The position numbers were made by a program, and so were the translations under genes. From a bacterium (GTDB lineage: Bacteria; Sysuimicrobiota; Sysuimicrobiia; Sysuimicrobiales; Segetimicrobiaceae): a stretch of DNA of 40,554 nucleotides. The number at the start of each line of letters is the position of its first letter. Within the stretch, counting starts at the first letter, position 1. Location: positions 1 to 40,554 of the forward strand of contig DASYZR010000049.1 in the NCBI GenBank assembly GCA_035945995.1, given 5' to 3'. Below, piece after piece: positions 1 to 40,554 of this stretch. The notes beneath the pieces are model-generated. The model searched no databases, was not told where the DNA came from, and saw only the letters and a list, made by a program, of their open reading frames with translations.

Positions 1-22
1 CAAAGTTCTGCTTTCGCTACTC

Positions 23-700
23 ATGCTTGCTCGTCCGGGCCGCGATGTCATCAAACGTACGCAACTCACTTTTGAGAGTAGAAATCTGGCTGGCCTTCGT
101 TTTATGAATCGCGACTTGTCCGGCGTTTCATTTAGACAATCCGATCTTTCGCATGGGGTATTCAGGGACTGCGATCTTCGGGGAGCGCTATTTGAGGGGA
201 CGTTTCTTCACCGCACGCGTTTCGAAGGCGATAATGATTTAAGGGATGCGCGGTTTGGGGACTCAAGCCGTGCTTTTTCCATCTTCGTTGGCTCCAAGCT
301 CCTCGATGACCCGGGACAAATCAAGGAATGGTTGGCCGCCCGGACGGGCAGGCCGGTTCCTACTGCAGAGTCTTGTCCAACGGCATTGCAACTGCGATAT
401 CTCTTCGGCAAATACATCACGCCTCTCGGCACGCCCAAAAGAGATTATCTAAAGCACGATGCCCTGGTTGCCGGAAGACAATATCCCGGTGCCGCCAGAC
501 CGGAGGCTTGTTTAGATGAAGCGGTGAGTGAGGGATACCTTACCGGGCCGGATTTCCGCAATAGGTTCCGGCGAGCCGAAGGTGACAAATATGCCGAAAT
601 GGTTAGGCTCGTCCGCGACGGCAGCATTAGTGATCATTTGGGCCAGATCATTTCACGCGTATGCCAGCGACGCGCCTGCTTGCATGAAATTCACGCATGA
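23..700 (+). CDS. Pentapeptide-repeat protein, possibly 5'-partial
   Basis: The N-terminal third (about residues 20-75) carries a run of pentapeptide-like repeats with the D-L-x-x-x-x-F rhythm (RDLSGVSF, SDLSHGVF, CDLRGALF), which in known families fold as a right-handed beta-helix. The remaining 140 residues have no family I recognise; they look helical and soluble, ending in a possible winged-helix-like stretch. The reading frame stays open upstream to base 2, so the ATG at 23 may be internal and a larger N-terminal domain may lie outside the window. Base composition is clearly less GC-rich than the rest of the window, and the gene sits just 3' of tRNA-Gly, which suggests acquired DNA. The function is unknown; pentapeptide repeats also occur as accessory domains in conflict-type NTPases, but nothing here proves that. 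Confidence 0.6.
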   Translation: MLARPGRDVIKRTQLTFESRNLAGLRFMNRDLSGVSFRQSDLSHGVFRDCDLRGALFEGTFLHRTRFEGDNDLRDARFGDSSRAFSIFVGSKLLDDPGQIKEWLAARTGRPVPTAESCPTALQLRYLFGKYITPLGTPKRDYLKHDALVAGRQYPGAARPEACLDEAVSEGYLTGPDFRNRFRRAEGDKYAEMVRLVRDGSISDHLGQIISRVCQRRACLHEIHA

Positions 701-934
701 GGTTGGATGTAGGCCGCTAGAGGTTTCACGAACTTGGCAGGTCGATACTACCCCTATCGGTTTAGGCCGGATCCGGCGCGTGGCGCAGCGGGGTACCGGC
801 GTTTTTGTTCCCATCTTGCAACCTTTGGGTGGTACCACATTCGGGTGTCCATTCGAGTTGAGGGATTGGCTACACCTAGGCTACAGAACGTGGTGTCTGT
901 GTCGCCGTGAGCAATCGCAAAGGCTTGATAAATC
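701..934. other. Lower-GC intergenic segment 3' of tRNA-Gly
   Basis: There is no convincing gene between the pentapeptide-repeat protein and the 3' end of tRNA-Gly(CCC). The only frame crossing it runs into the tRNA and yields the familiar false peptide produced by reading through a tRNA gene. The lower GC content matches the segment to its left. If an element integrated at this tRNA, an attachment junction would be expected here. Confidence 0.4.
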
Positions 935-1009
935 TGGAGCGGGAAACGGGATTCGAACCCGCGACCCTCTGCTTGGGAAGCAGATGCTCTACCACTGAGC
1001 TATTCCCGC
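935..1009 (-). tRNA. tRNA-Gly (anticodon CCC)
   Basis: The minus strand reads a full cloverleaf: acceptor GCGGGAA pairs with TTCCCGC, discriminator T, and an encoded CCA (plus-strand 935-937). The anticodon stem TCTGC/GCAGA closes the loop TTCCCAA, giving anticodon CCC, and the T-arm contains GGTTCGAATCC. A near-consensus promoter lies upstream at 1040-1069. The 3' end faces the lower-GC segment at 1-930, the usual orientation for a tRNA used as an integration site. Confidence 0.97.
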
Positions 1010-1039
1010 TCGCCCTGTAGTGCCGGATACGGCGTCTTC

Positions 1040-1069
1040 ATTATATTCCCTGCCGAAGGCGAGCGTCAA
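1040..1069 (-). promoter_or_regulatory. Sigma-70-type promoter of tRNA-Gly
   Basis: On the minus strand a -35 box TTGACG (1069 to 1064) is followed after 18 bases by a perfect -10 box TATAAT (1045 to 1040). This predicts a transcription start near 1033, about 24 bases before the mature tRNA. It is the closest match to the consensus promoter that I found in the window. Confidence 0.75.
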
Positions 1070-1225
1070 AGGGTGCGGGCCGCGAACCCCGGCCCCGCGG
1101 CCCGTTTTGGCCTCCTGAGGACATGAGTACATCGAACCGGTTTGGGGTATTATCCTAGTGCTGATTTTTGTCCCGCCGTTGTCAGATCAAGAGAAGACAC
1201 TGAGAACACAAAGGAAGGTGCAGAC

Positions 1226-1723
1226 GTGACGAGAGCCGGGTCGCTCTTGTTGACGGGGTTGATGATCGCCGCCCTTGCGGTCTTGCCGGCCGCGGCCGGG
1301 CCTGGACCGAAGGGCGCGCCGGGCACTCCGGGCGCTTCCGAAGCGCCCTCCAAAGTTGTAGTCCGTCACGCGGGGCAGCTGTTCTGTCCGACGACGCGGC
1401 TCGGCGCCGGGGGCGTCGTGATTCCGGCCGGGCAGTGCTTCATGATCTCTGTCTTGCGCGACACCGGCGGAACGTTCCTCGCGTTCGTCCCGCAGGGGAC
1501 CAGGATTCCGCCGGGGCAGCTCGTGCGGCTCAACACCCCGGCCGGTCCGAAACTCAAGGGCCGCCTGTTCCTCGTCCCGTTGTCGATCACGTCGGTGCTG
1601 CTGCCGCTCAATACGATGACCCTGGTCGCCGCGACAATCCAATACCTCGCCACCCAAGTCATAATTAACGTGACGGGACTGCCGGCCCCGGTGCCGCCGA
1701 TCCCCTTTCGTGACCTCCGCTGA
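1226..1723 (+). CDS. Small exported protein of unknown function
   Basis: The 165-residue product begins with a typical Sec signal peptide: a basic start, a hydrophobic core at residues 5-22, and an alanine-rich cleavage region. A proline/glycine linker and a small beta-rich domain follow, with two cysteines (in QLFCPT and GQCFMI) that could form a disulphide. I chose the GTG at 1226 because AGGAAGG lies seven bases upstream and the signal peptide starts exactly there; an upstream ATG at 1142 would put 28 odd residues before it. It is a single gene convergent with coaB, sharing the terminator at 1796-1833. I do not recognise the family; periplasmic or cell-wall location is inferred from the signal peptide. 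Confidence 0.7.
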   Translation: MTRAGSLLLTGLMIAALAVLPAAAGPGPKGAPGTPGASEAPSKVVVRHAGQLFCPTTRLGAGGVVIPAGQCFMISVLRDTGGTFLAFVPQGTRIPPGQLVRLNTPAGPKLKGRLFLVPLSITSVLLPLNTMTLVAATIQYLATQVIINVTGLPAPVPPIPFRDLR

Positions 1724-1795
1724 GAGGCGCGTGCGTACGGACGCGTAGCGTGTAGGGTCCGGCACAGCCCGCCGGCGGTTTGCATCGCGCACCAA

Positions 1796-1833
1796 GGCCC
1801 CCGGGCCTGAGCGGGACCGGGGGCCGTTCTATT
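1796..1833. terminator. Shared hairpin terminator between convergent genes
   Basis: A perfect 9-bp stem (GGCCCCCGG at 1796-1804, CCGGGGGCC at 1817-1825) with a 12-base loop is followed on the plus strand by GTTCTATT. It lies between the stop of the exported-protein gene (1723) and the stop of coaB (1829) and could end transcription from both sides, though the U-tract is short. Confidence 0.65.
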
Positions 1834-2524
1834 CGCGCCGGCCCGCGGGCTCGGTTCGATCGCCGAGCCGCCGTCCCAGCAGAGCGACGAGCGCGCGGGC
1901 GATCATCTCCTTGCCCTGCACGACCTGCTCCACGGTGCCGTCCGGCCGGACGAAGTGGCCCGTGTGGGTGCCGTGCTCGATGTCGCGCATGTCGTTGGCC
2001 ACGACGAGATCCGCCTGCGTGCGGCGCGCCCAGTCCGCGGCGATCCCGACCAATTCGGCAGGCGACTTGGCGACCTCGAGCTTGAACCCGATGAAAAACG
2101 TCCGCGGGGCGAGATCGTGCACGAGCCCCGCCGCCTTCGGCGTGGGCACCAGGCGGACGAGCCACTCCGTTTGGTTGCTGGACACTTTCTCTTCGCGCGT
2201 CTCGGCCGGCGCGAAGTCGAGCACGGCCATCGCGTGCACGACGGCGTCGAAGCCGGTCGGCAGCTGCTGCCGGAACACCGCGACCAGTTCGTCGACGGTG
2301 TCGATCGGCAGCACGCGAAGATGATCGATGCGCCCGCCGCGGACGAGGGGCAGGGCGCTGCCCCGGCCGTAGACGAACGTGACGTCCGCGCCGGCTTCGA
2401 GCGCGGCCTCGGCGATGAGCGAACCGAGCCGGCCGGTTGACTTGTTGGAGAGAAAGCGGACGGCGTCGAGCGGCGCCCGCGTGGGGCCGGACGTGATCAG
2501 GATGCGGCGTCCCTGGAGGCTCAT
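1829..2524 (-). CDS. coaB: Stand-alone phosphopantothenate-cysteine ligase (CoaB-type)
   Basis: CoaB joins cysteine to 4'-phosphopantothenate in coenzyme A synthesis. The 231-residue product has the CoaB Rossmann-like start, an ITSGPTRAPLDAVR nucleotide loop followed by SNKSTGRLG, and the later AMAVLDFAP segment matching the family AVADF/AVADY motif. The decarboxylase half (CoaC), normally fused in front in bacterial CoaBC, is absent: the ATG at 2524 is followed directly by the CoaB fold. The region that usually holds the ligase lysine motif reads REEKVSSNQTEW, so this looks like the shorter, divergent stand-alone type. It lies 10 bases downstream of queG and is probably co-transcribed with it. 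A separate coaC would have to be elsewhere in the genome. Confidence 0.8.
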   Translation of the reverse strand: MSLQGRRILITSGPTRAPLDAVRFLSNKSTGRLGSLIAEAALEAGADVTFVYGRGSALPLVRGGRIDHLRVLPIDTVDELVAVFRQQLPTGFDAVVHAMAVLDFAPAETREEKVSSNQTEWLVRLVPTPKAAGLVHDLAPRTFFIGFKLEVAKSPAELVGIAADWARRTQADLVVANDMRDIEHGTHTGHFVRPDGTVEQVVQGKEMIARALVALLGRRLGDRTEPAGRRE

Positions 2525-2534
2525 GGGCCCATCT

Positions 2535-3740
2535 TTACGCGGTCTGGACCCGTCTCCCCTCGCCGGCATCCCGCAGCGCGCCGTCGAGCTCGTCCCGCAC
2601 CTCCGGATCGGGCTCATGCAGCAGCCGGTCGCGCAGGTGCCGGCGCGCGGCGTCGCCGCCGATCCGCCCCAGCGCCCACGCGGCGTGCCCACGGATCAAC
2701 GCGTCGGGATCCTGGAGTGCTTCGGCGAGCGCCGGGACCGCGGCGGGGTCCCCCGCGTTGCCGAGCGCCACGGCGACGTTGCGGCGGAACCCCCGCCGCT
2801 TCGCGCGCTTCACGGGCGAGCGGCGAAACCGCCGGCGAAACTCGGCCTCGCCGATGTTGAGCAGCGGGATCAGTTCCGGCCGGGCGCCGGTGTCGGGCCG
2901 CGGCGCCAATTCGGGATGCCGCGCCGCCGCGGTCCGCGCGTTGTGGGGGCACACCGCCTGACAGATGTCGCAGCCGAAGACGTGGCCGCCGATCTGCGGC
3001 CGCAGGTCGCGCGGGATGGATCCGCGGTGTTCGATCGTCAGGTACGAGATGCAGCGCCGCGCGTCCACAGTGTACGGGGCGACGATCGCGCCGGTCGGGC
3101 AGGCGTCGAGGCAGATGCGGCAGCGGCCGCAGTCGCCCTCGGCCGCCTCATCCGGCGGGAGCGCGAGATCGGTGAGAATCTCCCCGAGAAACACCCACGA
3201 GCCGTACGCGCGCTGAGTGATGATCATCGTGTTCTTGCCGAACCAGCCGAGGCCGGCCCGCCGCGCCGCCGCCCGGTCGATGACCGGGCCGGTGTCCACG
3301 TAGTAACGTGCGATCCGCGCGCCGCGGGTGCGAAGGAACTCCGCGAGCCGCCGCAGGCGGGGTTCCATCACGAGATGATAGTCGTCGCCGTGAGCGTAGC
3401 GGCTGATCCGCCCGCGCGGCCCGGCCGCCGGCCAACAGTCGCGGCCGGCCGACAAGGGTGCCCCCGCATCGCCGTCGGTGCCGCCCGGGACGGCGTCCCC
3501 GTAGTAGAGGCCGACGACGACGAGCGATCTGGCGTCGGGGACCACGGCCGCCGGCGCCGGTGAGCGCGGGGCGTTGCGGGCCATGTAGGCCATCTCGCCG
3601 TGGTAGCCCTGCGCCACCCAATCGGTGAGCGCCCGGCCCTCCAAGGCGAACGGCGCGGCCGTTGTGATCCCGCACAGGTCGAATCCGGCGGCGCGCGCTT
3701 CGGCTTTGACGGCGGCGGCGAGCGCCGCGGGAGTGCTCAC
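2535..3740 (-). CDS. queG: Epoxyqueuosine reductase QueG
   Basis: QueG performs the last step of queuosine synthesis, reducing epoxyqueuosine to queuosine in tRNA with cobalamin and two 4Fe-4S clusters. The 401-residue product has the family order: an N-terminal domain, the active-site region YVDTGPVIDRAAARRAG then GWFGKNTM (about residues 134-160), a ferredoxin-like pair CGRCRICLDACP (about 200-212) and GCDICQAVCPHN (about 255-267), and C-terminal HEAT-like repeats from about residue 318. I chose the GTG at 3740 because the family N-terminus begins there and a TATACT box lies six bases upstream, implying a leaderless transcript; no Shine-Dalgarno sequence is visible. It is the first gene of a pair with coaB. 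Confidence 0.93.
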   Translation of the reverse strand: MSTPAALAAAVKAEARAAGFDLCGITTAAPFALEGRALTDWVAQGYHGEMAYMARNAPRSPAPAAVVPDARSLVVVGLYYGDAVPGGTDGDAGAPLSAGRDCWPAAGPRGRISRYAHGDDYHLVMEPRLRRLAEFLRTRGARIARYYVDTGPVIDRAAARRAGLGWFGKNTMIITQRAYGSWVFLGEILTDLALPPDEAAEGDCGRCRICLDACPTGAIVAPYTVDARRCISYLTIEHRGSIPRDLRPQIGGHVFGCDICQAVCPHNARTAAARHPELAPRPDTGARPELIPLLNIGEAEFRRRFRRSPVKRAKRRGFRRNVAVALGNAGDPAAVPALAEALQDPDALIRGHAAWALGRIGGDAARRHLRDRLLHEPDPEVRDELDGALRDAGEGRRVQTA

Positions 3741-3746
3741 GCGCCC

Positions 3747-3776
3747 AGTATAGCCCGGACGCCCCGTTCGGTCCAC
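3747..3776 (-). promoter_or_regulatory. Candidate leaderless promoter of queG
   Basis: On the minus strand TATACT (3752 to 3747) sits six bases before the GTG start at 3740, and a weak -35-like TGGACC lies 17 bases further up. A start point seven bases after the -10 box coincides with the first base of the GTG, the arrangement of leaderless genes. Confidence 0.55.
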
Positions 3777-3786
3777 GCACCCGGGG
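3771..3786 (+). repeat. 16-bp direct repeat, left copy
   Basis: GTCCACGCACCCGGGG here is repeated exactly at 4395-4410 in the same orientation. The two copies bracket about 610 bases containing the HD-GYP relic. In DNA this GC-rich a chance 16-mer pair so close together is unlikely but not impossible. Confidence 0.5.
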
Positions 3787-3871
3787 TCTCTCTTCCCCCT
3801 CGCCGCCTGTGCACTCGCCGTACCGGGGCTGTGAATGCCCACCGCACGGGCCGGTCTCGAGCCGCGAGTAG

Positions 3872-4207
3872 TTAGCCGGACCCCCAACCGCTCAACGTCA
3901 AGAACATGTCAGCCGCCCGCGGATCGAATTGCCTGCCGGCCTGCTCCCGGATGTACGCTCGAGTCTGCGCCTCCCCCCACGCGGGACGATAGAGACGATC
4001 TGAGCGCTGGGCCTCCTCGCGACGCTGCTCCGCGACCTCGTAGAAACTAAGCCCAGAAGTCAGGAAAATAGCGGTGAGCACAAGGACGATGACACGGGCG
4101 GACAATCCAAACCGCCGCGGCCGCGGATGCGCTACGCCACGGAGTCCATGACCGACGGGACGGTCCGAGCTCAAAGTCAGGGCGGTGTTTCTCGTACGGA
4201 CCTCCAC
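3872..4207 (-). pseudogene. Collapsed membrane HD-GYP domain protein
   Basis: The 111-codon frame joins two pieces that normally lie far apart. Its first half is a sensor-like N-terminus with one membrane helix (SARVIVLVLTAIFLTSGLSF) and a short following helix (YEVAEQRREEAQ). It then continues in frame into SDRLYRPAWGEAQTRAYI and REQAGRQFDP, the extreme C-terminus of the HD-GYP cyclic-di-GMP phosphodiesterase domain. The HD and GYP active-site motifs, and whatever sensor domain preceded them, are gone, so the product cannot be a phosphodiesterase. The GTG at 4207 is a weak start choice, with an AGGAGG 15 bases upstream; the true N-terminus may differ. The reading as an in-frame internal deletion is my inference from the two recognisable ends. 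Confidence 0.55.
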
Positions 4208-4505
4208 TGGGCCGAGAGAGGTCCTCCTCGGGCGACAGTATTGCGCTGATAAACCGCATACCCTGACAGGCCCCGATTCAGACCAAAGGGCGGCGCGACG
4301 ATGTCCCGCCGCGCGTGGCGAGATCCTCAAACTGGACCTGTAACAGAACGTCACGCGCAGAGCTTTACTCCACAGACCCAAGACCAGGAACCCCGTCCAC
4401 GCACCCGGGGCGGAGGACCGGTGGCCCGCGCGGCGAAGGGCTTGACGCCTCGAGCGCTGATGGCGCGAGCGCGACGGTACCCATCCGTGGGCATGGGAGG
4501 AACCG
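4208..4505. other. Intergenic region before the sugar-acid operon
   Basis: I see no gene in this stretch. It holds the right copy of the 16-bp repeat (4395-4410) and the ribosome binding site GGGAGGAA at 4495-4502 of the next gene. No convincing promoter with both boxes is visible, although transcription of the seven-gene operon must start here or further upstream. Confidence 0.5.
4395..4410 (+). repeat. 16-bp direct repeat, right copy
   Basis: An exact copy of the 16 bases at 3771-3786, in the same orientation, on the other side of the HD-GYP relic. Confidence 0.5.
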
Positions 4506-5693
4506 GTGCGGATCACCACCTTGGAGGCCACGCCCGTCGCCGCGCCCGATCCGCCGCTGCGCAACTCCTGGGGCGTCCACGCGCCGTACTTTCTCCGGAC
4601 CATTCTCCGCCTGACGACGGACGACGGGTTCGTGGGCCTGAGCGAGACGTACGGTCCTGACAAAGTCGGTCCGCTCGCCGTCGAACGGGCCCGGCAGGTC
4701 GTGGTCGGGGAAAGCCCCTATAACGTGCAGCGGTTCATCTACCGTCTGCGCGACACCGTCCTCGCCGGCGCGATCGAAGTCGGCTGCCTCGATCTGATCG
4801 GCCGCGCCGCCGGCCGGCGCCTGTGCGATCTGCTCGGCGGACCGGTGCGCGAGCGCGTGCCGTTCAGCGCCTACCTCTTCTACAAATACGCCGACGACGA
4901 TGCCTGGGGAGAGGTCGGGTCCGCGGAACAGATGGTCGGCCTGGCCGAGGCCTTCGTCGAACGGTTCGGCTTCCGCACGCTCAAGGTCAAAGGGGGCGTC
5001 CTGCCGCCGCCGGAGGAGGTCGAGACGATGCGGCTCCTCCGCGAGCGCTTCGGCCCCGGGTACGCGTTGCGCCTCGATCCCAACGCGGTGTGGTCTGTGG
5101 AGACCAGCCTCCGCGTGGCGCACGACCTGGAACGCGCCGGTGTGTGGCTTGAGTACCTCGAAGATCCGACCGAGGGCATCGAGGGCATGGCCAGGGTGCG
5201 GGAGCGCATCGCCATGCCGCTGGCGACCAACATGTGCGTGACGTCGTGGGACGAGATCGCGCCGGCGGTGTCGCGCGGCGCGGTGGACGTCGTCCTCTCC
5301 GATCACCACGCCTGGGGCGGATTGCGGGCCTGCCAGGAACTCGGCCGCGTCTGCCGGGTGTTTCACCTCGGCATCGGCATGCATTCCAACAGCCACTTCG
5401 GGATCTCGATGGCGGCCATGACGCATCTGGCCGCCGTCGTGCCGGCCATGGTGGCGGCCGCCGACACCCATTACCCCTGGCTGACCGAGGACATCGTGGC
5501 CGGCCGGCCGTTCGCGTTCGAGGACGGCACGCTCGCCGTGCCGCCGGGGCCCGGGCTGGGCGTCGATCTCGACGAAGACCGGCTCGCGGCCTGCCATGAC
5601 GCGTTCCGGCGCGGTGTCGTGCGCCAGCGCGACGATACCGCCGAGCTCGTCAAGCGTGATCCGGGGTGGCTTCCGATCAAGCCGCGCTGGTAG
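4506..5693 (+). CDS. Glucarate dehydratase-like enolase-superfamily enzyme
   Basis: The 395-residue enzyme belongs to the mandelate racemase/glucarate dehydratase group, which abstracts the proton alpha to a carboxylate and eliminates water from aldaric acids. Visible motifs in order are the base pair KVK in TLKVKGG (about 160), metal ligands D in LRLDPNA (about 190) and E in LEDPT (about 219), the asparagine in ATNMC, and the acid/base histidine in GIGMHSNSHFG (about 293). The C-terminal run AAMTHLAAVVPAM with DTHYPW is characteristic of glucarate dehydratases (GudD). The GTG start follows GGGAGGA by about five bases. It heads an operon with a transporter and a second superfamily member, so the imported substrate is probably a sugar acid. 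Whether the substrate is glucarate itself cannot be told from sequence alone. Confidence 0.85.
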   Translation: MRITTLEATPVAAPDPPLRNSWGVHAPYFLRTILRLTTDDGFVGLSETYGPDKVGPLAVERARQVVVGESPYNVQRFIYRLRDTVLAGAIEVGCLDLIGRAAGRRLCDLLGGPVRERVPFSAYLFYKYADDDAWGEVGSAEQMVGLAEAFVERFGFRTLKVKGGVLPPPEEVETMRLLRERFGPGYALRLDPNAVWSVETSLRVAHDLERAGVWLEYLEDPTEGIEGMARVRERIAMPLATNMCVTSWDEIAPAVSRGAVDVVLSDHHAWGGLRACQELGRVCRVFHLGIGMHSNSHFGISMAAMTHLAAVVPAMVAAADTHYPWLTEDIVAGRPFAFEDGTLAVPPGPGLGVDLDEDRLAACHDAFRRGVVRQRDDTAELVKRDPGWLPIKPRW

Positions 5694-5763
5694 GGCGCGT
5701 ACCCGCTCCGGGGGGCCACGCCGGCCGGGGCCGGCGTGAGGGATCACAGGGGGAGGAACCGGC

Positions 5764-7704
5764 ATGACCAGGAAGATCCCGCGACGAAAGTTTCTTCAAC
5801 TCTCCGGCGTGGCCGCGGGGGCGCTCTCGGCCGCCTCCGCGTTCCGCGGACTTGCGCCGGGCGCACAGGCGAGTGCCGTGGCGGCGCCCGCAACGAAATT
5901 CCAGGAAGCCCCGATGCTCGCCACGCTGGTCCAGCAGGGCAAGCTGCCGGCGCTTGCCGAGCGCCTCCCGCATGCCGAGGACGTCCTCGTCGTCCGGCCG
6001 GTGAAGACGGCCGGCGAGTACGGCGGCACGTGGCATCGTGTCTGGAAGGGCCCTGCCGATTTTCACGCGTGGCAGCGACTAAACTACGAAGAGGTGCTGC
6101 GCTGGCCCCGGAATCCCAGGGACCCGATCCAGCAGGGGCTGGCCAAGCGCTGGACGTTCACCGACGGCGGAAAGACGCTGACCCTGTACTTCCGGCGAGG
6201 CCTCAAATGGTCCGACGGGCATCCGTGGACTGTTGATGACGTCCTGTTCTGGTGGCACGACATCGAGCTCAACAAGGAGCTGTCGGCGGCGCCGCACGCG
6301 GAGTGGGTGGTGGGCGAGAAGCTGATGGTGCCGGAGAAGGTCGACGATTATACGCTTCGGCTCTCGTTCGCCGCGGCGAACGGGATGGTCTTGCGGATGC
6401 TGGCGTTCCACGGCTGTCAGTGGCCGCTCAGCTTCGAGCGGTTCGGGTTCTACGCGCCCGCCCACTATCTCAAGCAGTTCCACCCCAAGTACAACTCCGC
6501 GGTCACGGACTACAAGCTCTTCAACCAGAAGGCGGACGACCTCAATCCGCAACGTCCGTCCATGACCCCCTGGCCGGTCTCGCAGTATACGCCCGGCAGC
6601 GCCACGCTCATCGCGGACCGCAACCCTTACTACTGGAAGGTGGACCCGGCCGGCCGGCAGCTGCCGTACATCGACCGCGTCGAGCACACCCTCGTCGAGA
6701 GCAACGAGGCCGCCGCGGGCCTCGCCCTCTCCTGCCGGATCGACATGCAGTACCGGAGCATGGACCTCAAGAAGTACCCGTTGTTTGTCGAGAAGTCCGC
6801 CGCGTGCCACTACCACGTCCTGCGGTGGGCGTCGGCGCAGGGCGGCCAGGTTGTGTTCTGGCCGAACCAGACCTATCCGCACGACCCGGTCCTGCGTAAG
6901 ATCTTCCAGGACCGCAACTTCCGCATCGCGCTCTCCTACGCGATCGACCGGCAGAAGATCAACGCCGTCTCGTATCTGAACCAGGGCGTCATCAACGGCC
7001 AGCTCGTTGTGCCCGATTCCCCCTACTTCGTGCCCGACGTGAACACGCTCTACCAGCAGCACGATCCGAAGCGGGCCGGCGAATACCTGGACAAAGCCGG
7101 CCTCAAGCTCGGCCCGGACGGGAAGACCCGCCTGCGCCCGGACGGGCGGCCGCTCGAAATCACGATCGAGACGCAAATGCAGGGCGCCGACCTGGACGCG
7201 GTCCAGCTCACAGCCTCCGACTGGAACGCGGTGGGCGTCAAGGCGGTCGTCAAGACGATGTCGCGCGATCTCTACTGGCCGCGCGCCACCGGCAACGAGG
7301 TGCAGATCGCCACCTGGGGGACCGACCGCGGGATCGAGCCGTTTGTGGACCCGATCTACGTGTTCCCGTTCGATGAGCGGTCGTGGATGGCGCCGGCATT
7401 CGGCGTGTACTACAAGACCGGCGGCGCGCGCGGCGAGCGGCCGACCGGGCCGCTGGCGCGCTCGCAGCAGCTGTACGACCTGTTCAAGGTCACGGTGGAT
7501 CAGGCGAAACAGGTCGACCTCGGCAAGAAACTCATCCGGATGGCCGCCGAAGAGGCGACGACCATCACCACGGTCGGCGTGGTGCCCGTGCCGGTCATCG
7601 TCAAGGACAACATGGAAAACGTCCCGGCGCACTACACGCAGGACTGGGTCATCATGTCGCCGGGGAATCTGGACCCCTGCCAGTTCTTCTTCAAGAAGGC
7701 GTAG
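5764..7704 (+). CDS. Tat-exported ABC solute-binding protein (family 5)
   Basis: This 646-residue extracytoplasmic binding protein of the peptide/nickel/oligosaccharide class (SBP_bac_5) delivers its ligand to the permeases encoded next. A twin-arginine signal, RRKFLQL at residues 7-13 followed by an alanine-rich hydrophobic stretch, means it is exported folded; no lipobox cysteine is seen. The body shows class landmarks such as LKWSDGHPWTVDDVLFWW and FRIALSYAIDRQKIN. The length is on the long side for dipeptide-binding proteins and resembles members that bind oligosaccharides. GGAGGAA precedes the ATG by five bases. Placement between two sugar-acid dehydratase-type genes argues for a sugar-acid or glycoside ligand rather than a peptide; this is inference. 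Confidence 0.88.
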   Translation: MTRKIPRRKFLQLSGVAAGALSAASAFRGLAPGAQASAVAAPATKFQEAPMLATLVQQGKLPALAERLPHAEDVLVVRPVKTAGEYGGTWHRVWKGPADFHAWQRLNYEEVLRWPRNPRDPIQQGLAKRWTFTDGGKTLTLYFRRGLKWSDGHPWTVDDVLFWWHDIELNKELSAAPHAEWVVGEKLMVPEKVDDYTLRLSFAAANGMVLRMLAFHGCQWPLSFERFGFYAPAHYLKQFHPKYNSAVTDYKLFNQKADDLNPQRPSMTPWPVSQYTPGSATLIADRNPYYWKVDPAGRQLPYIDRVEHTLVESNEAAAGLALSCRIDMQYRSMDLKKYPLFVEKSAACHYHVLRWASAQGGQVVFWPNQTYPHDPVLRKIFQDRNFRIALSYAIDRQKINAVSYLNQGVINGQLVVPDSPYFVPDVNTLYQQHDPKRAGEYLDKAGLKLGPDGKTRLRPDGRPLEITIETQMQGADLDAVQLTASDWNAVGVKAVVKTMSRDLYWPRATGNEVQIATWGTDRGIEPFVDPIYVFPFDERSWMAPAFGVYYKTGGARGERPTGPLARSQQLYDLFKVTVDQAKQVDLGKKLIRMAAEEATTITTVGVVPVPVIVKDNMENVPAHYTQDWVIMSPGNLDPCQFFFKKA

Positions 7705-7731
7705 CCGGCCGGGTTCTCGGGGACGCGGGGC

Positions 7732-8715
7732 ATGCTCGCCTACATCGCGAGGCGGCTCGGGGCGATGATCCCGACGCTGTTCTTCGTCTCGATCGTCTGC
7801 TTCATCATCATCCAGCTGCCCCCGGGCGACTTCCTCACGTCGCTCGCGGCCAACGCCGCGAGCTCCGGGTCGGGCGCAGACGCGGCGGCGATGGCGAACC
7901 TCCGCCACCAGTACGGGCTCGACCAGCCGAAGTACGTGCGCTATGTCAAGTGGATCGCCGGCTTTCCGCGCGGCGACTTCGGCTATTCGTTCGAGTGGAA
8001 GCGGCCGGTGGCCGAGTTGATCGCGGGCCGGCTCGGGCTAACCATGGCCCTCTCGCTGCTCTCGCTGGCGCTCATGTGGGTCATCGCCGTCCCGGTCGGC
8101 ATCTACTCGGCCACGCACAAGTACTCGGGCCTGGATCACCTGCTGACCTTCGTCACGTTCGGCGGCCTGTCGATTCCCGATTTCCTGCTCGGACTGGTGT
8201 ATCTCTTTGTCGGCATCTTCGTCTTCGGCGCCTCGCTGAGCGGGCTCTCGGCCCCGGAGCTGGCGGAGGCGCCGTGGTCGGCCGCCAAGGTGCTCGACCT
8301 CGCGAACCGCCTGTTCTGGCCGGCCCTCATCCTCGGCGCGGGCGGCACGGCGCAACTGGTCCGGATCCTGCGCGGGAGCATGCTCGAGGTCACGGGCCAG
8401 CAGTTCGTCCGCACGGCCCGCGCGAAGGGGCTTCCGGAGCGGGTCGTGATCAACCGGCACGCCGTCCGGGTGGCAATCAACCCGCTCATCAGCGTCATGG
8501 GGATGCAGCTGCCCCAGCTGATCTCCGGCGCGACGATCCTCGGCATCGTGCTCTCCATCCCGACCACGGGCCCGATGCTCATCCGCGCGCTCACGAGCCA
8601 GGACATGTACCTTGCCGGGACGTTCCTGTTGTTCCTAAGCCTGATGCTGATGCTGGGGAACCTCCTGGCGGACGTGGCGCTGGCGTTCATGGATCCGCGC
8701 ATCCGGTACCAATGA
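7732..8715 (+). CDS. ABC importer permease, DppB type
   Basis: The 327-residue membrane protein has the DppB layout: a first helix after MLAYIARRLGAMIPTL, a periplasmic loop containing the LRHQYGLDQP signature, and five further helices. The cytoplasmic coupling (EAA) loop is visible around GQQFVRTARAKGLPERVV at about residues 222-240. It forms the translocation pore with the DppC-type protein encoded next. The start is 27 bases after the binding-protein stop and the last base of its stop overlaps the next start (ATGA), so the genes are translationally coupled. No ATPase subunit follows in the operon. Confidence 0.92.
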   Translation: MLAYIARRLGAMIPTLFFVSIVCFIIIQLPPGDFLTSLAANAASSGSGADAAAMANLRHQYGLDQPKYVRYVKWIAGFPRGDFGYSFEWKRPVAELIAGRLGLTMALSLLSLALMWVIAVPVGIYSATHKYSGLDHLLTFVTFGGLSIPDFLLGLVYLFVGIFVFGASLSGLSAPELAEAPWSAAKVLDLANRLFWPALILGAGGTAQLVRILRGSMLEVTGQQFVRTARAKGLPERVVINRHAVRVAINPLISVMGMQLPQLISGATILGIVLSIPTTGPMLIRALTSQDMYLAGTFLLFLSLMLMLGNLLADVALAFMDPRIRYQ

Positions 8716-9860
8716 GCGCGCTCGAGGGGATGGAGGTGGAGGCCGCGCTCCCCGGCACACCGGCCGCGGTTGCCGCCGCGACGCCCGCCGCACGGTCGGG
8801 CGTGTCCCGGCGGCAGCTGGTGTGGCGGCGGTTCCTCCGCAGCCGCGCCGCGCTCGCCGGGGGGGCCGTCGTGGCGCTGTTCTACGTCATGGCCCTGTGC
8901 GCGGACTTCCTGGCGCCCTACACGGTGGATCAGCGGTTCATTCAGTATCTCTATCTCCCGCCGCAGGCCCCGCACTTCAGCCCGCGGCTCGGCTTCTACG
9001 TCGACGGCATCACGTCGAAGGTCGATCAGAACACCCTGCTCACCACGTTTGCCCCGGACGGCCGCCGCCGGATCCCGGTCCGCTTCTTCGTCCACGGCGA
9101 ACCGTACCGGATGGCCGGCCTGATCGCGTCGGACGTGCACCTCTTCGGCGTCGCGGATCCGGACATGGGGGTCTTTCTCGCGGGCACGGACCGGCAGGGG
9201 CGCGACATGCTGTCGCGGCTCCTGATCGGCAGCCAGATGTCGCTCACGATCGGCCTCGTGGGCGTGGCGCTCAGCCTCGTCATCGGCTCGGTCCTGGGCG
9301 TCGTGTCCGGCTACTACGGGGGCCCGATCGACGAGCTCGTCCAACGCGGAATCGAGGTCATCCGCTCGTTTCCGGCGATCCCGCTGTGGATGGCGCTGAC
9401 CGCGGCGCTCCCCCAGCACTGGCCGCCGGAGCGCGTGTACTTCGCGATCACGGTGATCCTGTCGGTGATCGGCTGGACGTGGCTGGCGCGCCAGCTCCGC
9501 GGCCGGGTGCTCGCGCTGCGGGACGAGGAGTTCGTCACGGCGGCCCGGGTGATGGGCGCGAGCGATGCGCGGATCATCTTCCGGCACCTGCTGCCCCAGG
9601 TGTTCGGGCTCATCGTGGTCATCGCCACACTTGCGATGCCCGGCATGATCCTGGCGGAGACGGCGCTGTCGTTCCTGAACCTCGGACTGCGGCCGCCGCT
9701 CACGAGCTGGGGGGTGCTGCTGCAGGAAGCGCAGAATTTGGAATCCCTGCGGCACTACCCGTGGCTGCTGAGCCCGGCCGTGTTCATCTCGATCACGGTC
9801 TTGGCGTTCAACTTCTTCGGCGACGGCCTCCGCGACGCGGCGGACCCGTACTCCGCGTAG
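8712..9860 (+). CDS. ABC importer permease, DppC type
   Basis: The 382-residue partner permease overlaps the upstream stop by four bases. The N-terminal cytoplasmic tail precedes a first helix near residue 55. A long insertion of about 80 residues (around PPQAPHFSPRLGF to DVHLFGVADPD) separates helix 1 from the conserved GTDRQGRDMLSRLLIGSQ segment; this large extracellular insert is seen in DppC relatives of oligosaccharide-type importers. The coupling loop is visible at DEEFVTAARVMGASDARIIF. It pairs with the DppB-type protein and needs an ATPase encoded elsewhere. Confidence 0.92.
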   Translation: MSALEGMEVEAALPGTPAAVAAATPAARSGVSRRQLVWRRFLRSRAALAGGAVVALFYVMALCADFLAPYTVDQRFIQYLYLPPQAPHFSPRLGFYVDGITSKVDQNTLLTTFAPDGRRRIPVRFFVHGEPYRMAGLIASDVHLFGVADPDMGVFLAGTDRQGRDMLSRLLIGSQMSLTIGLVGVALSLVIGSVLGVVSGYYGGPIDELVQRGIEVIRSFPAIPLWMALTAALPQHWPPERVYFAITVILSVIGWTWLARQLRGRVLALRDEEFVTAARVMGASDARIIFRHLLPQVFGLIVVIATLAMPGMILAETALSFLNLGLRPPLTSWGVLLQEAQNLESLRHYPWLLSPAVFISITVLAFNFFGDGLRDAADPYSA

Positions 9861-9869
9861 GAGGTCGCA

Positions 9870-11000
9870 ATGCGGATCGAAGACGTCCGGGTGATCCGGT
9901 TCCGCTACACGTCGCGCGTGGTGCGCGATGCGGAGGGCCACGGCCACCCTGGGCCCGCCCACGAGGCGGTCCAGACCCTGACCGTCGTCCAGGCCGAGAG
10001 CGGGATCGACGGCTACTGCTTTGGTGGCAGCGAGGCGCTCGCCGCCGCGGCCCGGCCGATCCTGGTGGGGCAGCATCCCCTCGACCGCGAGCGCATCTGG
10101 CAGACCCTGCGCCGCCACCAGCGTCTCGCCGGCGACGTGCTGACCGACCGCGGGATCGCCGTGCTCGACGTCGCGCTGTGGGACCTCGCCGGCCGGCTCG
10201 CGCACGTGCCGATCTCGCGGCTGCTCGGCGGCTTCCGCACCCGGGTGCCCGCGTACGCCAGCACCATGTGCGGGGATGATCTCCCCGGCGGGTTGAATTC
10301 GCCGGAGGCGTACGCGGAGTTCGCCGTGGGACTCGTCGAGCGGGGCTACCCCGCGATCAAGCTGCACACCTGGATGCCCCCGCTCGGCCCCGACCCCAAA
10401 CGAGACGTCGCCGCCTGCCGGGCGGTGCGGGACCGGGTGGGCCCCGGCGTGCGTCTCATGCTCGACTGCTTCCACGACTACAGCCGGACAGAGGCGCTGT
10501 ACATCGGGCGCGCGCTCGAGGAGCTCGACTTCTACTGGTTCGAGGAGCCGATGGACGAGCACAACGTCAGCTCGTACGTGTGGCTCGCGGACCAGCTCCG
10601 CATCCCGCTTGTGGGCCCGGAGACCGCCGAGGGGAAGATGTTTACCCGGGCGGAGTGGATCCTGCGCGGCGCTTCCGACATCAGCCGCTACTCCGCGAAC
10701 CTCGGCGGGATTACGCCCATGCTCAAGGCGATCCACCTCTGCGAGTCGCTCGGCGTGCCGCTCGAAGTGCACGGCGGCGGCGCCGCGAATCTGCAGGTGC
10801 TCGGAGCCATGGGCTTTCCCGGCGAGTACTATGAACGGGGATTGCTGCACCCGTTTCTCGACTACGAAACCGCCACCCCGTGGCTCACCGAGGTGATCGA
10901 CCCACTCGACCACGACGGCTCCGTCCGGATCTCCGAGAAACCCGGGCTCGGCCAGGACATCGACTGGGAGTACATCGAGCAACACCGCCTCGACGCGTGA
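9870..11000 (+). CDS. Mandelate racemase/muconate lactonizing enzyme family protein
   Basis: This second enolase-superfamily enzyme (376 residues) has the N-terminal capping domain and the barrel metal ligands D in LMLDCF (about 198), E in WFEEPMDE (about 225) and E in GPETAEG (about 251), with a late histidine in EVHGGGAANLQ (about 300). The first catalytic lysine motif reads IKLHTW, that is K-x-H instead of the usual K-x-K, so the chemistry may differ from the first enzyme of the operon. AGGAGG overlaps the stop of the permease gene and gives a well-spaced ATG. Co-transcription with a glucarate-dehydratase-like gene suggests it handles a related sugar acid or a diastereomer; the substrate is unknown. 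Confidence 0.87.
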   Translation: MRIEDVRVIRFRYTSRVVRDAEGHGHPGPAHEAVQTLTVVQAESGIDGYCFGGSEALAAAARPILVGQHPLDRERIWQTLRRHQRLAGDVLTDRGIAVLDVALWDLAGRLAHVPISRLLGGFRTRVPAYASTMCGDDLPGGLNSPEAYAEFAVGLVERGYPAIKLHTWMPPLGPDPKRDVAACRAVRDRVGPGVRLMLDCFHDYSRTEALYIGRALEELDFYWFEEPMDEHNVSSYVWLADQLRIPLVGPETAEGKMFTRAEWILRGASDISRYSANLGGITPMLKAIHLCESLGVPLEVHGGGAANLQVLGAMGFPGEYYERGLLHPFLDYETATPWLTEVIDPLDHDGSVRISEKPGLGQDIDWEYIEQHRLDA

Positions 11001-11002
11001 GC

Positions 11003-11614
11003 ATGCACGCCTCGCTGGCCGCCACGGACGTCGCCCGGGCGTTCGGCCGTCACCGCGTGCTGCGGGGGGTCACCTTCCGCGCGCACCCCGGCGAGATGAT
11101 CGGCATCGTCGGCGAAAACGGCGCTGGCAAGACGACGCTGCTGCGCATCCTCGCCGGCCTGCTGCCGGCCTCGCACGGGCACGTGGAGGTCCACGGCCGC
11201 CTGGGGTACTGCCCCCAGGAGCCGCAGGTGCACGCCGCGCTGACGGTGGCCCAAAACCTCGAGTGGTTCGCCGCCGCGTACCGGCTCGACCGCACGGCGC
11301 CGGCCGACGCGCTTCTCGAGCGCCTGGCGTTGCAGCAATTCCGGCACGCGCTGGTGCGGGACCTGAGCGGCGGGACCCGCCAGAAGCTGAACCTCGTGCT
11401 CGCGCTGATGCACACGCCGACCGTCCTGCTGCTCGACGAGCCGTACCAAGGATTCGATTGGGAGACGTACCAGCGGTTTTGGGCGCTGGCCGAAGAATAC
11501 CGCGGCGCCGGCCAGACGGTGGTGATCATCTCGCACCTCTTCTACGAGCTGGCGCGCTTCGACCGCGTGCTGCGGCTCCAGGACGGCGTGCTGACGGCGG
11601 AACGCGGCGCGTGA
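11003..11614 (+). CDS. ABC exporter ATP-binding protein
   Basis: A short (203-residue) ATPase with Walker A GENGAGKTT (about 37-45), the Q-loop in YCPQEPQ, signature LSGGTRQ (about 121), Walker B VLLLDEP (about 141) and the switch histidine in IISHLFYE. It works with the membrane protein encoded directly downstream as a two-gene ABC-2 type system, not with the Dpp-type importer, whose ATPases are of a different class. The ATG at 11003 is used; an in-frame GTG at 10997 would overlap the previous stop as GTGA and is equally possible. The exported substrate is not indicated by sequence. Confidence 0.88.
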   Translation: MHASLAATDVARAFGRHRVLRGVTFRAHPGEMIGIVGENGAGKTTLLRILAGLLPASHGHVEVHGRLGYCPQEPQVHAALTVAQNLEWFAAAYRLDRTAPADALLERLALQQFRHALVRDLSGGTRQKLNLVLALMHTPTVLLLDEPYQGFDWETYQRFWALAEEYRGAGQTVVIISHLFYELARFDRVLRLQDGVLTAERGA

Positions 11615-12366
11615 TCGCGCAGTTTCGGGCCACGTTTCGGCTGAGCCTCATCGAGCAACGGCACAACCGGTTTGCGATCATGCTGCTGCTCGCGTATCTG
11701 CCGGCGTGGTGCGGGATTATCGCGGCCGTCTCCGAGGGCGCGATCGCCTTCAAGCTGCGCGCCTTCAACCTCTTCGTCGCCACGAGCCAGACGCGCCTCG
11801 GTCTGCTGACCGGGATGCTGAACGCGACGACGCTCATCATGGGGTTTGTGGGATTGAGCGTTATGCGGCAGTCGCAGGCCGTGGATCAGCGGCTGGTGTT
11901 GTGCGGCCACTCCCGCGCCGCGTTGGTCCTCGGCCGCCTCGTCGCGCTCGGCCTCGCATCGCTCGCCGTCGCGGCCTACGCCGCCGCGGTGCTCGGGCTG
12001 TTCTTCCCGCTGCGGCACTTCGCGGTGGTCGCCGCGGGCACGTTCGCCGCCGTCTGCGCCTACGTGGCCATCGGCATGCTGGCCGGGGTCGCCCTGGCGG
12101 GCGACCTCGAGGGCTTCTTCTTCGTCATCATGCTGAGCCTGGTGGACACGTTCCTGCAGAACCCGATCGGCAGCGCGGCGGCCAACCGCCAGGTCGTCGA
12201 ATTCCTGCCGTCCTACCTGCCGATGCAGATGGTCGTCGGCGGGGCGCTGACGGAGCACGCGGCGTGGTGGCAGTTCTGGGCCGCGCTGGTGTGGGCCGCC
12301 GGCGCCGGCACCCTCGTGCTAATCGCGTTCTGGTACCGGACGCGGACGGCTCGGCCGCGCCGGTGA
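11611..12366 (+). CDS. ABC-2 type membrane protein
   Basis: This 251-residue integral membrane protein has about six hydrophobic segments (for example MLLLAYLPAWCGIIAAV, LIMGFVGLSVM, and the final WQFWAALVWAAGAGTLVLIAF). The GTG start overlaps the ATPase stop by four bases (GTGA), so the two are coupled and form one exporter. No strong family signature beyond the ABC-2 layout is seen. It ends the seven-gene operon that began at 4506, convergent with the PP-loop gene 10 bases away. Confidence 0.75.
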   Translation: MIAQFRATFRLSLIEQRHNRFAIMLLLAYLPAWCGIIAAVSEGAIAFKLRAFNLFVATSQTRLGLLTGMLNATTLIMGFVGLSVMRQSQAVDQRLVLCGHSRAALVLGRLVALGLASLAVAAYAAAVLGLFFPLRHFAVVAAGTFAAVCAYVAIGMLAGVALAGDLEGFFFVIMLSLVDTFLQNPIGSAAANRQVVEFLPSYLPMQMVVGGALTEHAAWWQFWAALVWAAGAGTLVLIAFWYRTRTARPRR

Positions 12367-12376
12367 CGGACTCGGC

Positions 12377-13402
12377 TCAGGCTGCGATGCCGGCGCGGAA
12401 CCCGACGATGTGGAACGTGCCCAGCCGCCGGTTGGTCGTCGGCTGCCAGTCCACCCGGATCGGGGCGGCGAAGTCCGGCGCCAGGCGGCCGCGCTCGATC
12501 CAGTGCCGGGCGTGGGCGTCGTGCAGAATCGACGGGTTGGCCTTCGCCACCAGCGTGATCGGCCCGTCCACGACGTGGACTTCCGCGAGCTCGGGGAGCG
12601 CTCCGAGGGCCGCGCACAGCCGGGCCCGGATCTCCGGTCCCGGGATCGGCCGCACGTTGACGAGGCCGATGTTGCGCCCGAGCGGCCCGATGATCTTCAC
12701 GTTCGCGAGGTCCGCGGCGACGCCGGCCTCTCGGAGCACCCGCAGCACCACCTCGTTGGCCCGGGCCACCGCCTGTCCGTGGTAGTCGGGCGAGACGAGC
12801 GGTTTGAGCAGATGCTTCAGTTTGCATCCCTCGCGGCCCGGGTGCTCGCCGATCCGCGGCGGCCGCACGCCCATCGCGTCGGCGAGCGCGCGGATCTCCG
12901 GCTTGCCGAGATCCAGCAGGGGTGCGTAGTAGCCGTTGCAGACCCTGAGACCCAACTGGCCCCACGTGTCGCTGCGGTTTGCCCCGGTGAGCACGAGCCG
13001 CCCGGCGGACGCGGCCTTGACCATGCCGAGTTTGATCTCGCGCGTGCAGCGATTGCACGCCGGCCCCGCGGCCTGCACGCGGTGCTGCCGGTACTGGCCG
13101 AGCAGGCACCGCTGCTGCAGCCCGAGGGACTCCGCGACCTCGAGCACGATCTCGTTGCCGCGCGCGTAGGCGTACGGCCCCATGTTGACGGTGACGAGCA
13201 GCACGTGTCCGGGGCCGAGGGCGTCGCGTGCCAGGGCTGCCGCCACGGTGCTGTCGAGGCCGCCGCTAAAGGCGACCACGACCGGCCGGCCGGCCGCGGT
13301 GGTGCGGATGTCCTCGAGCAGCCGGTTCCGGAGGCCGGAGGCGTCCGGGGCGACGGGCGTGTCCACGGGTTCAAGCCTAACGAATTCGCCGGCGGTTGTC
13401 AC
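12377..13402 (-). CDS. LarE/ExsB-like PP-loop ATPase
   Basis: The 341-residue protein has the PP-loop SGGLDS at residues 46-51 for adenylating a substrate. A CNRC motif follows in PACNRCTREIK, at the place where LarE-type sulfur transferases carry CxxC or the sacrificial cysteine. After LTGANRSDTWGQ and the run YYAPLLDLGKPEIRALADAMG it matches the LarE/ExsB order, with a third cysteine in GREGCKLK. The 110-residue C-terminal part resembles the extra domain of this family. LarE makes the nickel-pincer cofactor of lactate racemase, but no larA, larB or larC is nearby, so the substrate is open. The GTG at 13402 has no clear ribosome binding site; a second GTG at codon 13 is possible. Confidence 0.75.
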   Translation of the reverse strand: MTTAGEFVRLEPVDTPVAPDASGLRNRLLEDIRTTAAGRPVVVAFSGGLDSTVAAALARDALGPGHVLLVTVNMGPYAYARGNEIVLEVAESLGLQQRCLLGQYRQHRVQAAGPACNRCTREIKLGMVKAASAGRLVLTGANRSDTWGQLGLRVCNGYYAPLLDLGKPEIRALADAMGVRPPRIGEHPGREGCKLKHLLKPLVSPDYHGQAVARANEVVLRVLREAGVAADLANVKIIGPLGRNIGLVNVRPIPGPEIRARLCAALGALPELAEVHVVDGPITLVAKANPSILHDAHARHWIERGRLAPDFAAPIRVDWQPTTNRRLGTFHIVGFRAGIAA

Positions 13403-13519
13403 GCCGCGGGCGGCGGGACGAAGGAGACCCGCGGCGCCGCACTAAAGAGCACCGATGTCAGCCGGCCGTCCGCGGGGGGTCGCCGGACAGGCCGGCATCG
13501 TGGGCATCGGGGGTGACGC

Positions 13520-14779
13520 ATGCGTAGGCGGATCTGGGGGGCGCTGGCCGCGGCGGTGCTGGTGGCCGGCCTCTGGCCGGCCGCGGTCGTCGGTCAGGGG
13601 ACGGCCGCGATGACGTTCTGGAGCTGGCGGGGCGAAGACCGGGCGTTTTACGAGGGCATGATCAAGAAGTTCGAAGCGCAGAACCCCGGGGTGTCGATCC
13701 AATTCCAGACGTACAAGCCCACCGAATACGCCACGGTCCTGTCGGCGGCGATGCAGGCCGGCAAGGGCCCGGACATCGTACATCTCCGCGCGTACGGGGC
13801 GTTGCAGCCGTTCGCCCGGCCCGAGTTCCTGGTTCCGCTCGACGACAAGGTCCCCGAGCTGAAGACGTTCTCCCGCCAGTGGCTGGACGGCGCCCGCTCG
13901 CAGGCGGACCACAAGGTCTACGGCGTGCCGTTCGCCGTGCAGGCGCTCGTCATCTTCTATAACAAGAAGCTGCTGGCCCGGGCCGGCGTGCAGCCGGCGG
14001 CCTGGACGTGGGACCAGTTCCTCGGCGCCCTGCGCACGCTCCACGATAAGGGCACCACGCCGCTGGCAAACGGCGGGAAGGAAGGCTGGACGCTCGAGAT
14101 CGCGATGGGCGTCGTCGCGCCGAACTTCTATGGGGGCTCGAACTTCTACGAAGCCGTGACGCGCGGGCAGACGACGTTCCGGAGCCCGCAGTTTACCGGC
14201 GCGCTCGCCAAGATGGGAGAGCTCCGGCCCTACCTGCCCCAGGGGTACATGGGCGTGTCCTACACCGACATGCAGCAGCTCTTCATCAACGAGCAGGCGG
14301 CGATGTTCGTGGGCGGGATCTGGGAGCTCGGCTACTTCCAGAGCCAGAACTCGTCACTCGACATCGGTGTGATGCCGGGGCCGGTGGCGAAGGCGGGCGA
14401 CACCCCGTGGGTCAGCAGTTACGACGACGGCAACTACGGCGTGAACGCCAAGACCCCCCACATGGCGGAGGCGATCAAGTTCATCCGGTTCACCGCGGCG
14501 CGGGAGTGGGGCCAGGCGTTTACCGATCAGCTCAAGCAGATCTCGGCCGTGCCGGGCGTGCAAGTGCACGACCCCCGGCTCCAGCAGGTGGTCGTCTGGA
14601 TGCGCCACGCCACGCCGTACATCATGCTCGTCGGCTTCCGCTGGAAGAACCCGACCGGGAGCGAGCTGATTCAAAACGACCTGCAGGGGATGTTCGCGGG
14701 CAAACTGACCCCGCAGCAGGTCGGGGACGACGTGACGCGGGGCCTGGCGACCTGGTTCCCGCCCTTCGCCGGACGGTGA
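13520..14779 (+). CDS. Sugar ABC transporter solute-binding protein (family 1)
   Basis: The 419-residue protein has a Sec signal peptide (hydrophobic core about residues 5-25, ending near VVGQG) and the CUT1 sugar-binding fold: MTFWSWRGEDRAFYEGMIKKFEAQNPGV, then KGPDIVHLRAYG, then VYGVPFAVQALVIFYNKKLL, and later INEQAAMFVGGIWELGYF. It captures a mono- or oligosaccharide outside the membrane for the two permeases downstream. No lipobox cysteine is present. It starts a three-gene operon divergent from the PP-loop gene; the 117-base gap must hold both promoters, but I see no strong -10/-35 pair. Confidence 0.9.
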   Translation: MRRRIWGALAAAVLVAGLWPAAVVGQGTAAMTFWSWRGEDRAFYEGMIKKFEAQNPGVSIQFQTYKPTEYATVLSAAMQAGKGPDIVHLRAYGALQPFARPEFLVPLDDKVPELKTFSRQWLDGARSQADHKVYGVPFAVQALVIFYNKKLLARAGVQPAAWTWDQFLGALRTLHDKGTTPLANGGKEGWTLEIAMGVVAPNFYGGSNFYEAVTRGQTTFRSPQFTGALAKMGELRPYLPQGYMGVSYTDMQQLFINEQAAMFVGGIWELGYFQSQNSSLDIGVMPGPVAKAGDTPWVSSYDDGNYGVNAKTPHMAEAIKFIRFTAAREWGQAFTDQLKQISAVPGVQVHDPRLQQVVVWMRHATPYIMLVGFRWKNPTGSELIQNDLQGMFAGKLTPQQVGDDVTRGLATWFPPFAGR

Positions 14780-14834
14780 GCGCCTGAAGGAAGGTCCGAA
14801 GCCGGCCCTCCTGCCGTACCGTACCGTCCGCGCG

Positions 14835-15725
14835 TTGTGGGTCGCGGCGTGCCTCGCGCCGGCGCTCCTGCTGTTCAGCGCGTTCGTCGCGTATCCCGTG
14901 CTGACGGCGATGGCGTACGCCTTCGCCCGCTGGGACGGCATCGTGCGCGTCGGTTTCGCCGGGTTCGAGAATTTCCACCGGTTGCTTGCGCAGTACCCGT
15001 ACCGCGACCGGATGACCGGGGCGTTCTGGCACAACTGCTGGACTTTCGTGCTCACGATGGCCGTGCAAAACGGCCTGGCGATGCTGTTCGCGGTTCTCCT
15101 GGCCGGCCGGATCCGCGGTGCGGGCCTCTATCGCGCGATCTTTTTCATGCCGGTGGTGCTCTCGCTCGTCATCGTCGGGTTTCTCTGGCAGCTCTTCCTG
15201 AACCCGGTGTGGGGCGCCGTTGACAAGCTGCTGGCGGCGGCCGGGCTGGGGGCCCTGGCCCGGCCGTGGCTCGGAGACCCGCACACCGCCTTGGCCTCCC
15301 TGGTCCTGGTGAACGCCTGGCGGTGGGTCGGCTTTCCGACGATCGTCTTTCTCGCCGGCATTCAATCGATCCCGGAGGACTATCTCGAGGCCGCCCGCCT
15401 CGACGGCGCCGGGGCCGCGACGATCTTCCGGCGGATCGTGCTGCCGCTGCTCGCCCCGCAGGTGAACATCATCGTCATTCTCACGTTCATCGGCGCCTTC
15501 AACTGGTTCGAGCTGCCCTACGTCATGGAAGGCGTGACCGGCGAGCCGTTCCACAGCACCGACGTGCTGGGGCTGCTCTTCTACCGGTCGGCGTTCGGCG
15601 CCGTCGACACCGGCAACCCCGACGTCGGCCTCGGCTCGGCGATCGCGGTCGTCATGTTTGTGCTGATCCTCGTGACGAGCGGGCTCGGCGCCGTGTACCT
15701 GCGGCGGCGGGAAATCGAGGCGTGA
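14835..15725 (+). CDS. Sugar ABC importer permease, MalF type
   Basis: A membrane subunit of about 296 residues with the CUT1 layout: a first helix in LAPALLLFSAFVAYPVL, the EAA coupling loop at YLEAARLDGAGAATIFRRIVLPLL (about residues 183-206), and a C-terminal helix before the stop. The start is uncertain: TTG at 14835 is the first usual start in frame, but homology seems to begin about 17 codons earlier (LKEGPKPALLPYRTV), where only CTG codons occur, and an AAGGAAGG stretch lies at 14787-14794. It works with the MalG-type protein whose GTG overlaps its stop. Confidence 0.85.
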   Translation: MWVAACLAPALLLFSAFVAYPVLTAMAYAFARWDGIVRVGFAGFENFHRLLAQYPYRDRMTGAFWHNCWTFVLTMAVQNGLAMLFAVLLAGRIRGAGLYRAIFFMPVVLSLVIVGFLWQLFLNPVWGAVDKLLAAAGLGALARPWLGDPHTALASLVLVNAWRWVGFPTIVFLAGIQSIPEDYLEAARLDGAGAATIFRRIVLPLLAPQVNIIVILTFIGAFNWFELPYVMEGVTGEPFHSTDVLGLLFYRSAFGAVDTGNPDVGLGSAIAVVMFVLILVTSGLGAVYLRRREIEA

Positions 15726-16612
15726 GGGCGCCCGGCACGCCGGGCGGCGTCATCGTCCGCGCGGCCCCCCGTCCGGGGATCCGGGGCGCCGGTCCCGCCG
15801 CGGCCGCCGTGCTGACGCAGGCGCTGCTCGCCGCGAACGCCCTCCTGGTCGTGCTGCCGCTCGTCTTCATGGTGCTCTCCTCGCTCAAGAGCACGCGCGA
15901 GATTTTCCAGCGGCCGTTCGCCCTCCCGCTCGCCCCGCGCTGGGACAACTACACGCAGCTGTGGAGCGCCGCCCACTTCGCGCTCTACTTCCGGAACAGC
16001 GTCGTGGTGACGGTCGCGTCCATGGCGCTGATCCTGACCACGGGCACGCTCGCGGCGTTCGCGCTCGGGCGGTACCGCTTCCGCGGCAACGACCTCGTGT
16101 ACCTGTTCTTCCTGAGCGGGATCATGGTGCCGATCCGGCTCGCCATTATCCCGCTGTTCATCATGATGCGCGATCTGCGACTCCTCGACACGCTCGCGTC
16201 GCTGGTGCTGGTGTACGCCGCGTCCGGGCTGCCGAGCGCCGTCTTCATTCTGACCGGGTTCTTTCGGGCGCTGCCGCAGGACCTCGACAGCGCGGCCCGC
16301 ATCGACGGCGCGGGCGAAGCGGCGATTCTGCTGCGCGTCCTGCTGCCGCTCGTCCGGCCGGCGCTCGCGATCGTCACGGTGTACAATATCATCCCGATCT
16401 GGAACGACTTCTTCTTCCCGCTGGTCTTCACCCACGCCGAGCGGGTGAAGACCGTGCCCCTCGGGCTCACGGTGTTCTTCGGGGAATACGCCACCAACTG
16501 GGCCGCGCTGTTCGCCGGCCTGACCCTCTCGGCGGCCCCCGTGCTGCTGCTGTACGTCCTCATGTCGCGGCAGTTCATCAAGGGCCTGACGGCCGGCGCC
16601 GTCAAAGGGTAG
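15722..16612 (+). CDS. Sugar ABC importer permease, MalG type
   Basis: The 296-residue partner permease starts with a GTG that overlaps the MalF-type stop by four bases. After a glycine/proline-rich cytoplasmic tail it shows helix 1 (LLAANALLVVLPLVFMVLSS), the class landmark FRNSVVVTVASM, LGRYRFRG, and the coupling loop SAARIDGAGEAAILLRVLLPL (about residues 192-213). It ends with the typical SRQFIKGLTAGAVKG. It completes the importer apart from the ATPase, which in CUT1 systems is often a shared MsmK-type protein encoded elsewhere. Confidence 0.93.
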   Translation: MRAPGTPGGVIVRAAPRPGIRGAGPAAAAVLTQALLAANALLVVLPLVFMVLSSLKSTREIFQRPFALPLAPRWDNYTQLWSAAHFALYFRNSVVVTVASMALILTTGTLAAFALGRYRFRGNDLVYLFFLSGIMVPIRLAIIPLFIMMRDLRLLDTLASLVLVYAASGLPSAVFILTGFFRALPQDLDSAARIDGAGEAAILLRVLLPLVRPALAIVTVYNIIPIWNDFFFPLVFTHAERVKTVPLGLTVFFGEYATNWAALFAGLTLSAAPVLLLYVLMSRQFIKGLTAGAVKG

Positions 16613-16627
16613 CGGATCGCCCGGCGG

Positions 16628-17566
16628 TCAGGTGAAGCGGACGTGTGCCGCGACGTACATCCCATACAGGATGAGCAGCGCCATACCCTCGGCGCGCCCC
16701 ACCCGCCCCCGCGCCAGGAAGACGGCCGCGAGCCACGTGCTCGCGACCAGGAACGGCCAATCGAGCCAGCGGGTGGAGGGGGCGATGCGAAGCGGCGCGA
16801 TGAGCGTGATGAGCCCGAGATTGAACAGCACGAAGTAGAGCAGGGTGCCGATGAGGTTGCCCGCGCTGACTTCGGGATGCCCGCGTCGCGCCGGGACCGC
16901 CTGGCGGATGATCTCTTCCAATTCGATGGCGGCCGGCGTGACCACCATGCCCATCAACGCCGCGGAGACGCCGAAGACCGCAATAATCCGCGTGGCGCCG
17001 TCTATGACCAGCTTGGCGCCGATGCTGATCACGACGAGACCCAATGCTGTGAGCCGGAGTGACGAGCCGAGGGATCGCGGCTCGTCGCCGGCCGCGCGGC
17101 GTTCTGCCTGGGCCAGACCCGGGTGGCGGCGGGACGACCGCACCACATACCACATGAAGCAAACGAACGCCGCCAGCAGGACTGCGCCCACGAGCCGGGC
17201 GGCACGATCGCTCACTACGGCGAGTCCGGCCAGCAACGGCGCCGAGGCCATGGTCGCAAGGAGGCCGCCCGGCACGCGGACGTGGAGCGGGGATATGATG
17301 GCCCCGAGACCCAACGCGACGCAGACCAGGAAAATCGCCCCGCCGAACACCGTCCCGAGCGCAATGATCGGCGCGTGGCTGCCCGCGGCGGCCAGGCCGA
17401 CGGCCACGTTTTCGGCTTCAAACCCCGAGAGGACCGCGCCGACGGCAAACGCGGAGAGCCGTGCGGCCCCGGCCAGTCCCACCATCCCATCGAGCAGGCG
17501 CTCGGTGGCCCACACGGCCATCCCCGCGCCGACGAGGAACATTCCGATCGCCGCGACCGGCGTCAC
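16628..17566 (-). CDS. CaCA-family cation/Ca2+-type exchanger
   Basis: This 312-residue membrane protein has two inverted halves, each with an alpha-repeat: the first around VLSGFEAENVAVGLAAAGSH (about 46-65) and the second around TPAAIELEEIIRQAVPARRG (about 210) followed by GNLIGTLLYFVLFNLGL. Acidic residues in both repeats (E in FEAEN, EE in ELEEI) sit where CaCA exchangers bind the cation. The first repeat lacks the common GTS-PE wording, so the ion is uncertain. About ten hydrophobic segments are visible. The GTG at 17566 is chosen. It is convergent with the sugar-permease operon, with only 15 bases between the stops and no terminator hairpin. Confidence 0.75.
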   Translation of the reverse strand: MTPVAAIGMFLVGAGMAVWATERLLDGMVGLAGAARLSAFAVGAVLSGFEAENVAVGLAAAGSHAPIIALGTVFGGAIFLVCVALGLGAIISPLHVRVPGGLLATMASAPLLAGLAVVSDRAARLVGAVLLAAFVCFMWYVVRSSRRHPGLAQAERRAAGDEPRSLGSSLRLTALGLVVISIGAKLVIDGATRIIAVFGVSAALMGMVVTPAAIELEEIIRQAVPARRGHPEVSAGNLIGTLLYFVLFNLGLITLIAPLRIAPSTRWLDWPFLVASTWLAAVFLARGRVGRAEGMALLILYGMYVAAHVRFT

Positions 17567-17607
17567 CGGACCGGAATCCTCAGCAGGCCTTCCGGCGTGT
17601 CAGATAC

Positions 17608-17748
17608 TTACGCCGCCGGGGAAAAGTCGGTCGCCTCGAGCAGTGCGGACGCCCTCCACGATCACGCCGCGCTCGTGGCTCTTCGCGCGCCCGGCCTGTC
17701 CGGCTTGCGCCCGGGCATGCAGCGATACACGCGAAGCTCGTACACCAT
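17608..17748 (-). pseudogene. Collapsed NIPSNAP-family gene
   Basis: The minus strand starts with a perfect ribosome binding site GGAGG (17761 to 17757), eight bases, then ATG at 17748 and MVYELRVYRCMPGRKPD, a textbook NIPSNAP start. After about 17 codons the frame turns into unrelated sequence and stops at 17662. Further on, another frame contains LLEATDFSPAA and a stop at 17608, resembling the usual NIPSNAP tail (PT-D/E-FSP). A normal member has about 105-110 residues; only 47 codons of length remain, so the middle has been removed and the frame broken. Recognition of the start is strong, of the tail moderate. It lies between the exchanger and hydrolase genes on the same strand. Confidence 0.55.
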
Positions 17749-17809
17749 CGAACGCACCTCCATTGAATGTGACCCGGCGTGTCCGCCGGTCCGCCTCGCA
17801 CCGTCGCGG

Positions 17810-18844
17810 TTAGTTATAGTTAGGATGGCAGCGTCCGTCGCCGAACAGCAGGCGCAGGCCGCACGCCGACAGGAATATCTCCCGGTGATCGTGCCCGACG
17901 CCCGGCACGACGTGCAGCGAGTGCGTCGCGAGTACCTCCGGACCGAGCAGCATCTGGATGTACCGGAAGTAGCGCCGCCCCCGCTCGAGCCGCGTCGGCC
18001 CCTGCGCCGCGGCCGCGCACGACTTGTCGAGCGAGTCACTGTTGGGATCCGAATCCGCCTCTCCGAGCAGGTAGGCGACCTCCCGTCCACCGTACTCGCG
18101 CCCGAGCGCCTCCACCCCGGCCGGGCCCCCGCCGAGGGCGGCGAGGGCGGCGCCGACGTACTCGTTTGGCCTTTCGACCCCGTAGCGGTACCGATTGACG
18201 TCCGCGCACGTCTCCCGGGGGTACGGAGCCAGGGTCCCCGCGGCGGTCAGGCGGCGATCGTCGAAATAGAGATACGACGAGGGATTGGCGACGACGTACC
18301 GGACCGCGAGACCGGCCGCGCGCAGCGCCGCGTGCGCGCGATTCGACGCGACGTACCGGTGGACGAACTGGCCGCCCGCGGAGTGGCCGGCGACGACCAC
18401 CGTGCGCAGCGCGGGGAACCGGGCGCGGTCCGGCGCGGCCGCCAGAAGCGCGTCGAGCACGGCATACGAACTCGGCCCGCGCTCCGGGTGCACGGCGCCG
18501 TCGCCGATCTTCCAGCCTTCGGTGGTCCAGTGCGGGACGTCGCCGTCGAGCGGGAACGCCTCGGCGTCCGGCGCGGCCAGAAACTGCGGCGCCGCGATGA
18601 GGACGTGCCCGGGGTCCGCACCCGCGGCTTCCGCGGCCGCGACGGCGCTCGCGAAGTAGACGTCGGCGTTGCGGAGCGTGCCGTTGATGATCACGACGAA
18701 CCGCGTCACGCCGCGATGCGCGCCGAGCGGATCGCCGGTGGCGAAGAGAGGCACGCGGACGGTCACGCCGTCCGCGCTCAGCGGAAACCACCGGTCGGCG
18801 ATGCGCGCGACGGGCTGGCGGGAGATACCGGCCGCTTCTTTCAC
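17810..18844 (-). CDS. Alpha/beta-hydrolase family protein
   Basis: The 344-residue product carries the nucleophile elbow GHSAGG (about residues 149-154) in VVVAGHSAGGQFVHRYVA, an early oxyanion strand in FVVIINGTLRNAD, a late acid region in LGEADSDPNSD, and a C-terminal histidine in VVPGVGHDHREIF. These are the positions of a serine hydrolase triad. No signal peptide is seen with the GTG start at 18844, the last usable start before the divergent dehydratase gene; earlier starts would run into that gene. The substrate is unknown. An NRAHAALRAAGLAVRYVVANPSS stretch is shared with hydrolases annotated as unknown alpha/beta proteins. Confidence 0.75.
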   Translation of the reverse strand: MKEAAGISRQPVARIADRWFPLSADGVTVRVPLFATGDPLGAHRGVTRFVVIINGTLRNADVYFASAVAAAEAAGADPGHVLIAAPQFLAAPDAEAFPLDGDVPHWTTEGWKIGDGAVHPERGPSSYAVLDALLAAAPDRARFPALRTVVVAGHSAGGQFVHRYVASNRAHAALRAAGLAVRYVVANPSSYLYFDDRRLTAAGTLAPYPRETCADVNRYRYGVERPNEYVGAALAALGGGPAGVEALGREYGGREVAYLLGEADSDPNSDSLDKSCAAAAQGPTRLERGRRYFRYIQMLLGPEVLATHSLHVVPGVGHDHREIFLSACGLRLLFGDGRCHPNYN

Positions 18845-18926
18845 GTAGGGTTTGCTACCCCGGCGTCGGGAGCGACTCCTTTGCCGGTGCGCAGGGGCCG
18901 AGTGCGTTGCGACCGTATCCCTCGGC

Positions 18927-19886
18927 GTGACCGCTCCGATCGTTTCCCCCGACGACATCCGCCGCGCGCGCGGGGTGATCGCCGGCCGCGTGCACCGGAC
19001 GCCGCTGCTGTCGTCGGCCCAGCTCGGGGGGCGGACCCGGACGCGGCTGTTTCTCAAGGCCGAGAATTTGCAGAAGACCGGGTCCTTCAAGCCGCGCGGC
19101 GTGCTCAACAAGCTGCACCACCTCACGCCGGCGGAGAAGCGGCGCGGCCTCATCACGATCTCGGCCGGCAACCACGCGCAGGCGCTCGCCTATGGGGCGG
19201 CCGCCGAGGGCCTGCGCTGCGTCGTCGTGATGCCCGCGGGCGCGAGCGAGACGAAGATCGCGGCGAGCCGCGCCTACGGCGCCGAGGTCATCGTCGGGGG
19301 CACGATGCACGAGGCGTTCGAGAAGGTGTACGAGCTGCGCGACGCGCGCGGCCTCACGCTCGTCCACCCCTTCGACGACCCGCTCATCATCGCCGGGCAG
19401 GGCACGGTCGGGCTCGAGGTTCTCGACGACCTGCCGGAGGTGGACGTCGTCCTCGTGCCCATCGGCGGCGGCGGACTGATCTCCGGCGTCGCGGCCGCGA
19501 TCAAGGGCGCGCGGCCGTCGGCCCGGGTGATCGGGGTGGAGCCGGAGGGCGCGCCGACGTTGACCGAGGCGCTGCGGGCCGGGACGCCGGTGCGCCTCGC
19601 GAGCGTGGCCACGATCGCGGACGGGCTGACGGCACCGATGGCCGGCGAGCACACGCTCGCACACGTGCGGGCGCTCGTCGACGACGTGGTCCTCGTGTCC
19701 GAGGACGACCTCGCCCGCGGCGTCGGCGCCGTGCTCCAGTTCGCCAAGCTGCTGGCGGAGCCGGCGGGGGCGGCCGGCGTGGCCGCGCTGCTGTCGGGAC
19801 GCGTCGCGGTGCCTCCGGAGGCGCGGGTCGTGGCGGTGCTGAGCGGCGGCAACGTCGACCTGCCGCGGCTGCGCGACCTCCTCTGA
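18927..19886 (+). CDS. Threonine/serine dehydratase (PLP-dependent)
   Basis: The enzyme deaminates L-threonine (and often L-serine) to the 2-oxo acid. The 319-residue sequence shows the PLP lysine in KTGSFKPRG (about residue 54), ISAGNHAQALAYG, the glycine loop PIGGGGLISG (about 179) that binds the phosphate, and SGGNVD near the end for the pyridine nitrogen. There is no C-terminal ACT regulatory domain, so it is the short, catabolic or unregulated type. The GTG at 18927 starts just before the conserved IVSPDDIRRARGVIAG; no clear ribosome binding site is present. It is a single gene, divergent from the hydrolase and upstream of the second peptide-type importer. It could also act on other hydroxy-amino acids. 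Confidence 0.9.
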   Translation: MTAPIVSPDDIRRARGVIAGRVHRTPLLSSAQLGGRTRTRLFLKAENLQKTGSFKPRGVLNKLHHLTPAEKRRGLITISAGNHAQALAYGAAAEGLRCVVVMPAGASETKIAASRAYGAEVIVGGTMHEAFEKVYELRDARGLTLVHPFDDPLIIAGQGTVGLEVLDDLPEVDVVLVPIGGGGLISGVAAAIKGARPSARVIGVEPEGAPTLTEALRAGTPVRLASVATIADGLTAPMAGEHTLAHVRALVDDVVLVSEDDLARGVGAVLQFAKLLAEPAGAAGVAALLSGRVAVPPEARVVAVLSGGNVDLPRLRDLL

Positions 19887-20001
19887 CGCCTGCCGGCCTC
19901 GCGCCGGCTGCTCGGAAATTCAGCGTGGTAGCATGAAGTCGTGGCCGCCGGCTCCCGAAGGTGGGAGGACGGGGCCGCTTATGCCTAGGAGGGGAGGATC
20001 G

Positions 20002-21555
20002 ATGATGATGAGGCGGCTGTTCGCCCTGCTCCTTGTCGCCCTGACCGCGGCGTGGGTTCTCGCGCCGTCCCGGTCCCCGGCACGCGCGCAGGAGGCCCGG
20101 ACGGTGACCGTGGCACTGTACGCCGATGCGGTCACGCTGGACCCGGAAGATACCAACGACAATCTCTCGTTCTCGATCGAGCGGAGCACCTACGACGGGC
20201 TCGTCGGCTTCACGCCCGACATGAAACTCAAGCCGGAACTGGCCACGTCGTGGGAGGCGTCGCCCGACGCCACGGTCTTTACGTTCCATCTTCGCCACGG
20301 CGTCAAATTCCAGGACGGCACGCCGTTGAACGCCCAGGCCGTGAAGATCAACTTCGATCGGGCGCGCGATGCGAACCACAAGCTCCGCCGGTACAGCCTG
20401 TATCAGAACATCGGGTCCGTCGACGCGGTCGGCGATGATACCGTGCGGTTCACGCTCAAGGAGCCGTTCGGCGCGATGCTGTACAACTTCGCCCACCCCG
20501 CCAGCCGCATCATCAGCCCGGCGGCCATCGCCCAAGGGGAGCCGTACATCGCGCGCCACATGGTTGGGACGGGTCCGTACAAGTTTGTGAGCTGGACGCC
20601 CGGCCAGCAGGTCGTGCTCGAGCGCAACCCCTCCTACTGGGAGAAGGGGCAGCCCAAGGCGGACCGGATCGTGTTCCGGTTGATCCCGGAGGACGCCAGC
20701 CGGATCGCCGCCCTGCTGAGCGGCGAGGCGCAGTTTGCCTTCCCGGTACCCGGCGTGCAGGTGGACGCGGTCTCCCACGCGCAGGGGGTGCGCGTGCAGA
20801 AGAGCTGGAGCATCTACGCGTTCTACGTCGCCATGAACACACAGCAGGATCCGTTCACCAAGCTGCAGGTCCGCCAGGCGCTCAACTACGCGGTCGACAA
20901 GAACGCCGTCATCCGCGTCGTGCTGCGCGGCTACGGCCGGCCGCTGGACGGGCCCATCACGCCGGGCGTCATCGGGTACTCGCCGGTGCAGAAAGGCGGC
21001 TGGCCGCACGACGTGACGAAGGCGAAACAACTGCTAAGCGAGGCGGGATTGCCGAACGGCTTTACCGCGACGCTCTGGCTCGGCCAGCAGACGGAGACGA
21101 ACCGCGTCGCGGAGCTGATCCAGCAGAATCTGTCGCAGGTCGGGGTGAAGATCAATCTGCAGCCGATGGAGGCCGGCACCCTGTCGGCGTCCCGGTTCAA
21201 GCCGCTCAGCGACAATCAGTCCCAGTTGAACCTCGCCGGCTGGTCGCCGTCCACCGGCGACGCCGACTGGGGGCTCCGTCCGCTCTTTTACGGCGAGTCG
21301 TGGCCGCCCACGCTGTTCAATCTTTCCTTCTACAAGAATCCGCAGGTCGACGCCCTGATCGGTGCGGCGCTCACGACCGCCGACCAGCACCGCCGGGATC
21401 TCACGTATGTGCAGGTGATGAAGCTGATCTGGGCCGACGCACCCTGGATCTTCCTATACAACAGTCAGAATCTCGCGGGGATCCGGGACAACGTGAGCGG
21501 TGTCTATGCGCTGCCGGATGGAACCGTCGACGTGCGGGGGGCGGCGATCCGGTAG
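20002..21555 (+). CDS. ABC solute-binding protein (family 5)
   Basis: A 517-residue peptide-class binding protein with a Sec signal (MMMRRLFALLLVALTAAWVLA, cleavage near ARAQEA) and no lipobox cysteine. Landmarks are TLDPEDTNDNLSFSIERSTYDGLVGF, FTFHLRHGVKFQDGTPLNAQ, RHMVGTGPYKFVSW and VRQALNYAVDKNAV. The strong site AGGAGGGGAGGA just upstream decides the ATG at 20002. The size and motifs fit dipeptide/glutathione-type binders, but the ligand is not proven. It is followed by its two permeases 12 bases downstream. The nearest upstream gene is the threonine dehydratase, 115 bases away. Confidence 0.9.
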   Translation: MMMRRLFALLLVALTAAWVLAPSRSPARAQEARTVTVALYADAVTLDPEDTNDNLSFSIERSTYDGLVGFTPDMKLKPELATSWEASPDATVFTFHLRHGVKFQDGTPLNAQAVKINFDRARDANHKLRRYSLYQNIGSVDAVGDDTVRFTLKEPFGAMLYNFAHPASRIISPAAIAQGEPYIARHMVGTGPYKFVSWTPGQQVVLERNPSYWEKGQPKADRIVFRLIPEDASRIAALLSGEAQFAFPVPGVQVDAVSHAQGVRVQKSWSIYAFYVAMNTQQDPFTKLQVRQALNYAVDKNAVIRVVLRGYGRPLDGPITPGVIGYSPVQKGGWPHDVTKAKQLLSEAGLPNGFTATLWLGQQTETNRVAELIQQNLSQVGVKINLQPMEAGTLSASRFKPLSDNQSQLNLAGWSPSTGDADWGLRPLFYGESWPPTLFNLSFYKNPQVDALIGAALTTADQHRRDLTYVQVMKLIWADAPWIFLYNSQNLAGIRDNVSGVYALPDGTVDVRGAAIR

Positions 21556-21566
21556 GCGGAAGACCG

Positions 21567-22490
21567 ATGCTGCGGTATCTCGGCCGGCGGCTGTGGCAAA
21601 TGATCCCGATTCTGTTCGGGGTCTCGCTGGGAACGTTTGTGTTCCTGCACGCAATCCCCGGAGATCCCGCACGGCTGCTGGCCGGGCCCGATGCGACGCA
21701 AGAGGATGTCGGGGCGGTCCGGGCGCGGCTGGGATTGGACCAGCCGCTTCCACTGCAGTACGTGTACTTTCTTCGCGATGCGGTCCGCGGCGATTTCGGG
21801 CGATCGTTCCGAAGCGGCGTTCCGGCGGCCGGCGTCGTCGCGGAACACTTCGCGCCGACCCTGTGGCTGTCGCTCTCCGCGACGCTGCTCGCCACGATGG
21901 CCGGGCTCGCCGTCGGGGTCCTGCAGGCCCTGCGCCGGAACTCCATGCTCGACTACGCGACCACGGTGGTCTCGGTCGCGGGCATCAGCACCCCCTCGTT
22001 TTTCCTGGGATTGCTGCTGATCTACCTGTTCTCCGTGCATTTCCGATGGTTCCCAACCGGCGGCATGGAGGCCGGCGTCCGCAGCCTCGTACTGCCCGCG
22101 GTGACCCTCGGTGCCGCTGCGGCGGCGTCGGTCGCGCGCTTCTCGCGCAGCAGTCTCCTCGAGGTGACCGGCGAGGATTTCGTGCGCACGGCCCGGGCGA
22201 AGGGCGTGCGCGAGCCGACGGTGCTGCTGCACCATACTTTGAGGAACGCGCTCATCCCCGTCGTGACGATCGTCGGCCTGCAGTTCGGATTCCTGATCAG
22301 CGGGGCGATCATCGTCGAGACCGTCTTCTCCTGGCCGGGTCTCGGCTGGCTGCTCATCCAGTCGATCGGCTTCCGGGACTACCCCGTCCTCACGGCCGAG
22401 ATCCTCGTGTTTTCGCTGGAGTTCCTCGCGATCAATCTGATCGTCGACGTGCTGTACGCGGCGCTCGACCCGCGGGTCAGCTATGCCTGA
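21567..22490 (+). CDS. Peptide-type ABC importer permease, DppB type
   Basis: The 307-residue membrane subunit has the DppB opening MLRYLGRRLWQMIPILFGVSL, the HAIPGDPARLLAG segment, VRARLGLDQPLPLQYVYFL, and the coupling loop EDFVRTARAKGVREPTVLLHH (about residues 202-222). GAIIVETVFSWPGLGWLL is typical of the family. It begins 11 bases after the binding-protein stop. Its last codons overlap the DppC-type start by eight bases. Confidence 0.94.
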   Translation: MLRYLGRRLWQMIPILFGVSLGTFVFLHAIPGDPARLLAGPDATQEDVGAVRARLGLDQPLPLQYVYFLRDAVRGDFGRSFRSGVPAAGVVAEHFAPTLWLSLSATLLATMAGLAVGVLQALRRNSMLDYATTVVSVAGISTPSFFLGLLLIYLFSVHFRWFPTGGMEAGVRSLVLPAVTLGAAAAASVARFSRSSLLEVTGEDFVRTARAKGVREPTVLLHHTLRNALIPVVTIVGLQFGFLISGAIIVETVFSWPGLGWLLIQSIGFRDYPVLTAEILVFSLEFLAINLIVDVLYAALDPRVSYA

Positions 22491-23364
22491 GGCGGCGGTC
22501 CTGGTCGGCGCCCCGGCGGGGCGGGCCCGCGTCCGCCATCGTTCCTGGACGCGATTCCTGCGCCGGCGCACCGCGGTCGCCGGCGGCTTCCTCGCGCTGA
22601 TTTTCCTCGGCGCGATGGCCGGCGCGGGATGGATCGCGCCGTATCCGCCGACAGCGGTGGACTACGACCACACGCTGGCGCCGCCGTCACCCGCCCATCC
22701 GGCCGGGACGGATGACTTCGGGCGCGACATTCTCACCCGGTTGATCTATGGATCCCGCTATTCGCTCGGGATGGGGCTCGGGGCCACGTGCATCGGCGCG
22801 GTGGCGGGCGCCTCGTGGGGCATCGCCAGCGCGTTCTACGGCGGAGTCATCGACAATGTGTCGATGCGGATCGTCGACGTGATGCTGGCCTTTCCCGGGA
22901 TCTTGCTCGCCATCGCCATCGTCGCGGTGCTCGGCGTGGGCATGGTTAACGTGATCATCGCCGTCGGCGTGTACACCGTCCCGACGTTTGCGCGGCTCGT
23001 CCGCGGTCCGGTCATGGCCGCCCTCAATCAGGAGTTTGTCCACGCCGCGCGGGCGGTCGGCGCCGGCAACGCCCGGATCATGTTCCGGCATCTGCTCCCG
23101 GTCGCCCTGCCGTCGATCATCGTGTACGTCACGCTGCGGATCGGGACCGCGGTCCTGACCGCCGGCTCGCTGAGCTTCCTCGGCCTCGGGGTGCAGCCGC
23201 CGACGCCCGAATGGGGTGCGATGCTGGCCGGCGCGCGCCTGTTCCTCAATGTCGCGCCGCACATGGTCATCGCGCCGGGCGTCGCCATTTCGCTCGCCGT
23301 CCTCGGATTCAATCTGCTCGGCGACGGGATGCGGGACGCGCTCGACCCGCGGCTGCGGGACTGA
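22483..23364 (+). CDS. Peptide-type ABC importer permease, DppC type
   Basis: The 293-residue partner permease begins inside the end of the DppB-type gene (8-base overlap). It has a basic tail followed by helix 1, the family signature HPAGTDDFGRDILTRLIYGSRYSL, a coupling loop at QEFVHAARAVGAGNARIMFRH, and SFLGLGVQPPTPEWGAML. Unlike the DppC-type protein at 8712 it lacks the long extracellular insert. No DppD- or DppF-type ATPase gene follows; the next gene is convergent, four bases away. Confidence 0.94.
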   Translation: MPEAAVLVGAPAGRARVRHRSWTRFLRRRTAVAGGFLALIFLGAMAGAGWIAPYPPTAVDYDHTLAPPSPAHPAGTDDFGRDILTRLIYGSRYSLGMGLGATCIGAVAGASWGIASAFYGGVIDNVSMRIVDVMLAFPGILLAIAIVAVLGVGMVNVIIAVGVYTVPTFARLVRGPVMAALNQEFVHAARAVGAGNARIMFRHLLPVALPSIIVYVTLRIGTAVLTAGSLSFLGLGVQPPTPEWGAMLAGARLFLNVAPHMVIAPGVAISLAVLGFNLLGDGMRDALDPRLRD

Positions 23365-23368
23365 GCGG

Positions 23369-25798
23369 TCAACGAATCTCGTACGGCGTGCGCGGCAGCG
23401 GGATGGGCCCTTTGACGGCCTGCCAGAGGATCCGGTCGAGCACCCCGGGCGGCGTCTCGTCCGCGCGGCGGAGGTCGAGGCGCGACGACGCCGCGGCGCC
23501 CGGCGCGTCCGGCGGGTTCATCGCGGTCAGGGACTGGCGCGGACGCGCGGCGGCGTACCGGTACGGGACCGGCGTGTCGGTGATCGCGCCGAGGAGCGGG
23601 GTCGCGGCCAGCTCGTACTGCGTCGTCGACGGGATCCCGAGAATCAAGTCGATCGTCCGGAGCAGCGACGCCGTGCTGTAGAAGGTGTGATCGACCGCGT
23701 GCCGGCGCACATAGGCGCCGGCCAGCAGGGCGACGGTGCGGTGCGCGTCGATATGGTCGGGACCGTCCTGCGCGTCGTCCTCCACGGCGATGATGAGGGT
23801 GTCCTTCCAGAACCGTGAGCGGCCGACGGCCTCCACGAGGCGGCCGAGTGCCAGGTCGTTGTCGGCCACCATGGCCTGCGGGGTCGGGTAGCCGCGCCGG
23901 GTGCCCGCGGTGTGGTCGTTGGGCAGGCGCATGATTGTCAACTGCGGCAGCGCGCCGCCGCGCTCGAACCCGCGGAACTCCGCGAGCCACTCGTCGATCC
24001 GGGTCTGGTCCGGCACGTGAAGGTCCCAGCCGTGGTAGGTCGGGGCGACGTGGCGCTCGAGCGCGGCCATCGTCCCGCGGCTCGGATACTGCATGAATTC
24101 CGTGAACTCTCCGTAGACCCGGTAGGTCACGCCGGCCCGCGTGGCGGCGTCCCACAGAAAGCCGCCCCGGGGGTAGGCGGCCGGCTCGCCGCCCTCGTAA
24201 TCGTACCCGCGGCCCCGATTCGAATACGTCGCCGGCCAGTTCTTCTGCACGTAGTCGTTCGTCATCCCGGCGGTCGACCAGTTGTGCCCATCGGCGCTCA
24301 CCTCGGCGTCCGCGTAAAAGTGGTCGAGCAAGACGAACGCCTCGGCCAGCCGATGATGGTTCGGCGCGACGTCGCGTCCGAACAGCGTGAGGCGCGCGTC
24401 GCCGTCGCCCCCGGGGAGATCGCCGAGTACCTGGTCGTACGTGCGGTTTTCCTTGATCACGTAGATCACGTGCTTGATCAACGACGGCTCGCCGACCCGC
24501 CGCGGAATGGCGTGCGCCGCCGCGGTCGCGGCGCCGCCCCCGAGCCGGGCCGCCGCCTCGTTGACGCCGTTGTTCCGCACGACGTGAGCCGTCAGGACGT
24601 CGAGGTCCGCCTGCGCGGGGACGGGCACGATCGCCACCGTGCCGGTGATCATCTGGGCGATGTATTGCTCGGAGGCCTCGGCCGGCCCGCGGGTGGGAAC
24701 CGGCCCTCGCGGGTTCGGCCCGGCGCCGAGTCCCTTCGCGTTGGTGATGAACAGCGTTTGGCCGTCGTGCGAGAGCGTGACGGTCGTCGGATACCAGGCG
24801 GTGGGGATGAGGCCGAGGACCGCGGGCGCCGGCCGCGTCAGATCCACGACCGCGACGTCGTTGTTGCCGGCGTTCGCGACGAAGAGGCGCCGGCCGTCGG
24901 GGCTCACCGCGAGACCGTCCGGGACGCTCCCCTCCGGGGCGCCGCGATACGGGGCGAGCGACGGCGTCGCGATCACCCGGTCGGTGCGCGTGTCGATCAC
25001 CGAGACGGTGTCGTCGTCCGTGTTCGCGACGTAGAGGCGCGCCCGGGCGGGGTCGGCGGCCAGCGCCGCCGGGTGCAGGCCGACCGCAATCGTGGCGGCG
25101 GGCGCAAGCGACGGCAGCCGCACCGCGGTCACGCTTCCCGCGCCCCAGTTGCTCACGTATGCCTTGTCGCCGAGGATGGCGACCGCGTACGGCAGCCGGC
25201 CGGTGGCGGCGGTCGCGCCGACCGCGCCGGAGGCGGGATCGACGGCCGCCAGGCGGTTCGCCAGGTTTTCCACGACGAGGAGCGTGCGGCCGTCCGCCGT
25301 CATGGCCAGCCCCGCGGGATACACTTTGGCGGATGGCTCGCCCATCATGATCGACGGCCCCTCGACGAGGAGACCGTTGCGAACGTCGTACGCCCGGACA
25401 CGGTTGTTGCCGCCGGCCGAGGCAAACAGCCGCCGTCCGTCAGGGCTCCACGTGACGCCGACGAACAGCCCCTCCGGGGTATGGTAGGGGACCGTCTGCA
25501 CGACCCTGCGTGATGCGGTGTCGAGGAGGGCGATCGACTGCACACCGGCGCCGTCGTTCGTCACCGCCAGGTATCCCCCGTCCGGGCTCAAGGCCGCGCC
25601 CAGCGGCCGGTCGCCGATCGGCACCTGCACGCCGGCCGGCGTCAGCGTCCAGTTGCCGGGGGTGACGCCTTCCTCCCCCCTCGGCCCCGGCGTCCGCGGC
25701 TGTCCCACCCCGAGGACGGCCAGCGCCATGACCACCGCGGCGGCGGAGGGAAGCGCCCACCGCAGCCGGCGTCTCTCGATGGCGCAACGCGGCTTCAT
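23369..25798 (-). CDS. YncE-like propeller fused to alkaline phosphatase-type phosphoesterase
   Basis: The 809-residue exported protein has a signal/anchor segment at about residues 12-30. An N-terminal seven-bladed beta-propeller (about 45-380) repeats the blade phrase LAVSPDGRRLFVANAGNNDVAVVD. The C-terminal phosphoesterase domain (about 430-720) has the phospholipase C/acid phosphatase-type start IKHVIYVIKENRTYDQVLGD, the metal-site phrase DGHNWSTAGMTNDYV, LPNDHTAGTRRG, and VEDDAQDGPDHIDAHRT. The ATG at 25798 follows AAAGGAG by eight bases. Databases know this fusion as YncE family/alkaline phosphatase family; the natural substrate is unknown. It is a single gene, convergent with the importer operon and divergent from the repeat proteins. 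Confidence 0.88.
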   Translation of the reverse strand: MKPRCAIERRRLRWALPSAAAVVMALAVLGVGQPRTPGPRGEEGVTPGNWTLTPAGVQVPIGDRPLGAALSPDGGYLAVTNDGAGVQSIALLDTASRRVVQTVPYHTPEGLFVGVTWSPDGRRLFASAGGNNRVRAYDVRNGLLVEGPSIMMGEPSAKVYPAGLAMTADGRTLLVVENLANRLAAVDPASGAVGATAATGRLPYAVAILGDKAYVSNWGAGSVTAVRLPSLAPAATIAVGLHPAALAADPARARLYVANTDDDTVSVIDTRTDRVIATPSLAPYRGAPEGSVPDGLAVSPDGRRLFVANAGNNDVAVVDLTRPAPAVLGLIPTAWYPTTVTLSHDGQTLFITNAKGLGAGPNPRGPVPTRGPAEASEQYIAQMITGTVAIVPVPAQADLDVLTAHVVRNNGVNEAAARLGGGAATAAAHAIPRRVGEPSLIKHVIYVIKENRTYDQVLGDLPGGDGDARLTLFGRDVAPNHHRLAEAFVLLDHFYADAEVSADGHNWSTAGMTNDYVQKNWPATYSNRGRGYDYEGGEPAAYPRGGFLWDAATRAGVTYRVYGEFTEFMQYPSRGTMAALERHVAPTYHGWDLHVPDQTRIDEWLAEFRGFERGGALPQLTIMRLPNDHTAGTRRGYPTPQAMVADNDLALGRLVEAVGRSRFWKDTLIIAVEDDAQDGPDHIDAHRTVALLAGAYVRRHAVDHTFYSTASLLRTIDLILGIPSTTQYELAATPLLGAITDTPVPYRYAAARPRQSLTAMNPPDAPGAAASSRLDLRRADETPPGVLDRILWQAVKGPIPLPRTPYEIR

Positions 25799-26044
25799 TT
25801 CCGCGACTCCTTTCGGGGCTATGACGGCGAACACGCGGCACACAGGGCGGTGATATCGCCATTCGCGTGATCTCGCGGTCCTTCCTCCGCCCGGCGCCGG
25901 TCGCGATCGGGCGCATCTCCGATCCTGCAGGGCCGGTGTTGAAGCGACCCGTATTTGGGAAAGACGTCGTGGGTCGCACCGCGGGTCGCTTACGACCGTC
26001 GGCTCGCCGGGGCGGTCAATCGAGGCGGCAGAGGAGGCAGCAGC

Positions 26045-26614
26045 GTGGGCGTCGAGGAGATTCAGGTGATGCGGGCACGCGTGGCACGGGCGGAACGGCG
26101 GCTTCGCATCATGTCGCTGGGCTGGCTCGCGGCCGCCGTCGTGGCGGCCGTCCTGTGGACCGGCGCACCGCGGGCGCAATCCCAGACGGCCGTCCTGTCG
26201 GCGCGCCGGATCGCGGTGGTCGATCAGAAGGGGAAGGACCGGATCAGCCTGGCACTCGACTCCAGCAACAATCCGGCGATCTGGCTGCGGGACGACGCCG
26301 GCAAGGACCGTCTGTTCATCGGATTTGGGAAGTTGGCCGCCCGTCCGTTGATCGAGCTGAGCGACGAAACCGGCCGGGTGCGCGTCACCATGGGCCTGAG
26401 CCCGGACCGCGACACCCCGCAGGTGGTGCTCCTCGACGAGAACGGCAGGCAGCGCGGATTCCTCGGATTTTCCGCGAGCGGCACGGCCACCCCGGAGTTC
26501 GACCTGGCGGACGAACACGCGATGGACCGTATCACGTTTGGGTGGAGCCCGGCGGACAAGCCGGTGCTGATGGTGCGCGACCCGTCCGGCAAGACGATAT
26601 GGTCGGCGCCGTAG
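26045..26614 (+). CDS. Membrane-anchored protein with six D-x-x-G-x-x-R repeats, copy A
   Basis: The 189-residue product has a short basic, coiled N-terminus (VEEIQVMRARVARAERRLRI), one membrane helix (SLGWLAAAVVAAVLW, about residues 25-40) and then about six repeats of roughly 25 residues. The core phrase is hydrophobic-D-x-x-G-x-x-R followed by a hydrophobic strand: VVDQKGKDRISL, WLRDDAGKDRLF, LSDETGRVRVTM, LLDENGRQRGFL, LADEHAMDRITF, MVRDPSGKTIW. The last two units are degenerate. The repeat suggests a small beta-solenoid or propeller outside the membrane. GAGGAGG lies nine bases before the GTG at 26045. I recognise the repeat type only from uncharacterised bacterial proteins. Copy B follows 13 bases downstream. 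Confidence 0.7.
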   Translation: MGVEEIQVMRARVARAERRLRIMSLGWLAAAVVAAVLWTGAPRAQSQTAVLSARRIAVVDQKGKDRISLALDSSNNPAIWLRDDAGKDRLFIGFGKLAARPLIELSDETGRVRVTMGLSPDRDTPQVVLLDENGRQRGFLGFSASGTATPEFDLADEHAMDRITFGWSPADKPVLMVRDPSGKTIWSAP

Positions 26615-26627
26615 GGGAGCGGCCGCC

Positions 26628-27194
26628 GTGCAGAGCGAGGTGCAGGCGTTGCGGCGCGAGCTCGCCCGGTTCGAGCGCCGCGCGCACGCGGTGTCGCTGG
26701 CCGGGCTCGCCGCCGTGATGATGGCCGTGGTGCTCGGGATCGGCGCACGGCAGGCTCAGTCTCAGTCCGCGTCGCTGTCGGCGCGCGGGGTCGTCCTCGT
26801 GGATGCGTCCGGCCGGCCGCGCATTGTCCTCGGGACCGATGCGAACAACCGGCCGGGCATCCGCCTGCTCGACGAGGCCGGGAAGGACCGGCTCGTCTTC
26901 GGCCTCGACGCGGGGCGCGGGTTCCCGCAGGTCTTCCTCGCCGACGAAGGCGGCCGCCGCCGGTTCGGCGCCGAGGTGAGCTTCGAGCGCGGCGGCGCAG
27001 AGATCGTCCTGTTCGATGCCGCGGGGACGTCGCGGGCGGACTTCGGCTTCGACCACCAGTTGGGGACGCCGCGATTCGCGCTCGGCGACGAGCACGGCAG
27101 GGACCGTATCTACGCGGGATGGACGAGGGACGGTACGACGCTCAATGTCTTCGACGACTCGGGCGCCGTCATCTGGAGGGTCGCTGCGCCCTGA
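26628..27194 (+). CDS. Membrane-anchored protein with six D-x-x-G-x-x-R repeats, copy B
   Basis: This 188-residue paralogue of the preceding gene has the same build: a basic heptad-like start (VQALRRELARFERR), one membrane helix (SLAGLAAVMMAVVLGIG), the shared junction SQSASLSARG, and six units (LVDASGRPRIVL, LLDEAGKDRLVF, LADEGGRRRFGA, LFDAAGTSRADF, LGDEHGRDRIYA, VFDDSGAVIW). The two copies align end to end and both close with a short D-x-SG-x-x-IW unit, so they arose by tandem duplication. They are probably one operon. The function is unknown. The gene ends at a perfect hairpin shared with the convergent MFS gene. Confidence 0.7.
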   Translation: MQSEVQALRRELARFERRAHAVSLAGLAAVMMAVVLGIGARQAQSQSASLSARGVVLVDASGRPRIVLGTDANNRPGIRLLDEAGKDRLVFGLDAGRGFPQVFLADEGGRRRFGAEVSFERGGAEIVLFDAAGTSRADFGFDHQLGTPRFALGDEHGRDRIYAGWTRDGTTLNVFDDSGAVIWRVAAP

Positions 27195-27224
27195 AGCCGC
27201 CGGTCTTCGGATGGGCGTCGTGGT

Positions 27225-27247
27225 GGGGACCGGGCGTTCCGGTCCCC
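27225..27247. terminator. Hairpin between convergent genes
   Basis: GGGGACCGG (27225-27233) pairs perfectly with CCGGTCCCC (27239-27247) around the loop GCGTT. It lies 30 bases after repeat-protein B and two bases after the MFS stop on the other strand. No U-tract follows on either side, so it may need a helper factor or merely protect 3' ends. Confidence 0.45.
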
Positions 27248-27249
27248 GA

Positions 27250-28494
27250 TCACTTCCCCGGGACTCCCCGCGTCGATTCGGTCGCGGACTCCAGCGGCAC
27301 GCGGCGGAACACGAGCCACAGGGCCAGGTCGTATGCCGCTTTGATGCCGCCGGCGAGGAAAAACGGCAGCCCGCTCGCGGCGGTCGCAAGCGCCGCGCCG
27401 GAGAGAATCGGGGCCAGACTCGTCGCGGCGGGCCGGATCGCGTTCGTGAGTCCCGCCGCCGCGGCGCGCTCCCCGGGCGTGACGATGGCCATCGTGTACG
27501 CCTGGCGCGTGGGGACGTCCATGCTGGCGAGCGCCTGTCGCGCGAGCAGGACCGTCGCGGCCAACGGCCACGTCGGCATCAACGGGACGAATGCCAGGAG
27601 GATGTTGGACGGCAGATGCGTGAAGACGGCCGTGTTGAGCAACCCCAGCCGGCCGGCGAGCCAGGCCGCGGGCAGGTAAGAGACCGCGGCGAGCAGGTTC
27701 GCGCCGAAGAAGAGCATGCCGAGGCTCTTCAGATCGACGCCGAACCGCTCGTGAAACCACAGGGCGACAAGGCTCTGCACGACGAGACCGCCGGCCAGCG
27801 CATCGGCGGCGAAGAGCCCCGTGAGCCCAAGGACGATCCGGCGCGACCGCCGCAACCCGCGGCCGGCGTCACGGTGCGCGGCACCGGGCGGCGCTTCGAC
27901 GGCGCGCGACAGTGTCGTGTACAGGATGGCCAGCGCGGCGCCGCACCCGGCGAATGCCCAGGCGGCCGCGCGCTGCGCCGCGAGCGGCGGCCACCCCCCC
28001 GCCTCGAGAGCGGCCGGCACGAGTCCCGCGGCCAGCGCGCCGAACGCGGCGGCCAGCGTTCCGGCCAGATTGTACCAGGCGTAGGACAGCACCCGCGGCG
28101 CGCCGGTGGAGCGCGACAGGATCGCCTGCTCGATCGGCTGAAACGGCCCGACCTCCTGCCCCGTCGGGCTTAACCCTCCGAGCGCGGCGAGCGCCAGGAT
28201 GACGCCGAACGAGGTCTGCGTTGCCAAACCGACGCCGGTCACGGCCATGGCGGCCGCGGCGGCCATGAGCATCCGGCGCCGTCCCCAGCGGTCGACGAGG
28301 AATGACATCGCCGTTGACGTCACCGCGCTGCCGGCGAGCGCGACCGTGAAGAGCAGGCCGATCGCGACGGACGAGTAGCCGATCGCCGAGAGGTACAGCG
28401 CGAGCCCTACGGAGAGAAACCCGAACCCAAACATCCGCACGCCGCGCGCGGAAATGAGCGCCGTCCAGTCGTGCCCCGCCATCTCGACGGTCAT
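27250..28494 (-). CDS. MFS exporter, last gene of the chromate operon
   Basis: The 414-residue transporter has twelve hydrophobic segments in two halves, with the MFS loop signature VDRWGRRRMLM (about residue 67) between helices 2 and 3 and a charged central loop (SRAVEAPPGAAHRDAGRGLRRSRR). The ATG overlaps the stop of the full-length chrB by four bases (ATGA), so it is translated from the same mRNA. A chromate or general metal/oxyanion efflux role is inferred from that position only; the family also includes drug exporters. It ends just before the hairpin at 27225-27247. Confidence 0.82.
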   Translation of the reverse strand: MTVEMAGHDWTALISARGVRMFGFGFLSVGLALYLSAIGYSSVAIGLLFTVALAGSAVTSTAMSFLVDRWGRRRMLMAAAAAMAVTGVGLATQTSFGVILALAALGGLSPTGQEVGPFQPIEQAILSRSTGAPRVLSYAWYNLAGTLAAAFGALAAGLVPAALEAGGWPPLAAQRAAAWAFAGCGAALAILYTTLSRAVEAPPGAAHRDAGRGLRRSRRIVLGLTGLFAADALAGGLVVQSLVALWFHERFGVDLKSLGMLFFGANLLAAVSYLPAAWLAGRLGLLNTAVFTHLPSNILLAFVPLMPTWPLAATVLLARQALASMDVPTRQAYTMAIVTPGERAAAAGLTNAIRPAATSLAPILSGAALATAASGLPFFLAGGIKAAYDLALWLVFRRVPLESATESTRGVPGK

Positions 28495-29438
28495 CCGCGC
28501 CTCCGCTGGCGGGACCGGCCCGGCGTGGGCCCGAGCGATGCGTACAAGCCTTCGAACAGCGCGACGCCGTGGGCTTCGCGCTCGGTATCCGCGAGACCGC
28601 CCCATCCGCGCAAGATGGCGTCGACCCCGGCGATCTCGGGCCGCGCGTACCGTCCGTCGCGCAGGTCGATTTCGTGGACGATCTCCCCGATCGCGCGGAC
28701 GCCCGCGTCGTCCAAGTCGAAGGTGCGCGTCATCGTTTCGAACGTGCACCGGTTGCCGTGGTGTCCGAACCTTGCGCCCGGCATATCGAACGCGATCTCG
28801 TCCGGCTCCGGGGTCGCCGCGTACCGGACGATGGCGCGCGGGTTGACGAAGCGTCGAATCAGCCACACGCACGCGAGCCGATCGACGTGCGGGCGCGGCC
28901 GGGTCACCCACCGCGCGGCGCGGTAGGCTGCGATCGCGGCCGGCTCGACGCGGCCGTCGGCGCGCGCCGGCGTGAGCGTGCGCTCGAGACGGTCGAGTTT
29001 CGCGGCCACGGCCGCCGCGTCCGCCGACTCGAAGAAGTCGATCCGCGCGAGATCCGTGTGCTCGCGCCGGAGTTTCGCCAGGGCCTCGCGGGCGTCCCCG
29101 GCGGCGCCCCTGTGTCGAAGGGATCGTTGGAGCTCCGCGACGCGGGCGTCGAGCGCTTCGTAGTCCGTGCGCCGGGCCTCCTGGAACAGCGTCACGAGCG
29201 CCGCGTCCGTCATCCCCTCGAATCGGTCGACGTGCATCAGCAGCGCCTCGCCCTTCGCGTCTTCGACCTCCTGGGCCAGCCACTGGAATGCCTCCATACA
29301 ATCGGGCCGGCCGGGCAGCACATAGACGCCGCCCTTCGGCGACACGGCCCCGAGGGCGCGGAGCCGCCGCCAGACGGCCACCCGGGGACTCGACCGCGCT
29401 TTCGATGGAAGCGAGTAGGAGAAGACGAGCCAGGTCAC
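28491..29438 (-). CDS. chrB: Chromate resistance regulator ChrB, full length
   Basis: ChrB proteins sense chromate and control chr operons. The 315-residue product shows the ChrB N-domain (TWLVFSYSLPSKARSSPRVAVWRRL, KGGVYVLPGR, LMHVDRFEGMTD) and, after a helical middle, the ChrB C-domain (RWVTRPRPHVDRLACVWLIR, FDMPGARFGHHGNRCTFETMT). The start is the GTG at 29438, which overlaps the stop of the preceding gene as GTGA; an upstream ATG at 29468 would overlap that gene more deeply. A stand-alone copy of the same C-domain begins the operon at 32413, so two ChrB C-domains are made from one transcript. Confidence 0.88.
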   Translation of the reverse strand: MTWLVFSYSLPSKARSSPRVAVWRRLRALGAVSPKGGVYVLPGRPDCMEAFQWLAQEVEDAKGEALLMHVDRFEGMTDAALVTLFQEARRTDYEALDARVAELQRSLRHRGAAGDAREALAKLRREHTDLARIDFFESADAAAVAAKLDRLERTLTPARADGRVEPAAIAAYRAARWVTRPRPHVDRLACVWLIRRFVNPRAIVRYAATPEPDEIAFDMPGARFGHHGNRCTFETMTRTFDLDDAGVRAIGEIVHEIDLRDGRYARPEIAGVDAILRGWGGLADTEREAHGVALFEGLYASLGPTPGRSRQRRRG

Positions 29439-29857
29439 CCCGGCGCCCCTCGCGGCGGTCGCTCGCATTCGTCCAACAACCGCTTCACCCGTGCAACGAT
29501 CGCGTCCCGGGCGGCCGGGAATCCGTCGCTCACCGGCGGCACGTCATCCCACCTCTCGATTGCGCGACCGGGTGGAGCGGCGGGGCCGAGGTCGCACCCG
29601 AACGACACGATCCGCCAGGCGGATTTCAATTCCTCGCGGGTGACGCTTCGCGGACGGTGCTCTCCGACCTCAAGGCCGTCCCTGCGAAGACCCTCACGGA
29701 CCTGGGACGGTATCTCGGGCTCCGGTTCGATCCCGGCCGCGCGCGCGAGGATATCGAGCCCGCGTTCCGCGGAGAGCCGGTTCAAATAGGCGCCGGCGAT
29801 CACGCTCTTGGCGGCGCCGTGAAGACAGACGAAGACGACTGTTCGGCCGGCTGGCAT
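29435..29857 (-). CDS. Low-molecular-weight phosphatase-fold protein with CX5K loop
   Basis: The 140-residue protein has the fold of LMW protein tyrosine phosphatases and ArsC-type arsenate reductases: a first strand VVFVC, the P-loop CLHGAAKS, and a late WDDVPPVSDG segment at the place of the general-acid loop. The invariant arginine of the C-x5-R signature is lysine here, so normal phosphatase or arsenate reductase chemistry is doubtful. The ATG at 29857 is preceded by AAGGGGG. It sits between chrA and chrB in the chromate operon and is coupled to chrB by a 4-base overlap, suggesting an oxyanion-related role. I give no gene symbol because arsenate reductase activity is not supported. Confidence 0.75.
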   Translation of the reverse strand: MPAGRTVVFVCLHGAAKSVIAGAYLNRLSAERGLDILARAAGIEPEPEIPSQVREGLRRDGLEVGEHRPRSVTREELKSAWRIVSFGCDLGPAAPPGRAIERWDDVPPVSDGFPAARDAIVARVKRLLDECERPPRGAPG

Positions 29858-29879
29858 GTCCTCCAACCCCCTTCGTGTC

Positions 29880-31064
29880 TCACTTGACAAAGACCCACGT
29901 TGGTTTGAGCAGCTCATACCCGATCAACCCGATAACCGCCGTGACCGCCACGAGGAGCAGGTTGCTCACCTTCCAGCGCACGAGCGCGACAAGGCTCACG
30001 ATCGCGACGAGGGCGGTGAGCCAATCCCCGATCGCGATTCTCGCCAACAGCAGGCCGGCGCCCAGGATCGTGCCGATCGCCGCGGCGTAGGCGCCCTTCA
30101 CGAAGCCCTGGATGTCGGGGTTCTCGCGGTGGCGGATCAGAATCGGGGCCACGATGAGGACGAGGAGGAACGACGGAAGGAAGATCCCGATGGTGGAGAG
30201 CACGGACCCCCAGAAGCCCGCCACCAGATAGCCGACGAACGTCGCCGTGATGACGACCGGTCCGGGGCTCAGCATGCCCATCGCGACCGCGACGAGGAAC
30301 TGCGGTGCGTTAAGCCAGCCGGTCTGCTGGACCAATCCCTTCTCGAGGAAGGGCACGATCACGAGCCCGCTCCCGAACGTGAGGCTCCCGGCCTTCAAGA
30401 AGAAGATGAGCAACCGGCCAAGGGTCGGGGCCGCCGGAGCCGCGACGGCGCCGATCTTCGCGGGAACGCCGGCGAGCAGCGGAAGGCCGGCTGCCGCCGA
30501 CCGCCGGCGGAGGAGCGTTCCGTAATACGCGATGCCGATCGCGCCCGCGACGATGAACAGGACCGCGACTTCGGCCTGCACCGCAACCGTGACGATGAAA
30601 CACCCCGCGGCGATGACCCACTGCAGGCGATCCTCCATGCCCAGCCTGGCCAAGCGGTGGCACGAATACAAGATGAGCGCGATCACGGCCGGGCTTACCC
30701 CGTAGAAGATCCCTCTGACCGGCGAGAGATCGCCGAAGTGAACATAGAGAGCGCCGAGCGCGGCCACGAAGAGAAAGTTGGGGAGGATGAAGGCCCAGCC
30801 TCCCGCCCACGCGCCCCAGACTCCGCCTCGAATGTAGGAAATGAAGATGCCCACCTGGATGGCGAGCGGGCCGGGCAGAGACTGGCACACGGCGACGCCC
30901 TCGCGAAATTCTTCCCGCGTCAGCCACCGCCGCTCCCCGACGAGCTCTTTCTCCATCTGGCCGACGAGGGCCACGGGTCCGCCGAAGCCGATCGCGCCGA
31001 GGCGGAGATAATATAGGACGAGATCCCGAACCGGAACTCGGCGGCCCGTGTCGCTCCGACTCAT
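29880..31064 (-). CDS. chrA: Chromate transporter ChrA
   Basis: The 394-residue membrane protein is a long-chain CHR exporter with two homologous halves. The first has LRLGAIGFGGPVALVGQMEKELV, WLTREEFREGVAVCQSLPGPLA; the second has FFLKAGSLTFGSGLVIVPFLEKGLV and MGMLSPGPVVITATFVGYLVAG. The paired GFGGP/TFGSG and QSLPGP/MLSPGP motifs are the family hallmarks. It expels chromate from the cytoplasm. The ATG at 31064 overlaps the beta-propeller stop as ATGA. About ten to twelve hydrophobic segments are visible. It is the central gene of the operon. Confidence 0.95.
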   Translation of the reverse strand: MSRSDTGRRVPVRDLVLYYLRLGAIGFGGPVALVGQMEKELVGERRWLTREEFREGVAVCQSLPGPLAIQVGIFISYIRGGVWGAWAGGWAFILPNFLFVAALGALYVHFGDLSPVRGIFYGVSPAVIALILYSCHRLARLGMEDRLQWVIAAGCFIVTVAVQAEVAVLFIVAGAIGIAYYGTLLRRRSAAAGLPLLAGVPAKIGAVAAPAAPTLGRLLIFFLKAGSLTFGSGLVIVPFLEKGLVQQTGWLNAPQFLVAVAMGMLSPGPVVITATFVGYLVAGFWGSVLSTIGIFLPSFLLVLIVAPILIRHRENPDIQGFVKGAYAAAIGTILGAGLLLARIAIGDWLTALVAIVSLVALVRWKVSNLLLVAVTAVIGLIGYELLKPTWVFVK

Positions 31065-31966
31065 TCGCGGCTCTCCTCGTACACGGCCGCCCGGCAGCTG
31101 CCGGGAAGGAACACGTAGAGCCGCTGCCGCGTGCGGTCGAAGGCGGTCGTATGCGCGCCCGCCTCCGTGGCGATTTCTTGGCCGATCGCCATCGCTCGGG
31201 TGTCGATGACGGCGAGGATGCCCGGTTGGCCGATCGCGACATACACGCAAGACCGGTCGGCGTTGTACCAAATCGCGTCCGGTTGCCCCGGGATCACGAC
31301 GCCGGCAAGTTCCCGGCCGGTCTTGAGGTCGAGCGCCAGGACGTTGCCGCCGTCGCAGGCGACGAGCGCCCGGCCGTGTTCCACGTCGAGGTCGAGACCG
31401 TGAGGACCGGGCGAGGACACCGGCCACCGCTCCCGCGTTGCCGCCGTGTCCGCATCCAGGACGGCGATGCAGGCGGGTTCCCGGATGTTGACCAGGAATC
31501 GGTCCCCGTCCGAATCGTAGACGCACCAGCGGGGTCTGCCCGGTAATTCCCCGCCGGCGACGATCGACCCCGCGCCGGGATCGACGAGCCGGGCGCGAAA
31601 GTCCTGAACGTCGGCGACCAAGAGCCGGTGGCGGCGTGGGTCCCATGCCAGGCCGTTCGGGTTCGGTCCCACGACGATTTCAGCGGTCACGGCCCCCGAA
31701 GCCGCCATCACGACGAGCACCTTCCCCGCTCCTCGGGCCGCCGCGAAGACGAGCCGCTCCGTCTGCGCGCACAGCACGCCGCTCGCCGCCGGGCAGCCCG
31801 GAATCGTGCCACGATGGATCCCGCGCTCTCCGTCGATGATTTCGACGGTTCCCGTCGCCGTATGCGCGAGGAACACCAGCCCCGTCTCGAGATGCACGTC
31901 GCCGTGATCGAAGCCCCCCGACGGATGGGACGGCAGGGGGATCGCTCCGGCCGGGGTCAGCGCCAC
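31061..31966 (-). CDS. Cytoplasmic YVTN-type beta-propeller in the chromate operon
   Basis: A 301-residue protein made of about six repeats of the kind GLAWDPRRHRLLVADVQD and LDLDVEHGRALVACDGG, the WD40-like YVTN propeller pattern. No signal peptide or membrane helix is present at its N-terminus (MALTPAGAIPLPSHPSGGFD), so unlike the YncE-type protein at 23369 it should be cytoplasmic. It lies between the stand-alone ChrB domain and chrA, six bases after the former and overlapping the latter, so it belongs to the operon. The role is unknown; scaffold or sensor are only guesses. The GTG at 31966 lacks a clear ribosome binding site. Confidence 0.7.
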   Translation of the reverse strand: MALTPAGAIPLPSHPSGGFDHGDVHLETGLVFLAHTATGTVEIIDGERGIHRGTIPGCPAASGVLCAQTERLVFAAARGAGKVLVVMAASGAVTAEIVVGPNPNGLAWDPRRHRLLVADVQDFRARLVDPGAGSIVAGGELPGRPRWCVYDSDGDRFLVNIREPACIAVLDADTAATRERWPVSSPGPHGLDLDVEHGRALVACDGGNVLALDLKTGRELAGVVIPGQPDAIWYNADRSCVYVAIGQPGILAVIDTRAMAIGQEIATEAGAHTTAFDRTRQRLYVFLPGSCRAAVYEESRE

Positions 31967-31972
31967 CGCGGG

Positions 31973-32413
31973 CTACCGTTCCTCCGCGACTTCCCGCCGG
32001 CACCACGCGTACAAGGCGTCGTACAGCGGCGTCTCGAGGCGGATCTTCTCGTGGTCGTCATCGCCGTGAATCAGCGCAAAGCCGTGCGCGATCGCCTTGA
32101 GGCCCGCCGCCTCGGGGACGATGGCGATGTCCGCGGCGACGTCCGCCCCATGGACGATCGTGGCCAGTTTGCGCAGGGCCGGATCGTCGAGATGGTACTT
32201 GACCATGATGGATTCGAAGCTGCACCGGCCGTCGACATGGCCGAGTTCGACGCCTTTGACGTCGTAGGGAATGGCCTTCTCCCGCTCGGCCGCGGCCAGC
32301 ACCTCGTCCGCGGGCGCGTAGATGAAGACGGGATCCTTGTCGACGAATTTGCGAATGAGCCACGGACAGGCGACCCGGTCGACGTTCGCGTTCTTGCGCG
32401 TGATCCACTTCAC
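31973..32413 (-). CDS. Stand-alone ChrB C-terminal domain protein
   Basis: The 146-residue protein corresponds to the C-terminal half of ChrB: KWITRKNANVDRVACPWLIRKF at its start, then YDVKGVELGHVDGRCSFESIMVKY and a helical tail. It aligns by motif with residues about 185-300 of the full-length ChrB encoded downstream. The GTG at 32413 is chosen because GGAGGTG lies six bases before it; the upstream GTG at 32422 would include that site. It is the first gene of the six-gene chromate operon, transcribed from the AT-rich region at 32430-32500. A chromate-response role is likely, the mechanism open. Confidence 0.85.
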   Translation of the reverse strand: MKWITRKNANVDRVACPWLIRKFVDKDPVFIYAPADEVLAAAEREKAIPYDVKGVELGHVDGRCSFESIMVKYHLDDPALRKLATIVHGADVAADIAIVPEAAGLKAIAHGFALIHGDDDHEKIRLETPLYDALYAWCRREVAEER

Positions 32414-32429
32414 GTCCGGCACCTCCGAC

Positions 32430-32500
32430 TGCGCGGTGGCATGGCATTTTGAACTGTGTAATAACTATTGCAAATACTAGCAACATATGATGCCCACGTC
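32430..32500 (-). promoter_or_regulatory. AT-rich control region of the chromate operon
   Basis: This short stretch is far more AT-rich than its surroundings and lies just upstream of the first chromate gene. It holds the imperfect palindrome CTATTGCAAATAC (arms TATT and AATA around GCA, near 32467-32479) and several -10-like hexamers on the minus strand (TATTAC, TAGTAT), so I cannot pick one start point. A repressor such as ChrB could bind the palindrome; this is inference. Confidence 0.4.
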
Positions 32501-32550
32501 AAGCCCCGGGCGTGTGTTCGACGGCCGGAACCGCGCGCGGGGGCCGATGC

Positions 32551-32556
32551 TATACT
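32551..32556 (+). promoter_or_regulatory. Extended -10 box of tRNA-Ser
   Basis: TGC followed by TATACT forms an extended -10 element eight bases before the mature tRNA. No clear -35 box accompanies it. The same TGC-TA-x-A-x-T layout precedes both tRNA-Ala genes. Confidence 0.55.
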
Positions 32557-32563
32557 GTGCGGT

Positions 32564-32651
32564 GGAGGGATGGCAGAGCGGCCGATTGCGGCGGTCTTGA
32601 AAACCGCTAGGGGGCGACCCCTCGGGAGTTCGAATCTCCCTCCCTCCGCCA
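32564..32651 (+). tRNA. tRNA-Ser (anticodon TGA)
   Basis: A type II tRNA of 88 bases with the acceptor GGAGGGA/TCCCTCC, discriminator G and encoded CCA. The anticodon stem GCGGT/ACCGC closes the loop CTTGAAA, anticodon TGA. The long variable arm (around GGGGCGACCCC) and the T-arm GAGTTCGAATCTC are present. Confidence 0.97.
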
Positions 32652-32767
32652 ACCGCGACGCCCTCGAATCCGTCCGGCCCCGCCGATGCGGCCGCCCCGC
32701 GATACTTGACTGAGGCAACTATCTTTGTCACGATGGTCGTCACGGGCAATCGAACGGGGGCGCGGCT

Positions 32768-33493
32768 ATGACCGAACTGCTCTATCTCAAGGATAGCTAC
32801 CGGCGCGACGCCGACGCCGTCGTGCGCGCGACCGGCGACGGCGCGGTCGTGCTCGACCGCACGGTGCTCTACCCCGGTGGCGGCGGCCAGCCGGCGGACA
32901 CCGGCACGCTGTGGTGGCCCGGCGGGGAGCGCCGGATCACCGAGATGCGGCGCGACGGCGGGACCGTGTGGCACGTGCTCGACGGCCCCCCGCCGCCGGA
33001 GGGCGCCGCCGTGCGCGCGGCGCTCGACTGGGACCGCCGGTATGCGATCATGCGCCACCACTCCGCGCTGCACGTCCTCGTCGGCGCGGTCTACCGCCTC
33101 TTCAACGCGCGTGTCACCGGCGGGGCGATCTACCCCGACCGCGCCCGGATGGATTTTTCGCTCGAAGACCTCGACAGGAGCCGCGTCGCGGAGATCGAGG
33201 GGGAGACCAACCGGGTCCTCGCGGAGGACCGGCCGATCACCGTGCGGTTCGTGACGCACGAGGAGTTCGCGCGCTCGGATCTCGTGCGGCTGGCCCGGGA
33301 TCTGGTCCCGCGGGACGTCGAGCGCATCCGCGTCGTCGAGATCGACGGGTACGATGCCCAGGCCGACGGCGGCACGCACGTGGCCCGCACGGCCGAGATC
33401 GGCGTCCTCCGGATCGTCAAGACCGAGAACAAAGGCAGGGCCAATCGCCGGCTGGAGATTCAGTTGACGCCCCCGCCGGCCGCAGGCGGGTGA
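32768..33493 (+). CDS. Alanyl-tRNA editing protein AlaX
   Basis: This free-standing editing enzyme hydrolyses serine (or glycine) wrongly attached to tRNA-Ala. The 241-residue sequence has the N-terminal beta-barrel start with YPGGGGQPADTG, the zinc motif RHHSALHVL (HxxxH, about residue 96-101) and the second zinc site in QADGGTHVARTAEIG (about 200). The usual cysteine of CxGTHV is D-G here, as in the middle-length AlaX proteins I know. GGGGGCG lies a few bases before the ATG. TTGACT at 32706 with a weak CACGAT 17 bases on is a possible promoter. It begins a four-gene operon with small-molecule enzymes and a MarR regulator. Confidence 0.88.
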   Translation: MTELLYLKDSYRRDADAVVRATGDGAVVLDRTVLYPGGGGQPADTGTLWWPGGERRITEMRRDGGTVWHVLDGPPPPEGAAVRAALDWDRRYAIMRHHSALHVLVGAVYRLFNARVTGGAIYPDRARMDFSLEDLDRSRVAEIEGETNRVLAEDRPITVRFVTHEEFARSDLVRLARDLVPRDVERIRVVEIDGYDAQADGGTHVARTAEIGVLRIVKTENKGRANRRLEIQLTPPPAAGG

Positions 33494-33498
33494 GCGCG

Positions 33499-33780
33499 AT
33501 GGGATACTACGTGCTGCTCTACTATGTAATCGACAACTTCGTGACGCGCCGGGCTCCATACCGCGAAGAGCACCTCGGCCTCGTCCGCGCGGCGCGCGAG
33601 CGCGGCGAGTTGGTCCTGGCCGGGGCCCTCGGGGATCCGCCCGATCGGGCGCTGCTCGTCTTTCGCGCCTCGGATCCGGCGCCGGTCGAGGCCTTCGCCC
33701 GGAGCGATCCCTACGTCCGGGAGGGGTTGGTGCGGCGGTGGGAAGTCCAACCGTGGGCCGTCGTGGTGGGCGCCCCGTGA
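33499..33780 (+). CDS. YciI-family protein
   Basis: The 93-residue protein has the YciI ferredoxin-like fold pattern: a first strand YYVLLYYVIDN, the conserved histidine in YREEHLGLVRAARERGELVLAGALGD, an LLVFRASDPAPVEAFARSDPYV segment with the conserved acidic D-P, and a final WEVQPWAVVVG strand. Some YciI proteins have hydrolase or dehydrochlorinase-like activity, but the role of most is unknown. The ATG at 33499 is five bases after the AlaX stop; an in-frame GTG at 33490 overlapping that stop is an alternative. The downstream gene overlaps its stop by four bases. Confidence 0.85.
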   Translation: MGYYVLLYYVIDNFVTRRAPYREEHLGLVRAARERGELVLAGALGDPPDRALLVFRASDPAPVEAFARSDPYVREGLVRRWEVQPWAVVVGAP

Positions 33781-34085
33781 TCGCGCGGGTGTGGACGGCG
33801 CGCACCACGCCGGCGCAGGCGCCGGCCTACGCCGATCACCTGCGGGCCCGCGTGCTGCCCCAGCTGCGCGCGCTCGACGGCTACGCCGGCGCGTGGCTGC
33901 TGCGCCGGGATGCCGGCGGCGGGAGCGAGCTCATCGTGGTGACGAGATGGCGGTCGACGCAGGCGGTGCACGCGTTTGCCGGCGCCGACGTCGACGCCGC
34001 GGTCGTCGAGCCCGAGGCCGCGGCGCTCTTGAGCCGGTACGACACCCGCGTCAGACACTACGAGATCGTCGTCGACGATGGGTGA
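33777..34085 (+). CDS. Antibiotic biosynthesis monooxygenase-like (ABM fold) protein
   Basis: A 102-residue protein with the dimeric ferredoxin-like ABM fold: VIARVWTARTTPAQAPAYADHL at the start, then LRALDGYAGAWLLRRD, SELIVVTRWRSTQAVHAFAG, and a final YEIV strand. Family members include cofactor-free oxygenases and haem-degrading proteins; the conserved tryptophan in TRWRS is typical but no catalytic site is certain. The GTG overlaps the YciI stop (GTGA) and the MarR gene overlaps its end by eight bases. It is probably co-regulated with that repressor. Confidence 0.78.
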   Translation: MIARVWTARTTPAQAPAYADHLRARVLPQLRALDGYAGAWLLRRDAGGGSELIVVTRWRSTQAVHAFAGADVDAAVVEPEAAALLSRYDTRVRHYEIVVDDG

Positions 34086-34566
34086 GGGCACCTTGCGGGC
34101 CCGCGTCGCGGCGGTGCGGGCGTTCAACCGATTCTACACCCGCAGAATCGGCGTGCTCCGGCGGCGCTATCTCGGCGGTCCGTTTTCGCTCACGCAGGTA
34201 CGGGTACTGTATGAAATCGCGCACCGGCGCGCGACGGCGGCGGCGCTGGTGCGGGATCTCGATCTCAATCCCGGTTACCTGAGCCGCCTTCTGAGCGGCT
34301 TCGAACGGCGCGGGTTGATCCGCCGTACGCCGTCGCCGGTCGACCGTCGGCAGAGTTTCCTCGCGCTGACGCGACGCGGGTCGGCGGCGTTCGATCCCCT
34401 GGACGCTCGGTCGGAAACCGAGACGGCCGCCATGCTGCGGGCGCTGGCGCCGGCCGGGCAGGTGCGGCTGGTGGCGGCGATGCGGGCGATCGAGGCGCTC
34501 CTGGACCGCGGCGGGCGGATCAGTCGGCCCGCCGCGAGAGCGCCGTCACCGCGCTCTGCGCGCTGA
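34078..34566 (+). CDS. MarR-family transcriptional regulator
   Basis: The 162-residue regulator has the winged helix-turn-helix: FSLTQVRVLYEIAHR (helices 1-2), LVRDLDLNPGYLSRLLSGFERRGLI (recognition helix) and the wing RRTPSPVDRRQSFLALTRRG. MarR proteins are usually ligand-released repressors of nearby enzyme or efflux genes. It ends the AlaX operon and its last 47 bases overlap, tail to tail, the end of the MFS gene on the other strand, which is a plausible target. The C-terminal tail (GRISRPAARAPSPRSAR) is unlike the family and is set by the overlap. Confidence 0.9.
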   Translation: MGEGTLRARVAAVRAFNRFYTRRIGVLRRRYLGGPFSLTQVRVLYEIAHRRATAAALVRDLDLNPGYLSRLLSGFERRGLIRRTPSPVDRRQSFLALTRRGSAAFDPLDARSETETAAMLRALAPAGQVRLVAAMRAIEALLDRGGRISRPAARAPSPRSAR

Positions 34567-35722
34567 ACAGCGCCGCCGCGCCGAGTGGGGCACACAGCAG
34601 AAACGGCGCGGCGATGCCGAGGAGGGCCGCGGCGCCGCCGACGAGCGGTCCGACGAAGAAGCCGAGATCGCCGGAGCTGTTGTACACGCCCATCGCCGTG
34701 GTATACCGGTCGCGCGCGGTGATGCGCGCGATCAGCGTCGTGAAGCTGACCGGCACGATGCCGCCGACGAAGCCGTACACGGCGCCGACGGCGAAGAACG
34801 CGGCCGGCGCGTGCAGCGCCGGTACCAGCAGGGTGCTCGCGGCGCGGCCGACGACCGCGGGCGCGATCAGCCGCTCGGGGCCGATCCGGTCGGCGAGCCG
34901 GCCGGTCGGGATCTGACAGAGCGCGTACGTGAGACCCTGCACGGCGAACACCTCGCCGATCACCAGCACGGACAGGCCCTGTTTCGCGGCGTACAGCGGT
35001 AGAAACGTCAGCCAGATCGCGGTGATCGCATAGTGCAGATGGTTCGCCAGGCACAGGCGAAAGAAGGCCGTATCCCGCAGCACTTCCCAGGCGCGCAGGC
35101 CCGCGGCCGCGGCGGCGGGGCGCCCGCGGTCGGTGATCGAAAACACCACCGGCAGGGCGGCCAGGCTTAGAACCGTTCCCAGGTAGAACGCGGCCCGGCC
35201 GCCGTACCGCGACGCGACAAGGCCCCCGAGCGCCGGTCCGACGAGAAATCCAACGGACGTCACAAGCCAGAACGTGGCGAACGTCCGTCCCCGCGTCTGC
35301 GCCGCGGCGTCTTCCGCAACGCCGGCCATGAGCGGCGTCCACATCGTCGCGCGCGCCGTGCCGATCGCCGCGAGCGCGAGAGCGATCGCCGCGGCCGCGC
35401 GCGCTTCGGCGGCCCACACCAGAGCGGCCGCGTGCAACAGAAGCCCGCCGATCAGCGTCTGCCGCCGTCCCAGGGCGGCGGCGATCCGGCCGACCTCGAG
35501 TTCGACGGCGCCCATCGCGAGGCTGAGCACGCTGACCAGCAGGCCGATCTCCGCCGCGGTGTAGCCGATGCGGGCGAGATGCAGCGGGAGGACCGGAATG
35601 ACCACCTGCCACGAAATCCCGGTGAGAAATCCGGCCGCGCCGAAGAACGCGAGCCGGGTGGGGGCCGGCATGGCGCCGGAGGCGGCCGAAACGGCCGCGT
35701 CGGTATCTGGGGATGATCGCAC
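34520..35722 (-). CDS. MFS multidrug-type exporter
   Basis: A 400-residue (or 383 from the ATG at 35671) transporter with twelve hydrophobic segments, the first after RLAFFGAAGFLTGISWQVV, the loop signature VGRIAAALGRRQTL between helices 2 and 3, and TGRLADRIGPERL at the matching site of the second half. DHA1-type drug exporters look like this. The start is uncertain: GTG at 35722 has no ribosome binding site. It is divergent from the ArsR-type regulator, with about 135 bases between, and overlaps the MarR gene at its end, so either regulator might control it. Confidence 0.85.
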   Translation of the reverse strand: MRSSPDTDAAVSAASGAMPAPTRLAFFGAAGFLTGISWQVVIPVLPLHLARIGYTAAEIGLLVSVLSLAMGAVELEVGRIAAALGRRQTLIGGLLLHAAALVWAAEARAAAAIALALAAIGTARATMWTPLMAGVAEDAAAQTRGRTFATFWLVTSVGFLVGPALGGLVASRYGGRAAFYLGTVLSLAALPVVFSITDRGRPAAAAAGLRAWEVLRDTAFFRLCLANHLHYAITAIWLTFLPLYAAKQGLSVLVIGEVFAVQGLTYALCQIPTGRLADRIGPERLIAPAVVGRAASTLLVPALHAPAAFFAVGAVYGFVGGIVPVSFTTLIARITARDRYTTAMGVYNSSGDLGFFVGPLVGGAAALLGIAAPFLLCAPLGAAALFSAQSAVTALSRRAD

Positions 35723-35795
35723 TTCACACTGGTTGGACGCGGGACGGCCGACTCCTGGACCGGCGGAGGAGCGCCGCGGCGGCCGACCCAGGGCC

Positions 35796-35824
35796 TGGAC
35801 GTTGACATATCAGTTATGTATGAT
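35796..35824 (+). promoter_or_regulatory. ArsR-type promoter with inverted-repeat operator
   Basis: A -10 box TATGAT lies at 35819-35824 with TGGACG as weak -35 17 bases upstream. The perfect inverted repeat ACATA-TCAGT-TATGT (35805-35819) fills the spacer and touches the -10 box, so a bound regulator would block RNA polymerase. AT-rich 5-bp arms of this sort fit ArsR/SmtB operators in general shape. Autoregulation by the adjacent gene is inferred. Confidence 0.5.
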
Positions 35825-35858
35825 GTGTGGGATGACTATTCCCGACGGGAAGGGGCCT

Positions 35859-36611
35859 ATGCGCGGCCAAACGGTAGCGACGATCGCGCGGGCGCTCGCC
35901 GATCCGATCCGGTTCAAGATTCTGGAGCGCCTCTCCGACGGACCGGCGGCCGTCTCCGAGCTCGTGCTTCTGACGGGTGAGTCGCAGTCCAACGTGTCCA
36001 ATCATCTGTCGGTGCTCCGCGCGCGCGGACTCGTCGGCGCGACACGACTGGGGCGCCAGCGCGTTTACGAGGCGTCCGATTCCTCCGTGGGGCAGTTGAT
36101 CGAATCGCTGGTCGTCGTCGCCGGCCGCAGGTCCGCCGGGGTGGAGATCACGCCGTCGCTGGCAAGGGCGCGTACCTGCTACGATCACCTCGCCGGGCGT
36201 CTCGGCGTTGCCATTTTCGACGCCCTCGTCGCGCGCCGCGCGCTCGATCGGCCCGCCGTGCGTTATCGCGGTCCGATCGGACTGGGTCCGGCCGGCCCCG
36301 CGGTGCTCGGACGCCTCGGGATCGACTTGGACGAGGTGCGGCGCGAGCGCCGTCAGTTCGCGACCGCGTGCGGCGACTGGACCGAGCGAAGGCCGCACCT
36401 GGGCGGCGCGCTCGGGGCGGCTCTGTGGGCGAACGCGTTGGAGCGGGGGTGGGTTGTGCGAAGACCCGGCGGCCGGGTCGTCGTACTGACGGAACGTGGC
36501 CGTCGAGGCTTCGGCCGGCACCTCGGTATCCGTCTCGATCGAGACGCCCGGCGCCCAGGGTCCCCGCACACCGCGGATCGCCGCCAGCCACCGGACCGGC
36601 GGCGGTTTTGA
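35859..36611 (+). CDS. ArsR-family regulator with extra C-terminal domain
   Basis: The first 90 residues are an ArsR winged helix: IARALADPIRFKILERLSDGPAAVSELV, then TGESQSNVSNHLSVLRARGLV and the wing TRLGRQRVYEAS. About 150 residues follow, starting with the phrase RARTCYDHLAGRLGVAIFDALV and ending in a helical part with WVVRRPGGRVVVLTERGRRGF. This longer form is a known ArsR subgroup in which the CYDHLAG cysteine and histidine may contact the ligand. The ATG at 35859 has GGAAGGGG just upstream; the ATG at 35832 would be leaderless from the promoter at 35796. It overlaps nothing but is closely followed by an exporter gene. Confidence 0.85.
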   Translation: MRGQTVATIARALADPIRFKILERLSDGPAAVSELVLLTGESQSNVSNHLSVLRARGLVGATRLGRQRVYEASDSSVGQLIESLVVVAGRRSAGVEITPSLARARTCYDHLAGRLGVAIFDALVARRALDRPAVRYRGPIGLGPAGPAVLGRLGIDLDEVRRERRQFATACGDWTERRPHLGGALGAALWANALERGWVVRRPGGRVVVLTERGRRGFGRHLGIRLDRDARRPGSPHTADRRQPPDRRRF

Positions 36612-36619
36612 ACCACACC

Positions 36620-37525
36620 GTGTCCGCCCGGCTGTCCCCTCCGTCGGCGGCCCCCGCGGAGGCGCGACGCCACGGGACGGGGATCGTCCTCGTCACCGCG
36701 TCCGCGGTCGCCTACAGCACCGCCGGGTATTTCACCCGGCTCATTCACCTGGACCCGTGGACCATTCTGTTCTGGCGGGGCGTCTTTGCGGGCGTGTTTA
36801 TCGGGGCCGTGATCGTTGCGCACCACCGCCGCGGTACGCCGGCGGCCGTGCGGGCGATCGGTGTCCCCGGGCTCATCGCCGCGTCGATGTCGACCATCGC
36901 GACGATTATGTTCATCAACGCCTTTCGCCGGACATCGGTCGCGGACGTGACGATCATCTTCGCGACGGCGCCGTTCATGACCGCGGCGCTCGGATGGTGC
37001 TGGATCCGGGAACGGGAATCGTGGCCCACGCTGCTGGCCAGCGCCGTCGCGTTTGCCGGCGCCGTGGTCATGGTGGGCGGGGCGGCCACCGCGGGCCGCC
37101 TGGCCGGGGATGTGCTTGCCATCGGGATGACATTCTGCATGTCAATCATGATGCTGATCATCCGGCGGTACCGGAAGACGCCGATGCTGCCCGCCGCGTG
37201 CCTCTCGGCGTTCTTGTGCTCGCTCGCGGTGCTGCCTTTCGCCCGGCCGGCAAGCCCCGGGGTCGTGGACATGGTGTTTCTCGTGCTGTTCGGGACCACG
37301 CAGTTTGGGCTCGGTCTGTTGCTCCTCACGCTCGGGGCGCGCCTGGTGTCGGCGACCGAGTCGGCGCTGATGAACGCCCTTGAAGGGCCGCTGGCGCCGT
37401 TGTGGGTGTGGCTCGCGTTCGCGGAAGTGCCTCCGCGGACGACCCTGATCGGCGGGTCGATCGTTCTGGCCGCGGTCTTCGGCCACATCGCCGCGAGTGC
37501 GCGATCCCGGCGCGTGCTAGAATAG
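36620..37525 (+). CDS. EamA/DMT-family exporter
   Basis: The 301-residue membrane protein has ten helices in two EamA repeats, the first beginning GIVLVTASAVAYSTAGYFTRL and with FWRGVFAG, and the second beginning LAGDVLAIGMTFCMSIMMLIIRRYR with SALMNALEGPLAPLWVWLAF near its end. EamA proteins export metabolites such as amino acids or their analogues. The GTG at 36620 is eight bases after the regulator stop; a TTG at 36608 overlapping it is possible. It is presumably regulated with the ArsR-type gene. Its last codons (R-V-L-E-stop) contain the -10 box of the following tRNA-Ala. Confidence 0.85.
   Translation: MSARLSPPSAAPAEARRHGTGIVLVTASAVAYSTAGYFTRLIHLDPWTILFWRGVFAGVFIGAVIVAHHRRGTPAAVRAIGVPGLIAASMSTIATIMFINAFRRTSVADVTIIFATAPFMTAALGWCWIRERESWPTLLASAVAFAGAVVMVGGAATAGRLAGDVLAIGMTFCMSIMMLIIRRYRKTPMLPAACLSAFLCSLAVLPFARPASPGVVDMVFLVLFGTTQFGLGLLLLTLGARLVSATESALMNALEGPLAPLWVWLAFAEVPPRTTLIGGSIVLAAVFGHIAASARSRRVLE
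37518..37523 (+). promoter_or_regulatory. Extended -10 box of tRNA-Ala copy 1, inside the exporter stop
   Basis: TGC followed by TAGAAT precedes the tRNA by 11 bases. The box spans the last Leu and Glu codons and enters the TAG stop of the EamA gene, so coding end and promoter share bases. No -35 box of note is seen. Confidence 0.55.
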
Positions 37526-37534
37526 AGGACGCGT

Positions 37535-37609
37535 GGGGACGTAGCTCAGTGGGAGAGCACCTGCTTTGCAAGCAGGGGGTCGCCGGTTCGAATCCGGTCG
37601 TCTCCACCA
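37535..37609 (+). tRNA. tRNA-Ala (anticodon TGC), copy 1
   Basis: A 75-base cloverleaf with encoded CCA. The acceptor GGGGACG/CGTCTCC contains the G3:U70 pair that defines alanine identity. The anticodon stem CCTGC/GCAGG closes the loop TTTGCAA, anticodon TGC. It is identical, base for base, to the copy at 40358-40432. Confidence 0.98.
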
Positions 37610-37743
37610 GCTGACGCGCGAAAATCGCTAGAACCCTTGCTATTTAAGGAGGAAGGACTCGAGAAAGCAGAGGGTTACCCCGCTAACGGCTTCGAAACCG
37701 CGTGTTGTTCGTTGATCGCACTGGGGCGGGGCCGCGCAGGTCG
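37610..37743. other. Junction region after tRNA-Ala copy 1
   Basis: No gene is convincing here. Present are an interrupted CCTT-AAGG repeat starting about 25 bases after the tRNA, a strong Shine-Dalgarno-like AAGGAGGAAGGA at 37647-37658 with no coding start at the right distance, and a GGGTTACCC palindrome. Composition shifts here from the high-GC chromosome to the lower-GC block that follows. Confidence 0.35.
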
Positions 37744-38697
37744 TCAATCCGTCACTTCGACTTCGACCGCCTGCAGCGTAAGGGGCTGCACTCTCACGAT
37801 GACCGATTTCTCCACGAGGTCCGGCGGCCGAGCGACGATGCTCCCGCCGACAATGAATCGTGGGTTCTCGGATAAGGTGAACGACCGGCCGTCGCCGAGC
37901 ATCAAAGTTCGGTCGGTCGCCGACTCGACGCGTCCCCTCTCTTCGCGTACCAACACCTCTCCTTGCCGGATCGTCCCCCGAGGGCGCGGTCCCCCGCCAA
38001 TTTCGACAACGAGTCTCACCGCGTCGCCGGAGAAGATCTGCCGGAGCTGGATCGGCTCGACGCGACTTGTGTTGAGATCGCGACGAAAGAACGCGGTGTC
38101 GGGAGCGACGGTGAACGTGCGGGTTTGGTTCCCATACCATGTGATGACGATGTCCGGCAAGCGGGCGGCGAGGTCCACGCGCAGTACGGTTCCCTCCGCG
38201 GGCCCTTGCTTGGGCGGCACCGGCTCCGCGGCCGGCGGCGAGGACGGCGGGGCCGGTCCGGGCGTGATCGACACGATGTGGAGCCCGGGATCCCACGTGA
38301 CCGCCGCCCCTAACGCCTCGCCGACGAACCGCAAAGGCACGTATACCCGCCCTGCGACGATGATTGGTGCCGCGTCCAAGGTGACGGGCGAATCATTGAT
38401 GAACGCCTGGCGGCTGCCGGCCATGAGCCTGACCTGCGTGCTCCGGCCTGCCGCTACATTGCGAGAGACGATGACGGCATGTGTCGCCGGGTTTTCCCAA
38501 GCAAGCGTAGCGCCCAGTTGTTCAAATAGTCCTCGCACGGGCACAAACACGCGGCCGTCAATGATCAGAGGGGGACGCTCGAGTGTTATCTCGTGTCCGG
38601 TAATCACCACACGAAGCGCCGAATCCGCCGGAGCCGGGAGCGCCGCGCTCAAGACAATCGCAAGCGCGGGGAGCGAAGCCAAAAGGCTTCCTCTCAC
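37744..38697 (-). CDS. Exported protein with copper amine oxidase N-terminal-like repeats
   Basis: The 317-residue product starts with a signal peptide (GSLLASLPALAIVLSAALPAPADSA) followed by two stalk-type repeats: PPLIIDGRVFVPVRGLFEQLGATLAW and APIIVAGRVYVPLRFVGEALGAAVTW. These are the hallmark of the Cu_amine_oxidN1 domain, a common cell-surface module that needs no copper. A proline-rich linker (PAPPSSPPAAEPVPPK) leads to an unrecognised beta-rich domain of about 150 residues. The GTG at 38697 has AGGTG eight bases upstream. It follows the gene at 39693 on the same strand with a gap of 51 bases, probably one operon. GC content is lower than in the rest of the window. Confidence 0.8.
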   Translation of the reverse strand: MRGSLLASLPALAIVLSAALPAPADSALRVVITGHEITLERPPLIIDGRVFVPVRGLFEQLGATLAWENPATHAVIVSRNVAAGRSTQVRLMAGSRQAFINDSPVTLDAAPIIVAGRVYVPLRFVGEALGAAVTWDPGLHIVSITPGPAPPSSPPAAEPVPPKQGPAEGTVLRVDLAARLPDIVITWYGNQTRTFTVAPDTAFFRRDLNTSRVEPIQLRQIFSGDAVRLVVEIGGGPRPRGTIRQGEVLVREERGRVESATDRTLMLGDGRSFTLSENPRFIVGGSIVARPPDLVEKSVIVRVQPLTLQAVEVEVTD

Positions 38698-38748
38698 GTG
38701 TTTCGCACCTACGCCTCCCGGCCCCACACGTTTGCCCAAGCCGTCAGC

Positions 38749-39693
38749 CTATGGCGACGTCACCTGCCATTTATAGTTCGGCGCCAGCACCTGAAGGCTG
38801 TACTTGGGGGCGTTCGTAAAGCACCACCCGATCGCCCACGCATACGAGTTCGACGAGTTCGCGTACGTCCAGGCTCCTCCCATAAGTACCTGAATTTGAT
38901 CCGCGGTTATCGGTGGGAGGGACGGACAAACATTCGCCTGCTGCATATCGTTTTCGTGGACCGACCAGCCGCCGGAGGTGTCCGGCAGTTGAGGTGTGCT
39001 GACCTCATACGCGAGATCCCACGCGTTGGTGTTGAAATTGTAGATCATCGCATCGTATGTGACGGACGTCGAGCCGTCTGGGATGGCGCTCTGGACGAGC
39101 TCCACCCAAAAGACATTGGCGCCGTTATAGTACGTCAGATAATTGCTGATGAATGTCGAATCCATCGGAATAGAAGTGCCTATACCCTGGGCGACGCAAT
39201 GGTCCCATACCCAGACCGCCCGCAAGGTTTGGGTGTCGCCGGGATACCGTGTGTACGCCGTCGTCCATTCCAGGCACGAGTTGGCGTTCATGCCTGTCGG
39301 CGCGTAAAGAAAGGCCGGCGCTTGCACCGGACCGAGTTCAAGGTCCGGAGAGGCAGCGTGCGCCGCGTAATATCCTAGTGCTGTGCCCACCGTCGTATCG
39401 ATACCGATATCGGTGCCCGCATTGCCGTCCCCCAGCGCCGGCCTAGGTGGTGTGCCGCGCTTGGGAAACCGGCGTTTCGGTCGACTTGCAAAATGCGGCC
39501 GCTTCACCGTCAGCCGGTGCGCGGTCTTTCGATATTGTGCCTGGTTCGTGACCGGCCGGGGTGGACTGGTAATGGCTCGCGCCGCGCGAGGCGCCCCCGC
39601 CACTTCGGAAACCGGGCTTACCGCTCCAAGCATTGTCAGACTCAGGGTGAGACTCAGGAGAGCCCTAATCGGCCATCTCGTCAACGCAATCAC
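38749..39693 (-). CDS. Exported protein of unknown family with four cysteines
   Basis: The 314-residue product has a signal peptide (WPIRALLSLTLSLTMLGAVS, then SEVAGAPRAARA), a basic proline-rich linker to about residue 80, and a compact domain rich in Asn, Tyr, Trp and Ser. Four cysteines (in NSCLEW, DHCVAQG, NVCPSLP, GWCFTN) could form two disulphides. The domain has the look of a beta-sandwich surface or carbohydrate-binding protein, but I recognise no family. The GTG at 39693 is preceded by AAAGGGG, and a TACAAT -10 box lies at 39719 to 39714. Codon use is less GC-rich than chromosomal neighbours, and it sits between the two tRNA-Ala copies. Confidence 0.7.
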   Translation of the reverse strand: MIALTRWPIRALLSLTLSLTMLGAVSPVSEVAGAPRAARAITSPPRPVTNQAQYRKTAHRLTVKRPHFASRPKRRFPKRGTPPRPALGDGNAGTDIGIDTTVGTALGYYAAHAASPDLELGPVQAPAFLYAPTGMNANSCLEWTTAYTRYPGDTQTLRAVWVWDHCVAQGIGTSIPMDSTFISNYLTYYNGANVFWVELVQSAIPDGSTSVTYDAMIYNFNTNAWDLAYEVSTPQLPDTSGGWSVHENDMQQANVCPSLPPITADQIQVLMGGAWTYANSSNSYAWAIGWCFTNAPKYSLQVLAPNYKWQVTSP

Positions 39694-39965
39694 CGTCCCC
39701 TTTTGCCCCCTAAATTGTATTTTGCCCAGCGTGCACGGGCCGGCAAAACTCAACGGGGGTAGTGACCCGGCGCGGGGCCCACAAGTCTTCGTCCAGGGGG
39801 CAAGCCCACACGCCTTTGAGCACCACTGGTAACTTGGGTACGCAGCTCATGATAAGCTGGTTGGACGCCGGGCTGTTGACTCCTCGATGGTACGGGGGAG
39901 CGGACATCCACAACGCGAAGATCGGCAGACGTTAGCGAGCGGTCTGTTGCGGCGGAGGGCGACAC

Positions 39966-40345
39966 ATGCGGTTTGCGATCTCGATTTCCCAGCACGCTGC
40001 CGACGGCACGTTTCACCCAGCCGCTTTCCGCGCCTACCTGGCCGTGCCGAGGCGCTCGGGTTCGAGAGCATCTGGACGCTGGAGCAGGTGTTGGGCTCGG
40101 TACCCCACATGGGACCGATCGAGACGATGACCTACGCGGCGGCGTGCAACGAACGTCTGCGCCTGGGCTGCGCCGTGCGGGATCTCGAGTCCGTTCCCGT
40201 CTTCGGCCCGCCGCGGGCGTGCGTGGACGGGCTCCACGAGATGATCGAGGCGGGCGCGGAGATGATTCTGCTCAATCCGCTCTTCGACGAGGCGGAGCAG
40301 ATGGAGCGCCTCGCCGCCGACGTGATGCCGCGCATGCTAGAATAA
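39966..40345 (+). pseudogene. Collapsed luciferase-like (F420-type) monooxygenase gene
   Basis: A good ribosome binding site GGAGGG lies seven bases before the ATG at 39966. The frame opens MRFAISISQHAADGTFHPAAFRAYL, as in LLM-class oxidoreductases. Near 40042 one base is missing; restoring it continues RAEALGFESIWTLEQ and TMTYAAACNERLRLGCAV, the normal first 60-70 residues. Directly after this the sequence jumps to the family C-terminus (VFGPPRACVDGLHEM, LLNPLFDEAEQMERLAADVMPRMLE, stop 40345). About 200 residues of the barrel, including most cofactor contacts, are absent. So the gene carries both a frameshift and a large internal deletion and cannot be active. Its last codons carry the -10 box of tRNA-Ala copy 2. 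Confidence 0.75.
40338..40343 (+). promoter_or_regulatory. Extended -10 box of tRNA-Ala copy 2, inside the relic's end
   Basis: TGC-TAGAAT, the same element as before copy 1, lies 14 bases before the tRNA and overlaps the last Leu-Glu codons and the TAA stop of the luciferase-like relic. Confidence 0.55.
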
Positions 40346-40357
40346 ATTGCCAGGCGT

Positions 40358-40432
40358 GGGGACGTAGCTCAGTGGGAGAGCACCTGCTTTGCAAGCAGGG
40401 GGTCGCCGGTTCGAATCCGGTCGTCTCCACCA
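40358..40432 (+). tRNA. tRNA-Ala (anticodon TGC), copy 2
   Basis: Identical over all 75 bases, CCA included, to the gene at 37535-37609, in the same orientation. Acceptor with G3:U70, anticodon loop TTTGCAA. The two copies are 2,823 bases apart, start to start. Confidence 0.98.
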
Positions 40433-40554
40433 GCCCTTGAATGCCAAGGCTTTGCGGGCTCTAAGGCCCCCGGGAAACGGCCTGGAAAAGCAGGGGCCCA
40501 TCCCGGGTCACAACCGAGACCGTTGCGAGGCGCGCACAAGTCCCTCATCCTCGC
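40433..40554. other. Region after tRNA-Ala copy 2 to the window end
   Basis: No gene is visible. Ten bases or fewer after the tRNA is a hairpin CCTTG-AATGC-CAAGG, resembling in position the weaker CCTT/AAGG repeat after copy 1. It may process or end the tRNA transcript, or belong to an attachment site; the sequence stops too early to tell. Confidence 0.35.

Follow-up and report, generated by a model that had tools for sequence, protein, structure and literature searches.

What became of the luciferase-like monooxygenase (LLM) gene at positions 39966-40345, and why should its two ends have outlasted its middle? The window, meaning the whole 40,554-nucleotide stretch analysed here, corresponds to contig C49 in G000, a 4.15-Mb draft genome in 181 contigs with a completeness of 98.8%. 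The original prediction, made from the sequence alone, held that the gene had collapsed to its two ends and that the tail could have survived because it contains the -10 box of a tRNA-Ala gene. The collapse is borne out by comparison with relatives: the gene is intact at the same place in one congener (G001), more collapsed in another (G002), and carries its middle in all 12 full-length homologs aligned. The interval very probably holds a TIGR03619-like LLM oxidoreductase gene that was inactivated recently and is now a pseudogene. As for the tail, the sequence taken to be the -10 box, TGCTAGAAT, is conserved down to third codon positions, and its part in the survival of the tail is plausible only.

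Anatomy of the gene remnant

The remnant begins as predicted, with a good ribosome binding site, CGGAGGG (39953-39959, plus strand, read in the sequence), followed by an ATG start codon (39966-39968) and a canonical N-terminus. GGAGG also lies upstream of the start in G001 and G002. The N-terminal part extends for 26 codons (39966-40043, plus strand; translation and homolog alignment), its first frame reading MRFAISISQHAADGTFHPAAFRAYLA, after which family resemblance is lost. Alignment to the positional ortholog in G001 places a one-base frameshift near 40042, as had been claimed, and from 40046 the family match picks up in another frame as AEALGFESIWTLEQVLG...LRLGCAV. This second stretch of 43 codons (40046-40174, plus strand; codons 28-70 in G001 numbering) corresponds to positions 32-73 of the Pfam PF00296 profile, has 33 of its 43 residues in common with G001, and runs to the deletion joint (40174-40178, plus strand). 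No stop codon interrupts the joint, where GCAV passes into RDLESVPVFGPPRACVDGL...PRMLE with a stop at 40345. The C-terminal part (40178-40345, plus strand; 55 codons and the stop, from translation, BLAST and homolog alignment) can also be read from RDLESVPVFGPP...PRMLE. Compared with G001, the joint lacks about 537 bases, a size taken from BLAST pieces that end at 3379 and resume at 3917 on the reverse complement of the G001 locus (L022). The loss is large and internal, as proposed, and in frame; it amounts to 179 of 306 codons (58%), a little under the two thirds first estimated.

The nearest NCBIfam model is TIGR03619 (F420-dependent LLM class oxidoreductase), and the corresponding Pfam family is PF00296 (Bac_luciferase). 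The intact G001 ortholog (175.1 bits) and an intact paralog on contig C110 of the same genome as the window (179.6 bits) both exceed the curated TIGR03619 cut-off of 166.9 bits, in contrast to the frameshifted window copy without 58% of the gene, which scores 16.1 bits. The whole fragment matches PF00296 only at profile positions 23-76, compared with 1-247 for an intact gene. When the fragment is aligned to intact relatives, as suggested with the original prediction, 92 of 123 retained residues are identical to G001. Descent from a TIGR03619-type gene is indicated by sequence likeness, the same neighbours and the same tRNA, and the one-base frameshift and the deletion relative to the intact G001 ortholog are lesions of the kind expected of a pseudogene. 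Loss of most of the PF00296 profile suggests that no functional product is made.

The locus in congeners and the timing of loss

The 99 retained residues were searched in 61 genomes, of which 11 gave a match at E ≤ 0.001. In G001, a member of the same genus, an intact 306-aa LLM positional ortholog lies directly upstream of the same tRNA-Ala(TGC), its 3' end overlapping TGCTAGAAT ahead of the tRNA. In G002, also of the same genus, all that is left of the LLM gene is the start and a final 63 bases ahead of tRNA-Ala; the order there is a conserved leader, a 450-aa gene, and GGAGGACAGGC ATGCGCTTTG joined to the last 63 LLM bases and followed by tRNA-Ala, ATGCGCTTTG being the retained LLM start. 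The 450-aa gene appears S41-peptidase-like by reading of its sequence and has a close match only in G002, others being at most 47% identical. The three congeners thus present three stages: intact, partly collapsed and nearly gone.

Flanks are collinear in the window, G001 and G002. By BLAST the flank at 32765-35679 is 76% identical to G001 and that at 32765-35653 is 78% identical to G002; flank identities are 80.2% for G001-G002, 78.4% for window-G002 and 76.3% for window-G001. By this measure G001 (intact) and G002 (collapsed) look like the closest pair of the three, which makes two separate collapses the simpler history. Separate collapses in the window and G002 are likely on this comparison of three taxa without an outgroup. 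Alternatively, the window and G002 may have shared a first deletion, the G002 deletion enclosing that of the window.

A normal short family member in which the two LLM parts are contiguous was looked for as a reading contrary to collapse and is rejected, since the missing middle is present in all 12 full-length homologs aligned and none is short. These 12 comprise four family proteins and eight loci out of the 12 that the genome scan returned, each with an open frame that passed a filter of at least 200 aa, a G-[CS]-A motif and a BLAST match to the G001 protein. The four loci left out of the alignment (L098, L100, L106 and L107) were each looked at separately. L100 is truncated by its own contig start, and L107 is a distant match confined to residues 1-213. 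L106 (Gandjariella thermophila) carries LLM residues 258-304 alone, as a 63-aa frame at 5953-6144 following a gene that resembles a methyltransferase by reading of the sequence. L098 (a Rokuibacteriota MAG) has both LLM ends at 1558-2293 with about 300 unrelated bases between them, the gene being broken at about residue 68, nearly as in the window copy (70); its repeats gave no clear mobile-element ends. Because the scan query consisted of the two retained ends, two-ended and tail remnants were favoured.

A 166-residue query from the middle of the G001 protein finds the missing middle elsewhere in G000 only in paralogs. The C110 paralog, which is intact, matches best at 80% identity; the other matches, all distant LLM proteins, do not exceed 37%. 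In the protein tree the window fragment groups with G001 (support 0.763), whereas its DNA is more similar to C110 and G003 than to G001, with 111 of 129 positions of the pre-joint part matching C110 and 96 of 129 matching G001. This mismatch may reflect fast change of the G001 gene or conversion with the paralog. Values of dN and dS for the retained parts are 0.177 and 1.05 for window-G001, 0.126 and 0.55 for window-C110, and 0.142 and 0.486 for window-G003, compared with 0.068 and 0.328 for C110-G003. The corresponding dN/dS ratios of the retained parts are about 0.17 (G001), 0.23 (C110) and 0.29 (G003), still purifying-like and near the 0.21 of C110-G003, indicating that the loss is recent.

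Two features of the DNA upstream of the remnant were also compared. A leader (39859-39931, plus strand; BLAST to G001 and G002) precedes the LLM gene and is kept in all three congeners though the next gene differs, being in G002 the S41-peptidase-like one. The leader was considered as a structured RNA and rejected: Rfam gives nothing up to E = 1, and the folding z-scores (0.23, 1.68 and -2.52) disagree, with similar hairpin folds in two of the three. Immediately before it lies a segment of about 4.2 kb (35680-39858) that G001 and G002 lack at this position. Among its genes are one for an ArsR-like regulator and one for an EamA transporter, a pair with a similar counterpart elsewhere in G001 (C10); it also carries a second tRNA-Ala(TGC) and the promoter element of that tRNA, a gene with a copper amine oxidase N-terminal domain, and a neighbour of no Pfam family. 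The latter two genes are 90% identical to contig C4 of G002, as against 78% for the flanks.

The tRNA-Ala gene and the retained tail

Directly beyond the remnant lies tRNA-Ala(TGC) (40358-40432, plus strand; ARAGORN, with Rfam RF00005 at 40358-40429). The last LLM codons overlap TGCTAGAAT (40335-40343, plus strand), a probable extended -10 element of this tRNA gene that includes TAGAAT at 40338-40343. The window contains two copies of TGCTAGAAT, where 0.06 would be expected, and each stands directly before a tRNA-Ala gene; none of 100 shuffles had two copies. The second copy belongs to the tRNA-Ala(TGC) of the 4.2-kb segment (37500-37609, plus strand; tRNA at 37535-37609), where it overlaps the stop codon of the upstream EamA gene; the EamA genes read in G001 and G002 have different ends and no adjoining tRNA. 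A partial duplication that made the LLM fragment together with this second tRNA-Ala was considered and rejected, since homology between the two places is confined to the tRNA and about 35 bases before it.

In all three genus members examined TGCTAGAAT closes the LLM gene just ahead of tRNA-Ala, at the same distance from the tRNA, and the second window copy likewise precedes its own tRNA. Third codon positions are invariant across the three congeners in seven of the last eight codons versus four of the 12 preceding ones (one-sided Fisher p = 0.025, a small test in which each set includes one ATG codon without possible silent change). A sigma-70 consensus scan of 40100-40554 returned no complete promoter and no -35 element was recognised, which leaves the -10-like element and its conservation as the basis for the candidate promoter. 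An extended -10 element is able to act with a weak -35. Taken together, these results make it very probable that the tRNA-Ala gene has its -10 element in the tail. The arrangement was seen in the genus: 12 family genomes were searched for tRNA-Ala(TGC) and the upstream DNA was read in 10 (only a CGC tRNA was read in G004, and G010 was left out), and in the seven outside the genus other sequences, with no LLM tail, stand upstream of tRNA-Ala(TGC).

These observations allow a proposal for the survival of the tail. Short illegitimate deletions would have removed a dispensable LLM gene, of which a close intact paralog remains on C110, and those reaching into the last ~25 bases would also have removed the adjacent tRNA-Ala promoter, would have been selected against, and would so have left the tail in place. 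In G002 one tRNA-Ala(TGC) was seen among the matches (40 of 98 candidates scored), and loss of its promoter should therefore be harmful there. As an explanation of why the tail survives, shelter by the promoter is plausible and has moderate support, and we would place it at slightly less than an even chance. More tentative is its extension to the genus, by which the LLM 3' end would have become the tRNA-Ala(TGC) promoter and sheltered the tail, so that two species with separate deletions both kept it.

About equally credible, and likewise just short of even, is that the gene is a pseudogene whose tail persists by chance and youth, the tRNA promoter being irrelevant; this reading competes only with the shelter step. 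The 55 retained codons, far more than the length of a promoter, speak for it and against shelter, as does the tail-only remnant in L106. ARAGORN finds no tRNA in that 12-kb locus or in the L098 locus, so LLM ends can persist without an adjoining tRNA. The shelter argument is also weakened by the second, identical tRNA-Ala in the window (at 37535). Chance and youth account less well for the leftovers in G002, which are the start and the tRNA-proximal 63 bases, and for the conserved silent positions of the last eight codons in three congeners.

The downstream side of the tRNA gene has features of its own. In G001 (L022 3-470, minus strand) a tyrosine recombinase (Phage_int_SAM) frame follows tRNA-Ala(TGC), reading back into the 3' half of the tRNA; a similar frame is found in L061 (G006) and interrupted ones in L059 and L062. 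In the window an open frame past tRNA-Ala (40400-40554) runs to the contig end. The tRNA is probably an integration site.

Standing of the pseudogene reading

That the true gene is intact, and the contig misjoined or its bases dropped by assembly or base-calling error, is improbable. The draft state of the genome and the closeness of the remnant to the contig end at 40554, 122 bases beyond tRNA-Ala, would permit such an error; it would have to produce two separate defects within a gene this short, a different genome (G002) also has the gene in collapsed form, and the missing middle turns up on other contigs of G000 only as paralogs. A functional short LLM-derived protein, such as the product of the 152-aa open frame at 39887-40345 or of an internal start, is hardly credible even with the deletion in frame, because the 152-aa product would have the N-terminal part translated in the wrong frame, the fragment lacks most of the PF00296 profile, none of the aligned homologs is short, and almost nothing of the gene is left in G002.

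The recently inactivated pseudogene thus favoured resembles the bacterial pseudogenes that decay by deletion under deletional bias, for example those of The Extinction Dynamics of Bacterial Pseudogenes (PMC2916853), in its frameshift and internal deletion, its recent loss and its intact paralog elsewhere. Unlike them, it retains both its start and its end, the latter overlapping a probable tRNA promoter, and two congeners show the collapse of this one gene. Searches on pseudogenes keeping a neighbour's promoter, on LLM pseudogenes and on integrase-tRNA overlap gave nothing relevant among the titles listed. Taken alone, the locus is one more ordinary bacterial pseudogene with a modest twist. 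It has a little value nevertheless, showing clearly how the two ends of a gene can outlast the middle, and the promoter of the neighbouring tRNA offers an explanation that can be tested for why its tail survived.
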